Positions 1 through 35,745 of a DNA stretch of 35,745 nt are shown here, in pieces. The DNA is from a virus. The stretch spans positions 1 to 35,745 of IMG/VR virus record IMGVR_UViG_3300046412_000165; one strand, 5' to 3'. The position numbers and the translations under genes are program-made. How positions within the stretch are numbered: position 1 is the first letter of the stretch; the number at the start of each line of letters is the position of its first letter. Below the pieces are notes generated by a model. It searched no databases and had not been told where the DNA came from. It saw nothing but the letters and a program-made list of their open reading frames with translations.

Positions 1-2
1 AG

Positions 3-266
3 TACATACTAATTGAATGTTATAGAAAGATAGACCCGACAACATTTACAGATGTATACGATGATATGTGGTTAAAGAAATATGCTACAGCATTAGTCAA
101 GTATCAATGGGGTGAAAACTTAAGTAAGTTCCAAGGTATAGCATTACCAGGTGGGGTTACACTAGATGCTTCACAAATGAAACAGGAAGCACAGGAAGAA
201 ATTCAAAGATTAGAAGAAGAGTCAAGACTGAATCATGAAATGCCAGTTCTTGATATGATAGGTTAA
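3..266 (+). CDS. 13: Neck protein gp13-like, C-terminal part (5' truncated by window)
   Basis: The reading frame is open back to the window edge, so only the last 87 codons are visible; the ATG at 66 is internal. The tail contains KYATALVKYQWGENL and LPGGVTLDA, followed by a Glu-rich helix and a final PVLDMIG. This resembles the C-terminus of T4-family gp13, which with gp14 closes the packaged head and forms the neck that joins the tail. The assignment rests on this recalled family pattern and on position directly before gp14 and gp15, as in T4. Two bases separate its stop from the next start, so the genes are probably co-translated. Only the 3' end can be judged. Confidence 0.7.
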   Translation, partial: YILIECYRKIDPTTFTDVYDDMWLKKYATALVKYQWGENLSKFQGIALPGGVTLDASQMKQEAQEEIQRLEEESRLNHEMPVLDMIG

Positions 267-268
267 TT

Positions 269-1120
269 ATGCCAACAAATGTATTTTTCAACCATGCAGT
301 AAATACTGAGCAACATCTTTATGAAGATATTGTTGTTGAGTCTTTAAGAATGTATGGCCATGATTTGTATTATCTACCAAGAGAGATAATCGAAGAAGAT
401 TCTATATTGAATGAAGATGTTCAATCTAGATTTGGCGATGCATACTCAGTTGAGATGTACATTGAAAACACAGATGGTTTTGAGGGCGAAGGCGATCTTA
501 TGTCAAAGTTTGGCGTACAGATAAGAGACCAAGCAACATTCATTATCTCTCTCAGATCATGGGAAAGATTTATCTCATTGGATACTAATCTTGCATCATC
601 ACTTAGACCAAACGAAGGCGATCTGATCTATTTCCCTTTGTCTGGCGGGTTATTTGAGATTAAGTTTGTAGAACATGAAGACCCGTTCTATCAAGTAGGA
701 AAACTATTTGTGTTCAAACTAAGATGTGAATTGTTCGAATACAGTGGTGAAGATTTCGATACAGATATTGCAGTGATCGACCAAGTAGAAGATGAACAAG
801 CATATACAATTAGTATGACTATGGGTGCTGGTTCAGGTAACTATGCAGTAAACGAAAATGTTAAACTCAATGGTTCTGTAGTTGGTGAAGTTGTCAGATG
901 GGTAGACAATGGTAATAAGTTAACAATTAAAGATAATGCTCAAACTCTTGCAGTAGATGATACACTTGTTGGAGATTTATCTGAAGCATCGTATGTAATT
1001 AGTAGCATCGATGATACTATGACATTTGAAAATGATGGATCAGCACAGAACAAAGACTTTGAAGACAAAGACTCTTCATACTTAGACTTAAGTGAAGTGA
1101 ATCCATTTGGAGAACCATAA
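269..1120 (+). CDS. 14: Neck protein gp14-like
   Basis: A 283-residue protein, slightly longer than T4 gp14 (256). The N-terminus (NHAVNTEQHLYEDIVVESLR, then MYGHDLYYLPRE) and the following QIRDQATFIISLRSWERF are typical of the gp14 neck family, which acts in head completion and head-tail joining. About residues 178-245 form a Gly/Val/Thr-rich beta segment (VNENVKLNGSVVGEVVRW, NKLTIKDN) that looks like an added small beta domain; similar segments occur in gp15 and gp18 here. The end is acidic. The stop overlaps the ATG of gp15 by one base (TAATG). Function comes from family and gene order. Confidence 0.85.
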   Translation: MPTNVFFNHAVNTEQHLYEDIVVESLRMYGHDLYYLPREIIEEDSILNEDVQSRFGDAYSVEMYIENTDGFEGEGDLMSKFGVQIRDQATFIISLRSWERFISLDTNLASSLRPNEGDLIYFPLSGGLFEIKFVEHEDPFYQVGKLFVFKLRCELFEYSGEDFDTDIAVIDQVEDEQAYTISMTMGAGSGNYAVNENVKLNGSVVGEVVRWVDNGNKLTIKDNAQTLAVDDTLVGDLSEASYVISSIDDTMTFENDGSAQNKDFEDKDSSYLDLSEVNPFGEP

Positions 1121-2169
1121 TGTTCGGAACATATTTTTACAATGAAACTATAAAAAGGTGTGTATCAGTATTTGGTACATGCTTTAATAATCTCACATAT
1201 AAAAAAATTAAAGGAGATGGTACTGTTCTAGCAGAGAACAGAGTACCTATTTCATATGGTCCTGGTCATGCATATCTAAGAAGACTAAGAGAAGAACCAG
1301 ACTTATCAGATAAGAATAGAACAGCAATCAGTCTACCTAGAATGGCATTTCAATTGATGGGTTTTACATATGATCAGCAAAGACAACAAAACAAATTAAT
1401 TAAGACAAATAAAACGTCACTTGAAACAACAGGGACTAGTAGAAAGTTTCAATACGCACCTGCACCATATGATTTAGAATTTGAATTGTCAATTCTAGCA
1501 TACAATCAAAATGATGCTTTACAAATTATAGAACAAATTTTACCTTACTTTCAACCAGAATACACAGTTACTATGAAGATGATCGATGACTTAACAGAAG
1601 TCAGAGATGTGCCTATCGTTTTAACAGGTGTATCGATGAATGATGATTATGAAGGTGACTTCGAGACACGAAGAACTATTGAATATACTATGAACTTTAC
1701 TATGAAGACATACTTCTTTGGACCTATCTATACAGGTAATATCATTAGAAACGTTATCGAAAGAGACTACATTAATGATAGTTCAGGTCAATTCACTACA
1801 TCACAAATTGATGAATCTGGTCTTGTTAAAGAAGTTAAACATTATGAACCTGCCTTTGGCGAGTTATGTAATCCAGTAGAAAACTCACAAACAATCACTT
1901 TCCCAACTGCTATAAATAGTAAGATAAGTGTTGATGATGAAGTGTTCTATACGGGATATGAGGGAACTAACCCCCTAGTCTCTAGCATTGCAAGTGATAG
2001 ATTGTCTATTACTATTAATCAAAACGTAACTATAGATAATGCTAAGACACTTATGTTTGTTGGTTCAGTAGATCCATCAGACACGTTTGTTGTAGCAGAA
2101 CAAGTATCCTTCTCAAACGAAGCAGGATTTACAACATACGCAGAAGATAAAGTTAGTGACGCCAGTTAA
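1120..2169 (+). CDS. 15: Tail completion / sheath-stabilizer protein gp15-like
   Basis: 349 residues, longer than T4 gp15 (272). The N-terminal half has the family pattern MFGTYFYNETIKRCVSVFG, then VPISYGPGHAYLRRL and LPRMAFQLMGFTYD. T4 gp15 caps the tail after assembly, stabilises the sheath and binds the neck. The extra length is C-terminal, about residues 250-349, and is beta-rich (SVDDEVFYTGYEG, RLSITINQN), resembling the added modules in gp14 and gp18. A TATAAATA string at 1911 lies inside the gene and is probably chance. The gene sits between gp14 and gp16 as in T4. Confidence 0.85.
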   Translation: MFGTYFYNETIKRCVSVFGTCFNNLTYKKIKGDGTVLAENRVPISYGPGHAYLRRLREEPDLSDKNRTAISLPRMAFQLMGFTYDQQRQQNKLIKTNKTSLETTGTSRKFQYAPAPYDLEFELSILAYNQNDALQIIEQILPYFQPEYTVTMKMIDDLTEVRDVPIVLTGVSMNDDYEGDFETRRTIEYTMNFTMKTYFFGPIYTGNIIRNVIERDYINDSSGQFTTSQIDESGLVKEVKHYEPAFGELCNPVENSQTITFPTAINSKISVDDEVFYTGYEGTNPLVSSIASDRLSITINQNVTIDNAKTLMFVGSVDPSDTFVVAEQVSFSNEAGFTTYAEDKVSDAS

Positions 2170-2184
2170 GGCATTGAAATAATT

Positions 2185-2598
2185 ATGGAAAATGTAGATC
2201 AAAAACTGAACGATATCATGGGTATCGAATCAGAAATCAAAACAGAGACAGCAGAAGTAGTCAAGAAAGTACCTGTGAGAGCAGATAATATTGAAACAGA
2301 CTATAGATATGCTAGAGAAAATCTGTACTCTCTTGTCGAAAGAGGACAAGATGCTATTGATGGCATCTTAGAACTATCAAAAGAAACTGAACACCCTAGA
2401 GCATATGAAGTCGCAGGGCAATTAATTAAAACTGTTTCAGATACAGCAGAGAAACTTATTGATCTACAGAAGAAACTTAAGGATATAGAAGGTGAGTCTC
2501 AAGTAAAGACTCAACACAATCATCTATATGTTGGTTCAACATCTGAACTCCAAAAGTTTTTGAAGAAGTCTAAAAAAAATGAAACTGAAGAAACCTGA
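2185..2598 (+). CDS. 16: Terminase small subunit gp16-like
   Basis: A 137-residue, highly charged and largely helical protein, a little shorter than T4 gp16 (164). The central YRYARENLYSLVERGQDAI, followed by GILELSKETEHPRAYEVAGQ, is the pattern I associate with T4-family small terminases, which form rings that recognise DNA and stimulate the large subunit. A Lys-rich tail overlaps the downstream methyltransferase gene by 20 bases. In T4, gp17 follows directly; here a methyltransferase gene intervenes. The assignment uses both sequence pattern and position. Confidence 0.8.
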   Translation: MENVDQKLNDIMGIESEIKTETAEVVKKVPVRADNIETDYRYARENLYSLVERGQDAIDGILELSKETEHPRAYEVAGQLIKTVSDTAEKLIDLQKKLKDIEGESQVKTQHNHLYVGSTSELQKFLKKSKKNETEET

Positions 2599-3373
2599 TA
2601 AAGAAGATTTATATTTCTCAATACCACACTTTGAACTCTGGCACTCAGTGTTCGATGCTGAAAGAACTCATGCTTACGAAGAGTGGATAAAAAACAACGT
2701 CAAAGATAAGGTTGTTATCGATCTAGGATCGGGAAGTGGTATATTATGCTATCTTGCATGGAAATATGGTGCAAAGAAAGTGTATGGTATAGAACTAGGC
2801 AAAGAACGTGCCGAAATGTCTAGACGTATATTACCAGACGATATAGAAATAATTACTGGTGATATAGAAACTCATGAACTACCAGAATGTGATATCTATC
2901 TACATGAAAACTTCTCATCTAACTTAGTAGCAGAGATTGGTGTGTTCATAACTGAGAGAGCAGTGAAAGAGGGATGGGCAGACAAAATATATCCTAACAT
3001 GATGACATTATATGATGTTGATATTATTGAAGAAGAAAGACTACAAACAAAAATCGATCCAAATACCTATGAAGGTGGAACACAAGAGTTTATAGAATTA
3101 CTTGAACTAGAAGGTGTATTACCAGATAAATTTGGCACTAGATTAAATACTAATATTAAAATTAATTCTAAGGTATGGGAAGGTAAATTCATAGATTTAT
3201 ATAATGACTACGGTCCTGCACTAACTAGACCAGACTTAAATTATCTGGGTTGGGAATCATCTTTTGATGGCAAACATATTATAACAAACTTTAGTGGAAA
3301 AGAAACACACTGGAACATACACAAATGGCGTAAAAGATTAACATCTTTTTCACCAGATGGTGCTGAAGAATAA
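2579..3373 (+). CDS. SAM-dependent methyltransferase, PRMT-like Rossmann domain
   Basis: 264 residues. Residues 45-54 read VVIDLGSGSG, the glycine-rich motif I of class I methyltransferases, followed by AKKVYGIELG with the ribose-binding acidic residue at E72, and IITGDIE as motif II. The surroundings (motif I, then an E in an alpha-helix, then DIYLHENFSS) recall protein arginine methyltransferases or ribosomal-protein methyltransferases more than DNA methylases, and I see no NPPY/DPPY catalytic motif. The substrate is unknown. It lies between the terminase subunit genes, overlapping gp16 by 20 bases and abutting gp17 (shared A at 3373), so it is made with virion-assembly proteins. No clear ribosome-binding site precedes its ATG, which suggests translational coupling. 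Confidence 0.75.
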   Translation: MKLKKPDKEDLYFSIPHFELWHSVFDAERTHAYEEWIKNNVKDKVVIDLGSGSGILCYLAWKYGAKKVYGIELGKERAEMSRRILPDDIEIITGDIETHELPECDIYLHENFSSNLVAEIGVFITERAVKEGWADKIYPNMMTLYDVDIIEEERLQTKIDPNTYEGGTQEFIELLELEGVLPDKFGTRLNTNIKINSKVWEGKFIDLYNDYGPALTRPDLNYLGWESSFDGKHIITNFSGKETHWNIHKWRKRLTSFSPDGAEE

Positions 3374-4959
3374 TGAAACCTAAAAACGAAGGATACTTAG
3401 GGAATCCACTGATTAAAAGATCTGGTGTAGAAATACAATACACCAAGGAAGAACTAGAAGAATACATGAAGTGTTCAGAAAATCCTTCTTACTTCATTGA
3501 GACATATACACAGATCATTTCATTAGATGAGGGTATGGTACCCTTTAAACTTCGTGGTTATCAAGAGAATCTAATAGACTTTTACAATTCTAATCGTTTC
3601 AATGTAGTACTTGCATCACGTCAAAGTGGTAAATCAATAACATCTTGTGCATACTTATTATGGTTTATACTATTTAATCCAGAAGTTACAGTGGCAATTC
3701 TTGCTAACAAAGGTGCAATTGCAAGAGAGATGATTGCTCGTTTAGTTACTATGCTAGAATCAGTGCCGTTCTTCTTACAACCTGGTGTTAAGATTCTTAA
3801 CAAAGGGTCAATTGAGTTTGGTAATGATAGTAAAGTTGTTGCCGCGGCAACATCATCAAGTTCGATTCGTGGTATGTCAATCAACTTACTATACCTCGAT
3901 GAGTTCGCATTCGTAGACGATGCAGAGACATTCTATACTGCAACATATCCCGTTGTTACATCTGGTAAAGATTCTAAAGTAATCATTACTTCTACTGCAA
4001 ATGGTGTGGGTAATATGTTTCATAAGATATACGAAAGTGCTATTCACGAACAGTCAGAGTATAAAGCATTTACTATTAATTGGTATGATGTGCCAGGTAG
4101 AGATGAAGCATGGAAGAAAGAAACTATTGCAAATACTTCAGAAGCACAGTTCGAACAAGAGTATGGTAACAGTTTCTTAGGAACTGGTAATACACTTATT
4201 AATAGTAATACATTATTGGGCATGAGAGCAGAAGAGGCATTCTGGAATAAAGATAATGTAAATGTATACGAGAGACCTAAAGAAGGTCACACATACGTCT
4301 GTACAGTAGACGTATCAAAAGGAAGAGGATTAGATTACTCAACGTTTAGTATATTTGATGTAACGACACAACCATTTCAACAAGTGTGTACGTATAGAGA
4401 CAATACAGTAAGTCCCATGCTATACCCAGATTTACTAAATAAGTATTGTAAACCATATAATGATGCATTAGTTATTATAGAAAACAATGCAGAAGGTGGC
4501 ATGGTAGCAACTCAGTTGCATTATGATATAGAATATCCTAATGTCTTTGTTCAAGGCATGACTAAAGCAGATGATATTGGTGTTACGATGAGTAGAAGAA
4601 TCAAACGTATTGGTTGTTCTACTATGAAGGAGTTGCTCGAAGAAAATAGATTAACGTTAAGAGATCGAGCAACAATAACGGAATTGATGACTTTTGTAAG
4701 CAAAGGTACATCATTCGAAGCAGATAAAGGTTACCATGATGATATGGTAATGAATTTGGTACTGTTTAGTTGGTTTATTACGACAGATCATTTCACCCAT
4801 TTAACTGATAAGTTAGTAAAGAATCTGTTATATGCAGAGCAACAAAAACTTATAGAAGATGATTTATTACCACCAGGGGTGTTCGGAAATAGTTCAGAAC
4901 AAGAATCCTTTGTAGATAATAGTGGTGATAGATGGTTTTTAAGTGGTGATGAGAATTAA
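3373..4959 (+). CDS. 17: Terminase large subunit gp17-like (packaging ATPase and nuclease)
   Basis: 528 residues, shorter than T4 gp17 (610). The ATPase domain has Walker A SRQSGKS at residues 82-88 and Walker B LLYLDEFAF with D176-E177, followed by the coupling motif ITSTANG. The C-terminal RNase H-like nuclease begins at CTVDVSKGRGLDYS, with D313 as a likely metal ligand, followed by IIENNAEGG and a later acidic YHDDMVMNL near the end. It powers DNA translocation into the prohead and cuts the concatemer. Strong family match. The TAATG junction links it to the methyltransferase upstream. A late promoter begins six bases after its stop. Confidence 0.96.
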   Translation: MKPKNEGYLGNPLIKRSGVEIQYTKEELEEYMKCSENPSYFIETYTQIISLDEGMVPFKLRGYQENLIDFYNSNRFNVVLASRQSGKSITSCAYLLWFILFNPEVTVAILANKGAIAREMIARLVTMLESVPFFLQPGVKILNKGSIEFGNDSKVVAAATSSSSIRGMSINLLYLDEFAFVDDAETFYTATYPVVTSGKDSKVIITSTANGVGNMFHKIYESAIHEQSEYKAFTINWYDVPGRDEAWKKETIANTSEAQFEQEYGNSFLGTGNTLINSNTLLGMRAEEAFWNKDNVNVYERPKEGHTYVCTVDVSKGRGLDYSTFSIFDVTTQPFQQVCTYRDNTVSPMLYPDLLNKYCKPYNDALVIIENNAEGGMVATQLHYDIEYPNVFVQGMTKADDIGVTMSRRIKRIGCSTMKELLEENRLTLRDRATITELMTFVSKGTSFEADKGYHDDMVMNLVLFSWFITTDHFTHLTDKLVKNLLYAEQQKLIEDDLLPPGVFGNSSEQESFVDNSGDRWFLSGDEN

Positions 4960-4964
4960 AGGAT

Positions 4965-4972
4965 TATAAATA
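4965..4972 (+). promoter_or_regulatory. T4-type late promoter for tail sheath gene
   Basis: An exact TATAAATA, the T4 late-promoter -10 recognised by the gp55 sigma factor, lies six bases after the gp17 stop and 36 bases before the gp18 start. By T4 geometry transcription would begin near 4978, leaving a leader that carries AACAGGAGAAAAG before the ATG. Confidence 0.7.
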
Positions 4973-5008
4973 AACTAGTATCAACTTTTACATTAACAGG
5001 AGAAAAGT

Positions 5009-6991
5009 ATGGCATTTCAAGTATCACCAGGCGTTCAGATCAAAGAGATTGATCTATCGAATGTTGTTCCAGCAGTGTCCTCTACAGTAGGGGCGTTTGC
5101 AGGTGTATTCCAATGGGGTCCTGTTGACGAAGTAAAAACAGTTTCAAGCGGACAACAATTAGTTGATGAGTTCTACAAACCAGCAGACTCAGACTTAGGG
5201 ACTGAAGACTTTTATTCAGCAGATTCTTTTTTAAGATATGGTTCTGCTCTTAAAGTAGTTAGAATAAGTAATTCTGCTATGAAAAGTGCAAACTCATCTG
5301 GTGCTTCATCGGCACTTCTTAAAAACGAAACGGATTACGAGTCTACCTACGAGAGTGGTGGACAAAACGGAACAGTGGGAAGATGGATATCAAAATATGC
5401 AGGAGTCTTAGGTAATTCACTTCAAGTTTCTGTATGTGCATCTAACAACGCATATTTCAACAGTGGTGCATCAGCAATCAATAACGCAGACGGTTATGAT
5501 GTTGGCGCAACTACAGTCACGGTTGATGCAGGGGCAAATTTCGTCGTAGGCGATATCATTAAGTTTGCTCATGCTCAAAAATATAAAATAACAGACATCG
5601 CCTCTAACGCACTTACCATTCAAGCAATTGGTGAATCCGCTGGAACCGGGTTACTTACAGCAGTTGCAGATGACGAGTCAGTCGACAGATGGTGGGAACA
5701 TTACGCATTATTCGATAAAGCACCAGGAACTTCAGCACATGCTGAAAAACTAGGAGCATCAAACGACGAACTACACGTAGTTGTAGTAGACGAAGATGGT
5801 GCTTTCTCAGGAAGCAAAGGTACAGTATTAGAAACACACGGTTTCTTATCACTCGGTTCAGATGCTAAAGACGAACAAGGCGAATCAAATTATTACAGAG
5901 ACGTAATCGCAAGACAATCTGGTTACGTATACTGGACAGGTCACTCAACATTATTGATGGGTACAGGTAATGAAGCACAGCATAGAACACTGTCAACAGC
6001 AGTGAGTACTGCATTCGTACAAGAAGCAGAACCAATCAATGATTCATTATCCGGGGGTGCAGATGCAACAGCACCAACAACAGTAGAAAAAATTAGTGCA
6101 TGGGATGCCTTCTTTGCAGATGCAGAGACACAAGACTTTTCATTCTTAGTCATAGGTTCTACTAGATCAAATAATGGTGACACAGTTTCAGATCATAACA
6201 CATTAGTAAACAGTGCAGTTTCATTAGCAGAATTAAGAAAAGACTGCTTAGTAATCGCATCACCAAGAAAAACATCTATTGTAAATGTTTCATCCGAAGC
6301 AAGTCAGTTGGCGAATGTCGAAGCAGACTTCACTAACGTAACTTCAAGTTCATATCTAGTGATTGATTCAGGTTGGGTATATCAGTATGATAGATTCAAC
6401 GACAAATATGTATGGGTCCCAGGTAACGGGCATACAGCAGGAATCATGGCAAGATCAGACTTACTACAAGATCCTTGGTATTCACCAGCAGGATTCAGTA
6501 GAGGTCAATATTTAGGAATCACTAAACTTGCTTTCAATCCAAAACAAGCATCGAGAGATGAACTATATAGAAAGAGAATTAATCCAATCGTTACTTTCCC
6601 AGGACAAGGAACTGTTCTATTCGGAGACAAGACTGGATTAGCATCACCTTCAGCATTTGATAGAATCAATGTTAGAAGATTGTTCATCGTACTAGAGAAA
6701 GCAATCTCAATTGCCGCTAAAGCACAACTCTTTGAATTCAATGACGCATTCACAAGGGCACAATTTAGATCAGCAGTTGAACCTTTCTTAAGAGATGTAA
6801 AAAATAGACGTGGTTTAATAGATTTCTCAGTAGTTTGTGACGAATCAAACAACACTGATTCAGTCATTGACAGAAACGAGTTCGTATGTTCGATCTTCGT
6901 GAAACCTGCTAAATCAATTAACTTTATTACTTTGAACTTTGTAGCATCAAGAAGTGGTGTAGAGTTTGAAGAAATCTACGGAGCAGTATAA
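5009..6991 (+). CDS. 18: Contractile tail sheath protein gp18-like
   Basis: 660 residues, almost the length of T4 gp18 (659). The N-terminus (SPGVQIKEIDLSNVVPAVSS, then VGAFAGVFQWGP) and the C-terminal half (AGIMARSDLLQDPWYSPAGF, GITKLAFNPKQ, FPGQGTVLFGDKT, INVRRLFIVLEKAI) are classic sheath motifs; the C-terminal part is the conserved core that forms the sheath lattice around the tube. About residues 150-215 form a beta segment (GATTVTVDAGANFVVGD, KITDIASNALTI) like the added pieces of gp14 and gp15. Its own late promoter precedes it, with ribosome site AGGAG. gp19 follows 11 bases later. Confidence 0.96.
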   Translation: MAFQVSPGVQIKEIDLSNVVPAVSSTVGAFAGVFQWGPVDEVKTVSSGQQLVDEFYKPADSDLGTEDFYSADSFLRYGSALKVVRISNSAMKSANSSGASSALLKNETDYESTYESGGQNGTVGRWISKYAGVLGNSLQVSVCASNNAYFNSGASAINNADGYDVGATTVTVDAGANFVVGDIIKFAHAQKYKITDIASNALTIQAIGESAGTGLLTAVADDESVDRWWEHYALFDKAPGTSAHAEKLGASNDELHVVVVDEDGAFSGSKGTVLETHGFLSLGSDAKDEQGESNYYRDVIARQSGYVYWTGHSTLLMGTGNEAQHRTLSTAVSTAFVQEAEPINDSLSGGADATAPTTVEKISAWDAFFADAETQDFSFLVIGSTRSNNGDTVSDHNTLVNSAVSLAELRKDCLVIASPRKTSIVNVSSEASQLANVEADFTNVTSSSYLVIDSGWVYQYDRFNDKYVWVPGNGHTAGIMARSDLLQDPWYSPAGFSRGQYLGITKLAFNPKQASRDELYRKRINPIVTFPGQGTVLFGDKTGLASPSAFDRINVRRLFIVLEKAISIAAKAQLFEFNDAFTRAQFRSAVEPFLRDVKNRRGLIDFSVVCDESNNTDSVIDRNEFVCSIFVKPAKSINFITLNFVASRSGVEFEEIYGAV

Positions 6992-7002
6992 GGGAGTAAA
7001 AC

Positions 7003-7500
7003 ATGGCAACAATAGATCAGTTTAAAGCACAGTTAATCGGTGGTGGCCCAAGAGCAAACCGATTTAGAGTTTTTATACCAAGATCTGGCAATAAGATTGA
7101 GTTCTTATGTCAGGCCGCACAAATCCCTGCCGCTACAGTAGGTGTTGTTGAGCAAAACTTTAGAGGACACATTCTGAAACTCGCAGGAGACAGAACCTTT
7201 GAACCTTGGTCAGTAACAATCATTAATGATGTAGAGTTTTCAGCAAGATCGGCACTCGAAGAATGGCAAACAGACATTCAAGAGTTAGATTCTGGTGAAG
7301 GTATGACATCATTAGATTACTTAGTAGACAGAGCATTTGTCGAACAACTTAACAAAGACGACTCAGTGTTAGCAAGATACGAATTCTTTAACATGTTTCC
7401 AACTAGTATTGGTGCAATTGACTTATCTTATGAGACAGTCGATGCATTGGAGACATTTGATGTTGAATTCCAATACTCACACTGGAACAGAGTCGTTTAA
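7003..7500 (+). CDS. 19: Tail tube protein gp19-like
   Basis: 165 residues against 163 in T4. The pattern RANRFRVFIPRSGNKIEFLC, QAAQIPAATVG, FEPWSVTIINDVEFSARS and the end VEFQYSHWNRV is typical of the T4 gp19 tube family, whose hexamers stack to make the inner tail tube through which DNA passes. It sits directly after the sheath gene, with GGGAG nine bases before its ATG, and ends ten bases before a perfect hairpin. A second, more distant tube-like protein lies at 13427-13969. Confidence 0.94.
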   Translation: MATIDQFKAQLIGGGPRANRFRVFIPRSGNKIEFLCQAAQIPAATVGVVEQNFRGHILKLAGDRTFEPWSVTIINDVEFSARSALEEWQTDIQELDSGEGMTSLDYLVDRAFVEQLNKDDSVLARYEFFNMFPTSIGAIDLSYETVDALETFDVEFQYSHWNRVV

Positions 7501-7508
7501 TAAGGTGA

Positions 7509-7532
7509 ATATCGCCCTTGATTGGGCGATAT
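7509..7532 (+). terminator. Nine-base-pair hairpin between gp19 and gp20 genes
   Basis: ATATCGCCC (7509-7517), loop TTGATT, and GGGCGATAT (7524-7532) form a perfect inverted repeat. The right arm runs into the late promoter TATAAATA at 7530. The hairpin could terminate or stabilise the gp19 transcript. It lacks a pure T-run (it is followed by AAATATAATT), so read-through is likely. Confidence 0.5.
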
Positions 7533-7537
7533 AAATA
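7530..7537 (+). promoter_or_regulatory. Late promoter overlapping hairpin, directly upstream of gp20
   Basis: An exact TATAAATA. With T4 spacing (last A at -6) the predicted start is position 7543, which is the A of the gp20 ATG, so transcripts from this promoter would be leaderless. Confidence 0.65.
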
Positions 7538-7542
7538 TAATT

Positions 7543-9072
7543 ATGGAAATATTTGGGTTTGAAATAACTCGTAGAAAAGACGAGTTAAGAGAAATAGACA
7601 TCGAAAAGAAGTCTGCTTCTTCGTTTGTACCACCTCAGATCGATGATGGCACCCCTGTCATTCAGCAATCTCCCGGTGGTTTCATATCAGGAGGGGCATA
7701 CGGTTCGTATGTCGACATGGAAGGAAATATCAAGAATGAAGTACAACTCATTCGAAGATATAGAGAAACTTCTTTGGTACCTGAGTGCGATGCGGCCATT
7801 GACGATATCGTTAATGAATGCGTAGTATCTGATACACAAGATAGAATTGTAGCACTCGACTTGCAAGATGTTGATCTTTCAGAAAGCATCAAAAAGAAGG
7901 TGCAAGGCGAGTTCAAGCACATCTTATCTTTAATGAAGTTCAATCAGAACTCTCATGAACTATTCAGAAAATGGTACGTCGATGGAAGAATCTACTTCCA
8001 TAAAGTTGTCGACTCTAAAAACCCTAATAGAGGTATCGTAGATATCAGAAATGTTGACCCTCTTAAAATTAAGAAGGTCAGAAACGTCGAGAAGGAAAAA
8101 GATCCTAAGACGAAGATCGATAAGATCAAAAAAGTTGAAGAGTTTTATGTCTTCAACGATAAAGGATTCGACAGAAGTGGCACTAATGAAGGTGCTACTA
8201 TTAGAATCGCACCAGAGGCAGTATGTTATACTACTTCTGGTATGTTAGATTACACTAAGAATATTGTAATCGGGTATTTGCATAAAGCACTGAAGACTTC
8301 TAATCAGTTAGCAATGATGGAAGATGCACTTGTTATTTACAGAATATCAAGGGCACCTGAAAGAAGAATCTTCTACATTGATGTTGGTAACTTACCAAAA
8401 GCAAAGGCAGAACAATACCTTGCTGAAACAATGAACAAGTATAGAAATAAACTTGTTTACAATTCAGACACAGGTGAGATCAAAGATGATCGAAGACATA
8501 TGTCCATGCTTGAAGATTTTTGGTTACCTAGGAGAGAAGGTGGTAGAGGGACAGAAATATCTACTTTACCAGGTGGTCAGAACTTAGCAGATATTGATGA
8601 TATAGAATACTTTAAAAAGAAACTATATCGATCACTGAATGTACCCATTAGTAGAATGGAGTCAGACAACGGTTTTAATATGGGCCGTGCTTCAGAGATC
8701 AGTAGAGATGAACTTAAGTTCAACAAATTTACAAAGAGATTGCAAAATAAATTTGCTAGACTCTTTACAGACATACTGAGAACTCAGTTGATACTAAAGA
8801 ATGTTGTATCAGGTGATGAGTTCGATGAATTCAAAGATTTCATCAGGTATGATTTCTCTACAGATAATCACTTCTCAGAGTTAAAAGAGCAAGAGATTTT
8901 TAGAGAAAGATTAGATATATTATCACAAGCAGAGAACTATCTCGGTAAGTTCTTCTCAGAAAAATACATTGCTAAAAATGTATTGAGAATGACAGACGAT
9001 GACATTGAAAAGATGGCAAAAGAGATAGAAGATGAAGGTGGTAATGAAGAAGATGGAGACATGGACTTTTAA
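7543..9072 (+). CDS. 20: Portal vertex protein gp20-like
   Basis: 509 residues from the ATG (T4 gp20 is 524). Motifs include RRYRETSLVPECDAAIDDIV, YFHKVVDSKNP, RISRAPERRIFYIDVGNLPK, FWLPRREGGRGTEISTLPGG and YRSLNVPISRM. These are the hallmark portal sequences of T4-type phages. The portal is the dodecameric ring through which DNA enters the head and to which the neck binds. A longer frame from TTG at 7522 would start inside the hairpin and promoter and has no ribosome site, so I chose ATG 7543. No clear Shine-Dalgarno lies upstream, which fits leaderless or read-through translation. The acidic C-terminus ends in EEDGDMDF. Confidence 0.95.
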   Translation: MEIFGFEITRRKDELREIDIEKKSASSFVPPQIDDGTPVIQQSPGGFISGGAYGSYVDMEGNIKNEVQLIRRYRETSLVPECDAAIDDIVNECVVSDTQDRIVALDLQDVDLSESIKKKVQGEFKHILSLMKFNQNSHELFRKWYVDGRIYFHKVVDSKNPNRGIVDIRNVDPLKIKKVRNVEKEKDPKTKIDKIKKVEEFYVFNDKGFDRSGTNEGATIRIAPEAVCYTTSGMLDYTKNIVIGYLHKALKTSNQLAMMEDALVIYRISRAPERRIFYIDVGNLPKAKAEQYLAETMNKYRNKLVYNSDTGEIKDDRRHMSMLEDFWLPRREGGRGTEISTLPGGQNLADIDDIEYFKKKLYRSLNVPISRMESDNGFNMGRASEISRDELKFNKFTKRLQNKFARLFTDILRTQLILKNVVSGDEFDEFKDFIRYDFSTDNHFSELKEQEIFRERLDILSQAENYLGKFFSEKYIAKNVLRMTDDDIEKMAKEIEDEGGNEEDGDMDF

Positions 9073-9082
9073 GGAATAAATT

Positions 9083-9268
9083 ATGAACGACATAAGTAGA
9101 AAGATAGTAGACCAAATCGAAGCAGGTAAAATGCAAGATGCTAAAGACTCTATCAATGACGGTATCAAGGCGAAAGCAGGAGAAGTCGTTGACATGAAGA
9201 GAGTTGAAATGCAAATGGATTGGATGGAAACTTCACATGAAGAAGACGTTTCAACAGATAACGATTGA
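9083..9268 (+). CDS. Small prohead core protein, gp67 position
   Basis: A 61-residue charged protein starting MNDISRKIVDQIEAGKMQDA with an acidic, Met-rich second half. It lies between the portal gene and the protease gene, the T4 position of gp67, a small internal scaffold protein that gp21 digests during head maturation. Sequence similarity cannot be judged by eye beyond the conserved VDQIEAGKM-type helix seen in marine relatives. GGA precedes the ATG. It overlaps the next gene by 32 bases. Confidence 0.6.
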   Translation: MNDISRKIVDQIEAGKMQDAKDSINDGIKAKAGEVVDMKRVEMQMDWMETSHEEDVSTDND

Positions 9269-9545
9269 GTTAAACGAGGCGAAGTTTAAACTTCCTTCAG
9301 ATCAGAAAGAGGTCAAACGTGAGACTGAGAAAGTCGCAGGTAAAACGATTGATGTAGTATACGCACAATCGTCTAAGAGAAAGATTTACGTGTACATAGA
9401 TGGTAACGTAGTGGGCGAACCATTTAGAAATTTAAAAGACGCCCAGAAAGAGATGAAAAATATTAAATTAGTAATGAAGCAAATGGGTGAAGAAAACATC
9501 TCTAAAGAGGAAATTTTAGGAGTTATAAATGAAACTAATATCTGA
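9237..9545 (+). CDS. Prohead core protein, gp68 position
   Basis: 102 residues from ATG 9237, starting MKKTFQQITIELNEAKFKLP, basic in the middle (KRETEKVAGKTIDVVYAQSS) with a short beta segment RKIYVYIDGNVVGEPF. It occupies the slot of T4 gp68, another prohead core component, between gp67 and gp21. An in-frame ATG at 9204 would lengthen it by 11 residues and enlarge the overlap; 9237 has a purine-rich GGATGGAA upstream and is preferred. Function is inferred from position. The stop overlaps gp21 by 17 bases. Confidence 0.55.
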   Translation: MKKTFQQITIELNEAKFKLPSDQKEVKRETEKVAGKTIDVVYAQSSKRKIYVYIDGNVVGEPFRNLKDAQKEMKNIKLVMKQMGEENISKEEILGVINETNI

Positions 9546-10182
9546 ATTCAACGACTATAGTATCTCACCCGTTATTATAGAAGAGAACGAAAAAGGGGAA
9601 AAAGATTACTTCATCGAAGGTATCTTTATGCAATCTGAAATTAAAAACAGAAATGGCAGAGTATACCCTAAAGATGTAATGAGAAAAGAAGTAGATCGTT
9701 ACAGAAAAGAGTTTGTTGAGAAGCAAAGAGCATTCGGAGAGTTAGGACATCCTGAAGGACCTACAATTAATTTAGACAAAGTATCTCACTTAATTACAAA
9801 ACTAGACGAAGATGGAAATAATTATGTGGGTAGAGCAAAGATTTTAAGTACACCAAATGGTCAGATTGTCAGAAATTTGATTGATGACGGTGCAAAGTTG
9901 GGAGTATCATCTAGAGGACTAGGTTCACTAGAACAAAAAGGTGGTGCCCAATATGTTAAAGGTGACTTTCAGTTGGCAACTGCCGCTGATATTGTCGCAG
10001 ATCCTTCTGCACCTGAGGCGTTTGTCGAAGGCATAATGGAGGGAGTAGAGTGGATCTACGAAAATGGTATTCTTAAGTGTACTGAAGTAGAGCAGATGAG
10101 AGATAAACTTTTATCTACAAAACTAAATAAACTTGAGGAAACTAAATTAAATCTATGGAAAAAGTTCGTTGAGAACTTGTAA
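9529..10182 (+). CDS. 21: Prohead core maturation protease gp21-like
   Basis: 217 residues against 212 in T4. Serine protease of the herpesvirus-assemblin-like prohead protease fold. Visible motifs: FMQSEIKNRNGRVYPKDVM, FGELGHPEGPTINLDKVSH with likely catalytic His74, and LGVSSRGLGSL with likely nucleophile Ser127 or Ser128. It cleaves scaffold and capsid proteins so that DNA can be packaged. The start is fixed by AGGAG eight bases upstream and by the conserved N-terminus. It is followed two bases after its stop by a late promoter that drives the scaffold gene. Confidence 0.93.
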   Translation: MKLISEFNDYSISPVIIEENEKGEKDYFIEGIFMQSEIKNRNGRVYPKDVMRKEVDRYRKEFVEKQRAFGELGHPEGPTINLDKVSHLITKLDEDGNNYVGRAKILSTPNGQIVRNLIDDGAKLGVSSRGLGSLEQKGGAQYVKGDFQLATAADIVADPSAPEAFVEGIMEGVEWIYENGILKCTEVEQMRDKLLSTKLNKLEETKLNLWKKFVENL

Positions 10183-10184
10183 CA

Positions 10185-10192
10185 TATAAATA
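10185..10192 (+). promoter_or_regulatory. Late promoter for scaffold and capsid genes
   Basis: An exact TATAAATA begins two bases after the gp21 stop codon. The expected start is near 10198, leaving about 25 bases of leader with ACAGGAGAAAAAA before the gp22 ATG. It probably also supplies gp23 mRNA, since no separate match precedes gp23. Confidence 0.7.
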
Positions 10193-10222
10193 AAAGAGTT
10201 ATTACTCAAACAGGAGAAAAAA

Positions 10223-11587
10223 ATGGCAGATTTAGAGAAAAACCTAAATGACGCAATAGAGGAAGTAATGTCTGAAGGACAGCAACCTGACTCTAAGGCG
10301 GAAAAAGGTGATCAAAAACCTGTTAAACAAGGTTCATCAGACGCCGAGAAAATCGAAGGCGGGAAAGGTGAAGTCGTCAAACCTGAAGAAAATCCTGTTG
10401 ACAAAGCAGTTGATTCAGTTAAAAAAGCAGAGAAGCAGAAAGAAGTTTCTGGTGATCCTCAACAGAAAGGGGAAGCACCTGCTGAGAGTCAACCTAAGTT
10501 GAAAAAAGTTTCAGAAGAAGAAGATTCAGAAGATGAAAAACCTTCTAAAATGAAAATGATCAAGGCAATGGTCAACAAAATGAAGGATCTAGATAAAGAA
10601 AAACTTCAGGCAATGTACTCTGAGATGTCAGAGGAAAGTGTTGACGAAACCTTGTCAAAGGCAGAGATCGCAAGAGCAATCGTAGAACTCATGAAGAAAA
10701 AAGGTGAGGACGAGGTAGAAGAAGGTTTCAATAAACTTCTTGAATCAGAAAAAGACGAAGACGAAGACGAAGATGAAGATGAGAAAAAAGACGATAAAGA
10801 AGTCAAAGAATCATCTGAAGTTGAATCTTCACTAGTTGAGATTGAAGTAGAAGACGACCTAGAGAAAATCTCAGAAGCACTTGAACTCTCGGAAGAGAAT
10901 CAAGAGAAGGCAAAAGTTATCTTCAAGGCCGCAGTATCATCTAAAGTCTCAGAGATCAAAGAGCAACTTGAATCAGAGTATTCAGAGAATTTAAAAACCT
11001 CAACAGAGAAAGTTAAAGACGACCTAGCGGAAGCAGTCGACAAGTACCTTTCTTACTGTGCAGAAGAGTGGACGAAAGAAAACGAACTTGCAATAGAAAG
11101 AGGTTTGAGATCAGAAATGACTGAAAACTTCATCGAAGGATTAAAAACATTGTTCACAGAACATTATGTTGAAGTTCCAGAAGATAAGTACGACGTTATT
11201 GATGAACTCGCAAATCGTCTTGACGAAATGGAAGACAAACTTGACGTAGAAGTATCTAAGAATATGGAAATCGTTGAGGAAAGAGATTCCTTGTTAAGAC
11301 AAAATGTTGTGAAAGAGGCATGTGCAGACTTGTCTGAGTCACAAATTGAAAAATTGGTTTCACTATCAAATGGTGTAGACTTCAATAGTACTGAAGATTT
11401 CGCAGAGAAAGTTTCAGAACTTAAAGAAGCATACTTTCCTGCTGATAAAGGTGAGACCGTTGCAGAAGAAACAGTAGTTGAAGAAGGAACAGGATCTTTC
11501 GAAGATGATTCATCATCTGAAAAAGTTGTTGATCCTACTATGAATGCTTATTCTTCAGCATTAAGTAAACTAAAACCATTAGGTTAA
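10223..11587 (+). CDS. 22: Prohead scaffold protein gp22-like, enlarged
   Basis: 454 residues, far longer than T4 gp22 (269). Composition is that of a major core protein: very rich in Glu, Lys, Asp and Ser, with long coiled-coil stretches and almost no hydrophobic core. An acidic run of alternating Glu-Asp codons near residues 176-190 comes from a tandem GACGAA/GATGAA stretch. It should assemble the inner scaffold with gp67/gp68 and be degraded by gp21. Assignment is from position between gp21 and gp23 plus composition; the C-terminal part (SQIEKLVSLSNGVDFNST, and final NAYSSALSKLKPL) looks conserved. AGGAG lies ahead of the ATG. Confidence 0.85.
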   Translation: MADLEKNLNDAIEEVMSEGQQPDSKAEKGDQKPVKQGSSDAEKIEGGKGEVVKPEENPVDKAVDSVKKAEKQKEVSGDPQQKGEAPAESQPKLKKVSEEEDSEDEKPSKMKMIKAMVNKMKDLDKEKLQAMYSEMSEESVDETLSKAEIARAIVELMKKKGEDEVEEGFNKLLESEKDEDEDEDEDEKKDDKEVKESSEVESSLVEIEVEDDLEKISEALELSEENQEKAKVIFKAAVSSKVSEIKEQLESEYSENLKTSTEKVKDDLAEAVDKYLSYCAEEWTKENELAIERGLRSEMTENFIEGLKTLFTEHYVEVPEDKYDVIDELANRLDEMEDKLDVEVSKNMEIVEERDSLLRQNVVKEACADLSESQIEKLVSLSNGVDFNSTEDFAEKVSELKEAYFPADKGETVAEETVVEEGTGSFEDDSSSEKVVDPTMNAYSSALSKLKPLG

Positions 11588-11608
11588 TTTTAAAGGAGAA
11601 AATGTAAA

Positions 11609-12919
11609 ATGTTCTTATCAGAAAATTTACAAGAAAAGTGGTCCCCTATACTTGAGCATTCTGATCTTCCAAAGATCGAAGACAACTATAAGAGAGCGGT
11701 CACTGCTGTTATCCTCGAGAACCAAGAGAAAGCACTAGCAGAAGATAGAGCAACTCTTTCCGAGGCAGCACCTTTAAATGCTACAGGTGGTACAGCAATC
11801 AACAATTGGGATCCTATTTTGATCTCATTAGTTAGACGTGCTATGCCAAATCTCGTTGCTTACGACATTTGCGGTGTTCAACCAATGACAGGTCCAACAG
11901 GACTTATCTTTGCTATGAAGGCAAGGTATCAAGATTATCCTTCAGCAGGACGTGAAGGACAATCAGAAGCATTAGGTATCAAAGAACCTAGAACTGGTTA
12001 TTCTGCTTCAGCAGGACCAAACAGTACAGCAGGTGTTGATGCAGACCCAGAAGGAAATCCTTTTGCAGGGTCAAGTGCTTATCAAAACCAAACTTCAGGC
12101 GCAATGGATACACAAAATGCAGAAGCATTAGGTGATGGAGCATCGAACCACTTTCAAGAGATGTCATTTACTATTGAGAAATCAACTGTAACTGCTAACT
12201 CTAGAGCATTAAAGGCCGAGTATTCACTCGAACTTGCACAAGACTTAAAAGCAATCCACGGTCTTGATGCAGAATCAGAACTAGCAAATATTCTTTCATC
12301 AGAAATTCTTGCTGAAATCAACCGTGAAGTTGTTAGAGAAGTTAACAACCAAGCAAAAACTGGTGCGGAAGCAACTGCTTCAGCAGGTACTTTCAACCTA
12401 GACGTTGATGCTAACGGTAGATGGTCAGTTGAGAAATTCAAAGGATTATTGTTCCAAATCGAAAGAGAATCTAACAAGATCGCAAAAGAAACAAGAAGAG
12501 GTAAAGGTAACTTTATTCTATGTTCTTCAGACGTTGCATCTGCTCTTTCAATGGCAGGAGTATTAGATTACGCACCTGCTCTTAACACTAACATTAACGT
12601 TGATGATACTGGCAATACTTTTGCTGGTGTTCTTAACGGTAGAGTTAAAGTATACATCGATCCATATGCTGGATCAGATTACTTGACTGTTGGTTATAGA
12701 GGATCAAATCCGTATGATGCTGGTATGTTCTACTGTCCATATGTACCTTTACAAATGGTCAGAGCAGTTGGAGAGAATACTTTCCAACCAAAAATCGGAT
12801 TCAAGACAAGATACGGAATGGTATCTAACCCATTTGTAGGTGATGCACCTGTAAGTGGTCTTGCACCAGATGGAAACAACCAGTACTACAGAAAGATGTT
12901 AGTATCTAACATTCTGTAA
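11609..12919 (+). CDS. 23: Major capsid protein gp23-like
   Basis: 436 residues, shorter than T4 gp23 (521), as in many marine relatives. The N-terminus holds EKWSPILEHSDLPKI and a likely gp21 cleavage site LSE|A after residue 52, matching the T4-type (L/I)xE rule. The body has LVRRAMPNLVAYDICGVQPM, TGPTGLIFAMKARY, GRWSVEKFKGLLFQIERESN, LCSSDVASAL and the C-terminal KIGFKTRYGMVSNPF, all strong family signatures. It forms the hexamers of the head. The ribosome site AAAGGAG lies 13 bases ahead of the ATG. Tandem hairpins follow the stop immediately. Confidence 0.97.
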   Translation: MFLSENLQEKWSPILEHSDLPKIEDNYKRAVTAVILENQEKALAEDRATLSEAAPLNATGGTAINNWDPILISLVRRAMPNLVAYDICGVQPMTGPTGLIFAMKARYQDYPSAGREGQSEALGIKEPRTGYSASAGPNSTAGVDADPEGNPFAGSSAYQNQTSGAMDTQNAEALGDGASNHFQEMSFTIEKSTVTANSRALKAEYSLELAQDLKAIHGLDAESELANILSSEILAEINREVVREVNNQAKTGAEATASAGTFNLDVDANGRWSVEKFKGLLFQIERESNKIAKETRRGKGNFILCSSDVASALSMAGVLDYAPALNTNINVDDTGNTFAGVLNGRVKVYIDPYAGSDYLTVGYRGSNPYDAGMFYCPYVPLQMVRAVGENTFQPKIGFKTRYGMVSNPFVGDAPVSGLAPDGNNQYYRKMLVSNIL

Positions 12920-12965
12920 AAAAGTTTCGAACTTTTAAAAAGGTCTCTTCGGAGACCTTTTTTTT
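12920..12965 (+). terminator. Tandem hairpin terminator after major capsid gene
   Basis: The first hairpin is AAAAGTT-TCG-AACTTTT (12920-12936). The second is a ten-pair stem AAAAGGTCTC with a TTCG tetraloop and GAGACCTTTT (12938-12961), followed by further Ts to 12965. The second is a classic intrinsic terminator and should end the abundant capsid mRNA. Confidence 0.92.
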
Positions 12966-12967
12966 GC

Positions 12968-12975
12968 ACTAAATA
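12968..12975 (+). promoter_or_regulatory. Late-promoter-like ACTAAATA
   Basis: ACTAAATA lies just after the capsid terminator and 37 bases before a gene with a strong AGGAGG site. It differs from TATAAATA at two positions, but the same eight bases recur at 17238, 30876 and 35299, each in front of a short gene. Confidence 0.5.
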
Positions 12976-13011
12976 TAATTGTCATTAACACACATACACA
13001 CAGGAGGAAAA

Positions 13012-13230
13012 ATGGCAAATCAAGCAAAATCAGGTTACGAAATTCGTGCCGACTTACTATCCCTTGCAGAGGGCGTCTTAATCAACAACATCGAGAATGA
13101 GAGGACTACCATATATACATGGAATGATAACCATCCCGAGTCGAAGAAAGATATGCCCCTAAGAACTTACTCAGCACAAGATGTCATTGATACTGCAAAG
13201 CAGTTTAATGATTTCGTAAACGAGAAGTAA
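13012..13230 (+). CDS. Conserved-looking small protein, unknown function
   Basis: 72 residues from the ATG that follows AGGAGGAAAA. Starts MANQAKSGYEIRADLLSLAE and continues GVLINNIENERTTIYTWNDN, ending in a short helix DVIDTAKQFNDFVNEK. No membrane segment, signal peptide or catalytic motif is visible. A longer frame from TTG 12979 would begin ahead of the ribosome site and is unlikely. I recall similar YEIRADLL-type proteins next to gp23 in marine T4-like phages, so it may be virion-related, but no function can be assigned. It has its own upstream promoter-like site and is followed three bases later by another. Confidence 0.75.
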   Translation: MANQAKSGYEIRADLLSLAEGVLINNIENERTTIYTWNDNHPESKKDMPLRTYSAQDVIDTAKQFNDFVNEK

Positions 13231-13232
13231 CG

Positions 13233-13240
13233 CATAAATA
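13233..13240 (+). promoter_or_regulatory. Late-promoter-like CATAAATA
   Basis: One mismatch to TATAAATA, located three bases after the preceding stop. Predicted start near 13246, so the hairpin at 13248-13267 would lie at the very 5' end of the message. Confidence 0.5.
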
Positions 13241-13247
13241 GTATTGT

Positions 13248-13272
13248 GGGGTGATATTATTCACCCCCTTTT
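13248..13272 (+). terminator. Hairpin with short T-run at mRNA 5' end
   Basis: GGGGTGA (13248-13254), loop TATTAT, and TCACCCC (13261-13267) form a perfect seven-pair stem, followed by C and TTTT. It could end transcription from upstream. Because it begins about two bases after the predicted late start, it could also protect the 5' end of the late message. Confidence 0.45.
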
Positions 13273-13283
13273 GAGGAAATATA

Positions 13284-13427
13284 ATGTATACAAGTACACT
13301 TAAACCAGACCCTAGTAGATTTGTTGAGTCTAGTACACCACAAGATCAGCAAGTACATAAAGGTTGGTATTGGGATTACAAAACAAAAAAGTTTTACAGA
13401 TGGGATAATATACCCAAGGATAAATAA
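13284..13427 (+). CDS. 47-residue aromatic-rich small protein, unknown
   Basis: A short frame starting MYTSTLKPDPSRF, with a Trp/Tyr-rich second half (GWYWDYKTKKFYRWDNIP). GAGG lies seven bases ahead of the ATG, and the stop overlaps the next ATG as TAATG, the same coupling used between virion genes in this genome. This supports a real gene despite its size. The aromatic/basic segment could bind protein or sugar surfaces, but that is speculation. It sits between two probable late genes and so may be a virion or assembly factor. Confidence 0.6.
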   Translation: MYTSTLKPDPSRFVESSTPQDQQVHKGWYWDYKTKKFYRWDNIPKDK

Positions 13428-13969
13428 TGCCAGAGACATCAATCAACAAGTCAATACTTAATAAGAATAATTTTAGATTACTTATTGACAAAACACCAAC
13501 AGTAGAGTACTTCGTCAGATCAGTTAATATTCCAGGATTAACATTTGGTGAAACAGTACAGGCGGCAGGTGTAGGACTTGATGCTTTCTTTCCTGGAGAT
13601 AAAGTTTCTTTTGATACACTTGATGTATCTTTTCTTGTCGATGAAGACTTAGAAAACTTTAAAGAAATATATGATTGGATGGACGCAATCGTTCCTATAG
13701 CAGATCCCTCTGCCTATGGGGCATATGTCAATTCAGTTAAAACAGATGCAGGTACATTCTCAGCAGTAGAGAATGATCTCTTACAGTATTCAGATATTAC
13801 ATTAGTATTGAATACTAATAAGAACATACCAAACAAATTTTTTAGATTCCACGATTGCTTTCCAATCAGTTTAGGTGGTATCGAACTTGAGAGTGGTGCA
13901 GATACTGAGGCAGTTATCGCAAATGTATCATTCAGATTTACATATTACGAGATAGAAAGCACTAGTTAA
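13427..13969 (+). CDS. Tail-tube-fold protein (gp3/gp19/gp54-like), tail completion candidate
   Basis: 180 residues. The pattern NNFRLLIDKTPTVEYFVRSV, NIPGLTFGE, FFPGDKVSFDTLDVSFLVDE, DLENFKEIYDWMDAI and a final beta strand is that of the T4 gp19-like tube fold, shared by tube, tube initiator and tube terminator proteins. The true tube protein is at 7003-7500, so this is likely a specialised member. I recall a gp3-type tail completion protein between gp23 and uvsY in marine T4-like phages, which fits this slot, but sequence alone does not separate gp3 from gp54. It overlaps the preceding small gene by one base. Confidence 0.65.
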   Translation: MPETSINKSILNKNNFRLLIDKTPTVEYFVRSVNIPGLTFGETVQAAGVGLDAFFPGDKVSFDTLDVSFLVDEDLENFKEIYDWMDAIVPIADPSAYGAYVNSVKTDAGTFSAVENDLLQYSDITLVLNTNKNIPNKFFRFHDCFPISLGGIELESGADTEAVIANVSFRFTYYEIESTS

Positions 13970-13974
13970 ATCTC

Positions 13975-13982
13975 AATAAATA
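13975..13982 (+). promoter_or_regulatory. Late-promoter-like AATAAATA upstream of uvsY
   Basis: One mismatch to TATAAATA, in the 52-base gap before uvsY. A TATACT string follows at 13986 without a convincing -35. Either could be the promoter; the AT-rich gap makes chance matches likely. Confidence 0.3.
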
Positions 13983-13985
13983 TGT

Positions 13986-14010
13986 TATACTATTAGTATT
14001 TAATAGTATA
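13986..14010 (+). repeat. Perfect 10-bp inverted repeat before uvsY
   Basis: TATACTATTA (13986-13995), spacer GTATT, and TAATAGTATA (14001-14010) form a perfect palindrome 11 bases before the uvsY ATG. It could fold into an AT-rich mRNA hairpin around the ribosome site or be a protein-binding site. There is no GC clamp or T-run, so it is not a normal terminator. Confidence 0.6.
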
Positions 14011-14021
14011 TTAGGTAAATT

Positions 14022-14465
14022 ATGAAACTAGATGAAATCAAAGTGATGTGGTCAAACGACTGTGAGATCGATGATATCGAACTCGACAAGTCATCATTAG
14101 AAGTTCCAAAATTACATGCTAAATATTCAGAGTTACTAACTGATAATATTTTATTGTTAAGAAGTCAGCAGATGAAATTCAACATGCTTAGAAAAGATAA
14201 GTGGATGTGGTTCAACGGCAAACTTGACGATGATAGAATTAGAGAACTTGGTTGGGCACCTGATCCATTTGATGGATTAAAAGTAATGAAAAGTGACTTT
14301 GGTATATGGTTCGATTCTGATCCAGATCTACAAAGTCTCAAAGCAAAAATAGATTACTTACAGGAAACAATTGAATTTATTAAGAGATGTATGGATAATA
14401 TCACTTGGAGACATCAAACAATAAAGAACACTATCGAGTGGCGTAAATTTATGGCGGGTCAATAA
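14022..14465 (+). CDS. uvsY: Recombination mediator UvsY-like
   Basis: 147 residues (T4 UvsY is 137). Starts MKLDEIKVMWSNDCEIDDIE, followed by LHAKYSELLTDNILLLRSQQ and a helical C-terminus ending TIEWRKFMAGQ. The W-x-D-x-IDxx start, KY-containing helix and basic middle match UvsY of T4-type phages, which loads UvsX recombinase on gp32-coated single strands. Gene order with UvsW soon after supports this. A Lys/Trp-rich DKWMWFNG segment lies mid-protein. The stop overlaps the next ATG as TAATG. AGG precedes the start weakly, and the palindrome upstream may affect translation. Confidence 0.88.
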   Translation: MKLDEIKVMWSNDCEIDDIELDKSSLEVPKLHAKYSELLTDNILLLRSQQMKFNMLRKDKWMWFNGKLDDDRIRELGWAPDPFDGLKVMKSDFGIWFDSDPDLQSLKAKIDYLQETIEFIKRCMDNITWRHQTIKNTIEWRKFMAGQ

Positions 14466-15145
14466 TGCTTTATCACAATAACGTATGGATATATAAAGAC
14501 TTTTTAACAAATGCAGAATGTGAAGTTGTTCATGCTACTGCTGAGAAACACGAACTTATGTCAGGTCGTATTGGATATAAGAACAATGACCCTGATGCAC
14601 CACCTAAAACTGATGGTCAACAGAACAGTGAGATCAGACAATCAGACGTTAGATGGATACCCCATAATTCATTCGTAGAAGAGATAAGTCAAAAGATTGA
14701 AGACGGCATCAACAGTGCTAATAGAGAAGCAGGTTGGAATTTACATTGGGATCAACCAGAGTCTCATCAATATACTATCTATCATCATAGACCAGAAGCA
14801 GAAGTAAAGGGAGATCATTACACTTGGCATATTGATTCAAGTCCAGATTGGCAAGGTCAAGGTGAAAGAATTAGAAAGTTAAGTTCAACACTTCAATTGT
14901 CAGATCCAAATGATTATGAGGGTGGACACTTTCAATACATCAATCCAAATGGTATATTCGATAAGTTAAAAAGAAACGAAGAGTGGGTAGATATGCAACA
15001 GCATATTACAACAGTCCCATTCTCTGCCAAATCTAAAGGAACACTTATAGTTTTTCCTTCTCATACATATCATCAAGTAACACCAGTAACGAGAGGAACA
15101 AGAATATCACTAGTCAGTTGGTTTCATGGTCCTAAGCATGTCTAA
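14465..15145 (+). CDS. 2-oxoglutarate/Fe(II) dioxygenase, PiuC/PKHX-like
   Basis: 226 residues. The double-stranded beta-helix iron site is visible: H122-x-D124 in YTWHIDSSPDW, distal His203 in FPSHTYHQVTPVTRG, and Arg213 for 2-oxoglutarate in GTRISLVSWFHGP. The pairing of STLQLSDPNDYEGGHFQ with the FPS..HxVxPV end is typical of PiuC/PKHX hydroxylases related to prolyl hydroxylase. The substrate is unknown; a phage or host protein is the usual guess. Such genes are frequent in marine T4-like phages. It is coupled to uvsY (TAATG) and overlaps the following 50-residue gene by 8 bases. Confidence 0.9.
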   Translation: MLYHNNVWIYKDFLTNAECEVVHATAEKHELMSGRIGYKNNDPDAPPKTDGQQNSEIRQSDVRWIPHNSFVEEISQKIEDGINSANREAGWNLHWDQPESHQYTIYHHRPEAEVKGDHYTWHIDSSPDWQGQGERIRKLSSTLQLSDPNDYEGGHFQYINPNGIFDKLKRNEEWVDMQQHITTVPFSAKSKGTLIVFPSHTYHQVTPVTRGTRISLVSWFHGPKHV

Positions 15146-15290
15146 GAAGAAAGCATTAATTAAACTATGTGTCATGACAGATGAAGACATCGGTCCAATG
15201 GACATGGACGAACAAATGAAAATCGTAGAGAAAGCAATAGAGGAAAAAAGATTCTATCTTGAATCTATCAATCCACCCAAAGATGTCTAA
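15138..15290 (+). CDS. 50-residue charged protein between oxygenase and uvsW
   Basis: Starts MSKKKALIKLCVMTDEDIGP, continues with an acidic Met-rich MDMDEQMKIVEKAIEEKRFY helix, and ends PPKDV. It overlaps the oxygenase gene by 8 bases and uvsW by 8 bases, the tight packing expected of real genes here. No domain is recognised. The start sits in CATGTCTAAG, with little Shine-Dalgarno signal, so translation is probably coupled to the upstream gene. Its short helical form would suit a binding partner, but nothing more can be said. Confidence 0.55.
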   Translation: MSKKKALIKLCVMTDEDIGPMDMDEQMKIVEKAIEEKRFYLESINPPKDV

Positions 15291-16719
15291 TTTAGTTACA
15301 GTACAGAAGATCGACGAGGTCTTCATGAAAGTTAATTGTGATGATGGTCTTGCAAGAGACTTGTACGATTTCTTTTCATATACAGTTCCTAATGCTAAGT
15401 TCATGCCCTCATATAAAAATAAATTTTGGGATGGAAAAGTCAGACTCTTTTCATTAAAAACAAATAAAATTTATATTGGTCTACTGCCATATGTAGATGA
15501 GTTTTGTAGAGAAAGAGGATATGATTTTGATGGTATACAAGATGTTATAGGCAAGAAAGAACGAGACGAGTCGAATAAGATAGACGACTTTATTGATATG
15601 CTTAGTCTACCATTCGCACCAAGAGACTACCAGTTAGAAGCATTTAAAACAGCAGTGCAGTATGGTCGACAATTGCTTTTGTCTCCTACAGCATCTGGTA
15701 AGTCCCTAATCATATATCTACTAGCACGATACTATGCTGGTAAAAAAATTATTATTGTACCAACAACTTCTTTAGTTGAGCAAATGGCAAAAGACTTTGA
15801 AGAGTATGGATATACAGATAGAGTTTGTAAAATTTACAGTGGTCAAGAAGTATTTGATGCAGACATTACTGTTACTACATGGCAATCATTTGCAAAAGCA
15901 CCTAAAGATGTAATGCAATCGTTTGATGTAGTTATAGGAGATGAAGCACATTTATTTAAAGCACAAACTCTCAAAGGCATCCTAGAGAAGATGAAGACTA
16001 CAGCAGTGAGAATAGGAACTACAGGTACACTTGATGGTTCTGAAGTACATAGACTACAACTTGAAGGTTTGTTTGGTCCAGTAAAGAAAGTCATAACGTC
16101 ATACGAGTTGATGGAAGAAGGTACGATAGCAAATTTAACTATTGATTGTGTCATACTTCGTCATACTAAACAAAAGAAAATGACTTATCAAGAAGAGATG
16201 GATTATCTTGTAAGCAATGAACAGAGAAATAAATTTATCACTAATCTAGTTAGTTCATTGAAAGGTAATACACTTGTACTCTTTCAGTACGTAGAAAAAC
16301 ATGGTGAAGTACTGTGGGAAATGTTTAACCCAATGGTCAGTAGAATGAACGGGACATTGCATTATGTTTATGGTGGTACAGATACAGAAGATAGAGAGTC
16401 AGTCAGAACTATCGTTGATTCTCCGAAGAAGAAAAATAATGTCATACTAGCATCATACGGAACATTCTCAACTGGAGTAAATATCAAGAAGATCGACAAT
16501 GTTGTATTCGCATCTCCTTCAAAGTCACGTATACGTAATCTACAGTCTATTGGTAGAGGGTTACGTAAGACAGATGGTAAGACATCGATGAGACTCTTTG
16601 ATATCTCAGACAATTTACAAAACAATAATTATACACTCGAACACTTGAAAGAACGCATAAATATTTACAATGAAGAGCAATTCTCATATGAAATTAAGGA
16701 GTTCGATCTAGATGGTTAA
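15283..16719 (+). CDS. uvsW: DNA/RNA helicase UvsW-like
   Basis: 478 residues from ATG 15283. The N-terminal SYKNKFWDGKVRLFSLKT segment is the UvsW DNA-binding region. Helicase motifs: Q-type FAPRDYQLEA, Walker A SPTASGKS at residues 134-141, DEAH at 220-223, GTTGTL (motif III-like), YGTFSTGVNIKKID and SIGRGLRK (motif VI). T4 UvsW is an SF2 helicase that migrates branched DNA and shuts off origin-dependent replication late in infection. A TTG-started extension to 15259 overlaps the upstream gene more and lacks support. The CATAAATA at 16656 is internal and probably chance. Confidence 0.93.
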   Translation: MSNLVTVQKIDEVFMKVNCDDGLARDLYDFFSYTVPNAKFMPSYKNKFWDGKVRLFSLKTNKIYIGLLPYVDEFCRERGYDFDGIQDVIGKKERDESNKIDDFIDMLSLPFAPRDYQLEAFKTAVQYGRQLLLSPTASGKSLIIYLLARYYAGKKIIIVPTTSLVEQMAKDFEEYGYTDRVCKIYSGQEVFDADITVTTWQSFAKAPKDVMQSFDVVIGDEAHLFKAQTLKGILEKMKTTAVRIGTTGTLDGSEVHRLQLEGLFGPVKKVITSYELMEEGTIANLTIDCVILRHTKQKKMTYQEEMDYLVSNEQRNKFITNLVSSLKGNTLVLFQYVEKHGEVLWEMFNPMVSRMNGTLHYVYGGTDTEDRESVRTIVDSPKKKNNVILASYGTFSTGVNIKKIDNVVFASPSKSRIRNLQSIGRGLRKTDGKTSMRLFDISDNLQNNNYTLEHLKERINIYNEEQFSYEIKEFDLDG

Positions 16720-17212
16720 ACCAGCAAACTTAGTTCCACAAAAGTACGAAGTACTTAAGACAAGAACAGGTGCAGAGATAGTTGGCATGACTAGAGAAAC
16801 TCCAACAGGCGTTGAAATTACTTTGCCAATGATTTGTCATTTGCAAGTTGTACCAGGAACAAACAGAACTCAATGCTTATTTTATCCTTACTCGCCACTC
16901 TCAGAAGAAGAAAAGATTATAATACCAAACGAACACATTGCACACAAGTCTAAAATGAATGAGCAATTCATTCCGTTCTATGATAATGCAAGTTCGACTT
17001 GGATGAAAATGATAGAGAACAAAACTATACCTCTTACAGAGTTTAAGAATAGATATAGTGACAATGATCTAAAAAAGTTAGTAGAAGAGTTGGCAGAAAA
17101 ATATGGACTCGAAGATACTTACATTGACGGCGATGAGTATAATCAGTTAGTCGAAGAGTGGGAAGAATTCGAGTTTGCTGAAGTTCCTAAAGACCCTAAA
17201 AAAATTCACTAA
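16712..17212 (+). CDS. Protein with possible Lsm/SH3-like N-terminal barrel, unknown role
   Basis: 166 residues. Residues 12-48 (YEVLKTRTGAEIVGMTRE, then VEITLPMICHLQ) have the look of an Lsm/Hfq-type small beta barrel: a LKTGxEIxG strand pair followed by an ITLxxPM strand. The middle has FIPFYDNASSTWMKM, and the C-terminal 60 residues are acidic and helical. Similar proteins with a K-T-G-E-I motif are common in marine T4-like phages, but I know of no assigned function. RNA or protein binding would fit the fold if it is correct. It overlaps uvsW by 8 bases. Confidence 0.7.
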   Translation: MVKPANLVPQKYEVLKTRTGAEIVGMTRETPTGVEITLPMICHLQVVPGTNRTQCLFYPYSPLSEEEKIIIPNEHIAHKSKMNEQFIPFYDNASSTWMKMIENKTIPLTEFKNRYSDNDLKKLVEELAEKYGLEDTYIDGDEYNQLVEEWEEFEFAEVPKDPKKIH

Positions 17213-17237
17213 CCTTACCTCTAGAACTTTAGAGAAT

Positions 17238-17245
17238 ACTAAATA
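17238..17245 (+). promoter_or_regulatory. Late-promoter-like ACTAAATA before tiny membrane genes
   Basis: The second copy of ACTAAATA, 26 bases after a stop codon and just past a weak CTCTA...TAGAG inverted repeat (17219-17235). It lies 55 bases before the ATG at 17301. Confidence 0.4.
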
Positions 17246-17300
17246 AACCGTGTATAACGCGGTGTTATATGATATTATCAATGGAGATTATAATTTAATC

Positions 17301-17444
17301 ATGACTGAACTAGTCAATAAACTTAACGAAACTGTAGAAACCTTAAAACATATTACAACAGATGACATTACCCAATTCTTAGAAATAGCAGTTCTAATTG
17401 GTACGTTTGTCTTTTGTGTATATGCAGTGTCACCAATTATATGA
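17301..17444 (+). CDS. 47-residue single-span membrane protein
   Basis: MTELVNKLNETVETLKHITT forms a short amphipathic helix, followed by ITQFLEIAVLIGTFVFCVYA, a clear transmembrane helix near the C-terminus. A GTG frame from 17250 is possible, but the ATG after GGAGATTATAATTTAATC is a better start. It is the first of three tiny genes between the Lsm-like gene and gp55. The topology suggests a cytoplasmic N-terminal helix. Function is unknown; small phage membrane proteins of this shape can be holin accessories, superinfection factors or host-membrane modulators. Confidence 0.55.
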   Translation: MTELVNKLNETVETLKHITTDDITQFLEIAVLIGTFVFCVYAVSPII

Positions 17445-17490
17445 TGCTAAGAAAAGTAATTCAAATTTTCTTTAAATACTGGATCCAACC

Positions 17491-17685
17491 ATGGCATCCG
17501 AGAAGTTAACACAAAAGGCCCTACAGGTGGCCAATCTATCCCCTCCTGTTGAGCATTCTTTTATAAACAATTTAGAGAACGTACACCCAATGAGGCAAGT
17601 GGCGATCATGTCGGTTGTCCAAGTTGCGGTCTTTGGATTTATGTTGTTAGCATTTTGGATCATCAATCTTTTTGTTGGTCATTAG
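17491..17685 (+). CDS. 64-residue membrane protein, unknown
   Basis: A hydrophilic half MASEKLTQKALQVANLSPPV and HSFINNLENVHPMRQ is followed by a long hydrophobic helix VAIMSVVQVAVFGFMLLAFW ending INLFVGH. One membrane span with the C-terminus at or across the membrane. No strong Shine-Dalgarno precedes the ATG. A 21-codon frame (17444-17509) that overlaps the upstream stop could serve to couple translation into it. The next gene starts at the base after its stop. Function is unknown. Confidence 0.6.
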   Translation: MASEKLTQKALQVANLSPPVEHSFINNLENVHPMRQVAIMSVVQVAVFGFMLLAFWIINLFVGH

Positions 17686-17802
17686 ATGCGATATATACTA
17701 TACACTACATTAATTGTTACATTCTTTTACGTTACAACGGGTGACCAAGAAAGAATGGGAAGAGCAATACTAAGAGATAATGTAGTGATGTCGAGAGCAT
17801 AA
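17686..17802 (+). CDS. 38-residue protein with N-terminal hydrophobic helix
   Basis: MRYILYTTLIVTFFYVTTGD has a signal-anchor-like hydrophobic stretch, then QERMGRAILRDNVVMSRA. It starts immediately after the stop of the previous gene, which supports coupled translation. It could be a secreted peptide or a single-span anchor. Size and lack of known relatives make this tentative. Confidence 0.4.
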   Translation: MRYILYTTLIVTFFYVTTGDQERMGRAILRDNVVMSRA

Positions 17803-17962
17803 TATATCCCTTATTAGATATATCTGCCCCCGGCGACATATTAATCATAACATGTGAATTTTATCCTCACAAGAGGGTTTTCAAAAAAACTTTAAAAAAC
17901 TTTCTAAAATAAATACTTAAAACCCACTAGCAAAAACTACTGTTTTAGAGTATTATAGATAC
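17803..17962 (+). other. 160-base gap before gp55 with direct repeat and weak promoter signals
   Basis: The longest non-coding gap in the window. It holds a GATATATC-type palindrome near 17815, a short CCTC-ACAA-GAGG hairpin near 17865-17876 followed by GTTTT, and a direct repeat of AAAAAACTTT (about 17885-17904). AATAAATA at 17908-17915 is one base off the late motif, and TATTAT at 17951-17956 lies seven bases before the gp55 ATG without a good -35. No tRNA or known riboswitch fold was seen. Confidence 0.45.
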
Positions 17963-18517
17963 ATGACTAAAAGAAAAGACCCTAAAAAGGCAGAACACTA
18001 TGTTAATAACAAAGAGTTCACTCAAGCAGTTGCCGAGTATAACGAAGCAGTAAAACTCGCCAAGGAGAAGGATAAAACACCTCCTCAAATGTCAAACTAC
18101 ATAGGGGAGTGTATCTATAAGATTGCAACTCGTCTATCTACTAGACCAAACTTTATTAATTATACTTACAGAGACGAAATGATCTGTGATGCAATTGAAA
18201 ATTGTATACAGTATATTAATAACTTCAACAGAGAAAAGTCCAACAACGCATTCGCATATGTAACACAGATTTGTTATTATGCATTTCTTAGAAGAATCCA
18301 AAAGGAGAAAAAGCAAGTCTTTATCAAACAACAGATAACAAATGAGACGGGTATTTCTGAGGCGGCATTTGATACAATTGATGGTGATACGTCTGGACTA
18401 ATAAACACAAATGTTGAATGGATGCAAGAGAACATGAAAGTTGTCGAGTATTCACCAAGAAAGTCAAAGAGAGCAAAGAAAACTACAAAGAAAAATTTAG
18501 ACAACTTTACTGAATGA
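17963..18517 (+). CDS. 55: Late-transcription sigma factor gp55-like
   Basis: 184 residues against 185 in T4. Starts MTKRKDPKKAEHYVNNKEFT; the core YIGECIYKIATRLSTRPNFI, then YRDEMICDAIENCIQYINNF and NAFAYVTQICYYAFLRRIQK, is the gp55 equivalent of sigma region 2, which reads the TATAAATA late promoter. The basic C-terminal KSKRAKKTTKKNLDN would include the sliding-clamp-binding tail. Presence of gp55 and gp45 agrees with the late-promoter motifs in this window. The last four bases overlap gp47 (ATGA). Confidence 0.94.
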   Translation: MTKRKDPKKAEHYVNNKEFTQAVAEYNEAVKLAKEKDKTPPQMSNYIGECIYKIATRLSTRPNFINYTYRDEMICDAIENCIQYINNFNREKSNNAFAYVTQICYYAFLRRIQKEKKQVFIKQQITNETGISEAAFDTIDGDTSGLINTNVEWMQENMKVVEYSPRKSKRAKKTTKKNLDNFTE

Positions 18518-19581
18518 AAATAGCATTATTAAACGATACACATGCGGGTGTCAGAGGCGACATGATGGCAATGTCCGAATATCAAGGACGTTTCTATACT
18601 GAAGTATTCTTCCCGTATCTTGACGAACATGATATCAAACATATCATTCATTTAGGAGATTACTTTGATAGACGTAAGTATGTAAACTTTGCTAGTCTAC
18701 ATAATAATCGTAAGCATTTCATTGATCCTATGTTAGAGAGAGGGATATCAATGGACCTTATATTAGGTAACCATGATGTCTATTATAAATCTACAAATGA
18801 TGTGAATGCACCTGAACTATTGCTTTTTGCAGATGATAACATTAACGTTATCTCAGACCCCATTGTTAAAGAATACGATGGGTTCAATATAGCATTAGTG
18901 CCATGGATTAATAATGAGAACTATGCAGACTCAGTAGACTTTTTGCTATCAGCAAATGCATCTTGGTGTATGGGTCATTTCGAAATTGAAGGTGCAATCA
19001 TGCACCCAGGAATGACATGCCCACATGGATTAGATCACACTTACGTAAAACGTTTTGAAAAAGTACTTAGTGGTCACTTTCATCATAAATCAGAAGTAGG
19101 TAATGTTAGATACCTAGGTTCTCAAATGCAATTTACATGGTCAGATTATGGTGATCAAAAATACTTCCATGTATTTGATACAGAGGATCAAAGTCTAACG
19201 CCTGTTCATAACCCACTTACTATGTTCGAAAAAGTATTCTATGATGATACAAAAGAATCATTCGAAACAATTAGTAATAGAGATTACAGTCAATATAATA
19301 ATAAGTTTGTCAAAGTTGTTGTAGTAAACAAAGACAATCCATATTGGTTTGATACAATGATTGATAAGTTACATGGTGCAGAACCACTGCACATGACGAT
19401 TGTTGATGATCACAAACACATGGACTTATTATCAGATGAAGAATTAGAGGGTGTAGAAGATACACTTACGATTCTACAGAAGTATGTTGACGGTCTAGAA
19501 ATTCAAGGAGAAAAAAATCACTTAACAGAATTGGTTACTTCATTGTATAATGAAGCATTAGATGAACACAATTATATATGA
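18514..19581 (+). CDS. 47: Recombination nuclease subunit gp47-like (SbcD/Mre11 family)
   Basis: 355 residues (T4 gp47 is 339). Metallophosphoesterase motifs run in order: NDTHAG with D8 and H10, HLGDYFDRR with D49, GNHD at 85-88, MGHFEIEG, and SGHFHH. These bind two metal ions for the Mre11-type nuclease. With gp46 it forms the complex that resects double-strand ends for recombination-dependent replication and host DNA breakdown. ATGA overlaps on both sides (with gp55 and gp46) imply coordinated translation. Confidence 0.95.
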   Translation: MKIALLNDTHAGVRGDMMAMSEYQGRFYTEVFFPYLDEHDIKHIIHLGDYFDRRKYVNFASLHNNRKHFIDPMLERGISMDLILGNHDVYYKSTNDVNAPELLLFADDNINVISDPIVKEYDGFNIALVPWINNENYADSVDFLLSANASWCMGHFEIEGAIMHPGMTCPHGLDHTYVKRFEKVLSGHFHHKSEVGNVRYLGSQMQFTWSDYGDQKYFHVFDTEDQSLTPVHNPLTMFEKVFYDDTKESFETISNRDYSQYNNKFVKVVVVNKDNPYWFDTMIDKLHGAEPLHMTIVDDHKHMDLLSDEELEGVEDTLTILQKYVDGLEIQGEKNHLTELVTSLYNEALDEHNYI

Positions 19582-21296
19582 TAAAATTTAAACAGGTACG
19601 ATGGAAGAACTTGCTTTCATCTGGTAATAAATTTACCACAATTGAATTAGATAGATCGAGTACAACTCTTATACTTGGTGAAAACGGTGCAGGAAAGTCA
19701 ACGTTATTAGATGCATTATGTTTTGGACTATATGGTAAGGGGTTTAGAAATCTAAAAAAAGAACTACTTGTTAACTCAGTCAATGGAAAAGAACTACTTG
19801 TAGAAGTCGACTTCGAAGTAGGAAAGAAAAAATATAAAGTCATAAGGGGTACACGCCCCAATCGTTTCGAATTATATCTCGGAAAAACTATGCTCAATCA
19901 AGATGCAAGTGTACGAGATTATCAAGACCACTTAGAAAAGAATATACTCAAAATGAGTCATAGGTCTTTTACTCAAGTGGCAATACTAGGATCAGCAAAC
20001 TTTACACCGTTCATGCAACTGAAAGCAAAAGATAGGCGTAAACTAGTTGAAGACCTACTAGATATATCTATATTCTCTACTATGAGAGACATACTTAGAA
20101 AGAAAGTACAGTCACATAAAATAGAGATTAAAGATACAGATCATGAAGTTGAAATTCTTGAAGAAAGAATTAGTGGTCTTACTGAACAGTTGAATGCTCT
20201 TCAGAAGAATCGTGATGAACAAATTGGTAAGTATGAATCTACAGTGAAGGAAACAGAAAACAACATTGCAAACCTCATGGAGAAAGTAGATGAAAAGACG
20301 CAAAATGTGGTGGAGAAAGAATCCACTATCACGAATAAAAGTACTACAGAAAGTAAACTCAAACAGATTGTTGAATTGGAGAAACAACTCGAAGCAACTC
20401 GAAAGAAAGCAAATACAGATATTGAATTCTACGAGAACAACGACAACTGCCCCACATGTAAACAGGGTCTAGACCATGAACACAAGAAGAAGCACATTGA
20501 GGAGAAGCAGAATAAAATCTCAGAGATCAAGACGGCGATGTCAACTCTTGACAAACAAGTCTCAGAACTCAGAGACGAAATCGACAGAATCAATGAAGTC
20601 CAGCACCAGATAAATGAAGTACAAAGAGAGATAGGACTTTTACAGACTGAAGTTACATCTAATCAAAAGTATATTCATAAACTTAATGGTCAAATAAAAG
20701 AGTTAAGTAAGAATATTTCTGGTGATGATAGTGTACAGAATAGACTTACATCAAACGAGGACGACTTAGATAAACTACATGCTAAACAGAAGACACTAAA
20801 AGAACGAGGTCATTACTTTGAACTTGCTCAGTTACTTCTTAAAGATGAGGGTATCAAGTCAAAAATAATTAAACAATATGTACCAGTGATGAACAAGATG
20901 ATTACAAAGTATCTTGCATCATTAGAATTCTATGTAGGGTTTGAACTTGATGAGAACTTTGAAGAGACTATTAAGTCTAGATTCAGAGACGTATTCAAAT
21001 ACGATAACTTCTCTCAAGGTGAGAAGATGAGAATCGATTTAGCATTACTCTTTACATGGAGATCAGTTGCAAGAATGAAGAATTCTGTTAACACTAATCT
21101 GTTAATACTAGATGAGGTGTTTGACTCTTCACTTGATGCACAGGGTACAGACGACTTTTTAAGATTGTTAAATACATTATCTGAAAAGACGAATGCATTT
21201 ATCATATCTCACAAGGGCGATCAACTCTATGATAAGTTTGAAGAGGTGATTAAATTTGAGAAGTATAAAAACTTCTCTCGAATTTCAGTATCATAA
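19578..21296 (+). CDS. 46: Recombination ATPase subunit gp46-like (SbcC/Rad50 family)
   Basis: 572 residues (T4 gp46 is 560). Walker A GENGAGKST at residues 34-42; two coiled-coil arms flank a zinc hook CPTC at 291-294; the C-terminal lobe has signature FSQGEKMRIDLALLF and Walker B NLLILDEVFDSSLD. This is a full-length Rad50-type ATPase and partner of gp47 encoded just before it. It starts within the gp47 stop (ATGA). The final codons overlap a late-promoter-like CATAAATA. Confidence 0.96.
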   Translation: MIKFKQVRWKNLLSSGNKFTTIELDRSSTTLILGENGAGKSTLLDALCFGLYGKGFRNLKKELLVNSVNGKELLVEVDFEVGKKKYKVIRGTRPNRFELYLGKTMLNQDASVRDYQDHLEKNILKMSHRSFTQVAILGSANFTPFMQLKAKDRRKLVEDLLDISIFSTMRDILRKKVQSHKIEIKDTDHEVEILEERISGLTEQLNALQKNRDEQIGKYESTVKETENNIANLMEKVDEKTQNVVEKESTITNKSTTESKLKQIVELEKQLEATRKKANTDIEFYENNDNCPTCKQGLDHEHKKKHIEEKQNKISEIKTAMSTLDKQVSELRDEIDRINEVQHQINEVQREIGLLQTEVTSNQKYIHKLNGQIKELSKNISGDDSVQNRLTSNEDDLDKLHAKQKTLKERGHYFELAQLLLKDEGIKSKIIKQYVPVMNKMITKYLASLEFYVGFELDENFEETIKSRFRDVFKYDNFSQGEKMRIDLALLFTWRSVARMKNSVNTNLLILDEVFDSSLDAQGTDDFLRLLNTLSEKTNAFIISHKGDQLYDKFEEVIKFEKYKNFSRISVS

Positions 21297-21299
21297 ATA
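21292..21299 (+). promoter_or_regulatory. Late-promoter-like CATAAATA before deformylase gene
   Basis: One mismatch to TATAAATA; it includes the gp46 stop codon. The predicted start, 21305, is two bases before the ATG at 21307, so a transcript from here would be nearly leaderless. Confidence 0.4.
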
Positions 21300-21306
21300 A
21301 AAGCAT

Positions 21307-21939
21307 ATGTACGAATTAATAGAAGAAGCAAGTAAAGTTTTAAGAACTCCACCACCCGAGTTTGATTTTGAGAATCCTAAGGAAGATCCTAAGGAAATCG
21401 AAAAGAATATGATTGAAGCAATGGACAAGTTTGGTGGTATAGGTCTATCTGCTAATCAAGTTGGATTACCTTACAAAATGTTTGTAATGAAATCTGCTGA
21501 TAAGGGTACAGTTGCTTTTTTTAATCCAAAGATAACAAGGTTGTCACAAGAAACGGATATGATGAAAGAAGGGTGTTTGTCATTTCCCGACATATACCTA
21601 ATGATTAAACGGGCAAAAGTGGTAGAACTTGAATACCAAGATGCAGATGGAGAACAACATACACTTGTATTAGAAGGACTAGCAAGTCGATGTGTACAAC
21701 ATGAAGTCGATCATCTAAATGGTATTGTGTTTCTACAAAGAGCATCAAGACTTAAAATTGAACGTGCATTAAAGTCACGAGATAAAGAAAAACGTAAACG
21801 GTTAGAATATGAAAGAAGAGTTGCAATCGCAAAATACTTCCAAGAACGTGCAGAAGCAGATAAAGATTCCAGCGGATCCAGTGATGATACCGAATCTACT
21901 GGAGAAGAATCAAGCACAGGAACTGATCAAGTTTCATAG
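21307..21939 (+). CDS. def: Peptide deformylase
   Basis: 210 residues. All three metal-site motifs are present: GIGLSANQ at 44-51, EGCLSFP at 88-94 with ligand C90, and HEVDH at 132-136. The enzyme removes the formyl group from new proteins. Phage versions in marine viruses are thought to keep host or photosystem protein turnover going; here the role is unknown. Unlike the short cyanophage forms, it carries a tail of about 60 residues, first basic (SRDKEKRKRLEYERR) and then a Ser/Asp/Glu-rich end. The last part of that tail overlaps the next gene in another frame, so its low complexity may reflect the overlap. Confidence 0.94.
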   Translation: MYELIEEASKVLRTPPPEFDFENPKEDPKEIEKNMIEAMDKFGGIGLSANQVGLPYKMFVMKSADKGTVAFFNPKITRLSQETDMMKEGCLSFPDIYLMIKRAKVVELEYQDADGEQHTLVLEGLASRCVQHEVDHLNGIVFLQRASRLKIERALKSRDKEKRKRLEYERRVAIAKYFQERAEADKDSSGSSDDTESTGEESSTGTDQVS

Positions 21940-22528
21940 AGAACACGATCATCTGTACAGAATAGGAAACGAAAGGGAATACTTAGGTATTCGTTTCATG
22001 CATATCCATACACAATGGATTCGTGATCTATTGATAAGAATTTCATATGATTTGGTTGGCAATATTAGAAAGATATCTAATCAAGTAGTGTGGCCAGAAA
22101 TGATTGCTTTAAATGAATGGCCAATTGGGGGTGAACAACACCCTCATGTCGACACATATTCTAATCAAGAAATGAATCATCAAACAACTATCGATAGACC
22201 AGCAAGAGAATGGACATGTATTCTATATCTCAATGATGATTTCAGAGGTGGTCGAACTTATATACCTGAAGGTCAAGAAATGAACTTTGATGGTGTTGTA
22301 AGAGACTATCAATATCAAGTCTTTGAACCAGAAGCATGTGCTGGACTTCTCTTTCAAGGAATCTATCTACCCCATGGCGTAGAAAAAATCAGAAGAAATT
22401 CACGATACACTGTATCATTTTGGTTCTCATCATCACCAGAAAAGCAGATGATGATGCAACCTGTCCACGATCTAAATCTAGATGAAGATTCATGGCGACT
22501 TGCTATGAAAGAAGACGGCCGAATCTAA
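21884..22528 (+). CDS. 2-oxoglutarate/Fe(II) oxygenase, prolyl-4-hydroxylase-like
   Basis: 214 residues from ATG 21884 (MIPNLLEKNQAQELIKFHRE). The iron site is visible as H-x-D in GGEQHPHVDTYS, CILYLNDDFRGGRTYIPEG as the core sheet, and distal His plus Arg in YLPHGVEKIRRNSRYTVSFW. The substrate is unknown. An earlier in-frame ATG at 21809 would add 25 residues but overlap the deformylase gene by 131 bases rather than 56; the reading IPADPVMIPNLL just before 21884 looks protein-like, so the start is uncertain. It is the second oxygenase in the window and is unrelated in detail to the one at 14465. Confidence 0.88.
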   Translation: MIPNLLEKNQAQELIKFHREHDHLYRIGNEREYLGIRFMHIHTQWIRDLLIRISYDLVGNIRKISNQVVWPEMIALNEWPIGGEQHPHVDTYSNQEMNHQTTIDRPAREWTCILYLNDDFRGGRTYIPEGQEMNFDGVVRDYQYQVFEPEACAGLLFQGIYLPHGVEKIRRNSRYTVSFWFSSSPEKQMMMQPVHDLNLDEDSWRLAMKEDGRI

Positions 22529-22546
22529 AAAAACTTTCCTAAGACC

Positions 22547-22576
22547 TTGACAATGGGTCTCACTTTTTTATATACT
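22547..22576 (+). promoter_or_regulatory. Sigma70-type early promoter 1
   Basis: TTGACA (22547-22552), an 18-base spacer, and TATACT (22571-22576). The spacer ends with TCACTTTTTTA, a string shared with the promoters at 23085 and 26327. The start would be near 22583, with AAAGGAG then placed ahead of the ATG at 22606. It fits transcription by the unmodified host polymerase early in infection. Confidence 0.88.
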
Positions 22577-22605
22577 AGTAGAGTAATAAAGAAAGGAGAT
22601 ACATT

Positions 22606-22809
22606 ATGTCAAACAATACAAATACAATGATACTTGAGAAGATTCAGGACGATGTTCTTGAACTGTTCGATGGTGATGTCTGGAATGTAATCTGGGCAAT
22701 AGAGAAAGAGTTCGGAATCGGTGCTTTACCGGGTGAATTCACTACAGATGATTGCTTCATCGATTGTCTAATCAATCTTAGATTCGAACAACTAGGAGAT
22801 ATGGCGTGA
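22606..22809 (+). CDS. 67-residue acidic protein, unknown
   Basis: MSNNTNTMILEKIQDDVLEL is followed by FDGDVWNVIWAIEKEFGIGA and DDCFIDCLINLRFEQLGDM. It is acidic, helical, with two Cys and three Trp/Phe-rich turns, and no membrane segment. It is the first gene behind early promoter 1 and has a strong AAAGGAG ribosome site. Early-expressed small acidic phage proteins often bind host enzymes, but there is no direct evidence here. Its stop overlaps the GTG of the next gene. Confidence 0.7.
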   Translation: MSNNTNTMILEKIQDDVLELFDGDVWNVIWAIEKEFGIGALPGEFTTDDCFIDCLINLRFEQLGDMA

Positions 22810-23081
22810 GTCTGTTATCAATAGTTAACGAGTTCGATCTTTTTAGATACAAACAAAACGGAAAATCATACGAAGGTTTCGTAAAGAAAGTGGGCAATGA
22901 TTTCATAGAAGGAAGATTCTTTGAGACAGACCAATACAGTCTGAGAAAAGGAGACTTCTTTGATACAACAATTCTTCTAGAATCTTTTGAAGGTCTAGAA
23001 ATGGAATGGTGGTTTGATGGACAAGGTTGCGACAACTCTGCAATTGGTGTAAGTGGTTGTTGGGAAACTTTTTTAAATTAA
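22806..23081 (+). CDS. 91-residue protein of unknown function, GTG start
   Basis: Starts at GTG 22806 (overlap GTGA with the previous stop), supported by CTAGGAG seven bases upstream. The sequence begins SLLSIVNEFDLFRYKQNGKS and ends EMEWWFDGQGCDNSAIGVSG with CWETFLN. Alternating beta-type segments (YEGFVKKVGNDFIEGRFFE) suggest a small beta-rich fold. No known domain is recognised. It shares an early transcript with the 67-residue gene and ends four bases before the -35 of the next promoter. Confidence 0.7.
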   Translation: MSLLSIVNEFDLFRYKQNGKSYEGFVKKVGNDFIEGRFFETDQYSLRKGDFFDTTILLESFEGLEMEWWFDGQGCDNSAIGVSGCWETFLN

Positions 23082-23084
23082 ACC

Positions 23085-23114
23085 TTGACAGTAACCCCTA
23101 CTTTTTTATATACT
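23085..23114 (+). promoter_or_regulatory. Sigma70-type early promoter 2
   Basis: TTGACA (23085-23090), 18-base spacer ending CTACTTTTTTA, and TATACT (23109-23114). The expected start is about 23121, the A of the CobT-like ATG. It is nearly identical to promoter 1, including AACC/GACC just ahead of the -35. Confidence 0.88.
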
Positions 23115-23120
23115 AATCCT

Positions 23121-25511
23121 ATGACTGAGAAACTTAAAAATCAAAAATCAACTCTTGCGAAACTGATGGCGTCAGAAGACATCACAGTTCTTCACAAGAA
23201 AATACCAACTGCATACTTTGATGTAAAGAACAGGATACTTGCTTGTCCTACTTTCAAAGATGATATTTCACCAGAACTTTATGACTTGTTTATGGGTCAC
23301 GAAGTTGGTCATGCATTGAATACACCTTTCGAAGGGTTACATTCTACTCTTAAAGAGAATAGAACTCTCAAGGGTTATCTCAATGTTGTAGAAGATGTCA
23401 GAATTGAAAGAAAGATTAAAGACAAGTTTGCTGGACTTAGAAAGTCTTTTTATGCCGCATACAATGAATTGATGCAGAGAGACTTCTTTGGAATCAAAGA
23501 TAGAAATCTTCAAGAACTTTCATTGATTGACAAGATCAATTTGATCACCAAGTGTGGTTCAAGAGTTTCAATTACACTGACCGATGAAGAGCAGGTGTTC
23601 TTAGATGCTTCACTTAAGTGTGAGACATGGGAAGATGTTGTTCAAGTTGCTACAGCAATCTATGAGTGGTCAAAAGAAAACGAAACAAGAGACGAATCAG
23701 ACCAAGCAATCACTTATCAGTATTCAGATATCGAAGATATCGACGAAGATGAGGACGATTTCGAAGAAGATTATGAAGATGATTTTGGTTCTGATGGCGA
23801 AGAGTCAGACGTAGAGCAAGAGAACTCAGAGCAAGAAGACTCTCTCCCAGACGTTCCTACGGGTACTGGAGACGTTCCAGCGGGTGCTTCTGAAGAGACT
23901 GAAGACGATGTATCAGAGTCAGAAGAGCAGATTAAACAGACTGGTGGCAAGTTCGGTGGTACTTCTTACGGAATGCATGACGATGAAAATGGTGCTAGAG
24001 AATCATTGACTGAACATTTTGCTCACAATAATGAAGACCAGTTCATAGATGAGAATGCTTGTATCAAAACTAGCATCGATCTTAAAAAGAACTGGAAGAA
24101 CATAGATGATATGTACTACTCTTACACTGAGGTGTTCAACGACTTCGATCAAATGATGGTGATCACTGATGCCGACAAAGCAGATAATTGGAAGTTAAAA
24201 AGAAAACAAGAGTCAATGCAATTTATACCTCTTGCTGGACCTGGTACTAGAAAATATCTACAAGACAAAAACAAAAGTATTGTTGCCCACATGGCAAAAG
24301 AGTTTGAAATGAGACAGACTGCCATGAGATCAGCAAAAGCATTCACTGGTAAAAGTGGTCAACTTGATATGAATAGACTTGCAAAGTATCAGATCATTGA
24401 AGATGTATTCAAGAGAGTTACTTATTTACCAGACGGAAAGAATCACGGTGTTAACGTGTTACTTGACTGGTCAGGTTCTATCTCTCATGAGATTAAAGAC
24501 TTGATCGAGCAAACTTTCATCTTATCAGAATTCTGTAACAAAGTTCAGATTCCTTTCAGAATCTTCTTGTTCTCAGATTCAATTATGAGAGGTGAAGATT
24601 ACTGGTCAAGTGGTGAGGGCAAACTTGTAGAACTTCTTTCAAACGAAATGAGTGGTAAAAAGTACACTAAGGGTTTGAATATTCTTTCTCAAATGTACAT
24701 GCACTTCTGGAAATCTGAAATACTTCAAGGTTGGGAACCTGCTGATTCAGAAGATGTTGAATTATTAAATTCAATATTCAACCTTGACCCAGAAGATGCC
24801 TCATATTATGATAAGAGAAATGATCTTAATTATTGTGACTTGGTCCCAAACAACTTCAGACTTGGCGGGACACCTCTTAATCACTGTTTACTAGCAATGA
24901 GAAAGTGGATCCCAGAGTTCAACAGAATGTACGGAATTGAAAAGTCAATCATGACAATTATCACTGATGGTTTCAGTCATGAATCAGACTTGCTCAGACA
25001 GTCCGACGAAGAGTTTGCAGATGCTAAGTCTCAGATGGGTAGTGACTGGATCGGCAGATCAAACATGAAAAGATACTTGATTGATCCTTACACTAACAAG
25101 ACGTATCTTTACCATGAACCAAGTGACTACAACTATGGTGACTGGAACAGAACTGCTAATCTACTTGAGTGGATATCAGAAACTTGTAACGTTACAATCA
25201 CTGGTTACTTTGTCTTCAGTAAGAAGAAAGATTTTTCAACTACTACCCACTACATGCCTGGCATTTCTTGGGAAGAGAAAGATGAAATCTGGAAAGCAAT
25301 GAGAAAGACTGGTTACGTTTTCAAAACTAAAGGTTACAACAAGTTATTCTTTACTTACAAAAATAACTTAACTGCATCAAGTGATACTGAATTGTCAGAC
25401 GACTTGGTCGATGCTAAGAAGTCTAGGTTGACTTCAGCATTTAAAAAGAATCAGAAGTCTAAAGTAACATCTAGATTTCTAACAACTGAGTTCATAAAGG
25501 AGATAGCATAA
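23121..25511 (+). CDS. cobT: CobT-like VWA protein with HEVGH metallopeptidase-like domain
   Basis: 796 residues from ATG 23121; the longer TTG frame begins on a promoter -35 and is rejected. The N-terminal domain has HEVGH at 60-64 and VVEDVRIE at 89-96, the HExxH...E pattern of gluzincin-like metallopeptidases. A very acidic linker (about 206-285) follows. The C-terminal VWA domain has MIDAS DWSGS at 449-453 and IITDG near 616. It resembles CobT, the VWA partner of the CobS AAA+ ATPase in cobaltochelatase, and such phage genes are usually labelled so. No chelatase CobN subunit is seen, so a cobalamin role is unproven; protein remodelling or proteolysis with the CobS-like ATPase is a fair alternative. 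Confidence 0.85.
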   Translation: MTEKLKNQKSTLAKLMASEDITVLHKKIPTAYFDVKNRILACPTFKDDISPELYDLFMGHEVGHALNTPFEGLHSTLKENRTLKGYLNVVEDVRIERKIKDKFAGLRKSFYAAYNELMQRDFFGIKDRNLQELSLIDKINLITKCGSRVSITLTDEEQVFLDASLKCETWEDVVQVATAIYEWSKENETRDESDQAITYQYSDIEDIDEDEDDFEEDYEDDFGSDGEESDVEQENSEQEDSLPDVPTGTGDVPAGASEETEDDVSESEEQIKQTGGKFGGTSYGMHDDENGARESLTEHFAHNNEDQFIDENACIKTSIDLKKNWKNIDDMYYSYTEVFNDFDQMMVITDADKADNWKLKRKQESMQFIPLAGPGTRKYLQDKNKSIVAHMAKEFEMRQTAMRSAKAFTGKSGQLDMNRLAKYQIIEDVFKRVTYLPDGKNHGVNVLLDWSGSISHEIKDLIEQTFILSEFCNKVQIPFRIFLFSDSIMRGEDYWSSGEGKLVELLSNEMSGKKYTKGLNILSQMYMHFWKSEILQGWEPADSEDVELLNSIFNLDPEDASYYDKRNDLNYCDLVPNNFRLGGTPLNHCLLAMRKWIPEFNRMYGIEKSIMTIITDGFSHESDLLRQSDEEFADAKSQMGSDWIGRSNMKRYLIDPYTNKTYLYHEPSDYNYGDWNRTANLLEWISETCNVTITGYFVFSKKKDFSTTTHYMPGISWEEKDEIWKAMRKTGYVFKTKGYNKLFFTYKNNLTASSDTELSDDLVDAKKSRLTSAFKKNQKSKVTSRFLTTEFIKEIA

Positions 25512-25783
25512 TGAGAAACTTAGCAATTGATATAACTGAATACGAAAACTTCCCAGATGGTGGCAATGTCGCAAGGAACAAATTTGCTGAAGCAATGGCA
25601 AACATTGGTCCTGGTCCATGTGTGAAGTTCAACTGTGAGAGGCAACAAGAATGTGCATCTGAAAAAGTTGAATGTAAGGCATTTAGATACTGGGTAAACA
25701 ATGACAGTTACTGGACAAAAAGAAAAGGTGTTAAGACATCAATCAGTGTTGACCTAGGCAGATTAATCAAGGAGATGGAATAA
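25511..25783 (+). CDS. 90-residue protein with four-cysteine cluster
   Basis: MRNLAIDITEYENFPDGGNV is followed by FAEAMANIGPGPCVKFNC, then RQQECASEKVECKAFRYWVN. Four Cys spaced C-x4-C-x5-C-x6-C look like a zinc or iron-sulfur site. The second half is basic with Tyr/Trp. No family is recalled with confidence; I associate similar Cys-Cys-Cys-Cys plus KAFRYW patterns with unnamed marine phage proteins. It lies between the CobT-like and CobS-like genes, sharing one base with each neighbour's start or stop, so it is made in the same operon and may belong to the same machine. Confidence 0.7.
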   Translation: MRNLAIDITEYENFPDGGNVARNKFAEAMANIGPGPCVKFNCERQQECASEKVECKAFRYWVNNDSYWTKRKGVKTSISVDLGRLIKEME

Positions 25784-26322
25784 TGACCAAGATAGCACTA
25801 TCACAAATTGGTGAAAAGGGAGAAGCAAAAGCAAGGTGTGTAATGAGGGATATAATTGTCCCATTCAAAATCGTACCTGGTTTAACTGAAGAATCGATCA
25901 AGATGTGCAAAGCATTCAATGTTGAATACTTAATCGAACTAGCACTAGCAAAGGTCGGAGGGTACAATTTTGTAGATGAATCTGGATTTGATTTTGATGA
26001 TTACTCAGATAGTAAGACTGCAAGTGTGGAACCTAGAGGTGGGGTGTCCATCGGGTCACTCGAAACAAAGATTGGTTCTATAAGAGCAGTGATCTATAAT
26101 CCATTTGAAGATAGGTTAGACTACTTCTTTTTTCCAGTTGATGGGTGGAAAGATTTAGAAGAAGCATCATACGGAAAAGCAAAGCACAAAACAAGAATCA
26201 GATCATCTTATAATAAGACAACTCAGATGTATTCTAAGTTTGAACCTTATAGATGTAAAGACTTTAAAGAACTGGCAAAAAAAGTTGCCTGTGAAGTAGA
26301 TGCAGAAATTATTTTGGGTTAA
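25783..26322 (+). CDS. 179-residue protein of unknown function in CobT/CobS operon
   Basis: Starts MTKIALSQIGEKGEAKARCV, contains GGYNFVDESGFDFDDYSDSK, GGVSIGSLETKIGSIRAVIY, LDYFFFPVDGWKDLEEA and ends with a basic helix. It may be a two-part protein with an acidic linker and a beta-rich C-terminal half. No catalytic motif or membrane segment is visible. The gene overlaps the Cys-cluster gene by one base (TAATG) and is followed by early promoter 3. Position suggests a role with the VWA/AAA+ pair, but that is only inference. Confidence 0.7.
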   Translation: MTKIALSQIGEKGEAKARCVMRDIIVPFKIVPGLTEESIKMCKAFNVEYLIELALAKVGGYNFVDESGFDFDDYSDSKTASVEPRGGVSIGSLETKIGSIRAVIYNPFEDRLDYFFFPVDGWKDLEEASYGKAKHKTRIRSSYNKTTQMYSKFEPYRCKDFKELAKKVACEVDAEIILG

Positions 26323-26326
26323 GGGG

Positions 26327-26356
26327 TTGACAATGACCCTCACTTTTTGATACCAT
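26327..26356 (+). promoter_or_regulatory. Sigma70-type early promoter 3
   Basis: TTGACA (26327-26332), 18-base spacer with CCCTCACTTTTT, and TACCAT (26351-26356) as a weaker -10; CATTAT just downstream is an alternative. It shares the spacer string with promoters 1 and 2. A leader of about 38 bases carries AAGGAG before the CobS-like ATG. Confidence 0.78.
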
Positions 26357-26399
26357 TATAACTGATGAGAAATTTAACGTGTAATTTTAAGGAGACTAT

Positions 26400-27668
26400 A
26401 TGAAAGCACACAATGAGTATAATATAAAAAGATCGTATGACGAATCGGAGTCAGTCATACTTTCTACAGGGAAGAAATTCCACATGACTCCAGATAGGAA
26501 AGAATTCTTAGCAGAACTTCAATCTGCCTTTCCTGAGCAATCTGTTTTTCTAAAAGAAGATTTAGAAAAACTATCACACACCCCATACTGGGTGAAGTCA
26601 ACAAGGTTCCCTTTTGCTTCTGCTGATAAATCGTCATATGATTTGACTATGTTACTTGGTGGTTTGTCACCGACAGCAGTTCAAAATGTGAAACAACCAA
26701 CGGTTATTCCAATGACACCAGCACCTGTTTCTAATAACATGCCTGTCGCCGCTCAGACTCAAGCAGTGAATCTGATCGAAGACAATGTAAAAATCATTCC
26801 TGAGAAAATGACTAACTATGTTCCGTTTGGACATTTCAAAGATGTCAAACAGATTATCAAGTCTAAGATTTTCTTCCCAGTCTTTGTGACAGGGTTATCT
26901 GGTAATGGTAAAACATTGATGATCGAACAAGTATGTGCCCAACTGAAGAGAGAACTCTACAGGGTCAATATCACCATCGAGACTGATGAAGATGATTTGA
27001 TGGGTGGTCATACTCTTCAAAATGGTAACATTACTTTCAGAGAAGGTCCTGTTATCAAAGCAATGAGAAAGGGTGCCGTACTCTTGCTCGATGAAGTCGA
27101 TCTTGGTTCTAACAAGTTGATGTGTCTACAATCAGTTCTTGAAGGTAAAGGTTATCTAATCAAGAAAACTGGTGAGTGGGTGACACCTGCACCAGGATTT
27201 ACAATTCTTGCGACTGCTAATACAAAGGGTCAAGGTTCAGAAGATGGCAAGTTCATCGGAACTCAGATCATGAACGAGGCGATGCTTGAAAGATTCGCCA
27301 TCACAATGCAACAAGAATATCCACCAGTGTCAACTGAGAAGAGAATTCTTAAGAAAGAAATGGAACTAAGTGGTTCTGTTGATGAAGAGTTCTGTGACAA
27401 ACTTGTCGACTGGGCAGACATTATCAGAAAGACCTATTACGAGGGTGCTATCGATGATGTTGTTACTACAAGGAGACTTGTTCACATTGTCAATGCATTC
27501 AGAATGTTTGACGACAAAATGAAGTCAATCGAAATGTGTATTACAAGATTCGATGAAGAAACTAGAAGTTCCATTCTCGACCTCTACACCAAAGTAGATG
27601 CAGGGGTCGACATGGAAAACCCTCTTGAAGATTCAGAGTCTTCAGAGTATAATGAATACGATGAGTAA
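26400..27668 (+). CDS. cobS: CobS-like AAA+ ATPase (MoxR-type)
   Basis: 422 residues. An N-terminal 130 residues of unknown fold with a Pro-rich linker (VIPMTPAPVSNNMPVAAQTQ) precedes an AAA+ core: Walker A GLSGNGKT at 165-172, Walker B VLLLDEVD with D231-E232, sensor 1 ILATANTKG, and arginine-containing EAMLERFAITMQQEYPP. Closest in look to CobS/MoxR ATPases that pair with VWA proteins; the CobT-like partner is encoded two genes upstream. It may power remodelling of a target by that VWA protein. It has its own early promoter and AAGGAG site. The stop overlaps the next ATG region by 8 bases. Confidence 0.9.
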   Translation: MKAHNEYNIKRSYDESESVILSTGKKFHMTPDRKEFLAELQSAFPEQSVFLKEDLEKLSHTPYWVKSTRFPFASADKSSYDLTMLLGGLSPTAVQNVKQPTVIPMTPAPVSNNMPVAAQTQAVNLIEDNVKIIPEKMTNYVPFGHFKDVKQIIKSKIFFPVFVTGLSGNGKTLMIEQVCAQLKRELYRVNITIETDEDDLMGGHTLQNGNITFREGPVIKAMRKGAVLLLDEVDLGSNKLMCLQSVLEGKGYLIKKTGEWVTPAPGFTILATANTKGQGSEDGKFIGTQIMNEAMLERFAITMQQEYPPVSTEKRILKKEMELSGSVDEEFCDKLVDWADIIRKTYYEGAIDDVVTTRRLVHIVNAFRMFDDKMKSIEMCITRFDEETRSSILDLYTKVDAGVDMENPLEDSESSEYNEYDE

Positions 27669-27951
27669 TAATATCGACTACAAATATAACGAGGACAAAC
27701 TCTTAAACGAGTTTTCCTCTTATATTGATAATACATACGACCAACATTACTCACTAAACAAATACCAGAGTACTGAGTTTATTATTGACTCAGGACATGG
27801 TGAAGGTTTTTGTATCGGCAATATTATGAAATATGCACAAAGATACGGAAAGAAAGGTGGCAAGAATAGAGCAGACTTGTTAAAAGTTTTGCACTATGCC
27901 TTGTTTATGTTACACGTTCACGATAAGGAGACTGAGAATGAAATTAAGTGA
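27661..27951 (+). CDS. DUF3310-type small protein
   Basis: 96 residues from ATG 27661 (MSNNIDYKYNEDKLLNEFSS). The C-terminal part CIGNIMKYAQRYGKKGGKNR, followed by ADLLKVLHYALFML, matches the short phage DUF3310 pattern (KY..RY..K.G..DL.K..Y). Such proteins are sometimes labelled nucleotide kinases without evidence; I know of no proven function. A start at 27598 would lie deep inside the CobS-like gene and is unlikely. It overlaps gp45 by 14 bases and probably shares its transcript. Confidence 0.8.
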   Translation: MSNNIDYKYNEDKLLNEFSSYIDNTYDQHYSLNKYQSTEFIIDSGHGEGFCIGNIMKYAQRYGKKGGKNRADLLKVLHYALFMLHVHDKETENEIK

Positions 27952-28603
27952 AGAAACAAGAAGTATATTAAAAAACTTCGCAACAATAAATTCGGGTATC
28001 AAAGTTGAGACAGGTTCTCAATTGAAGACTATTTCGAATATGAAAAACATCTTGGCAGTAGCAACTGTTTCAGAAGCATTTGACCAAGGGTTTAGTATAT
28101 ACAATCTAGGAGAATTTCTAGGTGCAGTATCATTGCTAGATAATCCAGACTTTGCATTTAACGATGCATCTGCAAGTATCAGTGATGATAATACTAGCAT
28201 GACTTACTTCTATGCAAGTGAGGGTATGGTGACATCGCCAGAGAAGATGATTACAATGCCTGATGCAGAGATTAAAGTTGATCTATCATCAACACTACTT
28301 GGCGAATTGCAAAAAGCGGCCAGTGTTTTAGGTGTTAGTGATTTAGTACTACAATCAGATGGTACTAAAATCGAGTTAGTAGTAACTGATAAAAAGAATG
28401 CAACATCAAATACATTCAGCAGAATCGTTGGAGAAGGTACAGGTGTTTCATTTACAATGAACTTTAAGATTGATAACTTGAAAGTTCTAGATGGTAATTA
28501 TGAAGTCTTGGTTTCATCGAAAGGTATTTCAAACTTCAAAAACAAGGATATAGACTTAGAGTACTTCATTGCACTTGAACCAGATTCAAAATACAATGTG
28601 TAA
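27938..28603 (+). CDS. 45: Sliding clamp gp45-like
   Basis: 221 residues from ATG 27938 (T4 gp45 is 228). Starts MKLSEETRSILKNFATINSG, then GSQLKTISNMKNILAVATV and FSIYNLGEFLGAVSLLDNPD, and ends YFIALEPDSKYNV; these fit the gp45 clamp. The trimeric ring tethers the polymerase and also activates late transcription by binding gp55. A longer ATG start at 27896 lies inside the upstream gene. GGAG lies 8 bases upstream of 27938. It is followed by gp44, as in T4. Confidence 0.93.
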   Translation: MKLSEETRSILKNFATINSGIKVETGSQLKTISNMKNILAVATVSEAFDQGFSIYNLGEFLGAVSLLDNPDFAFNDASASISDDNTSMTYFYASEGMVTSPEKMITMPDAEIKVDLSSTLLGELQKAASVLGVSDLVLQSDGTKIELVVTDKKNATSNTFSRIVGEGTGVSFTMNFKIDNLKVLDGNYEVLVSSKGISNFKNKDIDLEYFIALEPDSKYNV

Positions 28604-28619
28604 CATATATAATATAATT

Positions 28620-28724
28620 ATGTGTGATAAAAGTGCTAGTCTCCACAATTATCATGGGAGTAGAATATCTCATCAATCTCTTGGCATTCTACACGATCTA
28701 TCGGAGGGGTTAGGTCAACTATGA
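28620..28724 (+). CDS. Possible 34-residue peptide between gp45 and gp44
   Basis: MCDKSASLHNYHGSRISHQS followed by LGILHDLSEGLGQL, stop overlapping the gp44 ATG (ATGA). The frame fills the only gap in this block and would couple to gp44, but there is no Shine-Dalgarno and the upstream sequence is just AT-rich, with overlapping TATAAT strings at 28608-28618. Could be real or chance. Confidence 0.3.
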   Translation: MCDKSASLHNYHGSRISHQSLGILHDLSEGLGQL

Positions 28725-29662
28725 GTAACGAATTTTTATACGTAGAGAAGTATCGTCCTCAAACAATTGAAGAGACAATACTACCTGCATCGATCAAGAA
28801 AAGTTTTCAAGAGTTTGTCAAGAATGGCGAACTACCAAATTTGTTACTAACTGGTTCAGCAGGCATTGGTAAAACTACAGTTGCGAAAGCATTGTGTAAT
28901 GAAATCGGTGCAGACTTTATTGTCATTAACGGATCAGATGAGGGTCGTCTTATCGACACTCTCAGAACTAAAATCAAAAACTTTGCATCTACAGTGTCAC
29001 TCAGTGGTGGTTCTAAAGTCGTCATACTTGATGAAGCAGATTATATATCAGCAGATTCAGTTCAACCTGCTTTAAGAAACTTCATAGAAGAGTTCTCAAG
29101 CAACTGTAGATTCATTTTTACATGTAACTACAAGAACAGAATTATTCCTGCACTTCACAGTAGATGTACAGTTATTGATTTCAAAATAACACCCACAGAA
29201 AAACAAAAACTTGCTTCAGTCTTTATGAATAGACTTAAGATGATTTGCGATGATGAGGGTATTAAATACGAAGAGAAAGTATTAGTAGAACTGATACTTA
29301 AATTCTTCCCAGACTTTAGAAGATGTATCAATGAAGTACAACGTTATGGTGCATCAGGTGTAATTGATAGTGGTTTGTTAGCAACACTATCAGAAGAAAA
29401 ACTAACACCTCTGGTCGACATGTTGAAAAGTAAAGATTGGTCTGGTATGAGAAAGTGGGTTGGTCAAAATGCTGATAACGATTTCAATACTTTGTATAGA
29501 AAAGTTTTCAATGCATTAGAGAAAAGACTTGAACCAAGTTCAATACCATCGGCAGTTCTAATCATTGCAGACTATCAATACAAATCTGCATTTGCAATGG
29601 ACTCAGAGATTAATTTTACTGCATGTCTAACAGAAATTATGTCGGAGTGTAAATTCAAATAA
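28721..29662 (+). CDS. 44: Clamp-loader ATPase gp44-like
   Basis: 313 residues (T4 gp44 is 319). Starts with the hallmark FLYVEKYRPQTIEETILP, Walker A GSAGIGKT at 45-52, Walker B VVILDEAD with DEAD at 104-107, sensor 1 IFTCNY and SRC arginine-finger motif in ALHSRCTVIDF. It is the ATPase subunit that opens gp45 on primer junctions. GGAGGGGT lies 11 bases before the ATG, a strong ribosome site suiting its need for several copies per gp62. It joins the next gene as TAATG. Confidence 0.96.
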   Translation: MSNEFLYVEKYRPQTIEETILPASIKKSFQEFVKNGELPNLLLTGSAGIGKTTVAKALCNEIGADFIVINGSDEGRLIDTLRTKIKNFASTVSLSGGSKVVILDEADYISADSVQPALRNFIEEFSSNCRFIFTCNYKNRIIPALHSRCTVIDFKITPTEKQKLASVFMNRLKMICDDEGIKYEEKVLVELILKFFPDFRRCINEVQRYGASGVIDSGLLATLSEEKLTPLVDMLKSKDWSGMRKWVGQNADNDFNTLYRKVFNALEKRLEPSSIPSAVLIIADYQYKSAFAMDSEINFTACLTEIMSECKFK

Positions 29663-29787
29663 TGGGTAAGTTAAGACAATGGTTTCAAAAATGGTTTGAC
29701 AAAAGAATTGAAAAGTCATTTCAAAGACAAGCAGACAGACTGTTCGCAAAACACGATGTCGAATATAGAGACGGAGATAATACATGA
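29662..29787 (+). CDS. 41-residue basic amphipathic peptide gene
   Basis: MGKLRQWFQKWFDKRIEKSF followed by QRQADRLFAKHDVEYRDGDN. The first half is a strongly basic, Trp/Phe-rich amphipathic helix, the sort that binds membranes or partner proteins. TAATG with gp44 and ATGA with the next gene argue that it is translated. No function is known. T4 has gp62 directly after gp44, so this is an insertion in the clamp-loader operon. Confidence 0.55.
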   Translation: MGKLRQWFQKWFDKRIEKSFQRQADRLFAKHDVEYRDGDNT

Positions 29788-30095
29788 CTCAATATGATAA
29801 CGAAGTAGAAAGACAAAGAATTATTCTCGAAGCAGAAGAATGGGCAAAGGGTGTTAAAAGCATTCATGTACATTCTTTTAACTCTATGTGGTATGATGAT
29901 CACCCAGAAGACACAGATGGTACTCCACGTAAAACTGTGACAGATGTAGAATATAACAATGGTCTTATCGTAAGAAGCAGAAACGGAAAACAAATTCGTA
30001 AGTTTGGTATGAAACTCAAAGGCGATGCTTTGATCCAGCAATACGAGAGAGTTCAACAATCTTCAAAACCAAAGTTTCGACCACAGTATGTCTAA
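29784..30095 (+). CDS. 103-residue protein of unknown function, inserted before gp62
   Basis: MTQYDNEVERQRIILEAEEW starts a charged helix, followed by IHVHSFNSMWYDDHPEDTDG, and a basic half DVEYNNGLIVRSRNGKQIRK that may form a beta hairpin. The protein is soluble-looking, with no catalytic motif I recognise. It overlaps neighbours on both sides (ATGA, and 8 bases into gp62), so it belongs to the clamp-loader transcript. Whether it works with the loader is unknown. Confidence 0.7.
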   Translation: MTQYDNEVERQRIILEAEEWAKGVKSIHVHSFNSMWYDDHPEDTDGTPRKTVTDVEYNNGLIVRSRNGKQIRKFGMKLKGDALIQQYERVQQSSKPKFRPQYV

Positions 30096-30498
30096 ACGAA
30101 ATCCTTTCGACTTTGTTAAAAATGTAAGTTATGATAAAGTCGATATCATGGTTGATGAGGTCGAAGAGAAAGCATATCAACCATTCCTCATAAATCGGGC
30201 GTTGTCTTATCACCAAGATGCCGTCTTTCTAGTAAACGAGTTAAACTGTAAGCACGGGTTAGATAACCGTCTTCAGTACTTGTTTTTCATAAATACTCTT
30301 AGAAAAAGAAAAAGATTCAGTAAGTGGCAAAAACCATATGAATCTAAGAAACTAGAAACTGTAAAAGATTTTTACGGTGTTTCTACTCAGAAAGCAAAAG
30401 AGTATCTTGAACTTCTTGATGAAAAACAATACCGTATATTGAAAGACAGAATGCATACAGGTGGTAAACACAATGGACGAACAGGAAATAGTAAATAG
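30088..30498 (+). CDS. 62: Clamp-loader small subunit gp62-like
   Basis: 136 residues, clearly shorter than T4 gp62 (187). Starts MSKRNPFDFVKNVSYDKVDI, then YQPFLINRALSYHQDAVFLV and LQYLFFINTLRKRKRFSKW, the gp62 pattern with INRALSY and a YLF.N.LRK helix. A single copy binds the gp44 tetramer to make the loader. The shortened C-terminus overlaps the regA gene by 26 bases. The CATAAATA at 30288 is inside the gene and probably chance. Confidence 0.9.
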   Translation: MSKRNPFDFVKNVSYDKVDIMVDEVEEKAYQPFLINRALSYHQDAVFLVNELNCKHGLDNRLQYLFFINTLRKRKRFSKWQKPYESKKLETVKDFYGVSTQKAKEYLELLDEKQYRILKDRMHTGGKHNGRTGNSK

Positions 30499-30880
30499 TT
30501 TAGTCGAAATATCATTCGAACAAAAAGACGACTTCTTAAAGATACGTGAGACACTCACACGTATCGGAGTTGCATCACGTAGAGAACAAGAACTCTTCCA
30601 ATCATGTCACATCTTGCACAAGAAGGGCAAGTATTACATTACACATTTCAAAGAATTATTCCAATTAGATGGTAAGAAGGCAACGTTTGATGAATCAGAT
30701 GTTGGTCGAAGAAATACCATTATTGATTTACTTAAGCAATGGAATCTAATTAAGGTGTTAGACGAATCAAAGATCGAAACACCTAGGGCACCATTGTCTC
30801 AGATTAAAATTGTGAGTTTTAAAGATAAAGAAAATTGGAAACTTACTACAAAATACTCAATAGGTAGTAAAAACAACTAA
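30473..30880 (+). CDS. regA: Translational repressor RegA-like
   Basis: 135 residues from ATG 30473 (MDEQEIVNSLVEISFEQKDD). The following FLKIRETLTRIGVASRREQE and FQSCHILHKKGKYYITHFKE, then LFQLDGK, are diagnostic of RegA, which binds ribosome sites of early mRNAs such as those of gp45 and gp44 and blocks their translation. A start four codons upstream at 30461 is also open. Slightly longer than T4 RegA (122). In T4 the polymerase gene 43 follows; here a membrane and curli-like module does. Confidence 0.95.
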   Translation: MDEQEIVNSLVEISFEQKDDFLKIRETLTRIGVASRREQELFQSCHILHKKGKYYITHFKELFQLDGKKATFDESDVGRRNTIIDLLKQWNLIKVLDESKIETPRAPLSQIKIVSFKDKENWKLTTKYSIGSKNN

Positions 30881-30883
30881 ATA
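30876..30883 (+). promoter_or_regulatory. Late-promoter-like ACTAAATA after regA
   Basis: The third copy of ACTAAATA; it contains the regA stop codon and lies 21 bases before an ATG that has AGGAGG. Predicted start near 30889. Confidence 0.45.
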
Positions 30884-30904
30884 TATCACTTAGGAGGAAC
30901 AATT

Positions 30905-31111
30905 ATGTTTCAAGGTATTATAGATTTTGTTATGGGTATATGGAACTTACTTATGATAGTTCCAGTTATTATATCAATATGCTCAGTAGTTGTAGCATTA
31001 ACACCGACCCCGGCCGATGATAAGTTGTGGGCAAAAGTGTATAAGTGGTTAGAAGTTCTTGCTTTAGCAGTAGGTAAAGCAAAAGACAAAAACCCTCTTT
31101 TAGATAAGTAA
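30905..31111 (+). CDS. 68-residue membrane protein, holin-like size
   Basis: MFQGIIDFVMGIWNLLMIVP and VIISICSVVVALTPTP form a long hydrophobic segment of one or two spans, followed by a soluble ADDKLWAKVYKWLEVLALAV GKAKDKNPLLDK-like amphipathic tail. AGGAGG lies seven bases before the ATG, a very strong site. The TPTPADD...WAKVYK pattern recurs, as I recall, in small proteins of many marine phages, of unknown role; holin or membrane-stress functions are guesses. It is the first gene after regA. Confidence 0.75.
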   Translation: MFQGIIDFVMGIWNLLMIVPVIISICSVVVALTPTPADDKLWAKVYKWLEVLALAVGKAKDKNPLLDK

Positions 31112-31158
31112 CTTTTATGATAGAATAGTAGTACAACTATTCAGAATAGGAGAAAAAT

Positions 31159-31443
31159 ATGGAATATGTGATAATTGGTATAATTGTTATACTAGCAGTT
31201 GTCTTCTATGTTAGAGGCGATAGTGGCAGTAGTTCTACTACAGTTACAAAACCTGTCTCTAAACCTGCAGTAAGACCAGTTGTAAATGCAGATGCAAACA
31301 ACAATGGTATTACAAGCAAGGCAGAACTTAAGAAATTAACTAAAGTTCAACTTGTGGATCTTGCAGAGAAGAAGAGTCTGAAAGTTAAGAAGTCTGGCAC
31401 TAAAGCAGAGATTATTAACTCCATTCATACTCAATTGAAGTAA
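31159..31443 (+). CDS. Membrane-anchored protein with SAP/HeH-like DNA-binding motif
   Basis: 94 residues: an N-terminal membrane helix YVIIGIIVILAVVFYVRGD, a Ser/Thr/Pro/Lys-rich linker, and a C-terminal LTKVQLVDLAEKKSLKVKKS followed by GTKAEIINSI. The last 40 residues match the helix-extension-helix (SAP/HeH/LEM/Rho-N) pattern, often used to bind nucleic acid. An N-terminally anchored version would hold DNA or RNA near the inner membrane. AGGAG lies eight bases ahead of the ATG. A strong terminator follows its stop. Confidence 0.7.
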   Translation: MEYVIIGIIVILAVVFYVRGDSGSSSTTVTKPVSKPAVRPVVNADANNNGITSKAELKKLTKVQLVDLAEKKSLKVKKSGTKAEIINSIHTQLK

Positions 31444-31462
31444 CAACACACTTTAAAAGAAC

Positions 31463-31488
31463 AAGGGTGCTTCGGCACCCTTTTTTTT
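31463..31488 (+). terminator. Intrinsic terminator with TTCG loop
   Basis: AAGGGTGC, TTCG tetraloop and GCACCCTT followed by a run of T to 31488. It separates the regA-downstream genes from the curli-like operon. Confidence 0.95.
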
Positions 31489-31508
31489 GTGTCCCGATAG
31501 ACGATTTG

Positions 31509-31516
31509 TATAAATA
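31509..31516 (+). promoter_or_regulatory. Late promoter of the curli-like operon
   Basis: An exact TATAAATA, 21 bases after the terminator's T-run. The predicted start, 31522, is two bases before the first ATG (31524), so the first message may be almost leaderless. It places the curli-like genes under gp55 control. Confidence 0.7.
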
Positions 31517-31523
31517 ATAGGTG

Positions 31524-31820
31524 ATGGAAGATATACTATTATTAATCAATGAAGTCGGTGTCCCGATTGCAAGTGCAATCGTAATGGCATTCTTTATCTT
31601 CCTAACACTTAGATACATCTTAGAGGGTGTATCAGATGATGTGAAGACTTTAACTGGCATGGTTGACATGCTAGAAGACAGATGTAGAGTTATGAATAAC
31701 GAGATCGTTAAGATTGATTTGCTTATATCTCAATCCTTAGAACTACAACCAGACCTTGATCGAGTCGCCAGAGCAGAGAACTTCGTGGAAGATGGAAGTA
31801 TTGATGCTAGGAGAGATTAA
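31524..31820 (+). CDS. Small holin-like membrane protein, paralogue A
   Basis: 98 residues from ATG 31524 (a GTG lies one codon earlier). MEDILLLINEVGVPIASAIV and MAFFIFLTLRYILEGV form one membrane helix; the rest is a charged coiled-coil-like helix (DDVKTLTGMVDMLEDRCRVM). Topology and the NEVGVPI motif recall the YvrJ/BhlA small holin-like families, with the short end outside. It matches the next gene in layout and in the [ND]E[VF]G[VY]P motif, so they are likely a duplicated pair. It is the first gene of the curli-like operon. The stop overlaps the next ATG by one base. Confidence 0.75.
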   Translation: MEDILLLINEVGVPIASAIVMAFFIFLTLRYILEGVSDDVKTLTGMVDMLEDRCRVMNNEIVKIDLLISQSLELQPDLDRVARAENFVEDGSIDARRD

Positions 31821-32110
31821 TGGTCGAAGAAGTAATCAAGGTTGTAGACGAATTTGGATACCCAGTCGTCATGTCATTGGGAATGGGTTACTTCATTTAC
31901 TTCATATGGAAATATGTAACTGAAGAACTAGAACCCAGAATAGAGAAACAAAAGATATCTCTAATTAGATTGATCGATCAAATGAGAATGTTAGATCAGG
32001 ATCAAATTAGACTTCAGCAAAAACTGAATACTGTATTAGAGTACAGAAAAGCAGAACGTTTAAGGAAGAAACTACGTAATGAAAAACCAGATAAAGTTAT
32101 TAAGTCTTAG
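31820..32110 (+). CDS. Small holin-like membrane protein, paralogue B
   Basis: 96 residues: MVEEVIKVVDEFGYPVVMSL, then GMGYFIYFIWKYVTEEL as one membrane helix, then a long basic/acidic coiled coil (QMRMLDQDQIRLQQKLNTVL) ending in a Lys/Arg-rich tail. It shares with paralogue A the DEFGYP-type turn, the aromatic membrane helix and the helix length. Two such proteins could form a heteromeric channel, a lysis pair or a platform for the export machine coded downstream. Overlaps the csgF-like gene by 32 bases. Confidence 0.75.
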   Translation: MVEEVIKVVDEFGYPVVMSLGMGYFIYFIWKYVTEELEPRIEKQKISLIRLIDQMRMLDQDQIRLQQKLNTVLEYRKAERLRKKLRNEKPDKVIKS

Positions 32111-32573
32111 TTTATTAATATCAATGCCGATCATGGCAGATGAAATCAAATTTGGTTTCAAAAATCCCTCATTCAGTGGACAGGGTACAGGTGCCCATTA
32201 CTTAACCATTGAGAACCAAGAGACATCAAGAAAGAAAGCAATCGAAGAAGCACTCGAATCAGCAAGAAAGGCCGCTGAACGTGAAGCAGAGAATAGTACC
32301 CTTGCAAAATTTATTAGGAACTTAGAATCAAGAATCTATGCCCAATTTGCAAAGCAGTTAGTAGAGAGTATGTTCTCAAACGATAATCCTGCGGGATTTG
32401 GATCGTTCATGCTTGAAGGTAATAGTATTACATGGGAAGTAATTACAAATGCCGATGGTGCAGAAGTTATAAGATTAACAATTGTAGGTGAAGACGGAAC
32501 AGAAACAGTAGTTGAGATCCCAGTTGGCACTGGTAACTTCGGTCAAGATCCAGATACAGGTTCAGGAGGATAA
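32079..32573 (+). CDS. csgF: CsgF-like curli assembly factor
   Basis: 164 residues (E. coli CsgF is 138). Signal peptide MKNQIKLLSLSLLISMPIMA, then mature DEIKFGFKNPSFSGQGTGAH and YLTIENQETSRKKAI, which match the CsgF start (F-x-F-x-NP-x-F-GG) that binds inside the CsgG pore. A basic/acidic helix (ALESARKAAEREAENSTLAK) and a beta-rich C-terminus (ITWEVITNADGAEVIRLTIV) follow, ending in GTGNFGQDPDTGSGG. In curli it tethers the nucleator to the pore. Directly upstream of csgG. AAGGA precedes the ATG. Confidence 0.85.
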   Translation: MKNQIKLLSLSLLISMPIMADEIKFGFKNPSFSGQGTGAHYLTIENQETSRKKAIEEALESARKAAEREAENSTLAKFIRNLESRIYAQFAKQLVESMFSNDNPAGFGSFMLEGNSITWEVITNADGAEVIRLTIVGEDGTETVVEIPVGTGNFGQDPDTGSGG

Positions 32574-32574
32574 A

Positions 32575-33486
32575 ATGTTACGAACACTCTTAGCATTAAC
32601 ATTGCTATTGTCAGGTTGTGCTTCGGTTCCTAAATGGAGTGAAGACCCTGCAGATTGTTCATATGAAACAGGTAAGTTTGATGAAGGTTGGGGCAAAGAT
32701 GTTTACACAGGTGTTAGAAAGTATGCAGGTTCTAAATTTATTTGTGTAGAGAGTCCAGAAGTTGTAAAGTTACCTGCATATATTGACTTACTTAATTTAC
32801 CACCTGCTGAAGAAATGCCAATAGTTTCAGTATATAATTTTAATGACAAAACAGGTCAGAGAAAATCAGTTACAAACATAGCATCTTTCTCGACAGCAGT
32901 AACACAAGGTGGTGTAGAGATGTTAATCGATGCACTTAAGACTGCTGGTGGGGGAACATGGTTTAGAGTCGTTGAAAGAAACGGCATCGATGCATTACTA
33001 AGAGAAAGACAGATCATTAGAAGTGCAAGACAAGATTACGCAAAAATTTCGGGGGAAGAACCCCAAGGTTTACAACCACTACTATTTGCAGGAATGCTAA
33101 TTGAAGGTGGTATAATTGGTTATGATTCTAATATATTAACGGGTGGACGAGGCGCACGGACACTTGGTATTGGATATGCGAAACAATATCGACAAGATGT
33201 TGTTACAATCTCCATAAGGGCAGTTAGTGTTCTTACTGGAGAAGTTTTATTAAATGTACAAACTCGGAAAACGATTTTAAGTTATGGTTCATCGGGAGAT
33301 ATTTTTAGATTTATCGAACAAGGAACACAATTAATTGAGTTTGAAGACGGTGTGGGTAATAATGAGTCAGTGACGTATGCAGTACGTGTTGCCATTGAGG
33401 CAGGTGTACTGGAATTAATCTACCAAGGCCATGAACGTGGTTATTGGAAAATAGAAGGGTATAACGAAAATGAAAAAACTAAGTAG
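32575..33486 (+). CDS. csgG: CsgG-like outer-membrane secretion pore lipoprotein
   Basis: 303 residues from ATG 32575 (E. coli CsgG is 277). Lipobox LSGC at residues 13-16 in MLRTLLALTLLLSGCASVPK. Family core: LPAYIDLLNLPPAEEMPIVS, VYNFNDKTGQRKS, STAVTQGGVEMLIDALK, WFRVVERNGIDALLRERQII, AGMLIEGGIIGYDSNILTGG and TISIRAVSVLTGEVLLNVQT. CsgG forms the nonameric pore that exports curlin. The order AYIDLLNLPP...VYDFxDxTGQ is diagnostic. The longer start at 32512 lies inside csgF. It overlaps the curlin-like gene by 17 bases. Confidence 0.95.
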   Translation: MLRTLLALTLLLSGCASVPKWSEDPADCSYETGKFDEGWGKDVYTGVRKYAGSKFICVESPEVVKLPAYIDLLNLPPAEEMPIVSVYNFNDKTGQRKSVTNIASFSTAVTQGGVEMLIDALKTAGGGTWFRVVERNGIDALLRERQIIRSARQDYAKISGEEPQGLQPLLFAGMLIEGGIIGYDSNILTGGRGARTLGIGYAKQYRQDVVTISIRAVSVLTGEVLLNVQTRKTILSYGSSGDIFRFIEQGTQLIEFEDGVGNNESVTYAVRVAIEAGVLELIYQGHERGYWKIEGYNENEKTK

Positions 33487-34207
33487 TATATTATTACTGA
33501 TGTCGACAACTTTTGTTTTCGCACAATCCACTGATGATAACGAAATAAAAATCACCCAAACCGGTGATACTCTAAAACTTTATATCGACCAAATAGGATT
33601 TGGTAACAAAGTTGGAGGTTCTAATGGAAACGACGGGTCATTGACAACAATGGCAATTACTGGTGCAACATTAGACTTCAACATCGATATGTTAGGAGAC
33701 CAAAACAAATTGTTTGGACCTGTAGAAGCAGATAGTTCTAACTATCTCATTGATATTACAGGTGATCAAAACAGTATTGATTGGAACATTGGTTATACAG
33801 GTTCATCAGATGATTCGGATATTAATTTCGATATCACAGGAGATAGCAACACATTTGATTTAGATCAAGGATATGTTGCAAGTGCTGAAAGACTAGACGC
33901 CGACCTTATATTAATAGGTAGTTCGAATATTTTTGATATTGACTGGGAATCAGACGATTTAACATGGAACTTAGATATAACTGGTGGTTCAAACAATATT
34001 AATACATTGCAAAACGATGGTGAGCAAACATTAGACTTCACCTTAGATGGAGATAGTGCAGACGTGGATATCAATCAGATATCTGGTTCATGTGCAACAG
34101 GTGCCCCACAGGCATGTGTTACACCGAATGCAACTATTATTCTTGACGTAACAAGTGATAATGCAATTATTCAACTTACACAAAAAGATTCGTCTAACGA
34201 TTCTTAA
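33470..34207 (+). CDS. Secreted curlin-like repeat protein (candidate amyloid substrate)
   Basis: 245 residues. Signal peptide 1-18 (MKKLSSILLLMSTTFVFA). The mature start has DDNEIKITQTGDTLKLYIDQ and IGFGNKVGG, much like curlin repeats (x-Q-x-G-x-x-N-x). Repeats with the pattern ITGDxN follow near residues 76, 98, 124, 150, 172 and 194, a period of 22-26 as in beta-solenoid curlins. Very acidic, rich in Asp/Asn/Gly/Ser, with only two Cys (208, 216). The gene follows csgF and csgG. I infer a CsgA/CsgB-type substrate of the pore; similarity to known curlins cannot be measured here. Confidence 0.8.
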   Translation: MKKLSSILLLMSTTFVFAQSTDDNEIKITQTGDTLKLYIDQIGFGNKVGGSNGNDGSLTTMAITGATLDFNIDMLGDQNKLFGPVEADSSNYLIDITGDQNSIDWNIGYTGSSDDSDINFDITGDSNTFDLDQGYVASAERLDADLILIGSSNIFDIDWESDDLTWNLDITGGSNNINTLQNDGEQTLDFTLDGDSADVDINQISGSCATGAPQACVTPNATIILDVTSDNAIIQLTQKDSSNDS

Positions 34208-35303
34208 TTTAATTTTCCTCAGCGGGTTTGCTTTTGCTGAACCCGTTGGGGAGATTTCTGAGTCTACAGGACTCGGATCAATTCTTAGAAATTCAGAAGA
34301 AGTTGGCAATCAGGTCAACACAGAAATCATATTAAAAGACGAAGCATCGACAGGTAATGGTCGAATGAAGATCGTATTCCTTGATGAAGAGGTCCTAGAT
34401 ATGACTGAAAATACATATGCATATATCGACGAAGCATATTATGATCCTAATCCAGATCTATCTCAAATGTCAATTAGAGTTGCAAGAGGTACAGCAAGAT
34501 TCACATCTGGTAAAGGTAAAAAAATTAAAAAAGCAAACGTAAATGTAGGTACACCTACAGCACAGATCACAATCAAGGGAACAGATTTCACTACAACCGT
34601 AGATGAGATAGGGAGAACTCTTGTCATATTACTCCCAGATGAAACAGGCGAACAATCATCTGGTGAGATAACAGTTTTAAATGAGGGTGGTGAAGTAACT
34701 CTCACTCAGGCATATGAAGCAACTATGGTTTCAACATGGGAAACACCACCAACTCAAAGTGTTACACTCAATGGTGTGACACCCAATATAATCGATAACA
34801 TGTTTATCGTCAATCCACCTCAAGAAGTGCAAGACAGAGTGGCAGAAGAGGCACAAAATGACCTTGATCAGGATCAAGGAATATTAGATGTAGACTTCTT
34901 AGAGTTCAATGAACTAGAACAAGATGCTCTCGCAGACACTACAGAAGACCTAGAGTTTTCTGAACTTGACATAGACATGCTAGATGTAGATTTCTTAACC
35001 GACTTATTAGATGTCGTAGAAGAATTAGAGAGAACAACAGTAGTATTTGGAGATGCACAGAAAGTATCTGCAGGTGACTTTTCACTTAAGGGTGCTAATA
35101 TAGGATTCAACAAAGACTCTCAGTTTAACGTGTTCGTACAAGATGGCGACTTATACTTCTATAGAAATGTCAATGGCACAATCGAAGTTATCATTGCACA
35201 AGGGGGAAGTGGATTCTTAGACGTGGGCGTAGAAGGATATCAAGGTATTATTGAATTCGGTGATGGTAACGGAATCGAAATTGTTATAAGACAAACTAAC
35301 TAA
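34161..35303 (+). CDS. Secreted FecR-domain protein
   Basis: 380 residues from ATG 34161 (GTG 34155 also possible). Signal peptide of about 26 residues ending LSGFAFA. A FecR-type domain at about 30-135: GSILRNSEEVGNQVNTEIIL, then GRMKIVFLDEEVLDMTENTY, ISIRVARGTARF-like SIRVARGTARFTSGK, and VNVGTPTAQITIKGTDF. The middle is acidic with two LDVDFL-like repeats; the end is beta-rich (GDLYFYRNVNGTIEVIIAQG). FecR domains are usually in sigma-regulator or cell-surface proteins; here it is exported and embedded in the curli-like operon, so it may bind or shape the fibre or wall. Overlaps the curlin-like gene by 47 bases. Confidence 0.8.
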   Translation: MQLFNLHKKIRLTILNLIFLSGFAFAEPVGEISESTGLGSILRNSEEVGNQVNTEIILKDEASTGNGRMKIVFLDEEVLDMTENTYAYIDEAYYDPNPDLSQMSIRVARGTARFTSGKGKKIKKANVNVGTPTAQITIKGTDFTTTVDEIGRTLVILLPDETGEQSSGEITVLNEGGEVTLTQAYEATMVSTWETPPTQSVTLNGVTPNIIDNMFIVNPPQEVQDRVAEEAQNDLDQDQGILDVDFLEFNELEQDALADTTEDLEFSELDIDMLDVDFLTDLLDVVEELERTTVVFGDAQKVSAGDFSLKGANIGFNKDSQFNVFVQDGDLYFYRNVNGTIEVIIAQGGSGFLDVGVEGYQGIIEFGDGNGIEIVIRQTN

Positions 35304-35306
35304 ATA
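35299..35306 (+). promoter_or_regulatory. Late-promoter-like ACTAAATA before second curlin pair
   Basis: The fourth copy of ACTAAATA; it contains the FecR gene's stop codon and lies 19 bases before an ATG with AGGAGG. Confidence 0.45.
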
Positions 35307-35325
35307 GTACTAGGAGGCAACTTTT

Positions 35326-35472
35326 ATGGATAGACTTAAATCTTTCATAAAGTGGCATGAGAGACAAACTGAATTCTTTACATATGAACTAGGTTTGTCA
35401 CAATATCAAACCATGTGGATAGCATGGACAAAAGGTATATTAACAGTATTAATATTACAATGGATATTTTAA
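35326..35472 (+). CDS. 48-residue protein with C-terminal membrane helix
   Basis: MDRLKSFIKWHERQTEFFTY then ELGLSQYQTMWIAWTKGILT and VLILQWIF. The last 20 residues form a Trp-rich hydrophobic helix, so the protein probably sits in the inner membrane with its N-terminus in the cytoplasm. AGGAGG, eight bases ahead of the ATG, is a strong site. Its end overlaps the next curlin-like start by 13 bases, so the two are coupled. It may be a chaperone, anchor or lysis factor for that pair; there is no direct evidence. Confidence 0.65.
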   Translation: MDRLKSFIKWHERQTEFFTYELGLSQYQTMWIAWTKGILTVLILQWIF

Positions 35473-35745
35473 AGAAAATATTATTAACAATCATAGGGAT
35501 ATCAATTATCCCTATGACCTTATGGGCAGATGATAACGAGATATCACTTACACAAAGTGGTAATAACTTTTCATTAGAAATCAAACAAGTGGGATTCAAC
35601 AATAAAGTAGGTATGTTAGATTCACAATCATATATCAACAATGCACCAGATTTAGATATACATATCGTTCAATACAACTTTACTGCTAATCAAAATCAGA
35701 TTATCTTTGATGAAGTATCAGGTTCAAGTAATGAATTTAGACTAG
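35460..35745 (+). CDS. Second curlin-like secreted protein (3' cut by window)
   Basis: The first 95 codons of an open frame that runs off the window. Signal peptide MDILKKILLTIIGISIIPMT with LWA, then DDNEISLTQSGNNFSLEIKQ and VGFNNKVG, closely parallel to the start of the curlin-like protein at 33470 (DDNEIKITQTG, QIGFGNKVG). Later residues show Asn/Gln/Gly-rich repeats with QYNFTANQNQIIF and GSSNEFRL. A paralogue, perhaps a nucleator to the other's subunit, as CsgB is to CsgA. The full length and repeat count cannot be seen. Confidence 0.75.
   Translation, partial: MDILKKILLTIIGISIIPMTLWADDNEISLTQSGNNFSLEIKQVGFNNKVGMLDSQSYINNAPDLDIHIVQYNFTANQNQIIFDEVSGSSNEFRL

Follow-up and report, generated by a model that had tools for sequence, protein, structure and literature searches.

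Gene content of the curli-type locus

The window analysed here, IMGVR_UViG_3300046412_000165, is a linear stretch of 35,745 bases that represents the entire IMG/VR contig and ends at position 35745. It is assigned to a T4-like myovirus because PHROG matches were found for a terminase, a tail sheath, a scaffold, SbcCD-like subunits, a sliding clamp (gp45-like, 3e-71), clamp loaders, a RegA-type repressor and a gp55-like late sigma factor (17963..18517, + strand; PHROG 234, late sigma transcription factor, 7.3e-59). The top-ranked relative of its clamp-loader gene is Pelagibacter phage Mosig (62%). An 808-aa protein encoded in the replication region (23085-25511) matches PHROG 459 (peptidase, 2e-152). 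Two small genes (30905-31111 and 31159-31443) separate the RegA-type repressor from the curli module and recur jointly in about 22 related loci; one encodes a hydrophobic 68-aa protein (PHROG 9685/402) and the other a membrane-anchored protein whose tail is weakly SAP-like.

The upstream unit is ended by an intrinsic terminator hairpin (31463..31488; AAGGGUGC-UUCG-GCACCCUU and then a U run; -16 kcal/mol, z -2.9), followed by an exact match to the T4-type late promoter TATAAATA (31509..31516) and by the module itself, all on the + strand. The first gene codes for TMa, a small membrane/coiled-coil protein (31521..31820, with a conserved start ATG at 31524; PHROG 18771, 2.6e-24), and the second for its paralogue TMb (31820..32110; PHROG 18771, 1.6e-24), which among 50,697 phage records is present only in isolates with csgG. 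Products of this kind have been labelled HK, for histidine kinase (PMC9599517). None of the 18 TM proteins matched any kinase model in Pfam, neither a histidine kinase dimerisation domain nor an ATPase domain was found, and the kinase identity was rejected; weak single matches (YvrJ, Rhabdo_M1, CASP_C) were taken as chance. The HK label of the first genes of the module therefore appears doubtful.

The CsgF-like protein (32079..32573) carries a signal peptide and an N-terminal NPSFSG motif, and matches PF10614 (3.1e-12; 47 bits against a cut-off of 25.8) over nearly the full model length. The CsgG-like outer-membrane pore (32575..33486; PF03783, 1.1e-51) is a lipoprotein with an LSGC lipobox, and matches solved E. 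coli CsgG structures (6e-49) over about 230 aligned residues including the FSTAV region. The CsgF pore-binding motif NPxFxG is kept in 58 of 59 distinct phage CsgF proteins and the CsgG lipobox in 59 of 64 phage sequences, as would be expected if the export machine works. An extra N-terminal segment of CsgG (32617-32746) contains two cysteines conserved in 56 of 58 distinct sequences and is absent from Pelagibacter phage HTVC008M and Methylophilales phage Melnitz. In addition, OR851715.1, an unannotated record of 1,499 bp under the name Salmonella phage S.Kent 1-2-1, encodes a CsgG with 44% identity to the query; this record may be a piece of bacterial DNA deposited as phage. A search for CsgE, the periplasmic gate of type VIII systems, gave nothing above the family cut-off, either in the window or in nine further phage records with curli genes (two isolates and seven IMG/VR contigs of 106-154 kb); CsgE has been described as not essential for curli (PMC7029224).

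Two secreted proteins with curlin repeats, candidate subunits of a type VIII system, are encoded, CurA being recognized above the family cut-off and CurB through its family profile. CurA (33470..34207) has degenerate repeats and matches Curlin_rpt (PF07012, 5.4e-5; 23.5 bits against a cut-off of 20.7), as do 23 of 24 members of its family. The pattern G..N occurs in it eight times, against 2.1 expected from shuffling, mostly at intervals of 22-27 residues. CurB (35463..35745) is present only as its 5' part since the record ends, and this truncated ORF taken alone falls under the PF07012 cut-off (2.2e-3). It is complete in a near-identical phage, L004, which shares CsgG and FecR with the window at 100% identity and was used for this purpose; 22 of 32 CurB family members match Curlin_rpt at E up to 0.1, and the family profile matches the solved curlins 8enq (1.8e-5) and 8c50 (5e-4). 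No solved curlin was matched by the CurA profile. The two proteins could instead be monomeric beta-solenoid adhesins or decoys exported via CsgG, and not amyloid subunits. In agreement with this, the length of CurA is nearly fixed (246 +/- 6 aa) with two cysteines in 51 of 51 sequences, and the AlphaFold models of both proteins show, outside their signal peptides, an all-beta structure at moderate confidence (mean pLDDT 76-78), with no Foldseek match to the PDB at E <= 0.001. The match of the CurB profile to solved CsgA structures and the presence of Curlin_rpt in most family members argue in the other direction, and we consider an adhesin or decoy quite unlikely. CurB itself varies in length (254 +/- 39 aa) through its repeat region and has a cysteine pair near its end in 43 of 43 sequences.

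Between the curlin-like genes lie a gene for a secreted FecR-domain protein (34161..35303; PF04773, 1e-8; PHROG 37870, 9.9e-57), with a signal peptide judged by eye, and a gene for a lineage-specific 48-aa protein, p48 (35326..35472), which has a C-terminal hydrophobic segment; about 20 of 84 loci have p48 in this place, after FecR and before CurB. In the window and the two isolates, the annotated neighbours of FecR are curlin, p48 and cyclase genes, and no sigma-factor or receptor gene adjoins it. The arrangement of a FecIRA-type iron regulator, with FecI and FecA adjacent, is thus not seen here. These data bear on the suggestion (PMC7029224, PMC9599517) that through CsgG a nutrient-limited host takes large nutrients or siderophores into its periplasm, to which the name FecR, taken from the iron-citrate regulator, would lend itself. 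An iron role follows here from the name alone, given the signal peptide of the protein and the many large proteins among its alphaproteobacterial relatives; under late expression there would also be little time to profit, and CsgF and the curlins would be left unexplained. Uptake is thus a very improbable function.

An earlier note, made from the DNA letters alone, had recognized CsgF-like and CsgG-like genes, two signal-peptide proteins with curlin-like repeats, a secreted FecR-domain protein and small membrane proteins beside them, and no CsgE; the genes that it names lie at the positions given there, and the family and profile searches confirm its observation.

Gene order in relatives and relation to described modules

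The survey of neighbouring genes proposed in the earlier note revealed an unbroken order TM-TM-CsgF-CsgG-CurA-FecR-CurB-AC in about 230 viral loci, wherever the flanks sufficed. With the optional p48 between FecR and CurB, the same order ending in a cyclase holds in the set found through csgG (80 IMG/VR loci, HTVC008M, Melnitz and the window), again where flanks suffice. Because this first set had been chosen via csgG, independent searches were performed with TMa and FecR. Among loci with enough flank, CsgF is next to the TM genes in 65 of 65 found by TMa, and those found by FecR have CsgG upstream (69/69), CurB (62/62) and the cyclase (41/41), the linkage being tested within one lineage only since what was retrieved in this way is closely related to the window. 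The cyclase gene lies beyond the record of the window and is known from relatives only; its catalytic motifs are intact in the phage copies.

Modules of this kind have been described previously. Indeed, csgF and csgG were reported in pelagimyophages together with a curli-associated gene in 2020 (PMC7029224) and in Melnitz in 2022 (PMC9004378), as the earlier note had mentioned for related marine phages, and the full module HK-CsgF-CsgG-CsgA/B-FecR-CsgA/B-AC, with one or more HK small proteins and without CsgE, was described in pelagiphages in 2022 and detected at all 65 GOV2.0 stations (PMC9599517). The order in the window fits this module up to CurB. The window differs by the extra 48-aa gene, by its own late promoter after a terminator, by the two-cysteine CsgG extension that it shares with most relatives and by the lack of kinase homology in the genes called HK. 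In HTVC008M (NC_020484, gp011-gp019) the order is TM-TM-CsgF-CsgG-curlin-FecR-curlin-cyclase and CsgG is 46% identical in the alignment, whereas the second curlin has 441 aa, the CsgG lacks the cysteine extension and TATAAATA was not found ahead of the first TM gene. Melnitz (MZ577097, gp97-gp104) has the identical order and a late-type box ahead of its first TM gene; according to its paper, csgA/B are missing and the proposed function is that of a pinholin or secretin (PMC9004378), whereas its GenBank entry annotates two curlin-repeat proteins. The GenBank entries of both isolates already annotate most genes of the module. Compared with csgBAC-csgDEFG of E. coli, CsgG and CsgF are homologous, but the phages have no detected CsgE and have FecR and a cyclase linked instead.

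A bacterial counterpart was found in the metagenome-assembled genome Hyphomonas sp. TMED17 (L091), where a 705-kb chromosomal contig with ordinary bacterial neighbours encodes csgF-csgG-curlin-FecR-CHASE2/cyclase in the identical order. Unlike the phages, it has a single long curlin-like ORF of 504 aa, which the phage curlin profile matches and Pfam does not, and it lacks the TM pair. FecR and the cyclase were described as not found inside bacterial T8SS operons (PMC9599517), and in family and class searches the pair was absent from 20 other csgG loci. The combination of csgG, FecR and cyclase is rare; it is not restricted to phages, given the Hyphomonas locus. In the CsgG tree, L091 falls in one clade with the phages (100/98), and since a single phage group without L091 is left undecided (AU p 0.44), no direction of transfer is claimed. 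Seven further loci from metagenome-assembled genomes (L084-L090), binned as Synechococcus, Sphingobacteriales, Flavobacteriales, Rhodobacteraceae, Planctomycetaceae and Saprospirales, were not counted as bacterial: the phage module, TM pair included, is present in them, and they are probably misbinned phage contigs. In an alphaproteobacterial genome (L219), a large FecR-domain protein adjoins a divergently oriented CHASE2-type cyclase, so FecR and CHASE2 cyclases may form a pair on their own.

The locus is therefore a real and strictly conserved phage curli-type module of an already described kind. The earlier reading, in which a late promoter precedes a curli-type export operon of the phage and its linked candidate substrates, is supported; the novelty claimed for the linked substrates, FecR and membrane genes does not, the order having been published (PMC9599517) and most genes annotated in GenBank. 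The comparison adds several points that were not found in PMC7029224, PMC9004378 or PMC9599517, namely the late promoter of the module, the endolysin neighbourhood in relatives, the bacterial FecR/cyclase counterpart and, casting doubt on the kinase label, flanking small membrane proteins without histidine-kinase homology.

Late promoter and lysozyme neighbourhood

Within the window alone, the TATAAATA 8-mer is not more frequent than expected by chance (5 found, 3.3 expected; 20 of 100 shuffles had as many). Support for a promoter ahead of the module comes from comparison: in 71 of 131 distinct loci the 8-mer precedes the first gene by no more than 100 bp, whereas only 2.2% of random windows contain it, and it occupies the equivalent place in 34 of 59 distinct related loci of a smaller set. 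Late-promoter prediction had failed in pelagimyophages (PMC7029224). The elements of a T4-type late transcription unit, i.e. the TATAAATA promoter and phage gp55-like and gp45-like genes, are all encoded in the window, the gp55-like factor being the expected reader of such promoters. At 31509-31524, the box stops seven bases short of the conserved TMa ATG. In many relatives it begins exactly 13 bases before this ATG, a distance which, with the promoter spacing of T4, suggests that the TMa message is leaderless or nearly so.

A T4-type lysozyme (PF00959) is encoded at most 2 kb upstream of the TM pair in 37 of 131 distinct loci, which are related and hence do not represent independent events; the bins 3-6 kb upstream contained none, and neither did the 7 kb that begin at the TM start. 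Six near-complete phage records each have a sole lysozyme above the cut-off, on the strand of the module and 0.4-7.2 kb from it; three of these genes lie upstream (0.4-0.8 kb) and three downstream (3.9-7.2 kb). Together, the promoter and the lysozyme neighbourhood suggest that the module acts at the end of infection.

The same data could be read as those of a pore that sets the time of lysis, CsgG and CsgF being repurposed as a gated channel or a pinholin-like device, as proposed for Melnitz, that would depolarise or permeabilise the envelope when lysis is due. The late promoter, the clustering of lysozyme genes close upstream and never across the module, their position in the six near-complete records and the absence of CsgE, which would leave the pore ungated, are all compatible with such a role. 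It would nevertheless leave unexplained why FecR, CsgF and two secreted proteins of curlin type are so strictly retained; furthermore, the CsgG lipobox leads one to expect an outer-membrane location, whereas holins act in the inner membrane, and the window, although a fragment, contains no lysozyme. We regard a lysis-timing pore as unlikely.

Probable export of curlin-like proteins late in infection

On balance, the locus is probably a type VIII-like (curli-type) secretion module with which a marine T4-like phage exports two curlin-like proteins late in infection. We infer that the lipoprotein pore CsgG would form an outer-membrane channel with CsgF, through which CurA and CurB, once secreted by the Sec pathway, would be exported. 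CurB, with its variable repeat region, would be the likely main polymer subunit, and CurA, of constant length and with degenerate repeats, the likely nucleator or anchor. The secreted FecR and the CHASE2 adenylyl cyclase located downstream in relatives could act as an envelope sensing pair inherited with the module. The product would most likely be a curli-like polymer, or patches of it, on the infected cell shortly before lysis, and as candidate benefits the polymer may bind debris, progeny and neighbouring cells to one another or keep rival phages out. Exclusion, aggregation and a role at release have already been proposed as functions (PMC7029224, PMC9004378, PMC9599517).

Export of curlin-like subunits is supported by the domain matches, the CurB profile against solved curlins, the unbroken order, the kept motifs, the late promoter with gp55, the intact cyclase motifs and the like core order in a bacterial chromosome contig. 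Against it stand the absence of CsgE, the degenerate repeats of CurA, the lack of a solved curlin among its profile matches and of a significant Foldseek match, the location of the cyclase outside the record, and the facts that no fibre has been seen and that no clumping was observed in Melnitz cultures (PMC9004378).

More tentatively, the module could be part of a late egress programme, a possibility that we put well short of even: read by the late sigma factor, it would lay a phage-made amyloid round the cell at lysis, while the FecR/CHASE2-cyclase pair would report the state of the envelope by cAMP, the endolysin gene being adjacent in many relatives. If this were true, a virus would build and regulate its own extracellular amyloid at release.

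Since the late promoter and the lysozyme linkage indicate the end of infection, the published ideas on the module (nutrient uptake, sibling capture, exclusion, lysis timing) can be told apart experimentally. Phages with the module are widely distributed in the ocean, and SAR11 and OM43, their known hosts, are reported to be without curli. If the proteins form fibres, some of the ocean's most abundant cells would acquire through infection a surface amyloid that is otherwise beyond them.

Follow-up and report, generated by a model that had tools for sequence, protein, structure and literature searches.

Curli genes are present in phages of the SAR11 type but not in their hosts, and three guesses have been published as to what these genes make: a fibre, a lysis pore or an import pore. 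The same question is raised by the stretch of DNA analysed here (the window), the 35,745 nucleotides of IMG/VR virus record IMGVR_UViG_3300046412_000165, in which an open reading frame on the plus strand (33470–34207) encodes a curlin-like protein of 245 residues, denoted curlin1. The virus is a T4-like marine myophage: other genes of the window are of T4 type, with Pfam hits to RegA and to the small subunit of the clamp loader, and its terminase is closest to that of the Kyanoviridae phage C48C1 (56%). Our preferred reading is a secreted, adhesive fibre made late in infection, rather than a pure lysis pore; curlin1 probably belongs, together with a second secreted curlin subunit, to a phage curli operon, which would build a late, acidic, amyloid-like fibre.

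Curlin1 starts with a signal-peptide-like segment (residues 1–18; signal peptides of all genes were assigned by eye). The first residues of the mature protein, DDNEIKITQTGDTLKLYIDQIGFGN, are a canonical curlin repeat (residues 22–48), and the start TQTGDTLKLYIDQIGFGN has the curlin spacing, with Q30-x-G32 followed by Q41-x-G43-x-x-N46. The turns after the first repeat are Asp-rich, of the form [I/L/M]xGDxN, and lie 22–26 residues apart. G-x-x-N arcs are found at G65, G76, G98, G124, G150, G172 and G194; those with a hydrophobic residue two positions before the glycine (G76, G98, G124, G150 and G172) follow each other in steps of 22, 26, 26 and 22 residues. The pattern [ILVFMT]x[ILVFMT]xGxx[N/A] occurs six times, compared with 0.38 in shuffles of the same composition, none of 20,000 of which reaches six, and G[DSTGN]xN occurs seven times, compared with 1.09. 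The mature protein contains 15.9% Asp and 2.6% Lys plus Arg, with a predicted pI of about 4.05, the floor of the program, and has a conserved cysteine pair (C208/C216). The original prediction was therefore right about the position of the frame, its acidic, Asp-rich composition and its curlin-like TQ-x-G...Q-x-G-x-x-N start; the 22–26-residue spacing that it proposed for ITGDxN repeats also holds, whereas the strict motif is present in two copies only (G98 and G124), other turn variants being MLGDQN, LIGSSN, ITGGSN and LDGDSA.

The full curlin1 frame matches the Pfam model Curlin_rpt (PF07012) with 23.5 bits, above the curated cut-off of 20.7, and the same model matches 55 of 61 non-redundant relatives (E≤0.01). 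The kernel N-x-psi-x-psi-x-Q-x-G-x-x-N is whole only in repeat 1; the later repeats keep the G-x-x-N and the hydrophobic core, with most of the motif-a glutamines replaced. In a by-position tally, the motif-a Gln position is occupied by Ile, Leu, Val or Phe in most repeats, and the motif-b Asn position is Asn in 60%. Since the motif-a Gln ladder has mostly been exchanged for Ile, Leu, Val and Phe, curlin1 is, as judged from its sequence, a curlin of the degenerate class, a term used for CsgA by Sleutel et al. (PMC10192328).

The AlphaFold2 (AF2) model of curlin1, built with 61 relatives, is an all-beta solenoid of 15 strands with no helix (mean pLDDT 86.6, pTM 0.83). In BFVD, its best viral structure matches (TM 0.81) come from phages and bear the name 'Curlin associated'. 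Together, the PF07012 match, the AF2 model and 113 relatives describe curlin1 as a putative secreted, acidic, degenerate-class curlin subunit. Of the 54 positions assigned to the core of the model, 43 are hydrophobic and none acidic, while 20 of the 64 assigned surface positions are acidic (core versus surface, p = 1.6e-6); a shift of the register by one reverses the acid split. The register was set from Gly arcs picked by the analyst, which makes the comparison supportive and not an independent proof of register.

These results bear on what had been predicted about the fold. A structure prediction had been proposed as the check for a stacked-repeat beta-solenoid, and it returned one; a globular or fibre-tip fold is rejected, the model being all-beta and repetitive. 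Divergence from E. coli CsgA was correctly anticipated, with the motif-a Gln ladder mostly replaced by hydrophobic residues. Where the choice had been left between a divergent amyloid and a calcium-tolerant beta-solenoid, the Curlin_rpt match, the AF2 model and the csgF and csgG neighbours speak for a curlin-like beta-solenoid, and the calcium part finds no support. GGxGxD, from the RTX nonapeptide GGxGxDxUx, is absent from the whole curlin1 protein and the acidic residues are on the outward face; an RTX or calcium beta-roll was rejected on these grounds, and calcium binding by curlin1 has no specific support.

A sequence search of the PDB with the single curlin1 protein gave no match, and Foldseek on the PDB gave none under E 0.001. 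The AF2 models of curlin1 and of curlin2 (the chain from contig L001, which carries an identical curlin1; pLDDT 80.7, also a solenoid) match the beta-helices of SufB/SufD (Z ~17) and DUF2807 adhesins (Z ~13). The helices of SufB/SufD and of DUF2807 adhesins are right-handed. The best PDB matches of the phage curlin models, in a list of compared chains outside which 8c50 and 8enq lie, are thus right-handed, whereas published CsgA models are left-handed; because these solved curlins were outside the chains compared, the right-handed matches do not show a different fold.

By its gene content, the phage carries its own type VIII secretion (curli) operon, in which csgF and csgG immediately precede curlin1 and make it the third gene of csg type. 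The genes from tmA to curlin2 described here are on the plus strand. The operon is headed by tmA (31521–31820; PHROG 18771), encoding a small coiled-coil protein with one TM helix, and by its paralogue tmB (31820–32110; same PHROG, blastp 2e-8), which shares 1 nt with tmA and 32 nt with csgF. The csgF gene (32079–32573), for the pore-associated nucleation/anchoring factor, has a signal-peptide-like start and matches PF10614 with 47.2 bits (cut-off 25.8); a single-sequence PDB search with it found no CsgF. The csgG gene (32575–33486) encodes the outer-membrane curli secretion pore lipoprotein, with the lipobox LLSGC and matches to PF03783 (E 1.1e-51) and to E. coli CsgG structures (4uv3 and others; E 6e-49). 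Its end overlaps the start of curlin1 by 17 nt, and the two overlap in nearly all loci measured. A gene for a FecR-domain protein of about 380 residues (34161–35303; signal-peptide-like start, PF04773 36 bits) overlaps the end of curlin1, and a second, more canonical curlin, curlin2 (35460–35744), is cut by the window end (PF07012 18.2 bits in the fragment). Reading frames of operon neighbours overlap; a small TM-type frame of about 48 codons (35327–35473), between fecR and curlin2, also overlaps the curlin2 start.

The order tmA-tmB-csgF-csgG-curlin1-FecR-curlin2 is found in most of 160 IMG/VR loci. The FecR gene is kept between the two curlins in relatives, tmA precedes csgF at nearly every locus with sequence reaching that far, and a CHASE2-type cyclase usually comes next where the contig extends. 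The CsgE gate gave no match over cut-off in 12 records, with a positive E. coli control; its lack has been reported for pelagiphages too. Judged by position, tmA and tmB are probably the 'histidine kinase, sometimes two' of PMC9599517. No kinase domain was found in them in Pfam, NCBIfam or PHROGs, and as tandem genes (31521–32110), each encoding a coiled coil and a single TM helix, they look more holin-like. In contigs L204, L206 and L207, tmA/tmB-like genes lie downstream of the cyclase in the opposite orientation; the module has thus been rearranged in that lineage.

This operon escaped the original prediction and has already been published for pelagiphages (PMC7029224, PMC9599517, PMC9004378), of whose module the window is a further member. 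It was described in 2020 (PMC7029224); PMC9599517 (2022) identifies CsgA/B, FecR and the cyclase and reports the module at all 65 GOV2.0 stations, with transcripts in metatranscriptomes. Cellular 'homologues' from a genome scan were rejected as phage contigs binned into MAGs, five of the six carrying phage tmA/tmB; module-bearing phage contigs (L161–L165) sit in MAGs labelled Sphingobacteriales, Rhodobacteraceae, Synechococcus and Flavobacteriales. A 'Salmonella phage' csgG match (OR851715.1), an unverified and unannotated 1.5-kb record that is largely a csgG-like gene, was also set aside; it probably does not represent DNA of a phage of that host.

At the operon head lies a T4-type late promoter motif, TATAAATA (31509–31516, plus strand), behind an intrinsic terminator (31463–31482, plus strand; AAGGGTGCTTCGGCACCCTT with a T-run) that separates the curli operon from the regA cluster. 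The terminator hairpin with T-run is present in 30 of 104 relatives, compared with 1% in the control. The count of TATAAATA in the window alone is not above chance (5, with 3.3 expected), so that only its positional conservation counts. Of 99 distinct leaders, 58 have the exact octamer at most 60 nt from tmA; before the other genes it is found in 0 of 107 (csgF), 0 of 110 (csgG), 1 of 106 (curlin1) and 0 of 98 (fecR). In the Methylophilales phage Melnitz it lies 7 nt before the tmA orthologue, and in the pelagiphage HTVC008M the terminator and the octamer are ahead of the gene preceding tmA. The commonest spacing from the start of the octamer to the ATG is 13 nt, which would give a nearly leaderless transcript. 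Counts of sigma-70 promoters in the window are at shuffle level, and Rfam and tRNA scans of it were empty. The position of the motif before tmA suggests that the curli module is made late in infection. A late motif at the operon head was not found in the open-access PMC papers searched and may be reported elsewhere.

The two curlins differ in ways that suggest different tasks. A full curlin2 is available from L001 (6060–6701 of that contig; mature chain of 214 residues, PF07012 20.8 bits). Among relatives gathered by similarity to the window, whose figures describe near kin, mature curlin1 is 223 residues long with an SD of 2.4 (n=146 copies), and its median dN/dS of 0.13 indicates purifying selection, compared with 0.24 for curlin2 and 0.22 for csgG. 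Curlin2 has more Q-x-G and N-x5-Q units and a wider length variation, part of which reflects truncated or mis-anchored frames. With its fixed length, the strongest conservation of the subunits and its translational overlap with csgG, curlin1 most likely acts as the CsgB-like subunit, which anchors or nucleates; curlin2, whose Gln/Asn ladders are more canonical and whose length varies, is most likely the CsgA-like one, which polymerises and displays. This division of labour, with the displayed curlin2 sometimes lectin-headed, is probable. The contrast in length and dN/dS was not found in the open-access PMC papers searched and may be reported elsewhere.

HTVC008M curlin2 has a PA14 domain ahead of the curlin stalk (Pfam 2.7e-6, over cut-off); HTVC008M-like relatives whose stalks are 89–93% identical have an unrelated head of similar size (no blastp hit between heads). 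PA14 heads are present in L170, L171, L200 and L204, and another head, with no Pfam match, in L179, L183, L184, L190 and L194; matches to PA14 and GLEYA recur in L171, L200 and L204, the GLEYA ones scoring under the cut-off of that model. L200, whose whole module differs, has a head with 64% identity to that of HTVC008M. This 289,070-bp contig (IMGVR_UViG_3300025502_001322) has the order csgF-csgG-curlin-FecR-PA14/curlin-cyclase, without tmA/tmB. Surface adhesins typically combine a conserved stalk with heads that can be exchanged; head exchange in curlin2 is what one would expect if it is an adhesin displayed at the surface, and not if the module is a bare pore. The exchange was not found in the open-access PMC papers searched and may be reported elsewhere. 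Curlin2 of the window virus has no adhesin head.

It has been proposed for Melnitz (PMC9004378) that the module is a gated outer-membrane pore for lysis timing, akin to a pinholin, in which the curlins would act as its plug or gate, with no fibre being made. The small one-TM proteins TmA and TmB with their holin-like layout (one weak holin PHROG hit, E 0.25), a late motif that fits lysis timing and the fixed length of curlin1 agree with this. However, the case in PMC9004378 rested on csgA and csgB, stated to be absent; the deposited Melnitz record has two operon genes annotated 'curlin associated repeat protein', both of which match Curlin_rpt, and with two curlin genes there and in the window the premise of a pore with no curlin cargo is lost. 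A pore also has no need of a second, variable-length curlin with swapped PA14 heads. An outer-membrane pore alone cannot breach the inner membrane, and we consider a lysis pore unlikely.

Curlin1 could also be a soluble acidic beta-solenoid, secreted or held at the surface, that masks the cell from other phages without polymerisation. Its degenerate repeats, loops and conserved cysteine pair are compatible with this, and the folds nearest to it are those of beta-helices that do not polymerise and of DUF2807 adhesins. Against it, the curlin1 model has no capping domain at either end, and repeat 1 is canonical and common to curlin2 (median identity between the two curlins 48% in the first 27 residues and 28% in the rest); the late promoter is also a poor fit to superinfection exclusion, and such a mask appears improbable. 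A further suggestion (PMC7029224, PMC9599517), which the absent CsgE gate might allow, is that the CsgG-CsgF pore serves chiefly for the uptake of nutrients or cofactors by the infected cell, with the curlins as passengers. This is highly improbable, with purifying selection stronger on curlin1 than on csgG, unlike that on a passenger, and late expression a poor fit.

The secreted fibre is supported by the Curlin_rpt match, csgG and csgF upstream, the conserved order and the csgG/curlin1 overlap; by low dN/dS, AF2 solenoids, the core/surface acid split and the fixed curlin1 length; and by the late motif at the operon head, in Melnitz and HTVC008M also, together with curlin2 head exchange. Against it stand the absence of any observed fibre and of clumping in Melnitz cultures (PMC9004378), the loss of most motif-a Gln and the loop insertions, by which curlin1 may be a soluble solenoid, the missing gating factor CsgE, fold matches led by SufB/SufD beta-helices with no PDB curlins among them, and the headless curlin2 of the window. 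Upon expression from the late promoter before tmA, both curlins would be taken across the inner membrane by their signal peptides and exit via the outer-membrane pore that phage CsgG and CsgF form. Folded as two-sheet beta-solenoids, they would then stack to give an acidic fibre of amyloid-like character on the infected cell, with curlin1 as its anchor or nucleator and curlin2 as the polymerising and displaying subunit. The fibre would likely serve to make infected cells, debris or released virions stick to neighbouring hosts ('sibling capture'). More tentatively, marine T4-like phages might make such a late two-subunit acidic curli fibre, its displayed subunit a modular adhesin with exchangeable heads (of PA14/GLEYA lectin type or other; headless in the window virus), with which a cell in lysis, or its debris, would catch fresh hosts; if true, this would be a phage-encoded extracellular amyloid adhesin. 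The phage curlin subunits are real, conserved and paired, they appear to be late-expressed, and in relatives they have swapped adhesin heads, which together move the balance between the published guesses towards fibres and allow direct tests in an existing isolate, HTVC008M on HTCC1062.

Among known systems, the type VIII secretion module of pelagimyophages and pelagipodophages (HTVC008M; PMC7029224, PMC9599517) has the same genes and order as the window and no CsgE. In HTVC008M, small proteins are followed by csgF, csgG, curlin, FecR, curlin and then a CHASE2-adenylate cyclase; its record annotates csgF and csgG and labels curlin1 as CsgB. Curlin1 of the window is only about 33% identical to it, and curlin2 of L001, a near-identical contig, has no such PA14 head as is found in HTVC008M. 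The Melnitz operon (PMC9004378) has the same order, with a curlin1 about 30% identical and a longer curlin2 of 338 residues. A bacterial Colwellia curlin adjoining its own csgF and csgG has GDxN turns too (181 bits), so the acidic GDxN turn as such is not phage-specific. Matches of curlin1 to the NCBIfam models for E. coli CsgA and CsgB (NF007470, NF007506) are weak and far under the equivalog cut-offs (first repeat 19.9 bits to CsgA, cut-off 160 bits), and its family profile matches the curlin structure 8enq with E 0.087; unlike these proteins, curlin1 is Asp-rich, with few Gln-Gln pairs and no N22-like segment. The degenerate-class CsgA (PMC10192328; for example, Sediminicola A0A0S1S4K2) shares with curlin1 the replacement of N/Q ladder sites by hydrophobic residues, arc insertions, repeats longer than 23 residues and a predicted beta-solenoid. 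Curlin1 differs from it in being phage-borne, more acidic and of fixed length, and in an AF2 model that matches right-handed helices where the CsgA models are reported as left-handed.
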